Assembly (NCBI GenBank): GCA_944331895.1
Contig: CALVIX010000007.1
Coordinates: 1-48,011 of the forward strand
Source: an uncultured Bacilli bacterium
GTDB taxonomy: Bacteria; Bacillota_I; Bacilli_A; RF39; UBA660
Reading direction: 5' to 3'
Length of the DNA: 48,011 bases
Shown: piece after piece, positions 1 through 48,011 of the stretch
Numbering within the stretch: position 1 is the first letter of the stretch
Layout of the letters: each line of letters opens with the position of its first letter
Program-made: the position numbers and the translations under genes
Notes under the pieces: generated by a model
What the model was told of the DNA's origin: nothing
The model's input: the letters and a program-made list of their open reading frames with translations, nothing else
Database searches by the model: none

Positions 1-91
1 TCGCACTTACATTGTATCATAGGTATTTCTATGTGTCTTTTTTTGTCCTTTTCGGACACTTAATTTTTCAATTTATATGCGTAACACATAC
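1..91. other. Spacer downstream of ftsW
   Basis: This is the stretch behind the ftsW stop codon, read on the minus strand. It holds a short inverted repeat (TGTCC / GGACA around positions 46-60) and, nearer the window edge, an extended -10-like TGATACAAT on the minus strand around 11-19 that could serve a gene beyond the window. No coding sequence is visible. The promoter reading is weak because no good -35 is seen. Confidence 0.35.
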
Positions 92-187
92 TTATCTTTG
101 ATGTCTAGAAACACTCAGCAAAATACCAATACTAGATAGTGTAATCAGTAAACTACTCCCTCCATAAGAAAGAAACGGAAGCGTTAC
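92..187 (-). pseudogene. ftsW: FtsW C-terminal fragment, cut off by the mobile element
   Basis: On the minus strand this encodes the last 31 residues of a SEDS glycosyltransferase, beginning VTLPFLSYGGSSLL, the conserved PFxSYGGS signature followed by the last hydrophobic segment and the tail SVSRHQR. It is the missing end of the ftsW N-terminal part at 8042-9067, which stops after VVGLIPVTG. Joined at the AGGG core the two give a protein of about 363 residues, a normal FtsW length. The frame stays open through the junction back to the integrase stop codon (a GTG lies at 263-265), but no convincing ribosome-binding site is present, so separate expression is doubtful. Confidence 0.93.
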
Positions 188-216
188 CCCTCTTACAAGT
201 TTTTTGGTAAACAAAA
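175..216. other. Element end / attachment junction next to ftsW C-terminal fragment
   Basis: ftsW sequence up to about 187-191 meets element sequence. From the core CCCT (188-191) outward into the element there are four bases, then CAAG (196-199), six T and GG (206-207). The other end of the element shows the same layout on the opposite strand (CAAG at 8067-8064, GG at 8057-8056). Rejoining the two gives a roughly symmetric attP, as large serine integrases use. The ftsW side supplies half of attB. Confidence 0.82.
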
Positions 217-247
217 ATGATGGTTGCAAGTTTTTTGGTAAACAAAA
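196..247 (+). repeat. Two direct 21-bp repeats at the element end
   Basis: A 21-base sequence beginning CAAGTTTTTTGG and continuing TAAACAAAA occurs at 196-216 and again at 227-247, a period of 31 bp. The first copy is the attP arm itself. The second lies inside the element and may be an accessory integrase or directionality-factor site. GGTAAACAAA also occurs on the minus strand over the start codon of the 41-codon ORF (2076-2066), and TTGGTAAACA occurs near 7900 on the minus strand. Confidence 0.75.
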
Positions 248-261
248 GTTTTTAAAAAAAA

Positions 262-1845
262 TCACCTTAAATATGATGTTAATTCTGAAAACTTAAAGTA
301 CAATTTAATATTATTATCATTATCAATTTCTACTTTTTCTACTAAATTAACTATCAATTCTCTACTTGATTTTTTCGTTTTAAGAAATGACCTTACTGCA
401 GTTTTACAACTTTCAAAATCAAATCTTTTAATAGTTGACTCAACTTTTTCTTTTTGTTCTAACAACTCTTTTTTCTTGGCAGAAGATATTTCTAATTTTT
501 CATTATAATTACTTAACAAACTATCAAAAGTTTTTTCTGGTATTTTGTTGCCTACTTTATCAATATAAATTTGTTCGATCAAAGTATCATATTTACTTAT
601 TTCTTTAGTTAAAATATCAATTTGTTTTTGAATTTTTGTTATCTCTGATTCTAATAATTTATTAGCATCATAAGTAAGTTTTTTATTATTATATTCTTTC
701 AAATAAGAATCACAAATTTTATTAATTATTTTAATTAAATCTTCCTCTAATAAATTATAATTTACACGATGGATTTTACAAACACCATATTTTCCTTTTT
801 TACTATACCCATTACATTGAGTATAATGTGAATTACTTTTTTTACATTTTTTCTTCAAAATACTTATATTATGACCGCATTCTTTACATTTTAATAAACC
901 CGTAAACAAATATTTTTCTTTTTGTTCTCTTTGCTTTCGCAAACTTTTTGAAGAAATTAATTTACCAACAAGTTCAAATGTTTCCTTATCAATAATAGGT
1001 TCATGCGTTCCTTCTACAATTATATATTCTTCTTTTTTTGTAGCCCTTATTCTTTTTGAATTATATCTTACCTTATTATAAGTATTTTGTACCATATTTC
1101 CTATATACATTTCACTTGTTAATATATCTCTAATTGTTTGCGGACGCCATATTCCAAATCCATCATTATCTGTAATTAAAGCTCCTCTAGATTCTTTCTT
1201 ATAGACTATTGGAATTGGAACTTTATCTTCAGTTAGTACTGATGCTATTTTATAACAGCTATTTCCTTGAGATGCCATTTCAAACATTCTTTTAACCACA
1301 AGTGATGCAACAGGATCAATTATTAATTTATGATGGTCAACAGGATCTTTTAAATATCCATATTTAGGATAAGTTCCTATATACTCTCCATTTTTTTGTT
1401 TTGCAGTAAGAGAAGATTTAACCTTTTTTGATACATCTCTTAATGTAAAATCATTAAATGTTAAACGCATAGACAACATATTATCTCCCTCTAGAGAATC
1501 ATACCCATCATTAATTGCAATATACCTAATATTGTTATCAATAAAATATTCTTCTATATATCTACCTGTTTGATATAGTTCACGACCTAAACGAGATAAA
1601 TCTTTTGTTATTACACAATTTATGACACCATCTTCTATGTCTTTTATCATTTCTTTAAATCCAGGTCTATCAAAGTTTCCTCCTGAAAAACCATCATCGA
1701 TATATTCTTTTATAACTTCCAAACCTTGAAATTTAGCAAAAGATTCTATAATCATTCTTTGACTAGCAATTGATGAACTTTCATCTTTTTTTAATTCATC
1801 TTCTTTTGATAATCTCAAATATCTTCCACACTTATATTTTCTCAT
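262..1845 (-). CDS. Large serine recombinase (integrase)
   Basis: Site-specific DNA integrase of the large serine family, 527 residues from the chosen start. The N-terminal resolvase domain holds the nucleophile Ser13 in YLRLSKED and the active-site stretch DLSRLGRE. The recombinase domain follows (YPKYGYLKDP onward), then a zinc-ribbon region with CxxC near GLLKCKECGH, then a long charged coiled coil and a C-terminal DNA-binding tail. ATG 1845 is preferred over the in-frame ATG at 1866 because AAGGAGG lies between them, 11 bases ahead of 1845, and the longer start would overlap that site. The gene lies right at one end of the element and is expected to cut at the AGGG cores in ftsW. Integrases of this type need a directionality factor for excision; the 41-residue neighbour is a candidate but shows no recognisable fold. 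Confidence 0.96.
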   Translation of the reverse strand: MRKYKCGRYLRLSKEDELKKDESSSIASQRMIIESFAKFQGLEVIKEYIDDGFSGGNFDRPGFKEMIKDIEDGVINCVITKDLSRLGRELYQTGRYIEEYFIDNNIRYIAINDGYDSLEGDNMLSMRLTFNDFTLRDVSKKVKSSLTAKQKNGEYIGTYPKYGYLKDPVDHHKLIIDPVASLVVKRMFEMASQGNSCYKIASVLTEDKVPIPIVYKKESRGALITDNDGFGIWRPQTIRDILTSEMYIGNMVQNTYNKVRYNSKRIRATKKEEYIIVEGTHEPIIDKETFELVGKLISSKSLRKQREQKEKYLFTGLLKCKECGHNISILKKKCKKSNSHYTQCNGYSKKGKYGVCKIHRVNYNLLEEDLIKIINKICDSYLKEYNNKKLTYDANKLLESEITKIQKQIDILTKEISKYDTLIEQIYIDKVGNKIPEKTFDSLLSNYNEKLEISSAKKKELLEQKEKVESTIKRFDFESCKTAVRSFLKTKKSSRELIVNLVEKVEIDNDNNIKLYFKFSELTSYLR

Positions 1846-1877
1846 AACTCTTCTATCCTCCTTCATTTAGTTATGAG
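1841..1877 (-). promoter_or_regulatory. Hairpin enclosing the integrase start codon
   Basis: On the minus strand CTCATAACT (1877-1869) and AGTTATGAG (1849-1841) form a perfect 9-bp stem with a 19-base loop. The loop holds AAGGAGG and the ATG start at 1845-1843 sits in the 3' arm, so folding would bury the start codon. A third copy of the 9-mer lies at 1931-1939, upstream of the -10, so a protein operator is an equally good reading. Confidence 0.6.
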
Positions 1878-1894
1878 AGTTTTGTGCTATATAA

Positions 1895-1903
1895 ATTATA
1901 GCA
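1895..1903 (-). promoter_or_regulatory. Extended -10 promoter of the integrase
   Basis: TGCTATAAT on the minus strand (1903-1895) is a perfect TATAAT with the extended TGn. No good -35 hexamer is seen at 16-18 bp, which fits an extended -10 promoter. The start of transcription would lie just ahead of the 9-mer inverted repeat. Confidence 0.55.
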
Positions 1904-1950
1904 TGATTTAATTATATTTTTTACCAAAATCTCATAACTTTTATATTATT

Positions 1951-2076
1951 TTATATATTTAATTCTTTTAAATTTAATAAGAATAACTCTTCTATTATTT
2001 CTTTTAATTTTTTACCTTCTTCATTAAAACTATACTCAATATTAAAATGCAAATCATCTTTAAGTTTGTTTACCAT
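1951..2076 (-). CDS. Small 41-residue protein upstream of the integrase
   Basis: A 41-codon ORF beginning MVNKLKDDLHFNIEYSFN and ending LLNLKELNI. GAGGGG lies 8 bases before the ATG, and a -10-like TATAAA (2103-2108) with TTGTTT 16 bp further up (2125-2130) precedes it. The protein is acidic and Lys/Glu-rich with a probable C-terminal amphipathic helix (GKKLKEIIEELFLL). I do not recognise a domain. Its place directly ahead of the integrase, on the same strand and inside the element, makes a recombination accessory factor or regulator possible; that is inference from position only. Confidence 0.6.
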   Translation of the reverse strand: MVNKLKDDLHFNIEYSFNEEGKKLKEIIEELFLLNLKELNI

Positions 2077-2102
2077 ATTATTATCCCCTCGATAAAACTT
2101 AT

Positions 2103-2130
2103 TTTATAACAAAAAAAAATATGCAAACAA
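2103..2130 (-). promoter_or_regulatory. Putative promoter for the 41-codon ORF
   Basis: TATAAA at 2108-2103 (minus strand) with TTGTTT at 2130-2125, spacer 16. In such AT-rich DNA chance matches are common, so this is tentative. Confidence 0.35.
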
Positions 2131-2148
2131 TTTAAATTTTAAGACATT

Positions 2149-2170
2149 AAAATAATTTATAAATTATTTT
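2149..2170. repeat. Perfect 22-bp AT palindrome
   Basis: AAAATAATTTA and its exact complement meet at the centre. It lies between the cargo operon terminator and the 41-codon ORF. It could add to termination or be a protein-binding site; nothing else decides between these. Confidence 0.5.
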
Positions 2171-2244
2171 TTACTATTTATCTCTTGCTGACTACAAATG
2201 GTAAAGTAATTCTTTAACAAATTTATGTTTTTAATATATATAAA

Positions 2245-2276
2245 AAAATAAATATCCAAATTCGAATATTTATTTT
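2245..2276 (-). terminator. Terminator of the cargo operon
   Basis: A perfect 11-bp stem (2245-2255 with 2266-2276, sequence AAAATAAATAT) around a 10-base loop, ending in a T run on both strands. It lies about 95 bp behind the hydrolase gene. The stem is AT-only, so efficiency is uncertain. Confidence 0.6.
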
Positions 2277-2369
2277 TATTACCATTAATTGAATACATAT
2301 TTAATTAAATTTTTCTTGTACCATTTACTTTTATAATAAACATAACTTAAATAATTGTTGCTTCATCTT

Positions 2370-3050
2370 TTATTTATTTGGATTAAATTCTTTAACATTG
2401 CCAAATATTTCTAATTTTTTATTTATCCTGTTATAAATTAGTGCTCCGTCATCAAATATTGCATACACTTTTTTTTGAGTATCATTAGAAACTTTTTGTA
2501 ATGAATCTAAATATCTTTTATTATTTACTGTATGAACATCTATATAAAAAGGATCATCTAATACACCAAAACCATCATAGAATGCAAAATATTTATAAAA
2601 ATTATTTTTTGCGGTAATAAAATATCTTTTTAATTGAAGTTCTGTCCCAGCACTTTCTCCAATTATTAATCCATCAAAATACTTTATATCATAAAATATC
2701 TCAGTATCATGAAGTACTTTTTTAAAAAACATTTCTGGATTACCACCAGGTAATAATAATACATTAGATTCTTTTATAATGTTTTTAAGTTTTTCCTTAG
2801 AATCACTGTAACAATTACATACGGTAATATTATTTTCTTCTATACCAATTTTTTTAAGTTCATTTATATATCTATTATATCTTCTTTCTCCCTTTTTAAA
2901 GAATTCATTATCTAATTTACAAGCATCTATTTCAACTGGAAATGTCCAAGGAAATATTGCTACCTTAGGATTTTTAGGTAATATTTCTAACATTCTATCT
3001 TTAACTATATCCATTCCTATTTCTATTCTACTAAATAATATACTATACAT
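2370..3050 (-). CDS. S51/PepE-like Ser hydrolase (class I glutamine-amidotransferase fold)
   Basis: 226 residues. The pattern LLLPGGNPEMF, then GLIIGESAGTELQL with a Ser nucleophile in GxSAG, then DVHTVNNKRY with a candidate His, matches the Ser-His arrangement of dipeptidase E and cyanophycinase-like S51 proteins, which cut aspartyl or related isopeptide bonds. Length is normal for the family (about 220-240). No signal peptide, so it is cytoplasmic. It is the last gene of the cargo operon; its AGGAGG is embedded in the two Arg codons that end the upstream methyltransferase gene, four bases apart, which implies coupled translation. The substrate cannot be read from sequence; a role in processing an aminoacyl or peptidyl product of the operon is speculation. 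Confidence 0.8.
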   Translation of the reverse strand: MYSILFSRIEIGMDIVKDRMLEILPKNPKVAIFPWTFPVEIDACKLDNEFFKKGERRYNRYINELKKIGIEENNITVCNCYSDSKEKLKNIIKESNVLLLPGGNPEMFFKKVLHDTEIFYDIKYFDGLIIGESAGTELQLKRYFITAKNNFYKYFAFYDGFGVLDDPFYIDVHTVNNKRYLDSLQKVSNDTQKKVYAIFDDGALIYNRINKKLEIFGNVKEFNPNK

Positions 3051-3054
3051 AACA

Positions 3055-3903
3055 TTACCTCCTTATTAATTTTTTTGCTGCCATTTGTCCACATCCAACA
3101 TCTATTTTATCCCCTACACTTTCAAATTTAGAATTATGAATATTTCTTTTATCTAATAGTCTATGTAACTTTAAATATCTATCATCAGTAGCTTTCTCAA
3201 ATTTTCCACCTTCAATTGGATTGTAACTACTAATTTTTAATCTATCATCATCTTCTAAAAATTCAAGTAATTCATAAAAATCTTCATCTGAATCATTAAA
3301 TTTTTTTAATAATACATAATTAAATTCAGCTTTGTGAATACTATGTTTTTTATAATAATTCATTGCCTTTCTTAATTCTTCAAAAGAAGAATGAGAAGGT
3401 ATTAATTCTTTTCTCTTTTTATCGTTAGGTGCATGTAATGATATAGTAAGCTTGAATTGTCTAATGTTATTAAAGTCTTCAGTTAATTTAACTATATCTT
3501 TTGAATATGGTAATGTTGTAGCAAGCGCAAAATATATTCTTTCATCTCTTTCAGTTAATTCTTGTATAGCAACTAGAACATTATCATAATTTAACATTGG
3601 TTCTCCAACCCCCATGAAGCTACAACATAAATAATCATATTTCTTTAACAATTCAAACTGTTCAATAATATTACCAATCTCATCTAAAATTTCTTGTTTG
3701 GTCAAATTTCTATGATAATTCTTATTTATTCCATTATAACACATTTGGCATGATATAGGACATCCAATTTGACAAGAAACACATAAGTGACATGTATTTC
3801 CATCATCAAAAACACCTGTTTCAATCACAAAATTATCATCCGTTGCTTGCAAAACTTTAGCTGATAATTTATCTTCACTAATAATCTTATCTATTATTTT
3901 CAT
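3055..3903 (-). CDS. RlmN/Cfr-like radical SAM methyltransferase, short form
   Basis: 282 residues. A radical SAM cluster motif CxxxCxxC lies at Cys48, Cys52 and Cys55, preceded by Cys41 in LCVSCQIGC at the place of RlmN Cys118, and followed by the GGE-like GVGEPMLNYDNV, SLHAPNDKKR and the C-terminal DVGCGQMA with Cys271 at the place of the methyl-carrying Cys355. Thus the residues for RlmN-type chemistry (methylation of adenine C2 or C8 in 23S rRNA or tRNA) are kept. The usual N-terminal accessory domain of about 80-90 residues, used for RNA recognition, is missing. The start ATG overlaps the upstream stop as ATGA, with AAGGAAGG before it. Housekeeping RlmN is about 345-370 residues, so this is a distinct relative, perhaps with another RNA substrate. 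Resistance of the Cfr kind is possible but not shown. Confidence 0.88.
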   Translation of the reverse strand: MKIIDKIISEDKLSAKVLQATDDNFVIETGVFDDGNTCHLCVSCQIGCPISCQMCYNGINKNYHRNLTKQEILDEIGNIIEQFELLKKYDYLCCSFMGVGEPMLNYDNVLVAIQELTERDERIYFALATTLPYSKDIVKLTEDFNNIRQFKLTISLHAPNDKKRKELIPSHSSFEELRKAMNYYKKHSIHKAEFNYVLLKKFNDSDEDFYELLEFLEDDDRLKISSYNPIEGGKFEKATDDRYLKLHRLLDKRNIHNSKFESVGDKIDVGCGQMAAKKLIRR

Positions 3904-4988
3904 AATCTACCTTCCTTATATAATCTTTTCATTTCTTTAATATTATTTTGCATATTACTTTTTTCATTTAATATTTTAAATATTAATTCCTCTAATGGTA
4001 AATCACTTTCTAATAATTCCTTAGAAGAAATTATCATAGCATTATAAAGATTTCTTAATTTAGTATCACTAATATTATTTAAATATGTTGTATTTGTAGA
4101 TGACCAGTTACAATTCTTATTTTTCCATCTAAAATTATATAATAATAATAATTGCTTATATTCTTTTAATTTTCTTAATTCATATTGCCGTTTAGCTTCT
4201 TTTAAATCTACATTTAAATATGGATTAGCAATAAACACAAGTTCTTTATTAGATGTTTTTTCAGCTAAATAATTCATTAAAAATATTAAAAATAATTGAT
4301 GATTACTAGCAATATAGATTTGCTTAGGATTATCATACAATTTAAAATAATTACTCCAAACAAAATCAACATCTATATTAAATGGTCCAGACAAGGTATC
4401 TATTACATATCCAGTATTTCTATTTTTTGAAACTAAAATATCTGAATTATTAAAAGTCCTAATAAATGCATTCATTTCTTTTTTTAAATATGGAGGACAT
4501 ATAGAAGGAATTTTTACATCATCTTTTAATTCAAATACTAACGATTTTTCTATATACTTGGAACATACTTGATTGCAATAATTGCATATAATATTGCCGT
4601 TTTCTATTCTGTATATTTTGCCATTATTAACTGATGATGGAATCATATCTACTCTTCCACATTCACATCTTATTTTTTCTTTTTGTTTTATTTTTAAAAA
4701 TCCATCATAGTACATTTTATCTACTATCTCCAATAATTGGTCACCGTGATCTTTGTCCACAAATATTGAATCATATTCTATTTTAGATTTACTAATAGTG
4801 TCTAAGTAACCATCTAATTCAGTATCCTTTTGTTCATAACTATGGATTATATTAAATCCTATATTCTTTTTTGCTTCAAGCACGTCCCCAACAAAGTCCA
4901 TTATAGTTGGAGATAAAAGCATGCCAATATTAGTTTCCTTTTGTGGTTTTACTGGTAATGTTGATATTAAAATTTCTTTACTTTTCAA
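3900..4988 (-). CDS. MetRS-like class I aminoacyl-tRNA synthetase relative, signature motifs lost
   Basis: 362 residues from a TTG start at 4988, chosen because AAGGAGG lies 8 bases before it; that site also encodes the end of the upstream gene. The order of segments follows MetRS: ILISTLP, then NIGM where HIGH is expected, IMDFVGDVLEAKKNIGFNII, a Zn-knuckle-like insertion CECG...CNYC, LVSKNRNTGYVID, FVWSNYFKLY, IYIASNHQLF and FIANPYL. The sequence then leaves the family just where KMSKS should stand; no KMSKS or anticodon-binding domain is visible. ATP-dependent amino-acid activation is therefore doubtful. It may bind tRNA or an aminoacyl-adenylate, or sense something. It overlaps the methyltransferase start by 4 bp and follows the nucleotidyltransferase by 2 bp. 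Confidence 0.75.
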   Translation of the reverse strand: MKSKEILISTLPVKPQKETNIGMLLSPTIMDFVGDVLEAKKNIGFNIIHSYEQKDTELDGYLDTISKSKIEYDSIFVDKDHGDQLLEIVDKMYYDGFLKIKQKEKIRCECGRVDMIPSSVNNGKIYRIENGNIICNYCNQVCSKYIEKSLVFELKDDVKIPSICPPYLKKEMNAFIRTFNNSDILVSKNRNTGYVIDTLSGPFNIDVDFVWSNYFKLYDNPKQIYIASNHQLFLIFLMNYLAEKTSNKELVFIANPYLNVDLKEAKRQYELRKLKEYKQLLLLYNFRWKNKNCNWSSTNTTYLNNISDTKLRNLYNAMIISSKELLESDLPLEELIFKILNEKSNMQNNIKEMKRLYKEGRL

Positions 4989-4990
4989 TT

Positions 4991-6121
4991 TTAAAACCTC
5001 CTTAAAATCAAAATACATTTATCATATAAATTTTTCTTTTTAGTATTCAAATCTTTTAATATGTTTTCTCTATTAGTTAAAGCTTTATAACTTTCGTTTA
5101 TACTATGTATATCAAATATAGCATTTGAATGAGAACTTAAATCTATATTTTTTTTATCAAGTATTAATTGTAAATCTTGTATAGACTTTAAATATTCATT
5201 AAATAAATTAAATAAATTTTTATCTAATATGTTTGATTCATTAAAAAAACAATCTATATTAAATTTAATTACATTTTTATCTAATCTATAAAATATAGCT
5301 AATAATTTATAAAAATTAAATAATACAGTTGTTTTATATATTTTTTTTAATAAAGCATTTTCTACATAAGTCAAATCTTCATCTAAGTAATTATCATCTC
5401 TTTTTATATCATTTAATAAATTATCTATAAATATATTTATATTATTATTTTTCCTATATTCATTTCTATATTTTTTATATATTTTTAAATATTTTTCATT
5501 AAAAATAAATTCAAAACAATATGTCCATTCGTTAATATTAAATTCATTATCATATTTATTAAAATAATTAATTACATCATATATACTTCTTGTAGAATTA
5601 TATGTTTCATACATCAATTGTTCCGCATTCTCCCTACATTTAACTTTTATTTTTCCATCTATAAAATTAAGGACATATTCATTATTATCTATGGCACTTA
5701 TCTTTTTTTCACCTATTAAAGGCAAATACACTACCATACTATGTAATTTATCTTTACCTCTAAATTTTAATACTTCTTGTAATATATAATTTATTTTATC
5801 TTCAATATCTATAATATCTTGATAATTATGTGAAGTTGTTAAATAATTAATATCTATATCACTAAATAAGTTATTAGAGTTTCTTGCTAAACTACCACTT
5901 AATGTTATACAAAAATCAATATTATAAAAATTTTTAAATATACAACCAAGCTCATTAATCATTTCAATTATATAATCTCGATATTTTTTATTCAACATAT
6001 TAAATTCTTTTATAGAAATATCAAAAGCTTTAGATTCATAATAATCTCTTAATCCTAATATTTTATCTCTATAGGAAGATATAAATTTATTTTTTATTAT
6101 ATTATATTTTTCTAAATTCAT
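4991..6121 (-). CDS. Nucleotidyltransferase of the pol-beta superfamily
   Basis: 376 residues. The catalytic signature GSLARNSNNLFSDIDI (Gly76-Ser77 and Asp88/Asp90) is the GSx(n)SDIDI motif of pol-beta-type nucleotidyltransferases (the group of GlnD, DUF294, aminoglycoside adenylyltransferases and MenT/AbiEii-like toxins). The rest is a Lys/Asn/Tyr-rich, probably helical region without a motif I recognise. Start 6121 is preferred over 6163 because it has AAGGA at the right distance and lies one base after the RSH stop, whereas the longer ORF would overlap the RSH gene. Substrate is unknown; a protein, a small molecule such as an antibiotic, or tRNA 3' ends are possible. The neighbours favour a tRNA or translation target, by inference only. 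Confidence 0.82.
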   Translation of the reverse strand: MNLEKYNIIKNKFISSYRDKILGLRDYYESKAFDISIKEFNMLNKKYRDYIIEMINELGCIFKNFYNIDFCITLSGSLARNSNNLFSDIDINYLTTSHNYQDIIDIEDKINYILQEVLKFRGKDKLHSMVVYLPLIGEKKISAIDNNEYVLNFIDGKIKVKCRENAEQLMYETYNSTRSIYDVINYFNKYDNEFNINEWTYCFEFIFNEKYLKIYKKYRNEYRKNNNINIFIDNLLNDIKRDDNYLDEDLTYVENALLKKIYKTTVLFNFYKLLAIFYRLDKNVIKFNIDCFFNESNILDKNLFNLFNEYLKSIQDLQLILDKKNIDLSSHSNAIFDIHSINESYKALTNRENILKDLNTKKKNLYDKCILILRRF

Positions 6122-6122
6122 T

Positions 6123-7565
6123 TTAAATTCCTTTTTGAAATTCCTTAATCTTTTTTCTTGCATGACTTGTTTGTGCTTTTTCTATCCAATCTTCTCTTGG
6201 ACCATAAGATAAATCATCAGTTACAATTCTTACTCTATCTTTGTTTTTCAAAACATAATCTATAGGTACATATTCATCATTTACAAATACACCAACCATT
6301 GTATTTCCAATATCTGTGTGTATTTTATAAGCAAAATCTATAGGTGTTGCTCCTTTAGGTAATTCAATTATGTCACCTTTTGTTGTATATACATAAACTT
6401 TATCAGAAAAAAGTTCACATTTTACTTGATTCACAAATTGTTGATTATCACCAAACATTGAATTAATTTCTGTTAAAGATTTAAAAAATTGAAATTTACT
6501 TTTTAAATCTTCTTGCATAACATCTCTTGCGTTTCCTTTTTCTACATCCCAGTATGCTGTTAATCCAAATGAAGCCACTTTATCCATTTCAAAAGTTCTT
6601 ATTTGCGTTTGAACTAATCTATCATCTGGGCCAAAAACAGTTGTGTGTAAAGATTGATACATATTAGTTTTAGGATTACATATATAATCTTTAAATTTAT
6701 TATTTATTGGATGATATTCCTCATGAATCATACCCAAAACAAAATAACAATTAGCCACTTCATCTACCATAATTTTCAATGCTAATAAATCATGTATATC
6801 CGCTAATTTTTGCCCTTCACTTAATCTTTTATATATACCATAAATATTCTTTGTTCTTACTTTAATTTCATTAGGAATATTTTTATCGTTTAACATTGCT
6901 TGAATTTTTAATAACATTTCCTGTAAACAACTATTACTATCTTCTTCTATTTTTAACTTTCTTTCTTCAATTTTTTTATACATATCTGGTTTTAAATATT
7001 GCAAAGATAAATCTTCTAATTCAGATTTAATTCTATATGCTCCAATATAATAAGCTAAGGGAACAAATATTTCCATAGTTTCTAGTGCGTTTTCTTTTTG
7101 TTTAAATTCACTTTTAAATTGCAAAGTTCTCATATTATGAAGTCTATCAGCTAATTTAATAATTATTATTCTAACATCTTCAGTAATACCTGTAATAATC
7201 TTTCTAGTATTTGCTAAATTTTGATCTTGTTTAGAAGAAAAATTCATTTTTGAAAGTTTAGTTACACCATCCACTAAATTAGCAATATTTTGATTAAAAT
7301 CATGAGCTATATCTTCTTTGGTAATTTCAGTATCTTCTAACACATCATGCAAAAGTCCAGCACATATTGTATCTCTATCTGCGTGCATATCTGCAAGAAT
7401 ATATGCAACATTTAAAGGATGATTAATATATGGTTCCCCACTTTGTCTATATTGTCCATCATGTAATTTTTTAGCATATTCATAAACTTTTTTAATAACT
7501 TCAACTTCTTCTCGATTATACTCATTAAGTTTGTCAATTAAATCTTGTAAAATACTATTTCCCAT
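6123..7565 (-). CDS. RelA/SpoT homologue, HD-SYNTH-TGS, with altered synthetase site
   Basis: 480 residues. The HD (p)ppGpp hydrolase domain is intact: HPLNVAYIL, GLLHDVLEDT and ADRLHNMRTL. The synthetase domain is recognisable (YGIYKRLSEGQKLADIHDLLALKI, FKDYICNPKTNMYQSLHTTV), but the catalytic Glu of the family motif E-x-Q-I-R-T is Gln here (VQTQIRT), and MHxxAExG has become MDKVASFG. A TGS domain follows (KVYVYTTKGDIIELPKGATPIDFAY). The helical, zinc-finger and ACT regions of full RSH enzymes (about 730 residues) are absent. I predict a hydrolase with weak or no synthesis; that rests on family knowledge. First gene of the cargo operon, behind a leader with an attenuator; SD TGGAGGA lies before the ATG. 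Confidence 0.92.
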   Translation of the reverse strand: MGNSILQDLIDKLNEYNREEVEVIKKVYEYAKKLHDGQYRQSGEPYINHPLNVAYILADMHADRDTICAGLLHDVLEDTEITKEDIAHDFNQNIANLVDGVTKLSKMNFSSKQDQNLANTRKIITGITEDVRIIIIKLADRLHNMRTLQFKSEFKQKENALETMEIFVPLAYYIGAYRIKSELEDLSLQYLKPDMYKKIEERKLKIEEDSNSCLQEMLLKIQAMLNDKNIPNEIKVRTKNIYGIYKRLSEGQKLADIHDLLALKIMVDEVANCYFVLGMIHEEYHPINNKFKDYICNPKTNMYQSLHTTVFGPDDRLVQTQIRTFEMDKVASFGLTAYWDVEKGNARDVMQEDLKSKFQFFKSLTEINSMFGDNQQFVNQVKCELFSDKVYVYTTKGDIIELPKGATPIDFAYKIHTDIGNTMVGVFVNDEYVPIDYVLKNKDRVRIVTDDLSYGPREDWIEKAQTSHARKKIKEFQKGI

Positions 7566-7600
7566 AAAAATTCCTCCAAAACTACACTAAAAACTTAAAC

Positions 7601-7631
7601 AAAAAGCATAACAAAATTATGTCATGCTTTT
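7601..7631 (-). terminator. Leader terminator (attenuator) before the RSH gene
   Basis: On the minus strand AAAAGCATGAC (7631-7621) pairs with GTTATGCTTTT (7612-7602) around an 8-base loop and runs into a T tract, about 37 bases before the RSH start. The 5' arm is also the last codons of the upstream ORF (AGC ATG ACA, stop TAA in the loop), so a ribosome finishing that ORF would cover it and block hairpin formation. Confidence 0.8.
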
Positions 7632-7727
7632 ATTTGAAAGGGCCAAAAAAGAATTTATATTAATATATAAATATTCATAAAAGTTACAAAAAAATTTTAA
7701 TTCACTCGCTTTTATAAATTTACTCAT
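7617..7727 (-). CDS. Leader peptide (uORF) of the cargo operon
   Basis: 36 residues, beginning MSKFIKASELKFFCNFYEYL and ending LSNKSMT. It starts about 30 bases behind the predicted transcription start, with AAAGGA 12 bases upstream (somewhat far). It is rich in Phe and Tyr (FFCNFYEYLY), which could be a stall-prone stretch. The stop codon lies in the loop of the intrinsic terminator. The longer open frame up to 7883 crosses the promoter and is not likely to be translated. Overlap of uORF and terminator resembles the leaders of ribosome-protection and rRNA-methyltransferase resistance genes, where slowed ribosomes allow read-through. Confidence 0.72.
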   Translation of the reverse strand: MSKFIKASELKFFCNFYEYLYININSFLALSNKSMT

Positions 7728-7761
7728 CAAAATCAACAATCCTTTAAAAATATTACAAAAT

Positions 7762-7790
7762 AATTTACTATTTTTTATATTCTTTGTCAA
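7762..7790 (-). promoter_or_regulatory. Promoter of the cargo operon
   Basis: Perfect -35 TTGACA at 7790-7785, spacer 17, -10 TAAATT at 7767-7762 (minus strand). Transcription would begin near 7755, giving a leader of about 190 bases before the RSH gene. Between 7791 and the element end at 8072 I see only AT-rich DNA with a weak inverted repeat (CCCTTATTTTATGGG plus T run near 7944-7960) and no gene. Confidence 0.72.
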
Positions 7791-8041
7791 TACTTTTATG
7801 GAAATTTTTGGAAAAATATATAAATATAAACTTTTATAAATTAAAATATATTTTAATTTGCACTTATTTATCTCAAAGTCCAACTCTCATAAACTTTCCT
7901 GTGTTTACCAACAATGCATCGTTGTTATATTTTTGCAAAAAAATCCCATAAAATAAGGGGGGCTTTAATTTTGACATTTTTAAGTGCTTTTTCAATTAAG
8001 TAAAATCTCGTTTTCCCTTTATTTATAAGGATTTCTACGAT

Positions 8042-9067
8042 TTATACTATTTTCTCCCATTTTCTTGCATACCCTGTCACTGGAATCAAACCGACGACCA
8101 CACATAAATTTAATACTGCCTGAAACGCAATCTGGAAAGTAATTCCAAAAGCGAGATATTTAGAAAAAAGATCGTTGCTCTTTCGAGCAATTTGAAATCC
8201 CTTATAAATAATTAGTATAAACAAGGAAGCAACGATAATCACGCCTAAGAACCCAAATTCTTCACTTATGATCGAAAAGATAAAATCAGTCTGTGGTTCA
8301 GGCAAATAAAAATGCTTTTGTCGCGAATTTCCAAGACCGTACCCAAATAAACCTCCTGGACCAATCGCATAGAGAGATTGAATCATTTGAAACCCACTTC
8401 CTAATGGATCTTTCCATGGATTCAAAAATGATAATATTCTTTCTAATCGATATGGCGCTACCGCAATTAAACCAGCGATCCCAAGCAGTCCCAACAATCC
8501 AATCCGCAAGAAAAATTTAAATGAAACACCACCTATGAATAATAAACCAATAACACTCATTACCAAGATCATACCAGTTCCAAAATCAGGCTGTAACATG
8601 ATGAGCCCAAATATGAATAAAGTAAGACCTAAAATAGGAAGAACTCCAGTTTTAATTTTCTTCATATCTTTCTCATTTCGATAAAGATATTTTGCGGTAA
8701 ACATAATAAGTCCCAATTTAGCAAACTCACTTGGCTGAATTCCAAAAGACCCTATCCCAAACCAACTACGACTTCCATTTCGAACTGTTCCTACTCCAGG
8801 AATCAATACGAGAATTAACAAAATAATACATCCGATTAAAATACGATTCACGTTTTTTTCATAAACATGACAATCGATCTTACTAATAAAATACATAAAA
8901 AGAGTCCCAATCAGAAAGAAGAGCCCCTGATTCTTAACAAACTTAAATGGATCGTTAAACTTATATTCCGCCCACACGTAAGATGCGGACGCGATCATGA
9001 CAATACCAAAAATAGAAATGAATAAAACTCCTAATAACAATACATAATCAATTTTCCCTTTTTTCAT
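8042..9067 (-). pseudogene. ftsW: FtsW N-terminal part, truncated by the element
   Basis: SEDS-family septal peptidoglycan glycosyltransferase, partner of FtsI. 341 residues are encoded: 332 native ones, with the multispanning membrane profile and family segments such as NGSRSWFGIGSFGIQPSEFAKL, PDFGTG and PQTDFIFSIISEEFGF, followed by nine element-encoded residues (YARKWEKIV) and a stop. The last 31 residues with the PFxSYGG signature lie at 92-187. Loss of this end and of the last membrane segment should damage function. The start is ATG 9067, or GTG 9073 directly behind the mraY stop. As ftsW is normally essential, another copy, RodA substitution, or excision in part of the population has to be assumed. 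Confidence 0.93.
8055..8080. other. Element end / attachment junction inside ftsW
   Basis: Core CCCT at 8072-8075. Toward the ftsW side (plus direction) the sequence continues the in-frame codons of PVTG; toward the element it shows, on the minus strand, four bases, CAAG (8067-8064), six bases and GG (8057-8056), matching the spacing at the other end. Reading through it gives the truncated FtsW nine foreign residues. Confidence 0.82.
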
Positions 9068-9073
9068 ATGCAC

Positions 9074-10066
9074 CTACATCCATATTCCAAACGCGATCGA
9101 TGCCATCGCACCAAGTAAACCAATGACCCAAAATAATTTGACGATATCTCGTTCGTCCCACCCATATTTTTCAAAACTATGATGGATCGGAGCCATTGGA
9201 AATAATCTCTTTTTTGTCCATTTGTAATAGATTCTTTGTAAAATACAACTCACCGTTTCTAATACAAATACAATTCCAATCAAGACAAGTAATAACTCGT
9301 GCCGTGTCAAAATAGCTAGTGCTCCAAGCGTCGCACCTAAAGCTAACGATCCTGTATCTCCCATAAACACCTTCGCTGGACTCACGTTAAAGAGCAAAAA
9401 GCCCAACAAAGCACCGACTAAGATAAAGCAAAACATACCAAGCTCCTGATATCCTTCTAGCCATCCAGTATGATAACTAATAACACCAAAAGTAAAAAAG
9501 GCAATCACAGAAAGACCTCCAGCAAGACCGTCTAACCCATCTGTTAAATTGACCGCATTACTACTAGCGAGCAATAAGAATAAAATAAATAGTCCATAAA
9601 ACCATCCAATATTGATCTTGATATGCAAAGTATGAATCCATATCAAAGGCTCGTTCCCTGCAACCATAAACAAGTAGAAGAAAATAATAGCAATGATAAG
9701 TTGTAAAAATAATTTTTGCTTTTCACTAAGACCCGCATTATTATGTCTTTTAATAATTAGATAATCATCCAAAAAGCCAATGAAAGCATACCCGATAAAC
9801 GTAACCATCACAATATAAAAAGTATAGCTAAGCTCCAGGCGATCCGTTAGATATAACAAAATTAAAGTTCCCAAGGTTGGAATAATAAAGATAAATCCTC
9901 CCATCGTAGGTGTCCCTTGTTTTTTGCTATGTCTATCTTCTAAGTACACACTTAAATTTTGTCCTGCCTTATGTCGTTTTAAAATAGGAATCAATATGAT
10001 GGCTGTAATGATGGCAAAAATAAATCCAATCATCATAGCAAGTGTTGCCTTCGTTAATATCAACAT
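9074..10066 (-). CDS. mraY: Phospho-N-acetylmuramoyl-pentapeptide transferase
   Basis: MraY attaches UDP-MurNAc-pentapeptide to undecaprenyl phosphate to make lipid I at the inner face of the membrane. 330 residues, about ten membrane spans. Visible signatures: KKQGTPTMGG, the DD pair in GFLDDYLIIKR with NNAGLSEKQK, NAVNLTDGLDGLA, and FMGDTGSLALGA, all highly conserved. AGGAGG precedes the ATG. It lies between the SpoVD-like PBP and ftsW and runs into ftsW with no gap. murD, which often follows, is absent here. Confidence 0.98.
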   Translation of the reverse strand: MLILTKATLAMMIGFIFAIITAIILIPILKRHKAGQNLSVYLEDRHSKKQGTPTMGGFIFIIPTLGTLILLYLTDRLELSYTFYIVMVTFIGYAFIGFLDDYLIIKRHNNAGLSEKQKLFLQLIIAIIFFYLFMVAGNEPLIWIHTLHIKINIGWFYGLFILFLLLASSNAVNLTDGLDGLAGGLSVIAFFTFGVISYHTGWLEGYQELGMFCFILVGALLGFLLFNVSPAKVFMGDTGSLALGATLGALAILTRHELLLVLIGIVFVLETVSCILQRIYYKWTKKRLFPMAPIHHSFEKYGWDERDIVKLFWVIGLLGAMASIAFGIWM

Positions 10067-10076
10067 AAGCTTCCTC

Positions 10077-11993
10077 CTATTCTGTTAAGTACAATCGGAC
10101 GGTTTCCCCTTCATAAATTCTCGTTTTAGCTTTTGGGGATTGATAGCGAACTCGACTTCCTGTGCCAGTAAATTCTACTTTAAACTGATCTAATGCCTTC
10201 ACTGCATCTTCTGTGCTTTTCCCAACAACATTAGGAATCGTTGCATATTTTTTATCTAAATAATTATATTTCTTCTCCGTCCATCCTTTCCGCTTAGGAA
10301 TATCCAACGCTTCGATTGCATCTTCTAGAATCGTTTTTACGATAGGCGCCGCAATTGTTCCCCCATATTGCGTTGCTCCCTTCGCATTATCGATCGCTAC
10401 ATAAACAATCACTTGTGGACCATCGGCAGGTAAAAATCCCATAAAAGATGTAATATAATTTCCAACCATGTACTTGCCATCTTTTACTTTTTGAGCTGTC
10501 CCGGTCTTTCCACCTACTCTATATCCATCGATATAAGCAGGTCTCCCTGTTCCATTTGTTACAACACTTTCTAGCGTCATCCTCACTTGCTCACTCGTGC
10601 TTGATTGAATCACTTTACGCACTAACTTCGTTTTATTTTCTTTGATCACTGTATTCGTTTCTGGCTCATTGATGCTTTTTACAATATATGGTTGATATAA
10701 ATATCCCCCGTTGATTGCAGCAGAAACTGCCGTAATCTGTTGAATTGGCGTAACTGAAACTCCCTGCCCAAAAGAAGTCGTTGCAAGTTCTACAGGGCCT
10801 ACTTTATCAAGAGAAAATAAAATTCCAGTCCCTTCTCCATTTAAATCTATTCCCGTCTTAGAACCAAAACCGAATTTTCGAATCGATTCAAATAGTTTTT
10901 CTTTTCCTATCTTTTGACCCATGACGACAAATCCAGGATTGCAAGAATTCTCAACAACTTGTAGCATCGTCTGTTCTCCATGTCCTCCATGTTTCCAACA
11001 TTTAATGCGAGCATTTTCTACTTGAATCGAACCGCTATCGTGAAATTTATCTTTTTCTAAATCGACGAAATTTTCTTCTAGCGCTGTTGCAAGTGTAATA
11101 ATTTTAAACGTCGATCCCGGCTCATACGTTGCCCATATTGGCAAATTCCTGTTAATTTCCTCCGTCGTATAATCTTGATACTTAGAAGGTGAAAAATTAG
11201 GACGTGATGACATGGCTAAAATTTCACCTGTATTTGGATCCATTACAATACCAATCGCTTGATCTGGCGAATATTTTAAAACCGCATTATCTAACTCACG
11301 CTCTAAAGAAGTTTGGATCTCATGATTGATCGTCAGTGTCATATTCATTCCATCTTGTGGCTTTTCATAAACCTCGTTTAACTCTAATTTATTTCCTTTT
11401 GCATCACTAAAATATTTAATTGCTCCAGATTCTCCAGTTAAATAATCATCATACATCAGTTCCAACCCTGAAAGCCCTTGATTGTCGATTCCTACGAAAC
11501 CAAGCGTATGAGATAAATAGGTATCATATGGATAAACTCTCTTTGATTCTTTCACCAGATACACTCCAGGTAATTTTAATGATGCGATCTTATCAGCAAC
11601 TTCATAAGAAAGTCGTCTTCCTTCCGGGTGCACTCTCTCGATCGATGCCTTTTTCGAAACATGAGCATAAATTTTATCGTATGATACACCTAAAATTTCA
11701 CTAATTTTTTCTGCTGTACCAATTTTATCTTTGATTTGATTTGGAATAAAGACTAATGATGAAGTTGTCAAATTATCAGCAAGTACGACACCATTCCGAT
11801 CATAAATTTTTCCCCGATTAGCTTCAATAGGAAGATTTCTACTCCAAAGTCCAGACGCATAAGAATTTAACTTATCATAATCTATCACTTGAATGTAAAA
11901 CACTTTTCCAATAATGAGTGCAAATATAAAAAGCAATAGAAAAAACACAATCTTAATTCGTATGTGAATACCTTTAAAAAACATGAGAGTCAC
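10077..11993 (-). CDS. spoVD: SpoVD-like class B penicillin-binding protein with one PASTA domain
   Basis: 638 residues. One N-terminal membrane segment, a dimerisation domain (RGKIYDRNGVVLADN), and a transpeptidase domain with the three motifs STFK (Ser nucleophile, in YEPGSTFK), SCN and KTGTA. One C-terminal PASTA domain (ATIPNVVGKSTEDAV). It crosslinks peptidoglycan. SpoVD makes spore cortex with SpoVE in sporulating Bacillota; the SspI and SigH genes in the same window make this role likely, but a second division PBP cannot be excluded. A terminator lies between it and ftsI, so it may have its own start. Confidence 0.88.
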   Translation of the reverse strand: MTLMFFKGIHIRIKIVFFLLLFIFALIIGKVFYIQVIDYDKLNSYASGLWSRNLPIEANRGKIYDRNGVVLADNLTTSSLVFIPNQIKDKIGTAEKISEILGVSYDKIYAHVSKKASIERVHPEGRRLSYEVADKIASLKLPGVYLVKESKRVYPYDTYLSHTLGFVGIDNQGLSGLELMYDDYLTGESGAIKYFSDAKGNKLELNEVYEKPQDGMNMTLTINHEIQTSLERELDNAVLKYSPDQAIGIVMDPNTGEILAMSSRPNFSPSKYQDYTTEEINRNLPIWATYEPGSTFKIITLATALEENFVDLEKDKFHDSGSIQVENARIKCWKHGGHGEQTMLQVVENSCNPGFVVMGQKIGKEKLFESIRKFGFGSKTGIDLNGEGTGILFSLDKVGPVELATTSFGQGVSVTPIQQITAVSAAINGGYLYQPYIVKSINEPETNTVIKENKTKLVRKVIQSSTSEQVRMTLESVVTNGTGRPAYIDGYRVGGKTGTAQKVKDGKYMVGNYITSFMGFLPADGPQVIVYVAIDNAKGATQYGGTIAAPIVKTILEDAIEALDIPKRKGWTEKKYNYLDKKYATIPNVVGKSTEDAVKALDQFKVEFTGTGSRVRYQSPKAKTRIYEGETVRLYLTE

Positions 11994-12030
11994 CTCTAAT
12001 TCATGTTATGTACAAGCACGTGAAAAAATG

Positions 12031-12055
12031 AAAAAAACTCACTAGTTGTGAGTTT
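12031..12055 (-). terminator. Terminator behind ftsI
   Basis: AAACTCAC (12035-12042) and GTGAGTTT (12048-12055) form an 8-bp stem with a 5-base loop, followed on the minus strand by a T7 run. It lies inside the division cluster between ftsI and the SpoVD-like gene, which suggests partial uncoupling of the two. Confidence 0.8.
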
Positions 12056-12086
12056 CCTTGTTCATACAGTAACATTCCTAAAATAT

Positions 12087-14297
12087 CTATGTTCCATCCT
12101 GACTTTGCGTTGTGTCTAATGCATTAAAATCATATTTGTCGGAAAGTGTAAGATTCAATACTGTCGTCGCATTCACAGGAGTTCCGGCCGCAACACTCTG
12201 TCCGGTAACAAATCCATGCCCTTCAAACGAACATGTAATTCCGGCAAGGGTTGCAAATGCCTTCACATCACTACGAGACCACCCCGTCATATCCGGAATC
12301 GTAATATCTTTTTTATTCGTCTTTAAGAATACTTTATCACCTGTCACTAACTGAGTTCCTTTTTCTGGATACTGAGAAATCACTTTATCTCCAGTTCCTA
12401 AATATACAGGTGTAATTCCTACACTTGCTAATTGTGCTGTCACATCCGTAACATTTTTGCTGAGATATGATGGCATCTCAAACAATTGAGTTGTTGTCTG
12501 TACAGATGTCTCAGTAAACATATTTCGATATTTTGCAATACTCTTCATAACAGAAACAACCGTCGTTGAAAGTGCTTTACTCTCTCCCCATTTTGGACGT
12601 TTCATCGCCGCATATATAATAATTTCAGGATCATCTTTTGGATACATTCCTGCAAATGAGAAAATATATTCGTTCTTTCCTTCGTAGTAGCCACCCGTTT
12701 TTTCATTATATATTTGTGCTGTACCTGTCTTACCAATAATATCAAATCCTGGAATATCGTATGCATATCCTGTCGTTCCAGGATCAGTACCATACACTGT
12801 GTTATGCATAAGCTCTTTGATCTTATCTACGGTAGATTGTTTCAACAATTGCTTTGATTTTTCTACCTTAGATTTATACACTGTCTTACCTGTGTTTGGA
12901 TCGACGATCTTATCGACAACGTGAGGCTTTATCATTTTTCCATCGTTCGCAATCATCGTTAAAGCTTGCAACATTTGAACTGGCGTTACGGTGATTCCCT
13001 GTCCAAATCCAGCAGTAGCAACCTCGACTGGATAATTAAATTTAATAGATCCCGTTTGTTCTCTCGATTGTTCGATTCCCGTAATCTTTCCAAAACCATA
13101 TTTTTCATAGCATTCTCTTAAATCATTTTTATTGATATATTTTTGTAACAAATTGACAACTGCTACATTCGAAGAATATTCAAATCCTTTATCGTACGTA
13201 ATCGTTCCCCATCCGGCACGATCCCAGTCATTGATCGTATACTCTCCTATTGTGATATTACCAGATTGATAAGTTACTGCCCCATCGTAAGTTCCTTTTT
13301 CCATCGCACACATATAAGAAAATATCTTCATGGTACTTCCAGGCTCGTAGACATAAGAAACTAGAGGGTTTTCGTAATTTGTAATATCCTTGACATTCGG
13401 ATCGAAAGATGGTGATGAAGAAGTTGCCAAAATTTTTCCAGTCTTAGCTTCCATCACATTCACTACCATCCACTCCGGATGATACGTTTCTGCTGCTTCT
13501 TTAATCGCACCTTCTAAGAATCTTTGAATGTTAGAATCCAGCGTCAAATAAATATTGTCCCCATCGTGTGCATCGATTCTCGTTTCCTTAGTATCCGGAA
13601 TCTTATAACCATTTCGATCCTGTTGATAAGTAACACTGCCATTCGTTCCTTTCAGTTGACTATCGTATTTTGCTTCAATTCCAAGTTCTCCTACGATCAC
13701 TCGCTCTAGCGTTTTAATCCCATTTACTGTCACTTCTTTGTCATACTGTTTCGCATATCCTATGACGTATGATGCAAAATTTCCATTCGGATAATAACGT
13801 TTATAATCCTCTTCAAATGCAATTCCAGGTAAATGAAGCGCCTCTATCTCATCTTTCTTTAATTCTGTAATTCCTCGACCACCCGGTCCAAGCTCTACCT
13901 GATATAGATCCTGTGACATCAATCGTACAAGATATTCCTCTGTCATACCTAAAATAGGTGCTAGTTTCTGAGCTGTCATCGCTACATCTTCCACATGCTG
14001 TGGCGTTGAAGAATTCTTACTTCTACTAGAATCTAAATATGCAATTACTGTATAAGAAGATACATTGAGCGCTAAAATATTTCCATCCTTATCATAGATC
14101 GTTCCTCTCGTTGCAGTAAGTGTTTTCTTAACTGTATTACGCTGTTTTGCAAAATCGTCCATATTGATCCCATAGACGACCGGCGATAAAGAAAGATACG
14201 CTAATTGTAAGATTAAAACCACAATAAAAAAAAGAAAAACATAAAAAACAAGTTGCGGAAATTTCCACTTACCATTTCTTAGTCCTTCCTTTTTCAT
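12087..14297 (-). CDS. ftsI: Division transpeptidase FtsI/PBP2B with two PASTA domains
   Basis: 736 residues. One membrane span (VFYVFLFFIVVLILQLAYL), RGTIYDKDGNILALN in the pedestal domain, then STMK (in YEPGSTMK), SSN (in YSSNVAVVN) and KTGTA (GKTGTAQIY) of the transpeptidase, then two PASTA repeats (FEMPSYLSKNVTDV and ITIPDMTGWSRSDV). FtsI crosslinks septal peptidoglycan with FtsW. It follows ftsL by 13 bases, with GAGGTGAAGGT before the ATG. The tail is Asp/Thr/Gln-rich. Confidence 0.95.
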   Translation of the reverse strand: MKKEGLRNGKWKFPQLVFYVFLFFIVVLILQLAYLSLSPVVYGINMDDFAKQRNTVKKTLTATRGTIYDKDGNILALNVSSYTVIAYLDSSRSKNSSTPQHVEDVAMTAQKLAPILGMTEEYLVRLMSQDLYQVELGPGGRGITELKKDEIEALHLPGIAFEEDYKRYYPNGNFASYVIGYAKQYDKEVTVNGIKTLERVIVGELGIEAKYDSQLKGTNGSVTYQQDRNGYKIPDTKETRIDAHDGDNIYLTLDSNIQRFLEGAIKEAAETYHPEWMVVNVMEAKTGKILATSSSPSFDPNVKDITNYENPLVSYVYEPGSTMKIFSYMCAMEKGTYDGAVTYQSGNITIGEYTINDWDRAGWGTITYDKGFEYSSNVAVVNLLQKYINKNDLRECYEKYGFGKITGIEQSREQTGSIKFNYPVEVATAGFGQGITVTPVQMLQALTMIANDGKMIKPHVVDKIVDPNTGKTVYKSKVEKSKQLLKQSTVDKIKELMHNTVYGTDPGTTGYAYDIPGFDIIGKTGTAQIYNEKTGGYYEGKNEYIFSFAGMYPKDDPEIIIYAAMKRPKWGESKALSTTVVSVMKSIAKYRNMFTETSVQTTTQLFEMPSYLSKNVTDVTAQLASVGITPVYLGTGDKVISQYPEKGTQLVTGDKVFLKTNKKDITIPDMTGWSRSDVKAFATLAGITCSFEGHGFVTGQSVAAGTPVNATTVLNLTLSDKYDFNALDTTQSQDGT

Positions 14298-14310
14298 ACC
14301 TTCACCTCAT

Positions 14311-14607
14311 TTATTTGTTGATGATTATGATATTATCATTATTATACTCTAATCCCATTTCTTTGACAATATCCTTGACCTTATCAAATGAAGTTAGTTC
14401 GTTCACTTTCATCGTTAAACTTTCATTTTTCTTCTCTTGTGACTCTATATCGTACCTTAGTTTTTCTACAGACATATTAAGATTTCCGATATTAGCTCCA
14501 CAGAATACTTGAAGCGCAAGTGTAAAAATGACAGACAAGAAAGCGCCTGCATAAAGCATTTTTTCACCTTTAGTAATTTTTAATTTTCTCACTTTCTTCG
14601 TCCTCAT
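14311..14607 (-). CDS. ftsL: FtsL-like septum protein
   Basis: 98 residues: a basic N-terminus (MRTKKVRKLKITKGEK), one membrane span (MLYAGAFLSVIFTLALQVF) and an extracytoplasmic coiled coil (LRYDIESQEKKNESLTMKVNELTS) ending in a short tail. Sequence identity in this family is low, so the call rests on size, topology and the place between rsmH and ftsI. FtsL links DivIB/DivIC to the FtsW-FtsI pair. SD GGGGAG lies before the ATG. Confidence 0.85.
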   Translation of the reverse strand: MRTKKVRKLKITKGEKMLYAGAFLSVIFTLALQVFCGANIGNLNMSVEKLRYDIESQEKKNESLTMKVNELTSFDKVKDIVKEMGLEYNNDNIIIINK

Positions 14608-14621
14608 GTTTCTCTCCCCTA

Positions 14622-15542
14622 CTACTTCTTTGTTCTCGTGATGACTCTTAATTTAGCACTCCGTGCCCTTTTATTTTCTGTAATTTCCTTCTCTGTCGGA
14701 ACTATCGTTGCAACGACTTTATATTTCGGTTGATACTCTTCCGGTATCACAGGTAACTTCATTAGTTCTTTTTTCACTGTACTATATGTCTTATATAAAT
14801 TTTTTACAATCTTATCTTCCAAAGAATGAAATGTAATAACGCAAAGTCTTCCATCTATATCGAGACAATCTAGCGCATCTCGTACAGCAATTTCACAAAC
14901 TTCCAATTCTCGATTGACTTCGATTCGAATCGCTTGAAAAACTTTTCGCGCTGGATGCTTCTCACGGCGGTATTTTTCCGGTACCGCGCTTTTGATCAGT
15001 TCAGATAATTCCAACGTTGTTTCAATTGAAGCTTCCTTTCTTTGTCGCTCTATTGCACGTGCGATGGAAGTTGCAAATTTTTCTTCCCCATATTCTTTAA
15101 AAATACAAACGAGATCTTGATAAGAATATGTATTGACTACTTCTTTCGCAGTCAGCAACTGTGATTGATCCATTCTCATATCGAGTGGTGCATCCTGATG
15201 GAAACTAAACCCTCGATCCTTCTCATCCAACTGTGGACTAGAAACGCCAAGATCAAACAAGATCGCATCTACCTTTGTAACGTTTCGCTTTTCCAATTCT
15301 CTTTTCAAATATTGAAAATTACTCTGAATAATTTCAAAATTATCTCCAATCGCTTTTAACCTTTTCTCACTAGAATGAATCGCATCGATATCTTGATCAA
15401 AAGCGTATAAAAAACCTTTTGGAATCCGCTTTAAAATTTCACTACTGTGTCCACCATAGCCTAGAGTACAATCTACTACGATAGAATCTTCTTTTAAATT
15501 CAAGTATGTGAGACATTCTTCTAATAATACACTTTTATGCAT
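14622..15542 (-). CDS. rsmH: 16S rRNA (cytosine1402-N4)-methyltransferase
   Basis: 306 residues. SAM-binding signature VVDCTLGYGGHSSEIL, then FDQD, ILFDLGVSSPQLDEKDRGFSF, HPARKVFQAIRIEVN and VITFHSLEDKIVK, all typical of RsmH/MraW. It methylates N4 of C1402 in the 16S decoding centre. It sits in the standard place between mraZ and ftsL; its SD (TAGGTGAG) begins within the mraZ stop. Confidence 0.98.
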   Translation of the reverse strand: MHKSVLLEECLTYLNLKEDSIVVDCTLGYGGHSSEILKRIPKGFLYAFDQDIDAIHSSEKRLKAIGDNFEIIQSNFQYLKRELEKRNVTKVDAILFDLGVSSPQLDEKDRGFSFHQDAPLDMRMDQSQLLTAKEVVNTYSYQDLVCIFKEYGEEKFATSIARAIERQRKEASIETTLELSELIKSAVPEKYRREKHPARKVFQAIRIEVNRELEVCEIAVRDALDCLDIDGRLCVITFHSLEDKIVKNLYKTYSTVKKELMKLPVIPEEYQPKYKVVATIVPTEKEITENKRARSAKLRVITRTKK

Positions 15543-15553
15543 ATTCTCACCTA

Positions 15554-15985
15554 CTAACCAAGATTTGTAGAGAACAGATTGTCTGCGATATCAGAAAAAT
15601 TTTCTTCATTTTCATTCATAAATGAATTCCATCTTTCGTTACTCCAAATCTCCAAGCGATCATTTACTCCAATAATAATACAATCCTTCTTCAAGTCGGC
15701 ATATTTTACAAGTGGTGTTGCGATGTTAATGCGCCCCTGTTTATCAAATTCGCATTCTGTCGCACCCGAAAGGAAAAATCGCATAAAGTTACGGGCATCT
15801 TTCGTATTAGGTAATTCTTTGTATTTGGCAATAATATTTGTCCATTCTCCCATTGGATAAACGAATAAACATCCGTCAAGCCCTCTTGTTACAACGAACT
15901 TTTCTCCAAGATCATAACGAATCTTTGACGGTATCGTTAATCTTCCTTTGTCATCGATTGTATGATGATATTCTCCCATCAACAT
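15554..15985 (-). CDS. mraZ: Transcriptional regulator MraZ
   Basis: 143 residues, normal length. Two MraZ/AbrB-like half domains: [19 protein letters not shown] with [22 protein letters not shown], and [31 protein letters not shown]. It binds repeats upstream of its own gene and controls the division cluster. The start at 15985 gives the usual MLMGEYHH beginning; the longer frame to 16030 would run through the operator. Confidence 0.97.
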
Positions 15986-15990
15986 AAAAT

Positions 15991-16030
15991 CACCCACTTT
16001 GCTCCACTTTATGCCACCTTGCACCACCAT
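15991..16030 (-). promoter_or_regulatory. Four tandem MraZ boxes
   Basis: Four adjacent 10-bp units at 15991-16000, 16001-16010, 16011-16020 and 16021-16030, each with GTGG at its positions 4-7 on the minus strand; the two nearest the gene begin AAAGTGG. They fill the space between the -10 and the mraZ start, and the first overlaps the probable ribosome-binding region. The AAAGTGG-N3 form with 10-bp period is the one described for Mollicutes. Confidence 0.88.
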
Positions 16031-16057
16031 TTTACCCCGAAACTATCTCTTTGTAAA
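16029..16057 (-). promoter_or_regulatory. mraZ promoter
   Basis: TTTACA at 16057-16052, spacer 17, TAAAAT at 16034-16029 (minus strand), each one base from consensus. The outermost MraZ box abuts the -10, so MraZ binding would interfere with or remodel initiation. Confidence 0.8.
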
Positions 16058-16079
16058 GAGATTTTCCACAAAATTATTA

Positions 16080-16108
16080 AAAAAAAGCTGACAATTTCTG
16101 TCAGTTCT
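16080..16108 (-). terminator. Terminator of the transglutaminase-like lipoprotein gene
   Basis: CTGACA and TGTCAG arms around a short AT loop, followed on the minus strand by T8. It separates the lipoprotein gene from the mraZ promoter. Confidence 0.85.
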
Positions 16109-16139
16109 ATAAAAATGTCTAGTGAATGTCTGGTTCCTT

Positions 16140-17015
16140 CTATTGTAAGTGATATAAATTCTGCATTCGTTTCACATACTCTTGATCTGATTCTCTAAAA
16201 TCTAATTTGTGCTGATCGTAAAAATAATTGCGGTCCGTCGTAATATAATCATCTTTATTCTTTTTACTTACGTCATCGAAAGATGTATCAATATACCAAT
16301 AATTCGTTCCGTCATACCCCATATTCCATGCATGATCCATCGTATTGGAACTTACATATAAAACAGGAATTTCTAATTCACGTAAAACCATGAAATAAGC
16401 TCGAGAATATCCTGAACAATTCGCAAGGCCTAAAAAGAAAGCATCACTTGCTTCATCGTAACCATCGTTTCCACCTTGATTACTATATGTTATTGTCTGT
16501 AATAAATGATCGTGGACAATTCTCATTTGCTCCGAAGGGTCAGTCGTTACGTTGCGAACTTCATCTGCAATTCTTTGTGCATGCATTAGTGCCTCTTCAT
16601 AATAGGAATCCATAATTTCTAAAGTTGATTCTACAGCGCCATGTTTTGCAGAAAATGAAAGAGAAAATCGCGCTGGTATCACTTCATTTAATCTACGTGC
16701 CACCTCATTCATATCTAAGTGAAAATCGATCCACAATAAATTGGTTTGAGACCCATAAATTCCATATGCCTGATAAAAAGCTACAAGTTCATCTATACTT
16801 CCAATATAAAAATATTCTTGTTCATTCTTTTCTACACAAGTAAGAGGTGTACTTTCGTGAATTGGTACTCCAAACACATTAACCATTTGGTAAGCAGTCT
16901 GATCGATCGTGCAAGCATGAGATTCTGTAGTTGGATATTTTTCTAAAGAACAACCGCTCGTTCCCAACATTAAACATAGGGAAGAAATATATGTAATTTT
17001 ATTTTTTATCTTCAT
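16140..17015 (-). CDS. Lipoprotein with transglutaminase-like domain
   Basis: 291 residues. A signal peptide with lipobox (MLGTSGC) anchors it at the outer face of the membrane. The C-terminal half has a transglutaminase-like Cys-His-Asp arrangement: Cys in ANCSGYSRAYFMVL, His in DHAWNMGYDG, Asp in WYIDTSFDD. Such domains act as cysteine peptidases or protein crosslinkers; which applies here cannot be told. Start 17015 has GGAGGGG 5 bases upstream and begins MKIKNK at a proper signal peptide; the ORF start at 17036 lies ahead of that site. It is a single transcription unit ended by the hairpin at 16080-16108. Confidence 0.88.
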   Translation of the reverse strand: MKIKNKITYISSLCLMLGTSGCSLEKYPTTESHACTIDQTAYQMVNVFGVPIHESTPLTCVEKNEQEYFYIGSIDELVAFYQAYGIYGSQTNLLWIDFHLDMNEVARRLNEVIPARFSLSFSAKHGAVESTLEIMDSYYEEALMHAQRIADEVRNVTTDPSEQMRIVHDHLLQTITYSNQGGNDGYDEASDAFFLGLANCSGYSRAYFMVLRELEIPVLYVSSNTMDHAWNMGYDGTNYWYIDTSFDDVSKKNKDDYITTDRNYFYDQHKLDFRESDQEYVKRMQNLYHLQ

Positions 17016-17074
17016 TTTGCCCCTCCAAACACTCATTTATTATAAACATTTTTAGTCGTTTGTCAATCAAAAGA

Positions 17075-17096
17075 AAAAGAGGTTCCCCTCTTTTCA
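17075..17096. terminator. Terminator behind the miniprotein pair
   Basis: AAGAGG (17077-17082) and CCTCTT (17087-17092), with a run of T on the minus side. It closes the two small genes at 17097-17321. Confidence 0.75.
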
Positions 17097-17213
17097 TTAG
17101 ATGATACATGATCCTAGAATAATTGCTAATAAAATATATAATACGATTATTATAATATAATTGCACGTATTATTTCTAGGACAATTATCATTTCCATGAT
17201 TTTGACAAGCCAC
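17097..17213 (-). CDS. YjcZ-like small membrane protein A
   Basis: 38 residues from a GTG start with AGGAGG 8 bases upstream. N-terminal half MACQNHGNDNCPRNNTCN is polar and Cys/Asn-rich, then one hydrophobic segment IIIIVLYILLAIILG. The layout is that of YjcZ/YhjR-type sporulation miniproteins of Bacillota. No biochemical function is known for these. Too short for routine gene calling. Confidence 0.75.
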   Translation of the reverse strand: MACQNHGNDNCPRNNTCNYIIIIVLYILLAIILGSCII

Positions 17214-17237
17214 TTTATTCACCTCCTAGTAAGTCGA

Positions 17238-17321
17238 TTAAATGTATGCTCCTAGTATAATGATAAGTAAAATGAATAAAACTAAAACGATTGCAGCACC
17301 AGATACTCCTGTATTACACAT
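17238..17321 (-). CDS. YjcZ-like small membrane protein B
   Basis: 27 residues: MCNTGVSGAAIVLVLFILLIIILGAYI. AAGGAGG lies 8 bases before the ATG. Almost the whole chain after residue 8 is hydrophobic, ending in GAYI, close to the VLFILLIIVG core of YjcZ proteins. It is the first of a pair with the 38-residue gene 24 bases downstream, and both end at one hairpin. Confidence 0.78.
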   Translation of the reverse strand: MCNTGVSGAAIVLVLFILLIIILGAYI

Positions 17322-17409
17322 AATTCATACCTCCTTTTTGTCTTTTCACATTATCTTATGGAATTTTTACATTTATGTGCTTACTTCTAACTAATTTTGT
17401 TTGGAATTC

Positions 17410-17438
17410 TTGTATTTCCATATATTTTTTGCTAAAAT
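17410..17438 (+). promoter_or_regulatory. prsA promoter
   Basis: Extended -10 TGCTAAAAT (TAAAAT at 17433-17438) with TTGTAT at 17410-17415, spacer 17. It lies 35 bases before the chosen prsA start and AAAGGAG. Confidence 0.65.
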
Positions 17439-17473
17439 ATTAGATGTACTATGAAAGGAGAATGAAAGAGCAC

Positions 17474-18454
17474 ATGAAACAAAAATTACTCGTACTAGGT
17501 TTATGCTCTATTTTATTTTTAACTGCTGGATGCGGACAAGTAGCAAAATTAAAAAATGGACAAGAAGTCGTTGCTAAGTTAGATGGAAAAACAATTACGA
17601 CAGAAGACTTATACGACGAACTAAAAAAACAAGGAGGTTCTAGTGTCTTAATTACTATGATCGATAGCTTTATCGCTAATAAAGAAATCGAAACAGACGA
17701 AACTGCAAAACAATATGCAGAAAGTCAATTAGAACAAACAAAACAATATTATGAATCTGCTGGTCAAGACTTCGAGACTGCTATGAAATCAGCTGGTTAT
17801 AAAAACGAAGCTGAATATAAAGATGTTTTAATCTTAGAATATAAGAAAAACAAAGTTGTAGAAAACTATTTGAAAGAACAATTAACAGATGACGAAATTC
17901 AAAGTTACTATGATACAAACATCTTCGGAGATCTAACTGTAAGACACATTTTAATCTCGCCAGAAGTAACAGATGATATGACAGACGAAGAAAAAGAAAA
18001 AGCTGAAGAAAAAGCGAAAAAAGAAGCCGAAGATATCATTAAAAAATTAAACGACGGTGAAGATTTTGCAGAACTTGCTAAAAAATATTCTGATGACGAA
18101 GGTACAAAAGAAAACGGTGGATTATTAAGTGACTTTTCAAAGGAAAGTGTCGTTTCTGAATTCTGGGATGCATCTTATAAATTAAAAAAGAATGAATATT
18201 CAAAAGAACCTGTAAAAAGTGACTATGGATATCATGTTATTTTAAAAGTAGGATCTAAATCAAAACCAAAATTAGACGAAGTAAAAGATGAAATTAAAAC
18301 GACATTAGTTGAAAATAAATTATCTAACGACACGACATTAAGCGCTAAAACTTGGGCAGATATCAGAAAAAAATATAAATTAGATATTCAAGATTCTGAA
18401 TTAAAATCTGGTTATGACTCTTATGTAGAGGCACAAACAACAGTAACACAATAA
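17474..18454 (+). CDS. prsA: PrsA-type foldase lipoprotein (peptidyl-prolyl isomerase)
   Basis: 326 residues. Lipoprotein signal peptide with cleavage before Cys in FLTAGCGQ, N-terminal SurA-like helical region, then a parvulin (rotamase) domain starting TVRHILISPEV and continuing FAELAKKYSDDEGTKENGG to SDYGYHVILKV, then a C-terminal helix. It helps fold secreted proteins outside the membrane. The frame is open to 17444, but MKQKLLVLGLCSILF is the proper signal-peptide start; AAAGGAG lies 13 bases before it. It stands alone on the plus strand between minus-strand genes. Confidence 0.93.
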   Translation: MKQKLLVLGLCSILFLTAGCGQVAKLKNGQEVVAKLDGKTITTEDLYDELKKQGGSSVLITMIDSFIANKEIETDETAKQYAESQLEQTKQYYESAGQDFETAMKSAGYKNEAEYKDVLILEYKKNKVVENYLKEQLTDDEIQSYYDTNIFGDLTVRHILISPEVTDDMTDEEKEKAEEKAKKEAEDIIKKLNDGEDFAELAKKYSDDEGTKENGGLLSDFSKESVVSEFWDASYKLKKNEYSKEPVKSDYGYHVILKVGSKSKPKLDEVKDEIKTTLVENKLSNDTTLSAKTWADIRKKYKLDIQDSELKSGYDSYVEAQTTVTQ

Positions 18455-18458
18455 CAAA

Positions 18459-18483
18459 AAAGCATGAATTCATGCTTTTTTTG
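18459..18483. terminator. Bidirectional terminator between prsA and truB
   Basis: AAAAAGCATGAA and TTCATGCTTTTTT form a perfect stem with T runs on both strands, serving both convergent genes. Confidence 0.92.
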
Positions 18484-19350
18484 TTATTCCAATATCATTT
18501 TCCAAGGAACCATCATCTGTTCTTCTTCATCAAATTGATAAATCCCTAACACACGACGATCCTTGTTTAAAAAAACTATCTTCTTCTCATTGTATCGATT
18601 CTGGAGTTTCCGACCATTTAATACCATCTCTTCTTCTTTTCCATCCACTATCTTTTGTGGATATATCGATAAAATATCTGCGATCGATTGCAAAGGAGGT
18701 TGGTCTTCCAATTGCTTTAAAGAAACACAATCTTTTAATTCAACTATTCCTTGCTTTGTTCTACAAAGATCACTCATAACACCAATCGTTCCAAGTTCAT
18801 ATGCAATATCGCGAATTAAACTGCGAATATAAGTACCTTTACTCACTTTACATCGTATTTGAAATCGAATCTTCCCATTCTCATGAAAAACTTCAGAAAC
18901 ACGTTCTAAATCGTATATGGTAACCTCTTTTTTCGGAAGTTCTACTTCCTGATGAGATCTTGCATATTCATATAATTTTTTTCCTTTTACTTTGACAGCA
19001 GAGTATTTCGGTACCTCTTGGAGATATGTTTTTTTCATACTCTTTAACACTTGATCAATACGAGTTTGTTCACAATCGACACGCTCTTCTCTCAATATAT
19101 TTCCATCCGTATCAAGAGAATCAGTTTCCACCCCTAATAACACATCTGCAACATATTCTTTTTCTGTAGATGTTAAAAGAGAAACTAATTTCGTTGCTTT
19201 TCCGACACACACAATCAAAACCCCTGTCGCCATAGGATCTAATGTTCCGGTATGCCCTACTTTTCTTGTATGATATATTCTACCTACAATATTTACAATA
19301 TCTCTACTCGTATATCCTTTTTCTTTATTTATTGCAATAACTCCGTTCAT
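18484..19350 (-). CDS. truB: tRNA pseudouridine-55 synthase
   Basis: 288 residues. GVIAINKEKGYTSRDIV and KVGHTGTLDPMATGVLIVCVGKATKL carry the TruB signature with the catalytic Asp in GTLDP; PKYSAVKVKGKKLYEYAR and SKGTYIRSLIRDIAYELG are the other family blocks. It makes pseudouridine 55 in the T loop of tRNAs. The usual C-terminal PUA-like part is short. Single gene, ends at the shared hairpin. Confidence 0.97.
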   Translation of the reverse strand: MNGVIAINKEKGYTSRDIVNIVGRIYHTRKVGHTGTLDPMATGVLIVCVGKATKLVSLLTSTEKEYVADVLLGVETDSLDTDGNILREERVDCEQTRIDQVLKSMKKTYLQEVPKYSAVKVKGKKLYEYARSHQEVELPKKEVTIYDLERVSEVFHENGKIRFQIRCKVSKGTYIRSLIRDIAYELGTIGVMSDLCRTKQGIVELKDCVSLKQLEDQPPLQSIADILSIYPQKIVDGKEEEMVLNGRKLQNRYNEKKIVFLNKDRRVLGIYQFDEEEQMMVPWKMILE

Positions 19351-19383
19351 CTCATCACTTCCAATATTACTATTATATCAAAA

Positions 19384-19405
19384 AAGAATTCCATATGGAA
19401 TTCTT
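19384..19405 (-). terminator. Terminator at the end of the YugP-like gene
   Basis: A perfect 22-bp palindrome (AAGAATTCCAT and its complement) followed by T on the minus strand. It overlaps the stop codon of the metallopeptidase gene at 19404-19406. Confidence 0.8.
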
Positions 19406-20105
19406 AATCACGATCATCACCAAGCATAATCACAAGACGTAATAATGATAAAATCGTCGATATAAAACTTGCTACATATGTAAGAGCAGCTGCTTTTAAC
19501 ATCGCATGAACCTCTTCTTTTTCGCTGTTAGAAATCAAAGATAACTTTTGCAAGTTCTTCTCAGCTCTTTTAGATGCATCAAACTCTACAGGTAATGTCA
19601 CAAGTTGAAACAGTAAAGTAGCTAAAATTACAAGAATACTCAATTTAATGTATCCTGTAATTCCACCAATCAAAGAAACGATTAAACCAAAATATCCAAG
19701 ATAAGTAACTAAATTTACAAAAGGCACTAATGCACTACGAAAGCGCATCATAGGATACTTTTCTTTATCTTGAATCGCATGACCTACCTCGTGTGCCGCA
19801 ACAGCCACAGATGCAACACTAGTTCCGTGAAACACTTCCCGAGAAAGCCGTACTACTTTCCTCCGTGGATCATAGTGATCGGATAACTCTCCTTGTGTTT
19901 CGACAATATAGATATTAGAAAGCCCATGCTCATCTAAAATTTTTCTAGCCACTTCCTGACCAGTTAAATTCCCATCTGTTTTGATTCGTTTACTACGCTG
20001 ATAAGTTCTAGAAATATTGGATTGTGCCCATATAACAACGATAAAGCCTACAATCGCAAGCATTACAGTTAGAATATTTTCATACCCTAATAACATAAAA
20101 TCCAT
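19404..20105 (-). CDS. YugP-type membrane zinc metallopeptidase
   Basis: 233 residues. The zinc site HEVGH lies in VAAHEVGHAIQDKEKY; a Glu further on would be the third ligand. Hydrophobic segments at the N-terminus (MLLGYENILTVMLAIVGFIVVIW), in the middle and at the C-terminus mark an integral membrane protein. The DUF2342-unrelated YugP family (Pfam neutral zinc metallopeptidase 2) has this size and layout; substrates are unknown. It directly follows cysS (12 bases), with AAGGGGA before the ATG. Confidence 0.93.
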   Translation of the reverse strand: MDFMLLGYENILTVMLAIVGFIVVIWAQSNISRTYQRSKRIKTDGNLTGQEVARKILDEHGLSNIYIVETQGELSDHYDPRRKVVRLSREVFHGTSVASVAVAAHEVGHAIQDKEKYPMMRFRSALVPFVNLVTYLGYFGLIVSLIGGITGYIKLSILVILATLLFQLVTLPVEFDASKRAEKNLQKLSLISNSEKEEVHAMLKAAALTYVASFISTILSLLRLVIMLGDDRD

Positions 20106-20117
20106 GTGCTCATCCCC

Positions 20118-21518
20118 TTATTTAATTTCGTATATTGTTCCTTCTCTTGTATCTTTAATCACAACATTTTTACTGAACAATTCATCTCGAATTTGATCTG
20201 CTAAAGTATAATTTTTCGCCTGCTTAGCTTCCTTTCTCTCGTTGATTTTCTCTTCGATCCAAGCAGCGAATGAAGCATCAATTTTTTTCTCTTTTTTCTT
20301 TGTTAAATCTAATGACAACACTTGATCAAATTCTTCGATCAACGCATGCTTTGTCGTATCATTCATATTCTCTTTCAATACATCATATAAAACTGTACAA
20401 GCATTCGCCGTATTCAAATCATTTGAAAGAGCTTCCTTGAACTTCGCGCGAAATACTTCCATCATATCTCGATCTAATTCTTCTCCAGAAACCGGCTCTA
20501 AACTTTGTACGCGATGGTATAATTTATCATACGCTACACGCGCCATATCTAAAGAATCATACGTAAACACCAATTGCTTTCGATAATGTGATTGTAAACA
20601 AAAATAACGATAAATAACAGGTTCATATCCTTTTTCTTTTAATAAAGATAAAGTTAAAAATTCACCTTTTGATTTACTCATCTTTCCAGTCGCATCATTT
20701 AAAAATTCCATATGTACCCAATAGTTACACCATTTATGACCTAAATAACATTCAGACTGAGCAATCTCATTCGTATGATGTGGGAAGATCGCATCGATCG
20801 CCCCACAGTGAATATCTAAATATTCCCCTAGATAAGCAATCGAAATACAAGAACACTCGATATGCCAACCAGGATATCCTCTTCCCCATGGGCTATCCCA
20901 TTGTAATTCTTGACCATCAAACTTCGAGTTTGTAAACCACAACCCAAAATCATTTGGATTCTTTTTAAATTGATCCACTTCGACATCATCGCGTACAGCT
21001 ACCATCAAATCTTCTTTACTTCTACCAGATAATTGATAATAGTTTGAATACTTTTCTGTATCGAAATAGATATTTCCATTTGCCTCATATGCATATCCGT
21101 CCTGTAATAATTTCTTAATCATACGGATATAATCATCGATATGATCCGTCGCTTTACTAATCACATCCGGCTTTTTAATATTTAATTCCTCTATATCTTT
21201 CATGAAAGCGTCCGTATAAAATTGAGCAATCTCAAGTGCTGATTTGTGCTCTCTTTTCGCAGCAACCGCCATCTTATCTTCACCAGAATCCGCATCACTT
21301 ACCAAATGTCCAACATCTGTAATATTCATACATCTCGTTACCGGATAACCTAAATAGCGTAATGTCTTTTCCAAAATATCTTCCGATATGTACGTTCTTA
21401 AATTCCCAATATGCGCATAATTATACACTGTTGGTCCACAAGTATACATCCGCACCATATTTTTATCATGTGGAACAAATTCCTCCAATGATCTTGATAA
21501 CGTATTATATAATTTCAT
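20118..21518 (-). CDS. cysS: Cysteinyl-tRNA synthetase
   Basis: 466 residues, full length. HIGN in YNYAHIGNLRTYI is the HIGH motif, GKMSKSKGEF the KMSKS loop, and Cys in MYTCGPTVY, Cys and His in WHIECSCISIAYLG and HHTNEIAQSE form the zinc site that selects cysteine. The anticodon-binding helical domain follows. It charges tRNA-Cys. It heads a pair with the YugP-like gene; a cysteine-synthase-like gene lies upstream on the same strand. Confidence 0.98.
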   Translation of the reverse strand: MKLYNTLSRSLEEFVPHDKNMVRMYTCGPTVYNYAHIGNLRTYISEDILEKTLRYLGYPVTRCMNITDVGHLVSDADSGEDKMAVAAKREHKSALEIAQFYTDAFMKDIEELNIKKPDVISKATDHIDDYIRMIKKLLQDGYAYEANGNIYFDTEKYSNYYQLSGRSKEDLMVAVRDDVEVDQFKKNPNDFGLWFTNSKFDGQELQWDSPWGRGYPGWHIECSCISIAYLGEYLDIHCGAIDAIFPHHTNEIAQSECYLGHKWCNYWVHMEFLNDATGKMSKSKGEFLTLSLLKEKGYEPVIYRYFCLQSHYRKQLVFTYDSLDMARVAYDKLYHRVQSLEPVSGEELDRDMMEVFRAKFKEALSNDLNTANACTVLYDVLKENMNDTTKHALIEEFDQVLSLDLTKKKEKKIDASFAAWIEEKINERKEAKQAKNYTLADQIRDELFSKNVVIKDTREGTIYEIK

Positions 21519-21603
21519 CCTATCACCTTTTCATTGTCCATATTATAACATAAAACAATCTATAACATCAATCATCCCATGATTTCACAAAATACAACAT
21601 ATT

Positions 21604-22563
21604 TTACACAATTTCATATTCCAATAAAACAATATCGTTAATCCATGGAGAAATAGAAAGATGGTCTATTTTAGACAAATCCGTCGTCAAATATTTCTTA
21701 GCATCATCCGGAAAAATTGTTACAACCGCCTGTTTACATTTTTCTTTTAATAGAACAGCCGATAAAAAATTAGCGCCAGAAGAAATTCCTACCCCAAGTC
21801 CAAGTTTGCTCGCAAGTTGATACGCCATCATCACTGCATCGTCATCGTGAATTAAAACAATATCATCTATGATAGAAGCATCGACAATCTCTGGAATAAA
21901 CTCATCTCCAATCCCTTCGATTTTATGACTATCACTGCCAGTATATCCAGATAATATAGGTAATTCTTTCGGCTCTAATGCGACTATTTTGACATCCTTC
22001 CATGTTTCCTTCAAACGTTTTCCTACTCCCATCAAGGTACCACCTGTACCAATTCCGGATGTAAAGCCTCCAATCGGCTCATGAATTTGTTTTACAATCT
22101 CATACCCTGTCGTCATATAATGTGCTTCTATATTTTTTGCGTTTGAAAATTGATTCGGTCGATATCCATTTATTTTCTTACTCAATTGATCCGCCTGTTC
22201 AATACAAGCTTGAAACCCTCCTTCTTCCTTTGAAATCAGCTTCAGTTCCGCACCATACAATTTCATTAGCTTCTGACGTTCTATACTAACCCAATCAGGC
22301 ATATATATAATCACTGGATGATGTTTTCTCGCACCTAAAGCAGCAAAAGAAATTCCCGTATTTCCACTTGTCGCTTCAATAATCGGCATGTCTTCCTTTA
22401 AAACTCCAGTATCTTCAGCACTCTTAAGTATATATTCTGCAACACGATCTTTAATACTCCCTGTTAAATTATATTGTTCTAGCTTACAATATATTTCATT
22501 CACATGATCATGATAACGATATTTTATTTTCACCATCGGTGTATCACCTATGAAATAATTCAA
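21604..22563 (-). CDS. PLP-dependent cysteine synthase family protein
   Basis: 319 residues, fold type II. The PLP lysine is in LTGSIKDRVA, TSGNTGIS binds the substrate carboxylate, GIGTGGTLMGVG binds the phosphate, and IGDEFIPEI and GISSGAN follow CysK. It probably makes cysteine from O-acetylserine and sulfide, or handles a related beta-replacement. N- and C-termini differ from housekeeping CysK (the end is KYLTTDLSKID then an extra tail), so substrate is open. Start is TTG at 22563 with AGGGGTGA at the right distance. Location just upstream of cysS suits supply of cysteine for charging. Confidence 0.88.
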   Translation of the reverse strand: MNYFIGDTPMVKIKYRYHDHVNEIYCKLEQYNLTGSIKDRVAEYILKSAEDTGVLKEDMPIIEATSGNTGISFAALGARKHHPVIIYMPDWVSIERQKLMKLYGAELKLISKEEGGFQACIEQADQLSKKINGYRPNQFSNAKNIEAHYMTTGYEIVKQIHEPIGGFTSGIGTGGTLMGVGKRLKETWKDVKIVALEPKELPILSGYTGSDSHKIEGIGDEFIPEIVDASIIDDIVLIHDDDAVMMAYQLASKLGLGVGISSGANFLSAVLLKEKCKQAVVTIFPDDAKKYLTTDLSKIDHLSISPWINDIVLLEYEIV

Positions 22564-22638
22564 TATATCACCCCTCTACTATATGTAATTCGAATCTGTC
22601 AAAAAGGTATCAGAACAATGTATTTTTTTCAAATTTTA

Positions 22639-22667
22639 TTGCATAAAATATATTATTATGATATTAT
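22639..22667 (+). promoter_or_regulatory. Promoter of the tRNA pair
   Basis: TTGCAT at 22639-22644, spacer 17, TATTAT at 22662-22667; transcription would begin about 12 bases before the first tRNA. Confidence 0.7.
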
Positions 22668-22686
22668 ATAAGAGCAGTGTTGAATT

Positions 22687-22763
22687 GGACCTTTAGCTCA
22701 GTTGGTTAGAGCATCCGGCTCATAACCGGGCGGTCGATGGTTCGAGTCCATCAAGGTCCACCA
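22687..22763 (+). tRNA. tRNA with CAT anticodon, probably tRNA-Ile2
   Basis: 77 bases including encoded CCA. Acceptor GGACCTT pairs with AAGGTCC, D arm TAGCTCAGTTGGTTAGAGC, anticodon loop CTCATAA on a CCGG/CCGG stem, T arm with GGTTCGAGTCC. It lacks the three G-C pairs of initiator tRNA. The GGACCTTTAGCTCAG beginning is that of the Bacillus tRNA-Ile2, whose C34 is turned to lysidine by TilS to read ATA; elongator Met remains possible. Confidence 0.9.
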
Positions 22764-22771
22764 CTTATAAT

Positions 22772-22856
22772 GCGGGTGTGGCGAAATTGGCAGACGCACT
22801 AGACTTAGGATCTAGCGCCTTACGGCATATGGGTTCAAGTCCCTTCACCCGCACCA
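22772..22856 (+). tRNA. tRNA-Leu (TAG anticodon)
   Basis: 85 bases with encoded CCA. Acceptor GCGGGTG pairs with CACCCGC; anticodon TAG in the loop of ACTTAGGAT; long variable arm (GCGCCTTACGGCAT) as in class II tRNAs; T arm GGGTTCAAGTCCC. It reads CTA and CTG codons. Confidence 0.97.
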
Positions 22857-22865
22857 TTGAAAAAT

Positions 22866-22891
22866 AAACCGTTGTATTTCAACGGTTTTTT
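22866..22891 (+). terminator. Terminator of the tRNA pair
   Basis: AAACCGTTG and CAACGGTTT form a 9-bp stem around a 5-base loop, ending in T. Confidence 0.92.
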
Positions 22892-22962
22892 CGTATTCTA
22901 GCATAATCAGGTACAAATTAAGTACATTTTTATAAAAATGAAAAAAAGTTTATCATAAATTA

Positions 22963-22990
22963 TTGACTCGTGTATCCGATATGATGTAAT
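22963..22990 (+). promoter_or_regulatory. Putative promoter of the 31-codon ORF
   Basis: TTGACT at 22963-22968, spacer 16, TGTAAT at 22985-22990, both one base from consensus. Transcription would start about 35 bases before the small ORF. Confidence 0.5.
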
Positions 22991-23033
22991 TAGTATGCAA
23001 GCAAGATAAATTACTAGAAAAGTTGGATTAAAA

Positions 23034-23129
23034 ATGGAAATTTCTATAAAAATATGGAAAATAAAAATCACTCTTGGATTTCAAGTATGTGGCAAGAAAA
23101 CCAAAAAAGTGATTACGAGATGGGGCTAA
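23034..23129 (+). CDS. Possible 31-residue basic peptide
   Basis: MEISIKIWKIKITLGFQVCG followed by a Lys/Arg-rich tail ending TRWG. A hydrophobic beta-like N-terminus and a strongly basic C-terminus. A promoter-like pair lies upstream and an inverted repeat GGGG...CCCC directly over the stop codon (23117-23140). The ribosome-binding site is weak (GTTGGA, 6 bases before the ATG). Unknown; small membrane-active or RNA-associated peptides look like this, but it may be untranslated. The remaining stretch 23141-23280 shows no gene. Confidence 0.4.
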   Translation: MEISIKIWKIKITLGFQVCGKKTKKVITRWG

Positions 23130-23282
23130 CTCCCCTCTCACAAATTATTTTATCATACTTTCTAATTTTGCGCTATTTAATATTAAATTGTTTACAGTTG
23201 AACCTGAATATAAATATCATATAGAGAATTTATAACCGAAGTTCATCCGCCATACATAATAATATATCGGTTGTCATAATAA

Positions 23283-23307
23283 AAAACTGCTATCATAAGC
23301 AGTGAAA
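23283..23307 (-). terminator. Terminator behind the 139-residue gene
   Basis: CTGCT and AGCAG arms around TATGAT, then T6 on the minus strand. Confidence 0.82.
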
Positions 23308-23310
23308 TTT

Positions 23311-23730
23311 TTATTTATCTATTAAATTTAATAAATTGATTTTAAAGATATCTTTATCGGAATGTTCTTTAGAAACCATTACACCTTTGTATACCTCTAA
23401 TTCAGATTGATGCCCTTCTGTTAAAATATCTTCAGGTTGGATCGTTTCTAACATTAAAATTTTATTTTCTTCATATACGTGATAAATCACTTTAATATCA
23501 CCATGCACTTTTGAAAACATAATATCTGTTGGTAATTTTAATTCATATGTCCTAGTTTTTTTTACTTGATTCGTAGCGACCAGTTCTCCCAAAAACTGTC
23601 CTTCTTTTAGTTTTGGATAATAATCAAAATATAATTTTTTATATGCCAACATATTATATTTTTTTAATGAACGTTCTAATTTATGAAATTCATTCTCATT
23701 CACATAATCAAATACATATGCTTCTTTCAT
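23311..23730 (-). CDS. Hypothetical protein, 139 residues
   Basis: A soluble protein beginning MKEAYVFDYVNENEF, without membrane segments or a motif I recognise. Alternating charged and hydrophobic residues (KVIYHVYEENKILMLETI) suggest a mostly beta structure. GAGGAGGG lies 6 bases before the ATG and the gene ends at its own terminator, so it is a single unit and probably real. No function can be assigned. Confidence 0.8.
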   Translation of the reverse strand: MKEAYVFDYVNENEFHKLERSLKKYNMLAYKKLYFDYYPKLKEGQFLGELVATNQVKKTRTYELKLPTDIMFSKVHGDIKVIYHVYEENKILMLETIQPEDILTEGHQSELEVYKGVMVSKEHSDKDIFKINLLNLIDK

Positions 23731-23844
23731 GCATATCCCTCCTCATGATGTTGGACATAGAAACGTTAGGGATCGTCCCCCTATTATTATCCTATTACAC
23801 TAAAAATCATATCATACTTTATACCTAAAGTCAAACGAAGAAAA

Positions 23845-23874
23845 GAAAAAAGTATATGAGTTTTCATATACTTA
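23845..23874 (-). terminator. Terminator behind the 636-residue gene
   Basis: AAGTATATGA (23850-23859) and TCATATACTT (23864-23873), followed on the minus strand by T6. It overlaps the stop codon at 23872-23874. Confidence 0.85.
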
Positions 23875-25782
23875 TTTTTGCATACCACCTTGTGTTATTT
23901 CTTGTGTAACTTGTTGTCGTGAAGCTTCCAATAGTGCAGCTTTTTCTTGCTCTAAATCTTGAATTGCCTCTGTTGTAGGTGTTACAACAGCATTTTCATT
24001 TGCCTTATCAAGTTCGGCTTGAATTTGATCCCTAATTGCTTGTTCTTCTTCAGGTGTTAATGCGTCTCCTTCTTCAATAACCCATTGATTACCTTCAGAA
24101 TCTACTACAACTTGATTGTCACCATCGATAAATGTATGAGTTCCGTCTTCTTGAATTTGGTTTCCATTATTATCAACGACAATTTGATCTTCTTCTGGTA
24201 ATGGTTCAAATTCTACGGTAGAATCTTGATTCAAATTATCTTCTGCTTCATTTGGATCATACATTGGAATATCTGGATCATACTTTCCTCCACCTTGGTT
24301 GATTGTAATATCATGTCCATCATCCGTAGAGAAAGAACCATCAGGCTTTTGTACAATTCCTGGAGCTGGTGTAATTGGTGATTCAGAAATCACTTCTCCA
24401 CTTCCACCATTTGGATTCCCGATTACTTTATCGATTGCATATCCATTCTCAACTGGAGTATCGCCCAAATTAGAAGGAATTTGCGCACCAGAAACATCTA
24501 ACGAATTTCTAAATTCATCTCTGCTTGGATTTGCTACATATTTGTATCCATTTTCTTTGATCAACTTATTCGTCAATTCATTGATCTGAACGACAATTTC
24601 TTCGAATGTTTCATTTTCTTCTTCTGGAATAGCAATTGTTCCTTCTTCTATTTTCTCTTGATAATTCTCAATCTTTTCAAATTGATCTCTCCAAGCTTTT
24701 CGATATTGTCCACGTAAAGTAGATGAAACGACTTGACTATAATCCTCTTGTCCACGAGCTTTTTCAATTTCATCTTTTATTTCTTTCTCACAATCATTAT
24801 CGATTGGCATTCCTTCACTAACAATTCTAAATACATCATCTGTCATAACTTGTTGACCTTCTGCTGCATTGATTGTCATAATACGCATTTCATCATCGAG
24901 TAAAGATACAAAATACATCGTTTGAGCATTGTATTTCGTATAAGTATCTGTCGTCCAAGTCTTCGTAATTAAATCATTTAACTTAGAAGCAGCTTCCTCT
25001 CGTTCAGCATCTGTCTTTGCTTCCCTATATTGTAACCATAATTCTTGACGCTGTTCAATCGGCTCTCTTTCCTTGTTAGAAGAAATTACATTTTCCCAAT
25101 CAAGCGTCGTATCACTAGTAATTGTAGCAAAATCTTCTGCGTAAATATGAGCTTGATTTAAGAAAGCACGATCTAAATCTTCAACAGTCGTAATAATACC
25201 ATCCATTGCAGCAATATCACGTTCATCCCATTGTCCATTCATATTCATAGCAAGTGCAAAACGAACTAAATTTTCAGAATCGACATTTCCAAGGTTTTCT
25301 CTATCGAGAGAAACACCTTCATCGATAGAGATTCCTTTTTCTATATTTTCCGCTCTAAATTCGCTTAAATTTTCAACTAATTCATCATTTACATTTGGAT
25401 TAAAACTCTGAAGGCTCTCATCTACAGGTGCGTAAAGCTTATCTAAATTCGTCACTGTTACATTTTGATTAGAATCATTCATCACAACGCCAGCATTAGG
25501 TGTTGCTAAATCATAACCTGTCTTAACTCCAAGACCACCAGCAGCGATCACAATACCAGCTGTTGCTAGTTTTTTCCAATGCCTTGCTGCGAGATTACGA
25601 ACTTTCCCTTTATGTTTAGTAGAAAGATCACTTAATTTTGATTGAGCTAATAGCTTTAAATCTTCTTTTTCTTCGTCAGATAATCTAACACTGTTATTGA
25701 CCATATCGATATAAGATTCTAATATACCTTGATCGATAGCCTCACTAATTCTTTTTTTATATTCCTCAACATAATTTATCAT
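23872..25782 (-). CDS. Large membrane-anchored acidic protein of unknown function
   Basis: 636 residues. A helical, charged cytoplasmic part of about 70 residues with HWKKLATAGIVIAAGGLGV as a single membrane-like segment near 68-86, then a large acidic, mostly helical domain, then a low-complexity region (about 480-560) of Asp/Asn/Pro/Gly with NPNGGSGEVI and DPDIPMYDPNEAEDN, and a Gln/Glu-rich coiled tail ending QGGMQK. There is no signal peptidase site and no family I recognise. It lies 21 bases behind the 450-residue surface protein gene, so the two probably form an operon and may act together outside the membrane. Confidence 0.8.
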   Translation of the reverse strand: MINYVEEYKKRISEAIDQGILESYIDMVNNSVRLSDEEKEDLKLLAQSKLSDLSTKHKGKVRNLAARHWKKLATAGIVIAAGGLGVKTGYDLATPNAGVVMNDSNQNVTVTNLDKLYAPVDESLQSFNPNVNDELVENLSEFRAENIEKGISIDEGVSLDRENLGNVDSENLVRFALAMNMNGQWDERDIAAMDGIITTVEDLDRAFLNQAHIYAEDFATITSDTTLDWENVISSNKEREPIEQRQELWLQYREAKTDAEREEAASKLNDLITKTWTTDTYTKYNAQTMYFVSLLDDEMRIMTINAAEGQQVMTDDVFRIVSEGMPIDNDCEKEIKDEIEKARGQEDYSQVVSSTLRGQYRKAWRDQFEKIENYQEKIEEGTIAIPEEENETFEEIVVQINELTNKLIKENGYKYVANPSRDEFRNSLDVSGAQIPSNLGDTPVENGYAIDKVIGNPNGGSGEVISESPITPAPGIVQKPDGSFSTDDGHDITINQGGGKYDPDIPMYDPNEAEDNLNQDSTVEFEPLPEEDQIVVDNNGNQIQEDGTHTFIDGDNQVVVDSEGNQWVIEEGDALTPEEEQAIRDQIQAELDKANENAVVTPTTEAIQDLEQEKAALLEASRQQVTQEITQGGMQK

Positions 25783-25803
25783 GACAAACGCCCCTTTCTA
25801 TGA

Positions 25804-27156
25804 TTACTTTTCCTTTTTATTCCCTGTTAAATTATAACCAAGTTCAAATAAGTTAGCATCGTTACAATTACTCCATTTGTAATCTTTTGAACCAGATTTC
25901 AATTCTCTTGTACGATATCTATAATATTTTACCTTTGTTTCAACTTTTACTTCTTTATATACTGGCTCTCTTACAACTGTTGTCTCATAATCGACTACGA
26001 CATTAACTGTACCATAGACAGCAACTGTCTCAGTTTTATATTGTGTACATCCATATACTTTATTTGCTACTGGGTATGAAGATCTCGTATATTTTTCAGC
26101 TGTCCAATATTTTTCTCCACCACAGTCTCCACAAATTTCTTGGCTAGAATGAATATTTTGATATTTTACTGTTGCAGAGTTAGCAGGAATAGAATAAATC
26201 TTTACGATTCCTTGATATACCCAATCTCCATAACGATATTCACCAGTTGGTTGGTAAGTATATCCGTAACTAGCACAAGACGTTACCTGTTTTGTTCCAA
26301 CTTGAACTTGACGTTCTCCATAGATAGGTTTATTTGGATCTTTCTTTGTAATATTATTATAACCTATTAATTTATTTGCAGTCGTTACTTCTGTTTCTGT
26401 CTTTGTATCAACTTGTCTCAAATCATTTGCAGTTACTGAATTTTTAGACCAACTTGACCAGTTACCCCATGGACCATATGAACCATTTGTTACTTTTAAA
26501 TATTCACAAATATATTCTTTTCCAGGTTCTGGCGTTGGTGTTGGTTTTCCAGGCTCTGGTGTTGGTTTTCCAGGCTCTGGTGTTGGTGTTGGTTTTCCAG
26601 GAGTTCCTGGATTTCCTGGATTTCCTGGGTTACTTGGATTATTTACAGTTCCTTTAACAACTGGATTAGATGGACGAATTACTGGTGTTTTAACATCTGC
26701 TTCATCCTTCTCACAGATTGTCGTCTTACAATAATCATAGCATCCCATATACACTAAAATATAATTTTCTTGCTCAGAACACTTCAAGTTAACTTTCATA
26801 ACGAATTCTTCATCGTATTTTGTAATTTCGACATAAGATTCGTCATGATCACACTTTTTACCCTTGCTGTCTGTAAATTCTATCAATAACTTTTTATCTA
26901 ACATCTCACCTAAAGTCATTGATACTTTATCTCCGACATTTTGTGGTAAACGTGGTGTCGTATAGTATCCTTTAGCAGCATCTTTCATAATTAAAATATT
27001 TTCACTAAAGATTCTATCGTATAGTGGTTGTAATGAATCCTTAACGAATTGCTTTGATGGGAATAACCACATCAAAATAAAGACGAACAAAATTACAAAT
27101 AATATTTGTAAAATAACATCTTTTACTGAGAAATTATCTTGTCTTTCGTTATACAT
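25804..27156 (-). CDS. Membrane-anchored surface protein with Pro/Gly hinge
   Basis: 450 residues. One N-terminal membrane segment (VILQILFVILFVFILMWLF), a Cys-containing domain (KCDHDESYVEITKYDEEFV, then LKCSEQEN and GCYDYC) whose layout recalls pilin-like domains, a hinge at about 165-215 made of NPGNPG and repeats of GKPTPTPEP, and a C-terminal region with a WGNWSSWS stretch reminiscent of thrombospondin repeats, CGDCGG and many Tyr/Thr/Val. The hinge repeats are nearly identical in DNA as well. Topology implies the bulk lies outside the cell. Function unknown. AAGGGGG precedes the ATG. Confidence 0.8.
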   Translation of the reverse strand: MYNERQDNFSVKDVILQILFVILFVFILMWLFPSKQFVKDSLQPLYDRIFSENILIMKDAAKGYYTTPRLPQNVGDKVSMTLGEMLDKKLLIEFTDSKGKKCDHDESYVEITKYDEEFVMKVNLKCSEQENYILVYMGCYDYCKTTICEKDEADVKTPVIRPSNPVVKGTVNNPSNPGNPGNPGTPGKPTPTPEPGKPTPEPGKPTPTPEPGKEYICEYLKVTNGSYGPWGNWSSWSKNSVTANDLRQVDTKTETEVTTANKLIGYNNITKKDPNKPIYGERQVQVGTKQVTSCASYGYTYQPTGEYRYGDWVYQGIVKIYSIPANSATVKYQNIHSSQEICGDCGGEKYWTAEKYTRSSYPVANKVYGCTQYKTETVAVYGTVNVVVDYETTVVREPVYKEVKVETKVKYYRYRTRELKSGSKDYKWSNCNDANLFELGYNLTGNKKEK

Positions 27157-27303
27157 AATCGTTCCCCCTTTAAAATTATGGCTGTTATCCTAACATAGAT
27201 ACGAAATCTTGTCAAGTTATGTTATGACTAAACTCCAATAAAAATCCAAAACTTCTCTCACTTCTTTTGTTATGAGTAATCATACCACAAAATAAGGGAA
27301 AAG

Positions 27304-27573
27304 TCAATCGACGATACGAACAATTGTACTGCCAGGATTATAGTAAAAAGTCTTATATTCTGCCACTTTTTTATGCTTTCTCAACGTTTCATGTGTCGTC
27401 GTTCGAAGTACTCCGCTTCCAATACCATGAACTATTACAAAAATCGATTGTTTTAATCTAATATTATCCTGAATAAAATCTTGAATTGCGACACGAGCAG
27501 ACTCCCGGTCATACCCGTGTAAATCTAACTTTGGATAAGAATCTATAAATATGACATCATCTAAAGTCTGCAC
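27304..27573 (-). CDS. Stand-alone Smr domain protein
   Basis: 89 residues from a GTG start with GAGGG 6 bases upstream. LDLHGYDRESARVAI and VIVHGIGSGVLRTTTHETL are the two Smr motifs (LDLHG and HGxGxGxLR), ending in the GSTIVRI strand. Smr domains nick or cleave RNA or DNA and often form the C-terminus of MutS2; here no MutS2 part is present. It overlaps the end of the PfkB-kinase gene by 17 bases, so translation is coupled. Confidence 0.92.
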   Translation of the reverse strand: MQTLDDVIFIDSYPKLDLHGYDRESARVAIQDFIQDNIRLKQSIFVIVHGIGSGVLRTTTHETLRKHKKVAEYKTFYYNPGSTIVRIVD

Positions 27574-28456
27574 AGAGTTCCCTCACTTCTTCCTTCGTCG
27601 GAATAGAATATCGTCCCCCTATTTTAGTTACAGATAAACCTCCGGCGATATTTGAAACCTTGATCGTCATCTCATAATCAAAGCCATTTGCTATTCCGTA
27701 GGTAAATGCTCCGTGAAAAATATCTCCTGCACCCGTCGAATCTATCGCATCTACTTTGATCGATGTCATCAATTTTACTTGATTTTCATACTGATAGAGA
27801 CATCCTTGAGATTCCAACGTGACAACGAGATGATTATGAAAAATGCTTTCTAATTTCATATATAGGTCTGTCATCGTCTCGATGCTATCATAGTTCATTT
27901 GGATTCCTGATACCTCTTCTGCAAATTCCTTAGAACAAACGACATAGTTAACCATCTTAGATAATTCGATAATCTCATCTGTTGGCCGACCTGCATCGAT
28001 AATACTAATTGCATTAGGATATCGTTTTAAAAGTTCTTTCGATAATTCATATTCTTGTCCATCCAATAATATGACATCTGGCTCGAAATCAAGTTCGATT
28101 GGTTTCATTTTCATATCGTCCTTCCGATATGTTAAAATCGTTCTCGATCCAGCACTTTTATTCGCTATGATCATACTCGAAGTGGTTTCATACGCCTCAT
28201 TCTGCTCTAAATATTTTGTATCCACTCCAATTTCATCAAATTCTTTTTTTATTCGATCTCCATAAAGATCTTTACCAACAACACCAGCAAACGCAACGTC
28301 CATGCCCCACTTTCCAAGCAGATAAGCGCTGTTGCTTGCAGGTCCTCCCCCACATTCAACTCTCTCTTTTACTCTATTTTTCGTATTTTCTACAGGAAAG
28401 TGATCCATCGGAATTGTAATATCGTAAGCTGCATGTCCGATGCATAGTATTTTCAT
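27557..28456 (-). CDS. PfkB-family carbohydrate kinase
   Basis: 299 residues of the ribokinase fold. GGGPASNSAYLLGKWG near the N-terminus binds the sugar; DSTGAGDIFHGAFTYGIANG is the C-terminal PfkB signature with the catalytic Asp. The sugar cannot be fixed from sequence; ribokinase-, fructokinase- and nucleoside-type members look alike. Cytoplasmic. The Smr gene overlaps its end. Confidence 0.93.
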   Translation of the reverse strand: MKILCIGHAAYDITIPMDHFPVENTKNRVKERVECGGGPASNSAYLLGKWGMDVAFAGVVGKDLYGDRIKKEFDEIGVDTKYLEQNEAYETTSSMIIANKSAGSRTILTYRKDDMKMKPIELDFEPDVILLDGQEYELSKELLKRYPNAISIIDAGRPTDEIIELSKMVNYVVCSKEFAEEVSGIQMNYDSIETMTDLYMKLESIFHNHLVVTLESQGCLYQYENQVKLMTSIKVDAIDSTGAGDIFHGAFTYGIANGFDYEMTIKVSNIAGGLSVTKIGGRYSIPTKEEVRELCADFR

Positions 28457-28500
28457 ATGTTATCACCAATTCTATTGTATCATAAAAAGAGATAAGAAAA

Positions 28501-28527
28501 AGAAAAAGTGATGAAATTCATCACTTT
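28501..28527 (-). terminator. Terminator behind ppdK
   Basis: AAAGTGATGA and TCATCACTTT with a 3-base loop and a T-rich tail on the minus strand. Confidence 0.85.
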
Positions 28528-28536
28528 CTTTACACT

Positions 28537-31155
28537 TCACATATTTTCTTTTACTTTTGCCTGTGCAGCTGCAAGTCTAGCAAGTGGTACACGGTAAGGA
28601 CTACATGATACATAGTTAAGTCCTATTTTATGACAGAACTCAACACTTGATGGCTCTCCACCATGTTCTCCACAAATACCAAGCTTGATATCAGGTCTTG
28701 TCTGTCTACCCAATGTAGCTGCCATTTCGACAAGTTTTCCGACTCCCGTTTGATCTAACTTAGCAAATGGATCGCTTTCAAAAATTCCTTTATCGTAGTA
28801 ATCATTTAGGAATTTACCAGCGTCATCACGTGAGAATCCATAAGTCATTTGTGTTAGATCGTTTGTTCCAAAACTGAAGAATTCTGCTTCTTTTGCAATT
28901 TGATCAGCTGTTAGTGCAGCTCTTGGAATTTCGATCATCGTTCCAACTTTATATTTTAAACCACTATCTCCGATAATTTCATCAGCTGTCTTACATACGA
29001 TATCTTTTACGTATTTCAATTCTTTTTCCTCTCCAACGAGCGGAATCATAATTTCTGGAACAACGTTCATACCACGTGCATTTACATTGATAGCAGCTTC
29101 GATAACAGCGCGTGTTTGCATCTCTGCGATTTCTGGATAAGTCACTGCTAAACGACATCCACGATGTCCCATCATTGGGTTGAATTCTTTCAATGATTCA
29201 ATTCTATTTTTCAAATCGACAAACTTCATTCCTAGACTTTCTGCAAGTGGTCGAATCTCCTCATCTGTATGTGGTAAGAATTCATGTAGTGGCGGATCCA
29301 AGTAACGAATCGTCACTGGCATTCCTTCCATCGCTTCAAATAATTGCTCAAAATCGTTTCTCTGCATTGGTAAAATTTTACTTAATGCAACTTCTCTTTG
29401 TTCTTTTGTCTCAGCTGTAATCATTTGGCGAACAGCAAAAATTCTCTCTTCTTCAAAGAACATATGCTCTGTACGAACAAGTCCAATTCCTTCTGCTCCA
29501 AATTTACGAGCTTGTAGTGCATCTTTTGGTGTGTCAGCATTTGCACGAACACCTAACGTACGGACACTGTCAGCCCATCCCATAAATGTTTCAAAGTCTC
29601 CACTGATCGTTGGTTCTACTGTCTCTAATTGTTCTCCATATACAGCACCAGTTGATCCGTTGATTGAGATATAATCTCCTTCTTTGTATACATTTCCTTC
29701 TTTATCTCGAATTGTTTTGGCTTCTTCATCGATTACAAGTTCTCCACATCCGCATACACAACATCTTCCCATACCACGTGCAACGACAGCAGCATGTGAA
29801 GTCATTCCTCCACGAATCGTAAGAACACCTTTTGCGTCGTTCATTCCTTGGATATCCTCTGGTGAAGTTTCCAAACGAACTAAAATCGTATCTTCCCCAT
29901 TTTTCGTATGTTCTGATACATCTTCGGCATTGAAGTAAATTCTACCTGTTGCAGCTCCCGGTGAAGCAGCAAGTCCTGTTGCAATCACTTTTCCATTTTT
30001 CAAAGATTCCTCTGAAAACATTGGGTGAAGTAATTGATCCAATTGTTTTGGTTCTACTTTTAATAAAGCTTCCTCTTTTGTAATCATTCCTTCATTTACC
30101 ATATCGACTGCAACTTTTAAAGCAGCTTGTGCAGTTCTCTTTCCATTACGTGTTTGAAGCATGAAAAGTTTTCCATTCTCGATTGTAAATTCCATATCTT
30201 GCATATCTTTGTAATGTGATTCAAGGATATTTGCAATCTTCTCAAATTCCGCATACACTTCTGGCATTACTTCTTTTAATGTTGCGATTGGTTGTGGTGT
30301 ACGAATACCTGCAACGACATCTTCTCCTTGTGCATTGATTAAATATTCACCAAATAATTTATGTTCTCCAGTCGCTGGATTACGAGTAAATGCAACTCCT
30401 GTTCCTGAAGTTTCTCCACGGTTTCCATAAACCATCTCTTGTACGTTAACTGCCGTTCCCCAAGAACTTGGAATATCGTTCATACGACGATAGATAATAG
30501 CTCTTTCATTATTCCATGAACGGAATACTGCAGTAACAGCTTCGATCAATTGTTCTTTTGGATCTTGTGGGAAATCCACACCTGATAATTCCTTATAAAC
30601 AGACTTAAATTTTTCCGTTACTTCCATCATGTCATTTGCATCTAACTCTGTATCATCTTTAACACCTTTTTCTTTCTTCATATCTTCTAAAATACGATCG
30701 AAAGATTGTTTTGGATAACCTTTTACGACATCAGCAAACATCATGATAAAACGACGATAAGAATCGTAGATAAATCTTGGATTGTTCGTAACTTCGGCAA
30801 ACCCTTTTGCAACGTCGTCATTTAACCCTAAATTTAATACAGTATCCATCATTCCCGGCATACTTGCACGTGATCCACTACGTACAGATACCAAAAGTGG
30901 ATTTTTAGTATCCCCTAATTTCTTTTCTGTTGTCTTCTCTAATTCCGCTAGCTTAGAGAAAATTTCTTCTTTTACTTCTTCTGCAATTACCTTGTTGTCA
31001 TCATAATACTTATTACAAGCTTCGGTAGTAACAGTAAACCCTCTTGGTACAGGAAGTCCAATTCCCGTCATTTCAGCAAGATTCGCACCTTTTCCACCTA
31101 ACAAAGCACGCATGTCTTTGTTACCTTCTTGAAATGAGTAAACAAATTTTGTCAT
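28537..31155 (-). CDS. ppdK: Pyruvate, phosphate dikinase
   Basis: 872 residues, full length. N-terminal ATP-grasp domain (LLGGKGANLAEMTGIGLPVPRGF; SVRSGSRASMPGMMDTVLNLG), the swivelling domain with the phospho-His in GGMTSHAAVVARGMG, and the C-terminal PEP/pyruvate barrel (GIGLVRTEHMFFEEERI, GHRGCRLAVTYPEI, FGTNDLTQMTYGFSRDD). It interconverts pyruvate, ATP and Pi with PEP, AMP and PPi, and in anaerobes often works in place of pyruvate kinase. Start 31155 has AAGGAGG upstream; the frame runs open to 31197. It fits with the PFOR gene in this window. Confidence 0.98.
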   Translation of the reverse strand: MTKFVYSFQEGNKDMRALLGGKGANLAEMTGIGLPVPRGFTVTTEACNKYYDDNKVIAEEVKEEIFSKLAELEKTTEKKLGDTKNPLLVSVRSGSRASMPGMMDTVLNLGLNDDVAKGFAEVTNNPRFIYDSYRRFIMMFADVVKGYPKQSFDRILEDMKKEKGVKDDTELDANDMMEVTEKFKSVYKELSGVDFPQDPKEQLIEAVTAVFRSWNNERAIIYRRMNDIPSSWGTAVNVQEMVYGNRGETSGTGVAFTRNPATGEHKLFGEYLINAQGEDVVAGIRTPQPIATLKEVMPEVYAEFEKIANILESHYKDMQDMEFTIENGKLFMLQTRNGKRTAQAALKVAVDMVNEGMITKEEALLKVEPKQLDQLLHPMFSEESLKNGKVIATGLAASPGAATGRIYFNAEDVSEHTKNGEDTILVRLETSPEDIQGMNDAKGVLTIRGGMTSHAAVVARGMGRCCVCGCGELVIDEEAKTIRDKEGNVYKEGDYISINGSTGAVYGEQLETVEPTISGDFETFMGWADSVRTLGVRANADTPKDALQARKFGAEGIGLVRTEHMFFEEERIFAVRQMITAETKEQREVALSKILPMQRNDFEQLFEAMEGMPVTIRYLDPPLHEFLPHTDEEIRPLAESLGMKFVDLKNRIESLKEFNPMMGHRGCRLAVTYPEIAEMQTRAVIEAAINVNARGMNVVPEIMIPLVGEEKELKYVKDIVCKTADEIIGDSGLKYKVGTMIEIPRAALTADQIAKEAEFFSFGTNDLTQMTYGFSRDDAGKFLNDYYDKGIFESDPFAKLDQTGVGKLVEMAATLGRQTRPDIKLGICGEHGGEPSSVEFCHKIGLNYVSCSPYRVPLARLAAAQAKVKENM

Positions 31156-31251
31156 ATTCTTCCTCCTTGCATTGTCTACAAATTCATTATAACACAATTC
31201 TTTTTATTTGAATCACTTTTTATCATTTAGTTGTCGCATTCTTCTAAAATC

Positions 31252-32148
31252 CTATTTTTCTTTTGCCCTTGGATGGGCATGTAAATAAACGTTTCTCAAT
31301 CGCTCATTTGTAACATGTGTATAAATTTGTGTCGTTTTTAAATTTTCATGTCCAAGCAATTCCTGTACTACTTTTAAATCCGCACCTTCGTTTAATAAAT
31401 CGGTTGCAAATGTATGTCGTAATGTATGGGGTGTAATATGTAAACTCATCGGATGATTTTTTAACAATTTTTCTATCGCATAACGTACTCCACTTACAGT
31501 AAGAGGATTCCCGTGGATATTTACAAATAAATAAGAATGTTTTTTTTCTCCAATCAATAAAGGACGACTCTGTTTTAAGTATTGATTTAACAATCGTTCA
31601 CATCGGGATCCAAATAAAACATAGCGTTCTTTTCTACCCTTTCCTAAAATTTTAATCTCATGCCGAGAGGGACTAATATCGTCCAATTTCAAAGAGACCA
31701 GTTCTCCTACACGCACCCCCGTTGCATAAATCATCTCTAACAAAAGTGCATCCCTCATTCCTATCGGGGTCGTCTGATCTGGAAGAGATAAAAATTCTTC
31801 TAATTGTTCGTGGTTCAAATAATTTGGTAGTCGTTTATCCTGTTTTGGATTACTAATCAAAGTCATCGGATTTTCACCGATTACATTTTCCTTACGTAAA
31901 TATTTAAAAAAACTACGTAGTGTACTAATATGTCGAGATATTGTCTTTTTGCTATATTTCTCTTCGTATAAAAACCTCAAATACATACGAACAATAGAAT
32001 AATCGATATCTTTGATAGAAGAAACTGCTTCTCGGTTTAAAAAATTGCAAAAATGATTTAAATCTTCCTCGTAACTTGCGACAGTATCATCAGAATAGTT
32101 TTTTTCGATACAAATATATTTCAAATACATATCAACCCATTTTCCCAT
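31252..32148 (-). CDS. xerD: XerD-type tyrosine recombinase
   Basis: 298 residues. N-terminal SAM-like domain (YLKYICIEKNYSDDTVASYEEDL), then catalytic Arg in ATGVRVGELVSL, HTLRHTFATDLLNEGADL (His-x-x-Arg) and LGHENLKTTQIYTHV with the nucleophile Tyr. It resolves chromosome dimers at dif sites in replication. Length and lack of extra domains point to a housekeeping Xer and not to an element integrase; XerC or XerD cannot be told apart here. Start 32148 (MGKWVDMYLKY) has AGGTGA upstream. Confidence 0.92.
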   Translation of the reverse strand: MGKWVDMYLKYICIEKNYSDDTVASYEEDLNHFCNFLNREAVSSIKDIDYSIVRMYLRFLYEEKYSKKTISRHISTLRSFFKYLRKENVIGENPMTLISNPKQDKRLPNYLNHEQLEEFLSLPDQTTPIGMRDALLLEMIYATGVRVGELVSLKLDDISPSRHEIKILGKGRKERYVLFGSRCERLLNQYLKQSRPLLIGEKKHSYLFVNIHGNPLTVSGVRYAIEKLLKNHPMSLHITPHTLRHTFATDLLNEGADLKVVQELLGHENLKTTQIYTHVTNERLRNVYLHAHPRAKEK

Positions 32149-32189
32149 ACTATCACCTATTGTTAGCCTATCAAAAATAAAGAAAATTG

Positions 32190-32220
32190 TCAAAAAAAAA
32201 TACTTTTGAAAAAGTATTTT
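32190..32220 (-). terminator. Terminator behind the 386-residue gene
   Basis: AATACTTTT and AAAAGTATT arms, then T9 on the minus strand. Confidence 0.82.
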
Positions 32221-33380
32221 TAAAGATGATATTCACTCTTATCTTCAGGTGGTGTAGTTGCCATTTCTAAGATGCCAATCACCTCATCTAGCAGCATCAT
32301 CTTTTCTTCCTCATTTCGAATCATTTGAAGCTGACGAATTCTACTAGTCACTGCGTCTTTTACACTAATCTCTTCTACTGGATAACGGTTTAATCTTTCC
32401 GGATCCCTTAGTGCGATTTCTTTCAATGTAGCAAATCGAACATCGTTTGTCGTATTTAATGTTTCTATTAAACGGTCGTATGCTTTCTTTTTATCCTCTA
32501 TGGATATTAAACTCTTATACTCTCTTAGTAGTTTCGATATGTGTTCAGCATAAGAATCATCTGGTAACGGAATTTTATCAAACGTGAAACTTCCATCTAA
32601 AATACTTCGTTGTAACTCTCCCAGTTTCCCCTGATATCTCAATTTTTCAAAATAATTCATACTCTTAAAAAGCCGATCTTCATCTTCTTGCTGTTTTTGT
32701 TTTTGAAGCATCCAATCTTGTCTATACTCTTCTTGTTCTTCCTTCAATTCTTTAAAGTATCTGCGAGCTCCACAATGTACACCTCGCAACACATGATAAT
32801 TACGTAAGTATTCTTTTGCCCAATAAAGAGAATCTCGCGTACCGTTATAATTTTTTAAAGCTTCCGCCATCTTTTTTCCCACATACCTTTGAGTAATCAA
32901 TGTATCTATAAATTTTGGATCTGTCACCCACTGTTCAAATCGATCACAATACTCTCTATACTCTGGTATATCTGTATATAACGTCTCTCTTTGATAGCGG
33001 TATAAAGCATATAGAATCTGTTCGATCGATTCATCGCGATAAATAAGATCAAATCGCTGTTCTCTCAGATATTTTCCTTGGTGGTATTTATAAAAATGAA
33101 TTATGGGCGTTACTTCAGAATACCGAAAGAAAGAATTTCCCTTTTGTTCAAACAAATCCTCTATAAAAGCCTCCTCACAAGGATAATGAATGGTGATTCG
33201 ATCAATATCGATCGCTTTCACATTTTTTTGATTTGCTATACATTGGCTATGATAACGATAAATAGTTGTAAAACGATCTTCCCCTTTATATGCATCAAAT
33301 TTTTCTGGATGTTTTGGAACTATTTTTGGGTCCGTTACTACAAATTCTAAGTAGTAGACATTATCTGCTCTTTTCTCCAT
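32220..33380 (-). CDS. Hypothetical protein, 386 residues
   Basis: No domain I recognise. It is a soluble, charged, Tyr- and Arg-rich, mainly helical protein beginning MEKRADNVYYLEFVV, with Glu/Gln-rich coiled stretches in the middle (KELKEEQEEYRQDWMLQKQ) and a Met/Glu-rich end. No signal peptide or membrane segment. GGAGGG lies 6 bases before the ATG and it ends at its own terminator. Real by coding signal; function unknown. Confidence 0.82.
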   Translation of the reverse strand: MEKRADNVYYLEFVVTDPKIVPKHPEKFDAYKGEDRFTTIYRYHSQCIANQKNVKAIDIDRITIHYPCEEAFIEDLFEQKGNSFFRYSEVTPIIHFYKYHQGKYLREQRFDLIYRDESIEQILYALYRYQRETLYTDIPEYREYCDRFEQWVTDPKFIDTLITQRYVGKKMAEALKNYNGTRDSLYWAKEYLRNYHVLRGVHCGARRYFKELKEEQEEYRQDWMLQKQKQQEDEDRLFKSMNYFEKLRYQGKLGELQRSILDGSFTFDKIPLPDDSYAEHISKLLREYKSLISIEDKKKAYDRLIETLNTTNDVRFATLKEIALRDPERLNRYPVEEISVKDAVTSRIRQLQMIRNEEEKMMLLDEVIGILEMATTPPEDKSEYHL

Positions 33381-33407
33381 AAATGTCCCTCCTACATTTT
33401 ATTATAC

Positions 33408-33446
33408 AGAAGTAAAAAAGAAAAGGAAAGTTATTTTTCCTCTCCT
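33408..33446 (-). terminator. Terminator behind the ytxH-like gene
   Basis: AGGAAA and TTTCCT arms around an AT loop, followed by a T/C-rich run on the minus strand; overlaps the stop codon at 33431-33433. Confidence 0.65.
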
Positions 33447-33844
33447 TCTAATCTTGCCAATACTTCTTTTGTCGTTTTGACTGCCGCTTCACGAATAGAA
33501 TTAGCAGTTTTTTCTAACATCGGAGTTCCTTTTTCTATCGCATAATCTACAAGTTCCTCTGTTGCATCTTGAATTTGCTTTGCTTTTTTCTTTGCAATTT
33601 TTAATACTTTCTCTTTATCTAAATCCTCTAATTCATCTTTGATGTTATATAATTTTACTTCGAACTCTTCTTTTACTTCATCAACGTCAATTGACTTTAC
33701 TTTTGCAATCATATCGTCGATCAACACTTTAATGTCTTCTCTTGTTTCACTACCTTTTTTAGGAGCAAATAAAATTCCTAATCCTGCTCCAACAGCAGCT
33801 CCTGCCAAAAATTTTCCTACGCCACTTTTCTTCTTTTTACTCAT
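33431..33844 (-). CDS. YtxH-domain protein
   Basis: 137 residues. FLAGAAVGAGLGILFAPKKGSETRED is the YtxH signature (a glycine-rich membrane-associating segment followed by APKKG), then a charged amphipathic helical region. Such proteins are linked to stress and envelope maintenance; no activity is known. Its start overlaps the stop of the DUF948 gene by 8 bases (ATGAGTAA), and DUF948/YtxH pairs are a regular arrangement in Bacillota. Confidence 0.9.
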   Translation of the reverse strand: MSKKKKSGVGKFLAGAAVGAGLGILFAPKKGSETREDIKVLIDDMIAKVKSIDVDEVKEEFEVKLYNIKDELEDLDKEKVLKIAKKKAKQIQDATEELVDYAIEKGTPMLEKTANSIREAAVKTTKEVLARLEGEEK

Positions 33845-34127
33845 CGTTCATTCCCTCTTTCTTTTTCTTTCTATTTAATAAATTATGAATCCCACTTACG
33901 ATAAACTGTGTCACCGTATCACTCATCGTATTGATTGCATCTGCCGTCTTATCGACAAGCGAAAAGACACCATCTAACTTACGTGATTTATCTGAAACAT
34001 CATCTATAACGTGATCTACTTTGTCTAGAGTGTTCATCAATCTAAGCACAAGTATAATCAACGTTACTAATAGTATAGCTCCTAAAACGTAAAATATGAC
34101 TGCAAAAAATTCACTGATACTAATCAT
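33837..34127 (-). CDS. DUF948-type membrane protein
   Basis: 96 residues. One N-terminal membrane span (EFFAVIFYVLGAILLVTLIILVLRL), then an amphipathic helix of heptad type (LDKVDHVIDDVSDKSRKLDGVFSLVDKTADAINTMSDTV) and a basic tail. It overlaps the acidic protein gene by one base (TAATG) and the YtxH gene by eight, forming a translationally coupled operon. Confidence 0.85.
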   Translation of the reverse strand: MISISEFFAVIFYVLGAILLVTLIILVLRLMNTLDKVDHVIDDVSDKSRKLDGVFSLVDKTADAINTMSDTVTQFIVSGIHNLLNRKKKKEGMNDE

Positions 34128-34960
34128 TATTCTTCATCCCTCTTTTCGTACATAGAGTCAATTAAGTTGAATAAATCGCTTTCATTTAAATTTAATTCAT
34201 CGTCTGATGAAGAATCATCGTTCATTGCCGCCTCGACCATGTTACTATCTTGCTTATGCTTTGGTTGTACCTCTTCATCATCAAGCATATCAAAATCATC
34301 CGTAGTAGTAGACGATGGAGTTTCATCAGATAAAATATCTAATGGATTTTCTTCTACTTCATCATATTTTAAATCATCCAGTAAATCTTCCTCTAAATCA
34401 GGAGTTTGATCGTGATACGTCTCTCTGCTTACAGATACGATATCTTCTTCCGTAAACGCAGTGTCGATATCATCTTCCAAAGTTCCGAAAGCTTTATTAC
34501 GTACATCATCAATATCCAATTTATGTGGCTTATGATAACTTTCATCCGTGTATGTCGCCTTACTAGAAATCTCCTCTTTTTTATAATTCTTATCTAGAAT
34601 TCCATAAACCGGTGAAATAATTGGAGATGGTTTAAACACTTTCTTCTCCTCATAATGAATTCCCTTAGCTTGGTAAGCATCCTCGCGTTTTACAACAGGC
34701 GCATTCTTCTTCTCCTTTTTCTTTTCTACTTTAGGTTTTTCTAACGATTCAAAATCTTTATCGTCAAAGAAGACTGGAAACGAAAATTTTTCCTCTTTCT
34801 TCTCTTCTTCTGCCTCAACTGTCACTTCTTTTTTTGGAGAAGGCTTTTTTTCTTCTGCCGGTGCAGGTATCTCAACTTGAATTACTTCTTTTTTTACTGG
34901 TTCTACTGGAACCTCTTCCTCTTCTGTAAATAAATTCTTAACTTTTTCCATAAATCCCAT
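34127..34960 (-). CDS. Acidic protein with a SepF-like beginning and an SPIISPVYG motif
   Basis: 277 residues. It begins MGFMEKVKNLFTEEEE, like SepF, but lacks the SepF C-terminal fold, so I do not use that name. Low-complexity Lys/Glu/Pro stretches fill the first third, followed by KPSPIISPVYGILDKNYKKEEI, which looks like a short conserved linear motif, then acidic Asp/Ser regions and a short amphipathic helix (DLFNLIDSMYEKRDEE). Probably cytoplasmic, largely disordered, with binding motifs at the ends. Start 34960 has GAGGTGG upstream. Part of the operon lipoprotein, this gene, DUF948, YtxH. Confidence 0.72.
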   Translation of the reverse strand: MGFMEKVKNLFTEEEEVPVEPVKKEVIQVEIPAPAEEKKPSPKKEVTVEAEEEKKEEKFSFPVFFDDKDFESLEKPKVEKKKEKKNAPVVKREDAYQAKGIHYEEKKVFKPSPIISPVYGILDKNYKKEEISSKATYTDESYHKPHKLDIDDVRNKAFGTLEDDIDTAFTEEDIVSVSRETYHDQTPDLEEDLLDDLKYDEVEENPLDILSDETPSSTTTDDFDMLDDEEVQPKHKQDSNMVEAAMNDDSSSDDELNLNESDLFNLIDSMYEKRDEE

Positions 34961-34971
34961 ATATGGCCACC

Positions 34972-35634
34972 TCATTCTTCTGTAAATTTTTCTCTAATGA
35001 TTGTTTCCCTATCTTTTTCTTTCTCCTCTTTATCTTCTTTTTCATCCTGATATTCAAGCACATTTGTCGTTTCTTTTTTCGAAGTAAAGATATCATATTT
35101 TTCTTCTTTATTTGTAAAATAGGTTTCATTTAACATCAATTTAATAACATTATTATTAAATTTTACAGTGGATAAGATATAGGAAGCATTTAATACGACA
35201 ACATTTAAATCTTTCTTTGGAACCAGTGCCTCTATCTTCGCATAATTATACATAAATTCTACGAAGTATAAATCATCCTGTCGATTGATTTCCAAATATC
35301 CTTGCTTTCCATTTTGGTCAATTTTTTGAAAGTAATACGCATCCTTGTTTTCTTCGATATCGTACTTTTTCTTATGATAATAACTAATCGCATCAATATA
35401 TAAGTAGTAGTAATTACCATCAGAATATAACTTTTCGTTTAATTCGTTCGTATCGATATAATTAACGCCACGTGGTACGTAATACTTATATCCCTTTCCT
35501 ACGCGATTATACAACTTATTGTCTTTGGATAATACTACATTGATAGTATTCTCTAAACTTTCCGTATCTATTCTAACAATCGTACATCCCGTAAATAAAA
35601 GGACTGTTGTCAGTAGTACTATGATTTTTTTCAT
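34972..35634 (-). CDS. Hypothetical lipoprotein
   Basis: 220 residues. Signal peptide with lipobox LLFTGC, so it is anchored outside the membrane. The mature part is Tyr/Asn/Lys-rich with a beta-type middle, and the C-terminus is a highly charged Glu/Lys/Asp tail (EKEDKEEKEKDRET changed only slightly). Unknown family. First gene of a four-gene operon ending with YtxH; it ends only 12 bases inside the next ribosome-binding region. Confidence 0.82.
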   Translation of the reverse strand: MKKIIVLLTTVLLFTGCTIVRIDTESLENTINVVLSKDNKLYNRVGKGYKYYVPRGVNYIDTNELNEKLYSDGNYYYLYIDAISYYHKKKYDIEENKDAYYFQKIDQNGKQGYLEINRQDDLYFVEFMYNYAKIEALVPKKDLNVVVLNASYILSTVKFNNNVIKLMLNETYFTNKEEKYDIFTSKKETTNVLEYQDEKEDKEEKEKDRETIIREKFTEE

Positions 35635-35717
35635 ATCTCACCACTCTTACTATGATTATATCAAATAAATTCTTTTTAGAGAAGGTTTTTCTCTATTTTT
35701 TGTATAGTTGATGTATA

Positions 35718-36350
35718 CTATTTTTTCCTTACATCACAAAAGTAAATCGGCATTCCACGTCCGTGAAATTTCAGTTCGTACTCCGTCGGAATATTATCTG
35801 TTTTTAACGACTTGTATAAATCTAACGATATTTCCTCAATTACATATCCATATTGTGAAAATGATTCCAGCGAGAATTCAAAGAGTCCCATATTATCAGT
35901 CTTCATGACGATATGTGGATCTCCTACAAAAATAGCATCATAGCGTTTTAAAAACTTGGTACTCGTTAATCTTCGATCACTATGCCGAGTTTTCGGCCAA
36001 GGATCAGAAAAATTTAAATAAATCGTATCCACCTCATGATCAAATACTTCTTCAATCTCTGTTGCATCCATTCGTATCAACTTTAAGTTGGAAAGCTCTA
36101 TTCCTTCTAACTTTTCGATTGCACGAACTAACACGCTATCGTATTTTTCGATTCCGATAAAATTGATATGTGGATAACGTTTTGCATTTTCAATGATAAA
36201 GTTCCCTTTCCCCATACCAATTTCAATATGAATTGGATTTTGATTTTCAAATAACTGAGCCATCTTTCCACGATGTTGCTTCGGATCTAAAATGACATAA
36301 GAACTTTGACTAATTTTCTCTTTTGCGCCTTTTACATTTTTTAATCTCAT
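35718..36350 (-). CDS. trmB: tRNA (guanine46-N7)-methyltransferase
   Basis: 210 residues. HIEIGMGKGNFI is the SAM-binding motif, NFIGIEKYDSVLVRA follows, and YLNFSDPWPKTRHSDRRLTS is the DPWPKxRHxxRR signature with catalytic Asp. It makes m7G46 in tRNA. The TrmB C-terminal block TEYELKFHGRGMPIY is present. Complete, single gene. Confidence 0.97.
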   Translation of the reverse strand: MRLKNVKGAKEKISQSSYVILDPKQHRGKMAQLFENQNPIHIEIGMGKGNFIIENAKRYPHINFIGIEKYDSVLVRAIEKLEGIELSNLKLIRMDATEIEEVFDHEVDTIYLNFSDPWPKTRHSDRRLTSTKFLKRYDAIFVGDPHIVMKTDNMGLFEFSLESFSQYGYVIEEISLDLYKSLKTDNIPTEYELKFHGRGMPIYFCDVRKK

Positions 36351-36429
36351 TTCATCACCAACTATATTATATCACAATTTAAAAAGAAAGACATATAATG
36401 AATTAGAGAATTAAAGGAGTGTTGATAAA

Positions 36430-36771
36430 ATGAAAAAAGATCGTAATGTTGGAATGACTTCCCCATATACGATGTACCCTACTTATCAGGGAATGCCAGG
36501 TCCTCTACCTGGAATGCCAATGATGCAAGGAATGCCAATGCCTATGCAGAATGGATGCGGTTGTCAAATGAATCAGGGAATGAATATGGCACAAATGCAA
36601 GACATGAACTTCCAAAGTAACAATAATCAAATGCCAAACTCTAATATCCAAGATCAAATCAATCAACTAGATCGACGCGTCAGTCGTCTAGAAGCGACAT
36701 TAAGCGATTCTAAATCGATCGCTTATTCTAACAATACCAATTATACAGATGCAAATTATCATATGATGTAA
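36430..36771 (+). CDS. Met/Gln/Asn/Pro-rich small protein
   Basis: 113 residues. The first half is built from short GMP/MQGMP/GMNM units with CGCQ in the middle; the second half has a heptad helix (IQDQINQLDRRVSRLEATL). This composition resembles spore coat or outer-layer proteins of Bacillota, but no family is recognised. GGAG lies 10 bases before the ATG. It is monocistronic on the plus strand and shares a bidirectional terminator with the DUF2207 gene. Confidence 0.75.
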   Translation: MKKDRNVGMTSPYTMYPTYQGMPGPLPGMPMMQGMPMPMQNGCGCQMNQGMNMAQMQDMNFQSNNNQMPNSNIQDQINQLDRRVSRLEATLSDSKSIAYSNNTNYTDANYHMM

Positions 36772-36800
36772 AAAGGTTCACATTAAGTGAACCTTTTTTT
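36771..36800. terminator. Bidirectional terminator
   Basis: AAAAGGTTCAC (36771-36781) and GTGAACCTTTT (36787-36797) with T runs on both strands, between convergent genes. Confidence 0.92.
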
Positions 36801-38697
36801 AGAAGTGACCACCGCCACCTCCACCACCAAATGATCCTCCACCAGATGAAAAGCCTCCACCGAAGCCTCCACCAGAAGAATCGGAAGACATCGCTGCAGT
36901 ACGTGTTGAAATTGCCGTATTGACAGCACTATTAACAGAACGATTCATCGTTCGATTAAAAATCAACATAGAATTCATATAATGGTAATTATAGTATGGC
37001 GTCATTCCCACATACTCTGGTCCCAGATCCTGTACTTTGATCTGCATCGTCTTCATGAGTTTATCCGCACAACCAAACGTCATCGCATAGACTAAATATT
37101 TGCCCCAAAGTGCGATCTGTGGTAAATCTTTCGTCTCAAACTTACCAAAGTCATTTAAGAAATTGCGAAGCCCTTTCCATTTTGCGTATAATTCATTTCC
37201 TTCTTTCGTTCTACGCGTAAATGTCAAGAAATAAATCATTGCCGCAAATGCCATAATAAATACAATCATCGGTAACCATAAAATCTCTGCAAAATTTGCC
37301 GTTAATACTCCTATTAAAAATCCGATAAAAGCATAAACTGCAGCAAACGTAGGCCATTTTCCTTTTTTCTCAAAGAAATTCTTGGCTTTCGCCTCCGACT
37401 CACAACACGTCTTCCATAATGTATATTCTTGATAAAACCCTTCATAATCTTTTTTGGCATCCTTTTTCATTTGAGAAAGTGTCATCGTATTTCCCGGTGT
37501 TTTATCAAACAGCCACGATACAATTTGAAGTTCTGAAGGAGACAATTCTACAGTCCCATTCGTTTCTATATAAGTTAGGATATAGTCGTTCTTCTTCTCT
37601 GGGTTTTCTTCAAATTTCAATACCTTTTTTTCGATCAAATTCATAATACACGCAGATAGATCATCCGGCCGAATTTTTTTATTGAATAAATATCCAACGG
37701 TTGCTGGTGTATCGTCACTTGGAAAATCTCGGAAATATTTTCCTGGAAAAGTACTTTGATATTCTCGATCGTATTTATAATAAATATAAATTATAATAAA
37801 TATTAATCCTACGAGCCAAGCAATAGAAATTCCAATCGTTCCATAATATAGTACACGAGCTTTCATACGTTCTTGATTTGCTTGATCTGCTCGAGCTTCT
37901 TCTACTTCTAAAATCATTGGTAAAGCTTCTTCCCCAGTTGTTTTAGTAGCGTATGCAGCTTGATCTTTATCAAAAGCAAAGCGAACATCCATAGGCGTTC
38001 CAGCTCTTAGATCATCAATTTCTACTGTTATTAAATTTTTCCCATCTAAAGAAATATTTCCATTGAGTGGTCCATGCGCCCATGCGCGTAATTCATTCTT
38101 ATTTTCTGGCAAATGTATCTTCATTAAAAAATGTTCGATATCATCTGCTTGTTCATCCGTAAAAAGATTCCAACCAATCTCGGCAATATCAGAATGTAAA
38201 ATTGCCATATCTTTTAATCGATATTCAATCATAAATCCATTGGTTCCACCATTAGACGGATTATAGATACGATAGCGATAACCATTTCCCGTCGTTTCCA
38301 CTTGATACACGCCTCTCATACCAGAGCTAGCCATTTGACTTTCCTGAAATAACTCTCCTTCTTGTCGAATCAAATCAAAAGAATAATTTGTCGGTACTTC
38401 GACATTTCGAATAGAAAGTAATTCGATGTCAGTTCCGTTATAAATATCGCTTCCCTCAAACGAATCTTTCGTACCATCAAAAGCTTTTGCACTCACGTTT
38501 CGATAATTGATAATTCGTTCGTATCCATTATAGTCTCCAGTTAGTAAAAATAATTCCTTTACGTAAATATCTCCGCTACTTTCCACAGTTGCATCCACAT
38601 AATAATCTTTAATATAGACATCGCTAGAGGCACTCACCTGACTTGGTAAGAGCAACGCTACTAGAAATAAAATTAAAATTGTAATCTTTTGTCTCAT
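36799..38697 (-). CDS. DUF2207 membrane protein
   Basis: 632 residues. Signal peptide (ILILFLVALLLPSQVSAS), an extracytoplasmic beta domain of about 230 residues, a membrane span (YYGTIGISIAWLVGLIFIIIYIYYKY), a cytoplasmic region with TPATVGYLFNKKIRPDDLSACIMNLIEKK that is typical of DUF2207, two further spans, and a Gly/Ser-rich end (GGGFGGGFSSGGGSFGGGG). The Gly-rich tail is a regular family feature. Role unknown, perhaps envelope stress. It lies directly behind lemA, a frequent pairing. Confidence 0.93.
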   Translation of the reverse strand: MRQKITILILFLVALLLPSQVSASSDVYIKDYYVDATVESSGDIYVKELFLLTGDYNGYERIINYRNVSAKAFDGTKDSFEGSDIYNGTDIELLSIRNVEVPTNYSFDLIRQEGELFQESQMASSGMRGVYQVETTGNGYRYRIYNPSNGGTNGFMIEYRLKDMAILHSDIAEIGWNLFTDEQADDIEHFLMKIHLPENKNELRAWAHGPLNGNISLDGKNLITVEIDDLRAGTPMDVRFAFDKDQAAYATKTTGEEALPMILEVEEARADQANQERMKARVLYYGTIGISIAWLVGLIFIIIYIYYKYDREYQSTFPGKYFRDFPSDDTPATVGYLFNKKIRPDDLSACIMNLIEKKVLKFEENPEKKNDYILTYIETNGTVELSPSELQIVSWLFDKTPGNTMTLSQMKKDAKKDYEGFYQEYTLWKTCCESEAKAKNFFEKKGKWPTFAAVYAFIGFLIGVLTANFAEILWLPMIVFIMAFAAMIYFLTFTRRTKEGNELYAKWKGLRNFLNDFGKFETKDLPQIALWGKYLVYAMTFGCADKLMKTMQIKVQDLGPEYVGMTPYYNYHYMNSMLIFNRTMNRSVNSAVNTAISTRTAAMSSDSSGGGFGGGFSSGGGSFGGGGGGGHF

Positions 38698-38717
38698 TGT
38701 ACACTCCCCTTTAAAAT

Positions 38718-38744
38718 AAAAGACTTACATACGTAAGCCTAAAA
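38718..38744 (-). terminator. Terminator behind lemA
   Basis: CTTAC and GTAAG arms around a 4-base loop and a T-rich tail on the minus strand. It is weak, so read-through into the DUF2207 gene is likely. Confidence 0.6.
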
Positions 38745-39302
38745 TTGAACCTTAGGAACTTCTTTATCAGCTTCGGTTGCTTCAAAAAATGCCTCTGGTT
38801 TAAATCCAAACATAGAAGCCACAATATTAGATGGAAACATCTCTAGTTTGTTTTTGTATCCTAGCACCGCATCATTGTAGAATTGTCTTGCATAAGCAAT
38901 TTTATCTTCTGTTTCTTTTAAATTGTTTTGTAAATCGATAAAATTCGTGTTTGCTTTTAGATCTGGATAAGCTTCACTAATTGCAAATAAACGTCCTAAT
39001 GCTTGAGTCAATTCGCCATTTGCCTTCATCTCATCCTCTGGTGTCGTAGCACTAACCGCTTTGTTACGCGCACTTATAACGGCATCCAAAGTTTCTTTTT
39101 CATGTGATGCATATCCTTTAACTGTCTCTACTAAGTTAGGAATTAAATCCGCTCTTCTTTTCAATAAAACGTCAATTTGTGACCACTGATCTTGTACCAT
39201 GTTTCGTAAATTAACAAGTTTATTGTAAGTAGAAACAAAAAATGCAATCAATAATACGACAATAATCGCAATTACAATCAATACAATCCACATCGCATTC
39301 AT
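38739..39302 (-). CDS. lemA: LemA family protein
   Basis: 187 residues. One N-terminal membrane anchor (WIVLIVIAIIVVLLIAFFVSTYNKLV), then the LemA helical bundle with DQWSQIDVLLKRRADLIPNLVETVKGYASHE and ARQFYNDAVLGYKNKLEMFPSNIVA, both family hallmarks. The protein faces outward or inward by family member; function is not settled. GGAGGG precedes the ATG. It pairs with the DUF2207 gene downstream. Confidence 0.95.
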   Translation of the reverse strand: MNAMWIVLIVIAIIVVLLIAFFVSTYNKLVNLRNMVQDQWSQIDVLLKRRADLIPNLVETVKGYASHEKETLDAVISARNKAVSATTPEDEMKANGELTQALGRLFAISEAYPDLKANTNFIDLQNNLKETEDKIAYARQFYNDAVLGYKNKLEMFPSNIVASMFGFKPEAFFEATEADKEVPKVQF

Positions 39303-39451
39303 ATTATCCCTCCAATTCTAACTTCATTTTATCATATCATATGAAAAAAAGATACGACTTTTGATATATTTATTGTAAAAAATGAATGCTTCTCTCACTC
39401 ATGTATATTTTAAAGAAAAAAAAACACAATAACTATGAAAGGATGTGGACG

Positions 39452-39655
39452 ATGAAAATAGATATCAGAAAAAATATCATCGAAAACTTCAAAGATACAG
39501 ACACAGAAGAAATGAAAACTTCGATCGAACATTCTATTTCTGAACAAAAAGAAATTACTCTTCCAGGACTTGGCGTTTTCTTTGAAATTTTATGGGAACA
39601 AAGTGATGATAAAGCGAGAAAAGAAATCTTAAACACTATCAAAAAAGGATTATAA
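39452..39655 (+). CDS. sspI: Small acid-soluble spore protein I
   Basis: 67 residues. MKIDIRKNIIENFKDTD, then ITLPGLGVFFEILWEQSDD and EILNTIKKGL, match the SspI pattern (LPGLGVLFEVIW, then a KGL end). SspI proteins are made in the forespore and bind in the dormant spore. Start 39452 has AAAGGATG upstream; the open frame from 39386 is longer but lacks a ribosome-binding site. No sure forespore sigma-G promoter could be placed. This is the strongest single sign that the organism forms spores. Confidence 0.93.
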   Translation: MKIDIRKNIIENFKDTDTEEMKTSIEHSISEQKEITLPGLGVFFEILWEQSDDKARKEILNTIKKGL

Positions 39656-39688
39656 AAAAAGAGACTTCATTCGAAGTCTCTTTCATTT
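39655..39688. terminator. Bidirectional terminator behind sspI
   Basis: AGAGACTTC and GAAGTCTCT arms around ATTC, with A/T runs at both sides. Confidence 0.92.
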
Positions 39689-40387
39689 TTAACCTAAAAT
39701 TTGTGGCAAGATAAATACTGTAATAGTTAAGAAAATTGCATAAACAATTGCATAAGTATATCCAACTTTGTCATCGTCAATATCAGATGCATAGATAAAT
39801 CCCTGCACCATATATGTACTTTGAACAATTGCTCCACAACAGAAGATAATTGTCATCACTTGCGATGATACATACATAAATACAATAGAAAGTAATAATG
39901 TCACTGACATAATCACTGATGTACCTCCAAGCAATGCAAGCATCTTCTGATAACTTGAACTACCTTTAAACAACTTATCAGCAATCAAATAGAAAAGTCC
40001 AGCAAGTGCAGCATATACAATTATAATGACAACAAGCGTTGTAAAGAAAATTCTAGCATAAGGAATTTCCACTCCACCCATTGTAAATAACAAACTTGAT
40101 ACACTACCAGCAATCGCACTAATAATTTCTTTTGCCCCTAAACAGACAAACAGAGAAACGATAAGTGCATTGATTCCCAACAAGATTAAAGCAGGAACAA
40201 GATTATGATCTTGAACGAATTCTTGCAATGTTGAAACTGGTCTTGTAAACATACCCTTTACTGTTTCTAAAAGACCGTTTGAATTAAAACTTACTTGTTC
40301 TACTTCATTTTGATTTTCATTTTTTTCACAATCACATGGTTTACCATCAACAAGTGGTTTTCCACATTTCGTACAAAATTTAGCCAT
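39689..40387 (-). CDS. Zinc-ribbon Yip1-like membrane protein
   Basis: 232 residues. N-terminal zinc ribbon FCTKCGKPLVDGKPCDC, a polar linker, then five membrane segments (for example LVPALILLGINALIVSLFVCLG and FFTTLVVIIIVYAALAGLFYLI) in the Yip1-like layout. Function unknown. It follows the zinc-ribbon protein of 428 residues by 12 bases, so they are likely one transcript. Confidence 0.85.
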   Translation of the reverse strand: MAKFCTKCGKPLVDGKPCDCEKNENQNEVEQVSFNSNGLLETVKGMFTRPVSTLQEFVQDHNLVPALILLGINALIVSLFVCLGAKEIISAIAGSVSSLLFTMGGVEIPYARIFFTTLVVIIIVYAALAGLFYLIADKLFKGSSSYQKMLALLGGTSVIMSVTLLLSIVFMYVSSQVMTIIFCCGAIVQSTYMVQGFIYASDIDDDKVGYTYAIVYAIFLTITVFILPQILG

Positions 40388-40399
40388 TTCTAATCCTCC

Positions 40400-41686
40400 T
40401 TAAAAATATCTAGAAAAATATGTTTGTAAACTTGATGCATCTACTAAACGATATGCATTTTCTTTGTAATCATACGTCAAATACATTCCGTCTGTCGTAG
40501 ATTTTGATTTTGTCTTCGTTTGACCATCTTCTTCATAAGACACTGTATAATTATACTTAGCATAAACATACATAGATAAGAAACCATCATCGTTGATATC
40601 TACACTTCTAAGTTCGAGATCTTTATATTCGATTTGTGTAAGTTTCGTGCTTGATGAAGAATTAAGATCTTCTTTCAAATCTTCGTAAGCCTCTTTTAAG
40701 TCATCTAAATCCGCATCTTTATACTCAAATCCAGATTTAATCTCATCCCATGATTTATTAGTAATAGCTGATTTGTAAAGTGTTAATAAATCTTGTTTTG
40801 CCTTATCAGCTATCTTCTTTTGCTCAGCTTCTGGAATATTTTCTTCATCCAAACTAACCGTTTGAGACTTAGAATATCTTCCTGCATCTAGCTCATCTTC
40901 TAACGTGAATCCAAGTGGCAATGCTACTTGCATTTCATATTCTAATGGAAATAAAGAAGGTAATTTATATACATCGATAGAATCATCGCTCTCTTCTTTA
41001 TCGATATATTTCTTGTCAACTTTAACTCCTTCTAACGTTACAGTTGAATCTTTCATGACAGAAAGTTCAAAATCTTCTACTGTTTCAACATCTGTCATTG
41101 CAATCTTCCAATTGTCAAAGAACAAGAATTTTTTATTCTTATCTTTTGTTAACTCAATTGTTTGAATTTTATCTTCCGTGCTTCCTTCCATGGTGTAATT
41201 AATCTTAACGTACATAACGAGCCCACTGCTACTCTTCTCCGTACTTGTTACTTTGTAGTTCGTAACTTTTGGAACATTTTTCGTCTCCTTTAGTTGACGG
41301 TCTACAATTTTCTTGAAGATTTTCTTGTTGGCAAAATCACTTTCTTTCACATCGAGGTATGCATACATCTTGTCTGCGTCATAACTTGTAATTGCTTCAA
41401 AATACTCAGTTGCTATCTTCTTCGGATCCGTCAACATATTTCCGATAACGATAAACGCAACTACTATGACAGCTACGATAACACCTATGATAATTCCCAC
41501 CTTTGCTTTTTTAGACATTGGCTTCTTTTCAACAGGTGCTTTCTTCACAGGTCGTGGTCGTCGACCTTTACTGTTAGATGTTTCAGCTTTACTTACCTTC
41601 TCATCTACAGCTTCTAGTGGTTTCCCACATTCTTCGCAGAAACGAGCGTCTTTTTTATTCTTGGCACCACATTCTCCACAATACAT
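40400..41686 (-). CDS. Zinc-ribbon membrane protein with large extracytoplasmic domain
   Basis: 428 residues. Zinc ribbon MYCGECGAKNKKDARFCEECG, a basic linker (RRPRPVKKAPVEKKP), one membrane span (VGIIIGVIVAVIVVAFIVIGNML) and an extracytoplasmic region of about 330 residues that resembles TcaA-type proteins in layout (zinc ribbon, span, repeated NTF2-like domains). The link to glycopeptide sensing known for TcaA cannot be claimed here. Start 41686 has GAGGAGG 9 bases upstream. Confidence 0.83.
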   Translation of the reverse strand: MYCGECGAKNKKDARFCEECGKPLEAVDEKVSKAETSNSKGRRPRPVKKAPVEKKPMSKKAKVGIIIGVIVAVIVVAFIVIGNMLTDPKKIATEYFEAITSYDADKMYAYLDVKESDFANKKIFKKIVDRQLKETKNVPKVTNYKVTSTEKSSSGLVMYVKINYTMEGSTEDKIQTIELTKDKNKKFLFFDNWKIAMTDVETVEDFELSVMKDSTVTLEGVKVDKKYIDKEESDDSIDVYKLPSLFPLEYEMQVALPLGFTLEDELDAGRYSKSQTVSLDEENIPEAEQKKIADKAKQDLLTLYKSAITNKSWDEIKSGFEYKDADLDDLKEAYEDLKEDLNSSSSTKLTQIEYKDLELRSVDINDDGFLSMYVYAKYNYTVSYEEDGQTKTKSKSTTDGMYLTYDYKENAYRLVDASSLQTYFSRYF

Positions 41687-41783
41687 GAACATCATCCTCC
41701 TCACTTCTAATTATAATTTACTCTATTTTAGTGAAATTTGTCAATTCATTTGCGAATTTTGTCGAAAAATATTTAAATTGTTA

Positions 41784-41830
41784 TAAAAAAAGAAGCATTT
41801 AGATACTCATTTCTATGTTGCTTCTTTTTT
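41784..41830 (-). terminator. Terminator behind the PFOR gene
   Basis: AGAAGCA and TGCTTCT arms extended by A/T runs, with a loop of about 21 bases. T-rich on the minus side. Confidence 0.8.
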
Positions 41831-41831
41831 A

Positions 41832-44800
41832 TTATTCATTATTTTGAGATTTCTGTTCTAGACTTTGATAGTACTCAAAACGTTCTATCGCTTCTTCTTT
41901 ATTTTGATGTAATAATTGTTCCGCTTTTTCTTTGTTCACCACTTTTAACATACGATAACGATTTTGTGTTTCCAGATAATTCTGATATAAATCAAAATTA
42001 ACCTGTTTGCTATCCAAAGTAAATTTCTTTGTCTCAGGTTGATATCGGAAAATCGGATAGTATCCACATGCGGTTGCCATCTTACTAGAATCCATACTGT
42101 TTTCCATTCCACCACGAATTCCATGAGAAATACATGGCGAATATGCGAGAATCATCGATGGTCCTTGATGTTCTTCCGCTTCCTTCATTGCACGTATCAC
42201 TTGCATTGGATTTGCTCCCATACTTACTTGTGCAACATACACGTTTGGTGTACACATTGCAATACGAGCTAAATCCTTTTTAGGAACATTCTTCCCATGA
42301 GACGCAAACGCCGCAATACTTCCTTTTGGACTCGCTTTAGATGCTTGACCTCCAGTGTTAGAATATACTTGACTATCCAACACTAGAATATTTACATTGG
42401 CTTGGCTTGATAAAATATGATCGATTCCACCATATCCAATATCGTAAGCCCATCCATCCCCACCAATCATCCATACACTAGGTGCAATGATATCATCCAT
42501 GTATGGTTTTAATCCTTCCGGTGTATCTTTTTTTAACGCATCATATACTTCTCTTGTGATTTGTGGCTGTTCCATATGATCCAACCATTTTTGATATAAC
42601 TCTTTATTCTCATCTAAATGAGTTTCCATATATTGTTTAATATAATTGCGACGAACTTCCATTGCTACTTTCATTCCATACCCATATTCAGCATTATCCT
42701 CAAAAAGAGAACTTGCCCATGGAACTTTATAAGGAGTCGTCGGAGCACTTCCTCCATAAATAGACGAACATCCTGTCGCATTCGCAATCATCATATGATC
42801 TCCAAATAATTGTGTTAACAGTTTCAGATAAGGAGTCTCTCCACAACCTGCACAGGCACCACTAAATTCAAATTTTGGTTTTACTAATTGACTTCCTTTG
42901 GTCGTATATAAATTTACAAGATCCTTTTCTGTTACATTTTCCTCTAAATAATTGAATCTTTCTTGTTCCTTTTGATCTTTTTGCTCTTGATAGCGTTTAC
43001 GAATCAAGGCGAGTGCACCACGCATACCAGGGCACGTTTTCATACATAGTCCACATCCGGTACAATCTGCGATAGATATCGCAATCGTACTATAATATGA
43101 CTCTAATCCTTTTCCAATCGCCTTTTTACATTTTTCTTTTACATAATCTGGCGCTGCTTGATACTCCTCCTCTGTAAGCAAATAAGGTCGAATTACACCA
43201 TGTGGACAAACAATAGAACATTGATTACACTGAATACAATTTTCAGGAATATAACTTGGAACAGTATCACTCAGTTCTCTTTTTTCTAAAGCGCTCGTTC
43301 CCGCTCTAAAAGTTCCATCCGGAGTTTTCAAAAAAGCACTCGTTGGAAGTTGATTTCCAAGTCTTTCTTTCATCGCATCATATATATCATTAGAATCCAT
43401 ATCTACTTCAACAATATAAGTATCGTTCGGTATATTTACTTTTTCCAAATGATCTACCGCACGATCGATCGCGTCGATGTTAGCAGCAACAACCTCTTCT
43501 CCCTTTTTGAAAAAACGTTGTTTCACGTATTCTTTCATTTTCTGGTTTGCTAAAGCAGGATCTAAAATCGAAGCAATATGCATGATCGCACTTTCCATAA
43601 TCGTGCTGATCTTATTTCCTAATCCAACTTTGCGAGCAATCTCATAAGCATTGATCGTATAAAGCGTAATATTTCTCTTTTGAAATAGAGCCTTTGTTTT
43701 CTCTGGCAGAAAATTAAGAAGCTCTTCTTTTGTACGATCAGTGTTAAGCAATACGATTCCACGATCACAAAGGCCACTAAAGCAATCAAACTCTTGTAGA
43801 TAACTATCCTTTGTCACAACAACGAAATACGGATTTTCTACATAGTAAGTCGAACGGATCGGATCGCTAGAGAAACGCAAATGCCCTACTGTCACTCCAC
43901 CTGATTTTTTAGAATCATATTGAAAATACCCCTGTACGTATTGATCTGTTTCATCCCCGATCAATTTTAAAATAGATTTAGAAGCACTTACCATTCCATC
44001 ACTACCATATCCATAGATCAACATCTCTTTTGCACGATTGGTATGATAATCTTCTAACGGTAAACTCAAATGAGTAACATCATCTTCTATTCCGATCGTA
44101 AAATTGTGTCTTGGATTTTCTAGCATATCAAAGACTGCCTTAATTTGTGCTGGTGTCGTATTTTTACTTGATAATCCATATCTTCCACCTACGACTGTAA
44201 TATGTTCAGGCAAAATACTTCTCACGTCTAAATATAATGGTTCTCCTATACTACCCGCTTCTTTCGTACGATCTAAAACGGCAACATGAGAAACAGTTTC
44301 TGGTAATACTTTTTTAAAGTATTCCGCACTAAATGGTCGATACAAATGTACCTCGATAAGTCCAACAGAGTATCCCTTTTGATTTAAATCATCGATTGTC
44401 TCCTTAATCGTTTCACAAACGGATCCCATCGCTACAACCACGCGATCTGCCTTCTTACTTCCGTAATAGACAAACGGATGGTAATTCGTCTTACGAATTT
44501 CGTTAATCTTCTTCATATATTCATCGACAATGAAAGGCAATCGATCGTAATATGGATTACGAACTTCAGTCGCTTGAAAGTAAATATCATCGTTTTGTGC
44601 AGTTCCTCTCGTCGCTGGACGAGCAATATTCATACGACGATTGCGGAACTTTTGTAACGCTTCTTGATCGACAAGTGGCAAAATATCGTCTTTTTCTAAA
44701 ACTTCAATTTTCGAAAGTTCATGACTCGTGCGGAATCCATCAAAGAAGTGCAAAAATGGAAGTTCTGACTTGATCGCACTTAAATGCGCTATCGCAGCCA

Positions 44801-45251
44801 TGTCGGAAGCTTGTTCTACTGATGAACTTGCAAGCATTGCAAATCCAGTCATTCTAGTTGCGTAAATATCTTGATGATCTCCAAAAATCGAAAGTGCATG
44901 TGTCGATAAACTACGTGCGGCAACATGCATAACACAAGGTAACATTTCTCCTGCCATCTTATACATATTTGGAATCATCAAAAGAAGTCCCTGACTTGCT
45001 GTAAACGTCGTTGCTAAACAACCAGCCTGTAATGCACCATGAATCATTCCTGCAGCTCCTGCTTCACTCTGCATTTCAACAATTTTTACAGGTTCTCCAA
45101 ACATATTTTCCATTCCGGCATTTGCCCATTCATCTACGTGTTCTGCCATTGGACTCGATGGCGTAATCGGATAAATACCTGCAACTTCTGTAAATAAATA
45201 AGCAATACGACTACAAGCTTCGTTTCCATCCATAGTTCTCAACTTTGTCAT
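41832..45251 (-). CDS. nifJ: Pyruvate:ferredoxin (flavodoxin) oxidoreductase
   Basis: 1139 residues, all PFOR domains in one chain: the pyruvate-binding domain (GIYPITPSSPMAEHVDEWA), domain II (YGYGSDGMVSASKSILK), the gamma region, two [4Fe-4S] ferredoxin motifs (CIQCNQCSIVCPHGVIRP and CTGCGLCMKTCPGMRGAL), and the TPP domain (GACAGCGETPYLKLL; GGDGWAYDIGYGG). It turns pyruvate and CoA into acetyl-CoA, CO2 and reduced ferredoxin, so an anaerobe is implied. Start 45251 has GAGGG 5 bases upstream. It starts 13 bases behind the sigH stop codon, its ribosome-binding site lying right after that stop. Confidence 0.98.
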   Translation of the reverse strand: MTKLRTMDGNEACSRIAYLFTEVAGIYPITPSSPMAEHVDEWANAGMENMFGEPVKIVEMQSEAGAAGMIHGALQAGCLATTFTASQGLLLMIPNMYKMAGEMLPCVMHVAARSLSTHALSIFGDHQDIYATRMTGFAMLASSSVEQASDMAAIAHLSAIKSELPFLHFFDGFRTSHELSKIEVLEKDDILPLVDQEALQKFRNRRMNIARPATRGTAQNDDIYFQATEVRNPYYDRLPFIVDEYMKKINEIRKTNYHPFVYYGSKKADRVVVAMGSVCETIKETIDDLNQKGYSVGLIEVHLYRPFSAEYFKKVLPETVSHVAVLDRTKEAGSIGEPLYLDVRSILPEHITVVGGRYGLSSKNTTPAQIKAVFDMLENPRHNFTIGIEDDVTHLSLPLEDYHTNRAKEMLIYGYGSDGMVSASKSILKLIGDETDQYVQGYFQYDSKKSGGVTVGHLRFSSDPIRSTYYVENPYFVVVTKDSYLQEFDCFSGLCDRGIVLLNTDRTKEELLNFLPEKTKALFQKRNITLYTINAYEIARKVGLGNKISTIMESAIMHIASILDPALANQKMKEYVKQRFFKKGEEVVAANIDAIDRAVDHLEKVNIPNDTYIVEVDMDSNDIYDAMKERLGNQLPTSAFLKTPDGTFRAGTSALEKRELSDTVPSYIPENCIQCNQCSIVCPHGVIRPYLLTEEEYQAAPDYVKEKCKKAIGKGLESYYSTIAISIADCTGCGLCMKTCPGMRGALALIRKRYQEQKDQKEQERFNYLEENVTEKDLVNLYTTKGSQLVKPKFEFSGACAGCGETPYLKLLTQLFGDHMMIANATGCSSIYGGSAPTTPYKVPWASSLFEDNAEYGYGMKVAMEVRRNYIKQYMETHLDENKELYQKWLDHMEQPQITREVYDALKKDTPEGLKPYMDDIIAPSVWMIGGDGWAYDIGYGGIDHILSSQANVNILVLDSQVYSNTGGQASKASPKGSIAAFASHGKNVPKKDLARIAMCTPNVYVAQVSMGANPMQVIRAMKEAEEHQGPSMILAYSPCISHGIRGGMENSMDSSKMATACGYYPIFRYQPETKKFTLDSKQVNFDLYQNYLETQNRYRMLKVVNKEKAEQLLHQNKEEAIERFEYYQSLEQKSQNNE

Positions 45252-45264
45252 ATAATCCCTCTTT

Positions 45265-45882
45265 CTACTCATCTATCGTATTTAAAACTTTTTTCATTTT
45301 CGTCTTGATTCTCTGTAAAGCATTATCGATAGATTTTTTATCCTTATCTAAAATCTCAGCAATTTCTTTATAACTAAAATTAGATATTTTCAATTCAAAT
45401 ACTTGTTGTTCAAAATCTGTTAGCCTCTCCTTCGTCAACTCTATGATCTTTTTCTCATTTTCCGTATGCAATAACATATTTTCCGGATTATGTTTATTAT
45501 CTCGAAGTAAGTATTCTAACGTTCCACCGTCATCTTTCAAATCCGTCTCATATGAAATGGATTCATTTAAAATGCGATGCTTTAATCTTCTAGTTGAGAC
45601 AACACAACTAATGATCTTCCTTTCGATACAAGTCTTAGCAAACGTATAGAATGTTACGTTTTTCTGATCGTTAAACTTTGTTATCGCATCATTTAAACCT
45701 AACATTCCCTCTTGAACAAGATCGTTCATTTCTAATCCACTATACTTACAATATTCAAACATTTTCTTTGCGAAGTTTATAATAAATGGTTCATACTTCT
45801 TATATAAAATATCTAAAGCCGCCTCATTCTTCTCGGCCACATACCATAACAATTCATTATCATTATAGTCTTTATACTCCAC
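45265..45882 (-). CDS. sigH: RNA polymerase sigma factor, SigH type
   Basis: 205 residues from a GTG start. Region 2 (DLVQEGMLGLNDAITKFNDQKNVTFYTFAKTCIERKII) and region 4 (LTDFEQQVFELKISNFSYKEIAEILDKDKKSIDNALQRIKTKMKK) are clear, and region 3 is short. Synteny supports SigH: mrnC-rlmB-(yacP)-sigH is the Bacillus order. SigH guides transcription in the transition to stationary phase and early sporulation. The ORF starts 8 bases behind the rlmB start region of the operon and is followed immediately by the PFOR gene, which is unusual. Confidence 0.92.
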   Translation of the reverse strand: MEYKDYNDNELLWYVAEKNEAALDILYKKYEPFIINFAKKMFEYCKYSGLEMNDLVQEGMLGLNDAITKFNDQKNVTFYTFAKTCIERKIISCVVSTRRLKHRILNESISYETDLKDDGGTLEYLLRDNKHNPENMLLHTENEKKIIELTKERLTDFEQQVFELKISNFSYKEIAEILDKDKKSIDNALQRIKTKMKKVLNTIDE

Positions 45883-45889
45883 GATATCC

Positions 45890-46585
45890 CTACTTTCTTA
45901 AACGCACTGCTTCATATATCATAATTCCAGCTGCAACGGATGCGTTTAAACTATTGATTTTCCCGATCATCGGAATACTCGCAATAAAGTCACAATTTTC
46001 TTTTACAATTCGACTCATTCCTTTTCCTTCGTTTCCGATAACTAAAGCCATTTTACCTTTGTAATCAATATCACTATAATTCATACCATCCATGTCAGTT
46101 CCAACGATCCAAAATCCTTTTCTTTTTAATTCTTTCATCGTCTGAGCAATATTCGTAACTTGAGCAATTTTAACATATTCTAATGCACCAGCACTCGTCT
46201 TCATAACTGTCGCATTCACTTCGACACTGCGGTTTTTCGGTAAAATAATACCATCTACTCCTGCTGCTTCACAAGTCCGAATAATCGCACCTAAATTATG
46301 AGGATCTTCAACATGGTCTAAGATAACTAAAAGTGGATCTTCCTTCACAATTAAATCATCTAACTGACAATATTCGTAATCTGGAACACTCAATATTATA
46401 CCTTGGTGATTTCCACTTGCAAGTCGATCTAATTCGTATTTATCTTTATATTCGATCCACACATTTCTTTTTTGCAATGCAGAAATAATCCTTTCGTCAT
46501 GAAAGTTTCGATAAAGATATGCTTTGTGTATTTTTTTATTATTTTTTAAAGTTTCCTCTGCTACATTTTTCCCATATATATACAT
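45890..46585 (-). CDS. rlmB: 23S rRNA (guanosine2251-2'-O)-methyltransferase (SpoU/TrmH family)
   Basis: 231 residues. The N-terminal substrate-binding domain (IYGKNVAEETLKNNKKIHKAYL) and the SPOUT knot with motif LDHVEDPHNLGAIIRTCEAAGVDGIILP, GNEGKGMSRIV and IPMIGKINSLNASVAAGIMIYE are all present. Very probably methylates 2'-O of G2251. AGGAG lies 8 bases before the ATG; the gene follows mrnC by 2 bases. Confidence 0.95.
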   Translation of the reverse strand: MYIYGKNVAEETLKNNKKIHKAYLYRNFHDERIISALQKRNVWIEYKDKYELDRLASGNHQGIILSVPDYEYCQLDDLIVKEDPLLVILDHVEDPHNLGAIIRTCEAAGVDGIILPKNRSVEVNATVMKTSAGALEYVKIAQVTNIAQTMKELKRKGFWIVGTDMDGMNYSDIDYKGKMALVIGNEGKGMSRIVKENCDFIASIPMIGKINSLNASVAAGIMIYEAVRLRK

Positions 46586-46587
46586 AT

Positions 46588-46962
46588 TTACTCTCCTAAT
46601 ATAAAAGTCATCACTTGTTCTATCCGTTTATAGTCTTCTTTTAATTCTAAATAACCAATAAGCGCTTCTAATCCTGTCGATTCTTTATATGTGACAATAT
46701 CTGTATTTTTTGGATGTCTATTCCCTCTGTGATTTCTAGCACGCCTTACAATTTCCAACTCTTCTTCCGAAAGAAAATTTTGCTCTATCATATTGTGTAA
46801 AAATAAACTCTGGTTTTTCGCACTTACATAAGATATCGCCTCTTTTTGTAATTCTTGTACTTTACCAATTCCCTTTGCAAGCAAATGCTTGCGTACATAA
46901 ACTTCATAAATACTATCCCCTAGATAAGCAAGCGCTAATACATTGATCGTCTTCAATTCCAT
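46588..46962 (-). CDS. mrnC: Mini-ribonuclease III
   Basis: 124 residues. TINVLALAYLGDSIYEVYVRKHL is the RNase III-type beginning with the LAYLGD active-site motif; RRARNHRGNRHPKNTD and YKESTGLEALIGYLEL give the acidic residues of the second motif. It lacks the double-stranded RNA-binding domain, as in mini-III enzymes, which mature 23S rRNA ends. Start 46962 (MELKTINV) has AGGTAGGA upstream; the frame runs to 47049 but overlaps rbgA. Confidence 0.94.
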   Translation of the reverse strand: MELKTINVLALAYLGDSIYEVYVRKHLLAKGIGKVQELQKEAISYVSAKNQSLFLHNMIEQNFLSEEELEIVRRARNHRGNRHPKNTDIVTYKESTGLEALIGYLELKEDYKRIEQVMTFILGE

Positions 46963-46990
46963 TTTATTCCTACCTTCTATCTCGTTATTT

Positions 46991-47857
46991 TTAATCAAGG
47001 TCATCATACCGATCAAACGTAATTCCTTTGATTCTTCCTTCTTTGACATCTTGTAAGATAAGCCCCATCACACGATCGTAATCAATCTCTCCACCACGCA
47101 TGATACATCCCCTACGTTTCCCAATCAAGTCCAAAGTTGGAACGAGATCTTCCATATCGATTTCTTCAATACCATAGCGTTCCGAAAGCGTTTTAGGGTA
47201 GTATTTAAAAAGCGTAACCAAAATGTGTGAAACGACATCATAAATTGGAAGAATTTCTTCCTTGATTGCCGTTAAACTCGCTAAATTAAGTGCAACCGTT
47301 TGATCTTCAAACTTAGGCCACAATACCCCAGGCGTATCCAATAATTCTAACTCATCATTGATTCGAATCCAATCAAGAGATTTCGTAACACCCGGTTTAT
47401 TTCCAACGTTAACAGCTTTCTTCCCAACTAAACGATTGATCAAAGTACTCTTTCCCGCATTTGGAATTCCTACAATTAAAACTCTCGTCTTACGAATAGA
47501 TAAACCTTTTTCCTTTCTCTTTTCTTGATATGGTTTCATAATCTCTCTTGTCGCTTGCAAAATTTGATTGATATTCCTTCCGTGTTCTAAATCCACACCT
47601 AATACTTTATAACCAAGACTCTCATAATATGCAATCCACTTTTTTGTCTCATTCATATCACATAGATCAATTTTAGTCATAATCAAAATTCTAGGTTTAT
47701 TTTTCGTATCTTCTTCTATATTTTTTATTTTTGAGGAATAAGGAATTCGCGCATCGATCACTTCGTATACAACATCAATCTGATCGATCTTTTCGCGAAT
47801 CAAACGTTTTGTCTTCGCCATATGTCCTGGATACCAATTAATTGGATTATTGTTCAT
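46991..47857 (-). CDS. rbgA: Ribosome biogenesis GTPase RbgA (YlqF)
   Basis: 288 residues, circularly permuted GTPase: INWYPGHMAKTKRLI, then G4 MTKIDLCD, G1 GIPNAGKSTLINRLVGKKAVNVGNKPGVT and G3 LLDTPGVLWP, then a C-terminal domain. It drives late assembly of the 50S subunit. The start is ATG 47857 or ATG 47863 behind GAGGAAG; the ORF GTG at 47866 lies inside that site. It is first of a run with mrnC, rlmB, sigH and the PFOR gene. Confidence 0.96.
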   Translation of the reverse strand: MNNNPINWYPGHMAKTKRLIREKIDQIDVVYEVIDARIPYSSKIKNIEEDTKNKPRILIMTKIDLCDMNETKKWIAYYESLGYKVLGVDLEHGRNINQILQATREIMKPYQEKRKEKGLSIRKTRVLIVGIPNAGKSTLINRLVGKKAVNVGNKPGVTKSLDWIRINDELELLDTPGVLWPKFEDQTVALNLASLTAIKEEILPIYDVVSHILVTLFKYYPKTLSERYGIEEIDMEDLVPTLDLIGKRRGCIMRGGEIDYDRVMGLILQDVKEGRIKGITFDRYDDLD

Positions 47858-47909
47858 TTTCATCACTTCCTCATAAATCTATTATATTATATCATGTTTT
47901 TACCCAAAG

Positions 47910-47933
47910 AAAAAAGTAGATACAAATCTACTC
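47910..47933 (-). terminator. Terminator of the gene upstream of rbgA
   Basis: AGTAGAT and ATCTACT arms around a 4-base loop, followed by T on the minus strand. It ends transcription from a gene beyond the window edge. Confidence 0.8.
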
Positions 47934-47946
47934 GATAAATTGTAAT

Positions 47947-48009
47947 TTATATGTCTTGTTTTTTTATGCTTTTATTTATATAAATTGCATAAACTAATGG
48001 TACTATTGT
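47947..48009 (-). CDS. End of a possible membrane protein, cut by the window edge
   Basis: A minus-strand frame that runs in from beyond the window and stops at 47947-47949 encodes TIVPLVYAIYINKSIKKQDI. A hydrophobic stretch followed by a basic tail and then the terminator at 47910-47933 fits the end of a membrane protein. Only about 20 codons are visible, so identity and even coding status are open. Confidence 0.4.
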   Translation of the reverse strand, partial: TIVPLVYAIYINKSIKKQDI

Positions 48010-48011
48010 TA

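Follow-up and report, generated by a model that had tools for sequence, protein, structure and literature searches.

A short rel gene and its leader in an inserted element

The window, by which we mean the whole stretch of 48,011 nucleotides that was analysed, is one contig of a 13-contig, 1.12-Mb genome from an uncultured Bacilli bacterium. An ftsW/spoVE-type gene in it is interrupted near its 3' end by an element of about 7.9 kb. The front part of the split gene (positions 8042-9073, minus strand) runs ...GLIPVTG and then continues into element sequence, and the remainder (VTLPFLSYGGSSLL...) is located at about 98-196 on the minus strand. The element carries a short rel gene preceded by a leader and followed by genes for a nucleotidyltransferase-like protein, a zinc-ribbon-like protein, an RlmN/Cfr-like radical SAM protein and an S51-like peptidase (Table 1), after which a large serine recombinase is encoded in the same element. 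The probable start codon of the nucleotidyltransferase-like gene is an ATG one base past the rel stop (6121), which suggests that the two genes are co-transcribed.

Table 1. Features of the leader and the operon in the window; L004, L005 and L072 are related loci.
Feature	Position	Strand	Remarks
-35 hexamer TTGACA	7785..7790	-	From sequence; TTGAC kept across related leaders
-10 hexamer TAAATT	7762..7767	-	17-nt spacer from -35; similar promoter region in L004 and L005, both without the leader
Weak Shine-Dalgarno AAAGGA of the uORF	7740..7745	-	From sequence
Leader uORF, ATG, 36 codons and TAA	7617..7727	-	Peptide MSKFIKASELKFFCNFYEYLYININSFLALSNKSMT*, poorly conserved
Intrinsic terminator hairpin	7602..7631	-	AAAAGCATGACA-TAATTT-TGTTATGCTTTT, then U-rich tail TGTTT; core identical in L072
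GGAGG Shine-Dalgarno of rel	7573..7577	-	From sequence
Short rel (P0005), HD-SYN-TGS, 480 aa	6123..7565	-	No C-terminal regulatory part
Nucleotidyltransferase-like gene	4991..6121	-	Probable start matches the gene start in L004 and L005
Zinc-ribbon-like protein, no known family	3900-5018	-	Operon member
RlmN/Cfr-like radical SAM, without N-terminal domain	3055-3903	-	Fourth operon gene
S51-like peptidase	2370-3050	-	Operon member

Precise excision by the serine recombinase would rebuild the ftsW/spoVE-type frame, an arrangement that recalls sporulation-regulated insertions. The left element end (window 193-247) contains copies of a 24-nt sequence (TTACAAGTTTTTTGGTAAACAAAA) spaced 31 nt apart, possibly recombinase binding sites. 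A second mraY gene (60% identical) and further ftsW/rodA-type genes are present in the genome (L151, 2607-3596; L162, 1682-2740; L160, 21-371), and the split gene may thus have counterparts elsewhere in the genome.

The leader has the composition proposed in an earlier, sequence-only reading of this DNA, which had described a TTGACA promoter, a 36-codon uORF and an intrinsic terminator with the uORF stop codon in its loop. This description proved exact: the final codons of the uORF form the 5' arm of the terminator, the loop begins with the stop codon TAA, and the hairpin has an energy of -13.8 kcal/mol as compared to -3.97 +/- 1.95 kcal/mol in shuffled sequences (z = -5.0), with 0 of 200 shuffles reaching an equal value. 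A pattern scan of the region identified two terminator-like sites, as compared to 0.2 in shuffles. Promoter hexamers by themselves occurred at chance level in the region scan (7 observed, 6.3 expected), and the promoter call in the window is thus backed by its conservation rather than by the hexamer match. The Shine-Dalgarno sequence of the uORF is poor, and TTG codons immediately 5' of the ATG are possible alternative starts. The single cysteine codon of the uORF is codon 14, located 58 nt upstream of the hairpin.

The window leader stands directly ahead of a real gene, rel, and none of the other sets of a promoter, a uORF and an overlapping hairpin in the near-complete genome (1.12 Mb) was judged convincing. 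Rfam models, among which riboswitches and T-boxes were tested, gave no match that reached a leader in the window or in 14 related loci. A T-box leader (133.5 bits) was found in L066 at 3058-3268, just 3' of a short rel gene.

Conservation of the leader with short rel genes

We compared the regions upstream of 80 related short rel genes with those of 20 long rel genes, which served as controls; the window brings the short rel set to 81. A strong hairpin, defined as one of at least -7 kcal/mol that ends 12-48 nt 5' of the gene, was identified ahead of 62 of the 81 short rel genes, including the one in the window, as compared to only 2 of the 20 long rel controls. Among the 52 leaders having both the hairpin and a TTGAC promoter, 43 contain a uORF that starts with ATG behind a ribosome site and terminates within the hairpin. 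The number expected by chance from dinucleotide shuffles is 2.1, and the maximum in 20,000 simulations was 10. A search that allowed 40-100 nt between TTGAC and the uORF start gave a spacing of 50-66 nt for 50 of 54 related leaders. No leader was recognised for about 30 of the 80 short rel genes, which is explained partly by contig ends or misplaced starts and partly by true absence.

It is the design of the leader that is conserved across these loci, as judged from sequence comparison, and not its sequence. Neither a conserved uORF peptide nor common C-terminal residues were found across the related leaders. In the comparison of the window with L072, the Rel proteins are 96% identical and the hairpin cores are identical, and the uORFs share 85% of their nucleotides but only 58% of their residues.

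These patterns bear on another account of the hairpin, in which it is simply a terminator shielding rel from transcription that arrives from upstream, and the ORF lying over it is due to chance. Short ORFs arise easily in AT-rich DNA, and the promoter match itself is at chance level, as noted above. However, the hairpin is located 3' of the conserved promoter of rel itself, and uORFs that end in it occur 20 times more often than in shuffles, which already contradicts the insulator interpretation and makes this account hardly credible. A promoter, a translated-looking uORF and an intrinsic terminator are conserved as a unit ahead of the gene and, on this anatomy and conservation, the window leader is a predicted leader-peptide transcription attenuator. 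The suggestion of the sequence-only reading that expression should depend on translation of the leader to its stop is supported on the same grounds.

The same reading had assigned the attenuator to the cargo operon. In L004 and L005, two sister elements, the ftsW/spoVE-type gene carries the same insertion, with the site, the cargo and the recombinase shared with the window element (95-99% identity), but rel, the uORF and the terminator are all missing; a similar promoter is located directly 5' of their nucleotidyltransferase gene. L072 has rel and the leader at the same insertion site as the window, and L065 contains only rel, the leader and the S51 gene. Moreover, the genes surrounding short rel vary between genomes, so that the leader is present in unrelated contexts. 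Since L004 and L005 have the cargo without rel and leader, and L072 and L065 have both, the leader travels with rel and not with the cargo. A leader that belongs to the mobile cargo operon is thereby ruled out.

In L006, the operon is located behind an intact ftsW end, and a possible 19-codon uORF (MNNFLYDNIFTNSLPRQCN) lies at about 1030-1090 between the promoter and the nucleotidyltransferase gene, with no clear terminator; it is perhaps a decayed or a different leader. Subsets of the cargo co-occur in other Bacilli (L002, L003, L007-L013), and no match to the cargo protein P0001 was found in plasmids, phages or viral contigs.

Many genomes of the sampled family contain the short Rel as a second protein beside a normal long Rel, whereas a class-wide sample of 395 genomes yielded no short Rel above the cut-off outside the family. 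In a phylogenetic tree, a fully supported branch separates the long Rels from the other sequences. The HD, synthetase-fold and TGS domains of bifunctional Rel proteins (RelSeq, B. subtilis Rel) align over nearly the whole 480 residues of the short Rel, which differs from them in having no C-terminal part after TGS and in the residue at the position of the catalytic glutamate of the synthetase, RelSeq E323. This glutamate, which is present in 20 of 20 long Rels, is replaced in all 80 short Rels compared (glutamine in 79, lysine in 1); the window protein has Gln319 at this position and intact HD residues. In the HD domain, the residues for metal and substrate are retained: R44, H53, H77, D78, E81, D144 and N148 in 80 of 80 short Rels, and D82 in 79, with one D-to-E change. 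According to a statement in PMC13299517, which cites Hogg et al., the E323Q change removes detectable synthetase activity from RelSeq.

With the catalytic glutamate of the synthetase lost and the HD residues kept, the short Rels are probably enzymes that only hydrolyse (p)ppGpp. This predicted role is made less certain by the report that Rel fragments without the C-terminal part can show strongly reduced hydrolase activity (PMC13299517). The predicted net hydrolysis is shared with small alarmone hydrolases (SAHs) and hydrolase-type SpoT, but the short Rels have kept the synthetase fold and lost its catalytic residue. SAHs have neither a synthetase fold nor a TGS domain.

Cysteine codons and the direction of the proposed switch

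The uORFs were selected blind to composition. Cysteine accounts for 6.5% of their residues, which exceeds both the 1.1% in long ORFs from these loci (p = 2e-49) and the 2.8% in shuffled uORFs (p = 4e-15). The excess is confined to reading frame 0 and depends on position: in-frame TGY codons make up 11.7% within the zone 12-48 nt upstream of the hairpin versus 2.7% elsewhere (p = 3e-11), with values of 3.4% and 4.3% for TGY in frames 1 and 2. Cysteine density is highest 24-36 nt before the hairpin and low at 0-12 nt, and the position of the cysteines varies over about 12 codons between leaders. At least one cysteine is present in 47 of 54 uORFs and at least two in 33, with none in the remaining 7. 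Control codons for one residue at a specific position, as in amino-acid attenuators, are thus found at the family level. An aromatic run (FFCNFYEYLY) in the window uORF had been put forward as the sensor; aromatic codons are ruled out in this role, since phenylalanine occurs at the shuffled expectation, tyrosine is less frequent than expected, and close relatives have an altered run.

The cysteine signal is a family-level claim, since the single cysteine of the window uORF lies outside the 12-48 nt zone and the L065 uORF contains none. These two leaders fit a gate that responds to translation in general, with the cysteines being incidental. For the family as a whole, such a gate without amino-acid specificity is unlikely, since the enrichment is strong, in-frame and position-specific, and no other residue is comparable; the window copy, with its weak signal, may nevertheless act only in this way. 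We consider it probable that cysteine supply decides whether the short rel is read across dozens of related gut bacteria. The cysK and cysE genes are absent at curated cut-offs from most family genomes sampled, as would be expected if cysteine has to be imported; a cysK-like gene below the curated cut-off is, however, present in the window genome.

Two sets of results bear on the direction in which the switch would operate. First, partition function calculations indicated that the 5' arm of the terminator pairs with the upstream leader less often than in shuffles (0.21 versus 0.47; p = 3e-9), and no antiterminator that competes for the 5' arm, as in trp/his-type leaders, was found by this method, either with or without a stalled ribosome; a ribosome at the last cysteine codon did not raise the pairing. 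Termination should consequently be the default. Second, if the ribosome is taken to shield 13 nt on its downstream side, 80% or more of the stem is covered in 37 of 45 leaders when the stop codon occupies the A site. A ribosome at a cysteine codon, by contrast, leaves the stem free at 80 of 87 codons and blocks half of it or more at only 5. We infer that the polymerase would read through when the ribosome is at the stop codon and terminate when the ribosome is held at cysteine, so that a disturbance of translation should turn the genes off and not on.

The opposite direction is seen in well-known amino-acid attenuators, including a proposed Cys-codon uORF of cysS in the Rhodobacterales (PMC8632094). 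If it applied here, a ribosome stalled at cysteine would block the terminator, by way of an antiterminator that escaped detection or a footprint longer than assumed, and starvation would turn rel on; the few leaders with a cysteine codon inside or at the hairpin would be consistent with this. Such a polarity is nonetheless unlikely, given that pairing of the 5' arm with upstream sequence is below and not above that of shuffles, that the cysteine peak is located beyond the ribosome footprint and density is low where occlusion would need cysteine, and that a hydrolase turned on during starvation would be hard to explain.

Drug- or ligand-stalled ribosomes offer another possibility. The sequence-only reading had appealed to the logic of inducible resistance leaders (Erm, Tet(M), ARE-ABCF), with the system being switched on by disturbed translation. 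This analogy is not supported, as no antiterminator or other alternative structure to be freed was found, a ribosome held at cysteine leaves the terminator free, and the first gene codes for a Rel/SpoT homologue and not a resistance protein. In the broader form of an arrest-peptide or drug-sensing leader (TnaC, Erm or VmlR type), a ribosome arrested at the uORF end would let the polymerase through. Because the stop codon falls within the hairpin, stalling there would permit read-through as well; the cysteine residues would then lie within the exit tunnel, to judge from the geometry, and the element itself contains an RlmN/Cfr-like gene, although no such gene was found next to 20 other short rel genes that were tested. 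Arguing against an arrest peptide are the lack of a conserved peptide, as in the comparison of the window with L072, and of shared C-terminal residues, together with the shifting position of the cysteines. On balance, we regard this explanation as unlikely.

The reading that we favour, with somewhat better than even confidence, is a translation-dependent antitermination gate that controls the short rel gene of hydrolase type and, in the window, the operon downstream, and that would close when Cys-tRNA or translation is short. With a ribosome at the uORF stop, the 5' arm would be covered during the passage of RNA polymerase, and rel would be read. If the ribosome is held at cysteine codons because Cys-tRNA is scarce, or if no ribosome is present at all, the hairpin would be free and transcription would end. 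The hydrolase would thus be made only as long as cysteine and translation suffice; starvation would cut it off, and ppGpp made by the long Rel would accumulate. In the window copy, with its weak cysteine signal, the gate may respond mainly to translation in general.

Precedents for the individual steps come from other systems. Termination in E. coli falls from about 90% to < 10% when a stop codon is placed 5 bp ahead of a terminator (PMC4824070), and an unrelieved stall motif ahead of the pyrL terminator reduces expression (PMC5021804). B. subtilis RNA polymerase is reported to outrun the ribosomes, as cited in PMC9226507, which would weaken a gate of this type unless the polymerase pauses; NusG-type pause motifs (TTNTTT) were not enriched before the hairpin.

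Relation to known attenuators and possible meaning for the stringent response

The closest likeness in mechanism is to the pyrBI operon of E. coli, in which a ribosome on the leader peptide pyrL that lies over the terminator lets the polymerase pass, and a lagging ribosome results in termination. By geometry, the short rel leader resembles this system in that the ribosome at the uORF end covers the 5' arm of the terminator. It differs in that pyrBI reads UTP via the speed of the polymerase, whereas cysteine decoding is presumed to be the variable here and rel is the target. Attenuators with Cys-codon uORFs, such as uORFC-8-2 before cysS (PMC8632094) and the actinobacterial cys leaders (PMC1262725), also have a short uORF with cysteine codons ahead of the gene, and a terminator in the cysS case. 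These have been proposed to switch on in cysteine shortage and to serve cysteine metabolism (PMC8632094, PMC1262725), while the short rel leader has no antiterminator that could be found, an opposite polarity as deduced above and an alarmone enzyme as its target. Leaders of the VmlR/Erm type likewise combine a uORF with an intrinsic terminator ahead of a Bacilli gene, but the VmlR leader needs a drug-stalled ribosome in the uORF that frees an antiterminator (PMC9226507), the element that was not found in the short rel leader. A limited search of the open-access literature, which does not prove absence, identified no leader attenuator on a rel gene.

Taken at the level of the family, the leader may be an inverted amino-acid attenuator in these small-genome gut Bacilli, in which the speed of reading cysteine codons would set the dose of a synthetase-dead Rel and would provide RNA-level control of alarmone destruction in parallel to the ribosome-bound long Rel; we give this wider proposal about an even chance. 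The short Rels themselves constitute a widespread group in which the natural glutamate-to-glutamine change equals a laboratory null mutation. If the proposal is true, a sign-reversed amino-acid attenuator without an antiterminator would operate in a lineage related to B. subtilis, in which transcription reportedly outruns translation. The stringent response would gain a second, transcriptional input in these bacteria, where a starved ribosome would trigger the synthesis of ppGpp and would also shut off the supply of the enzyme that destroys it.
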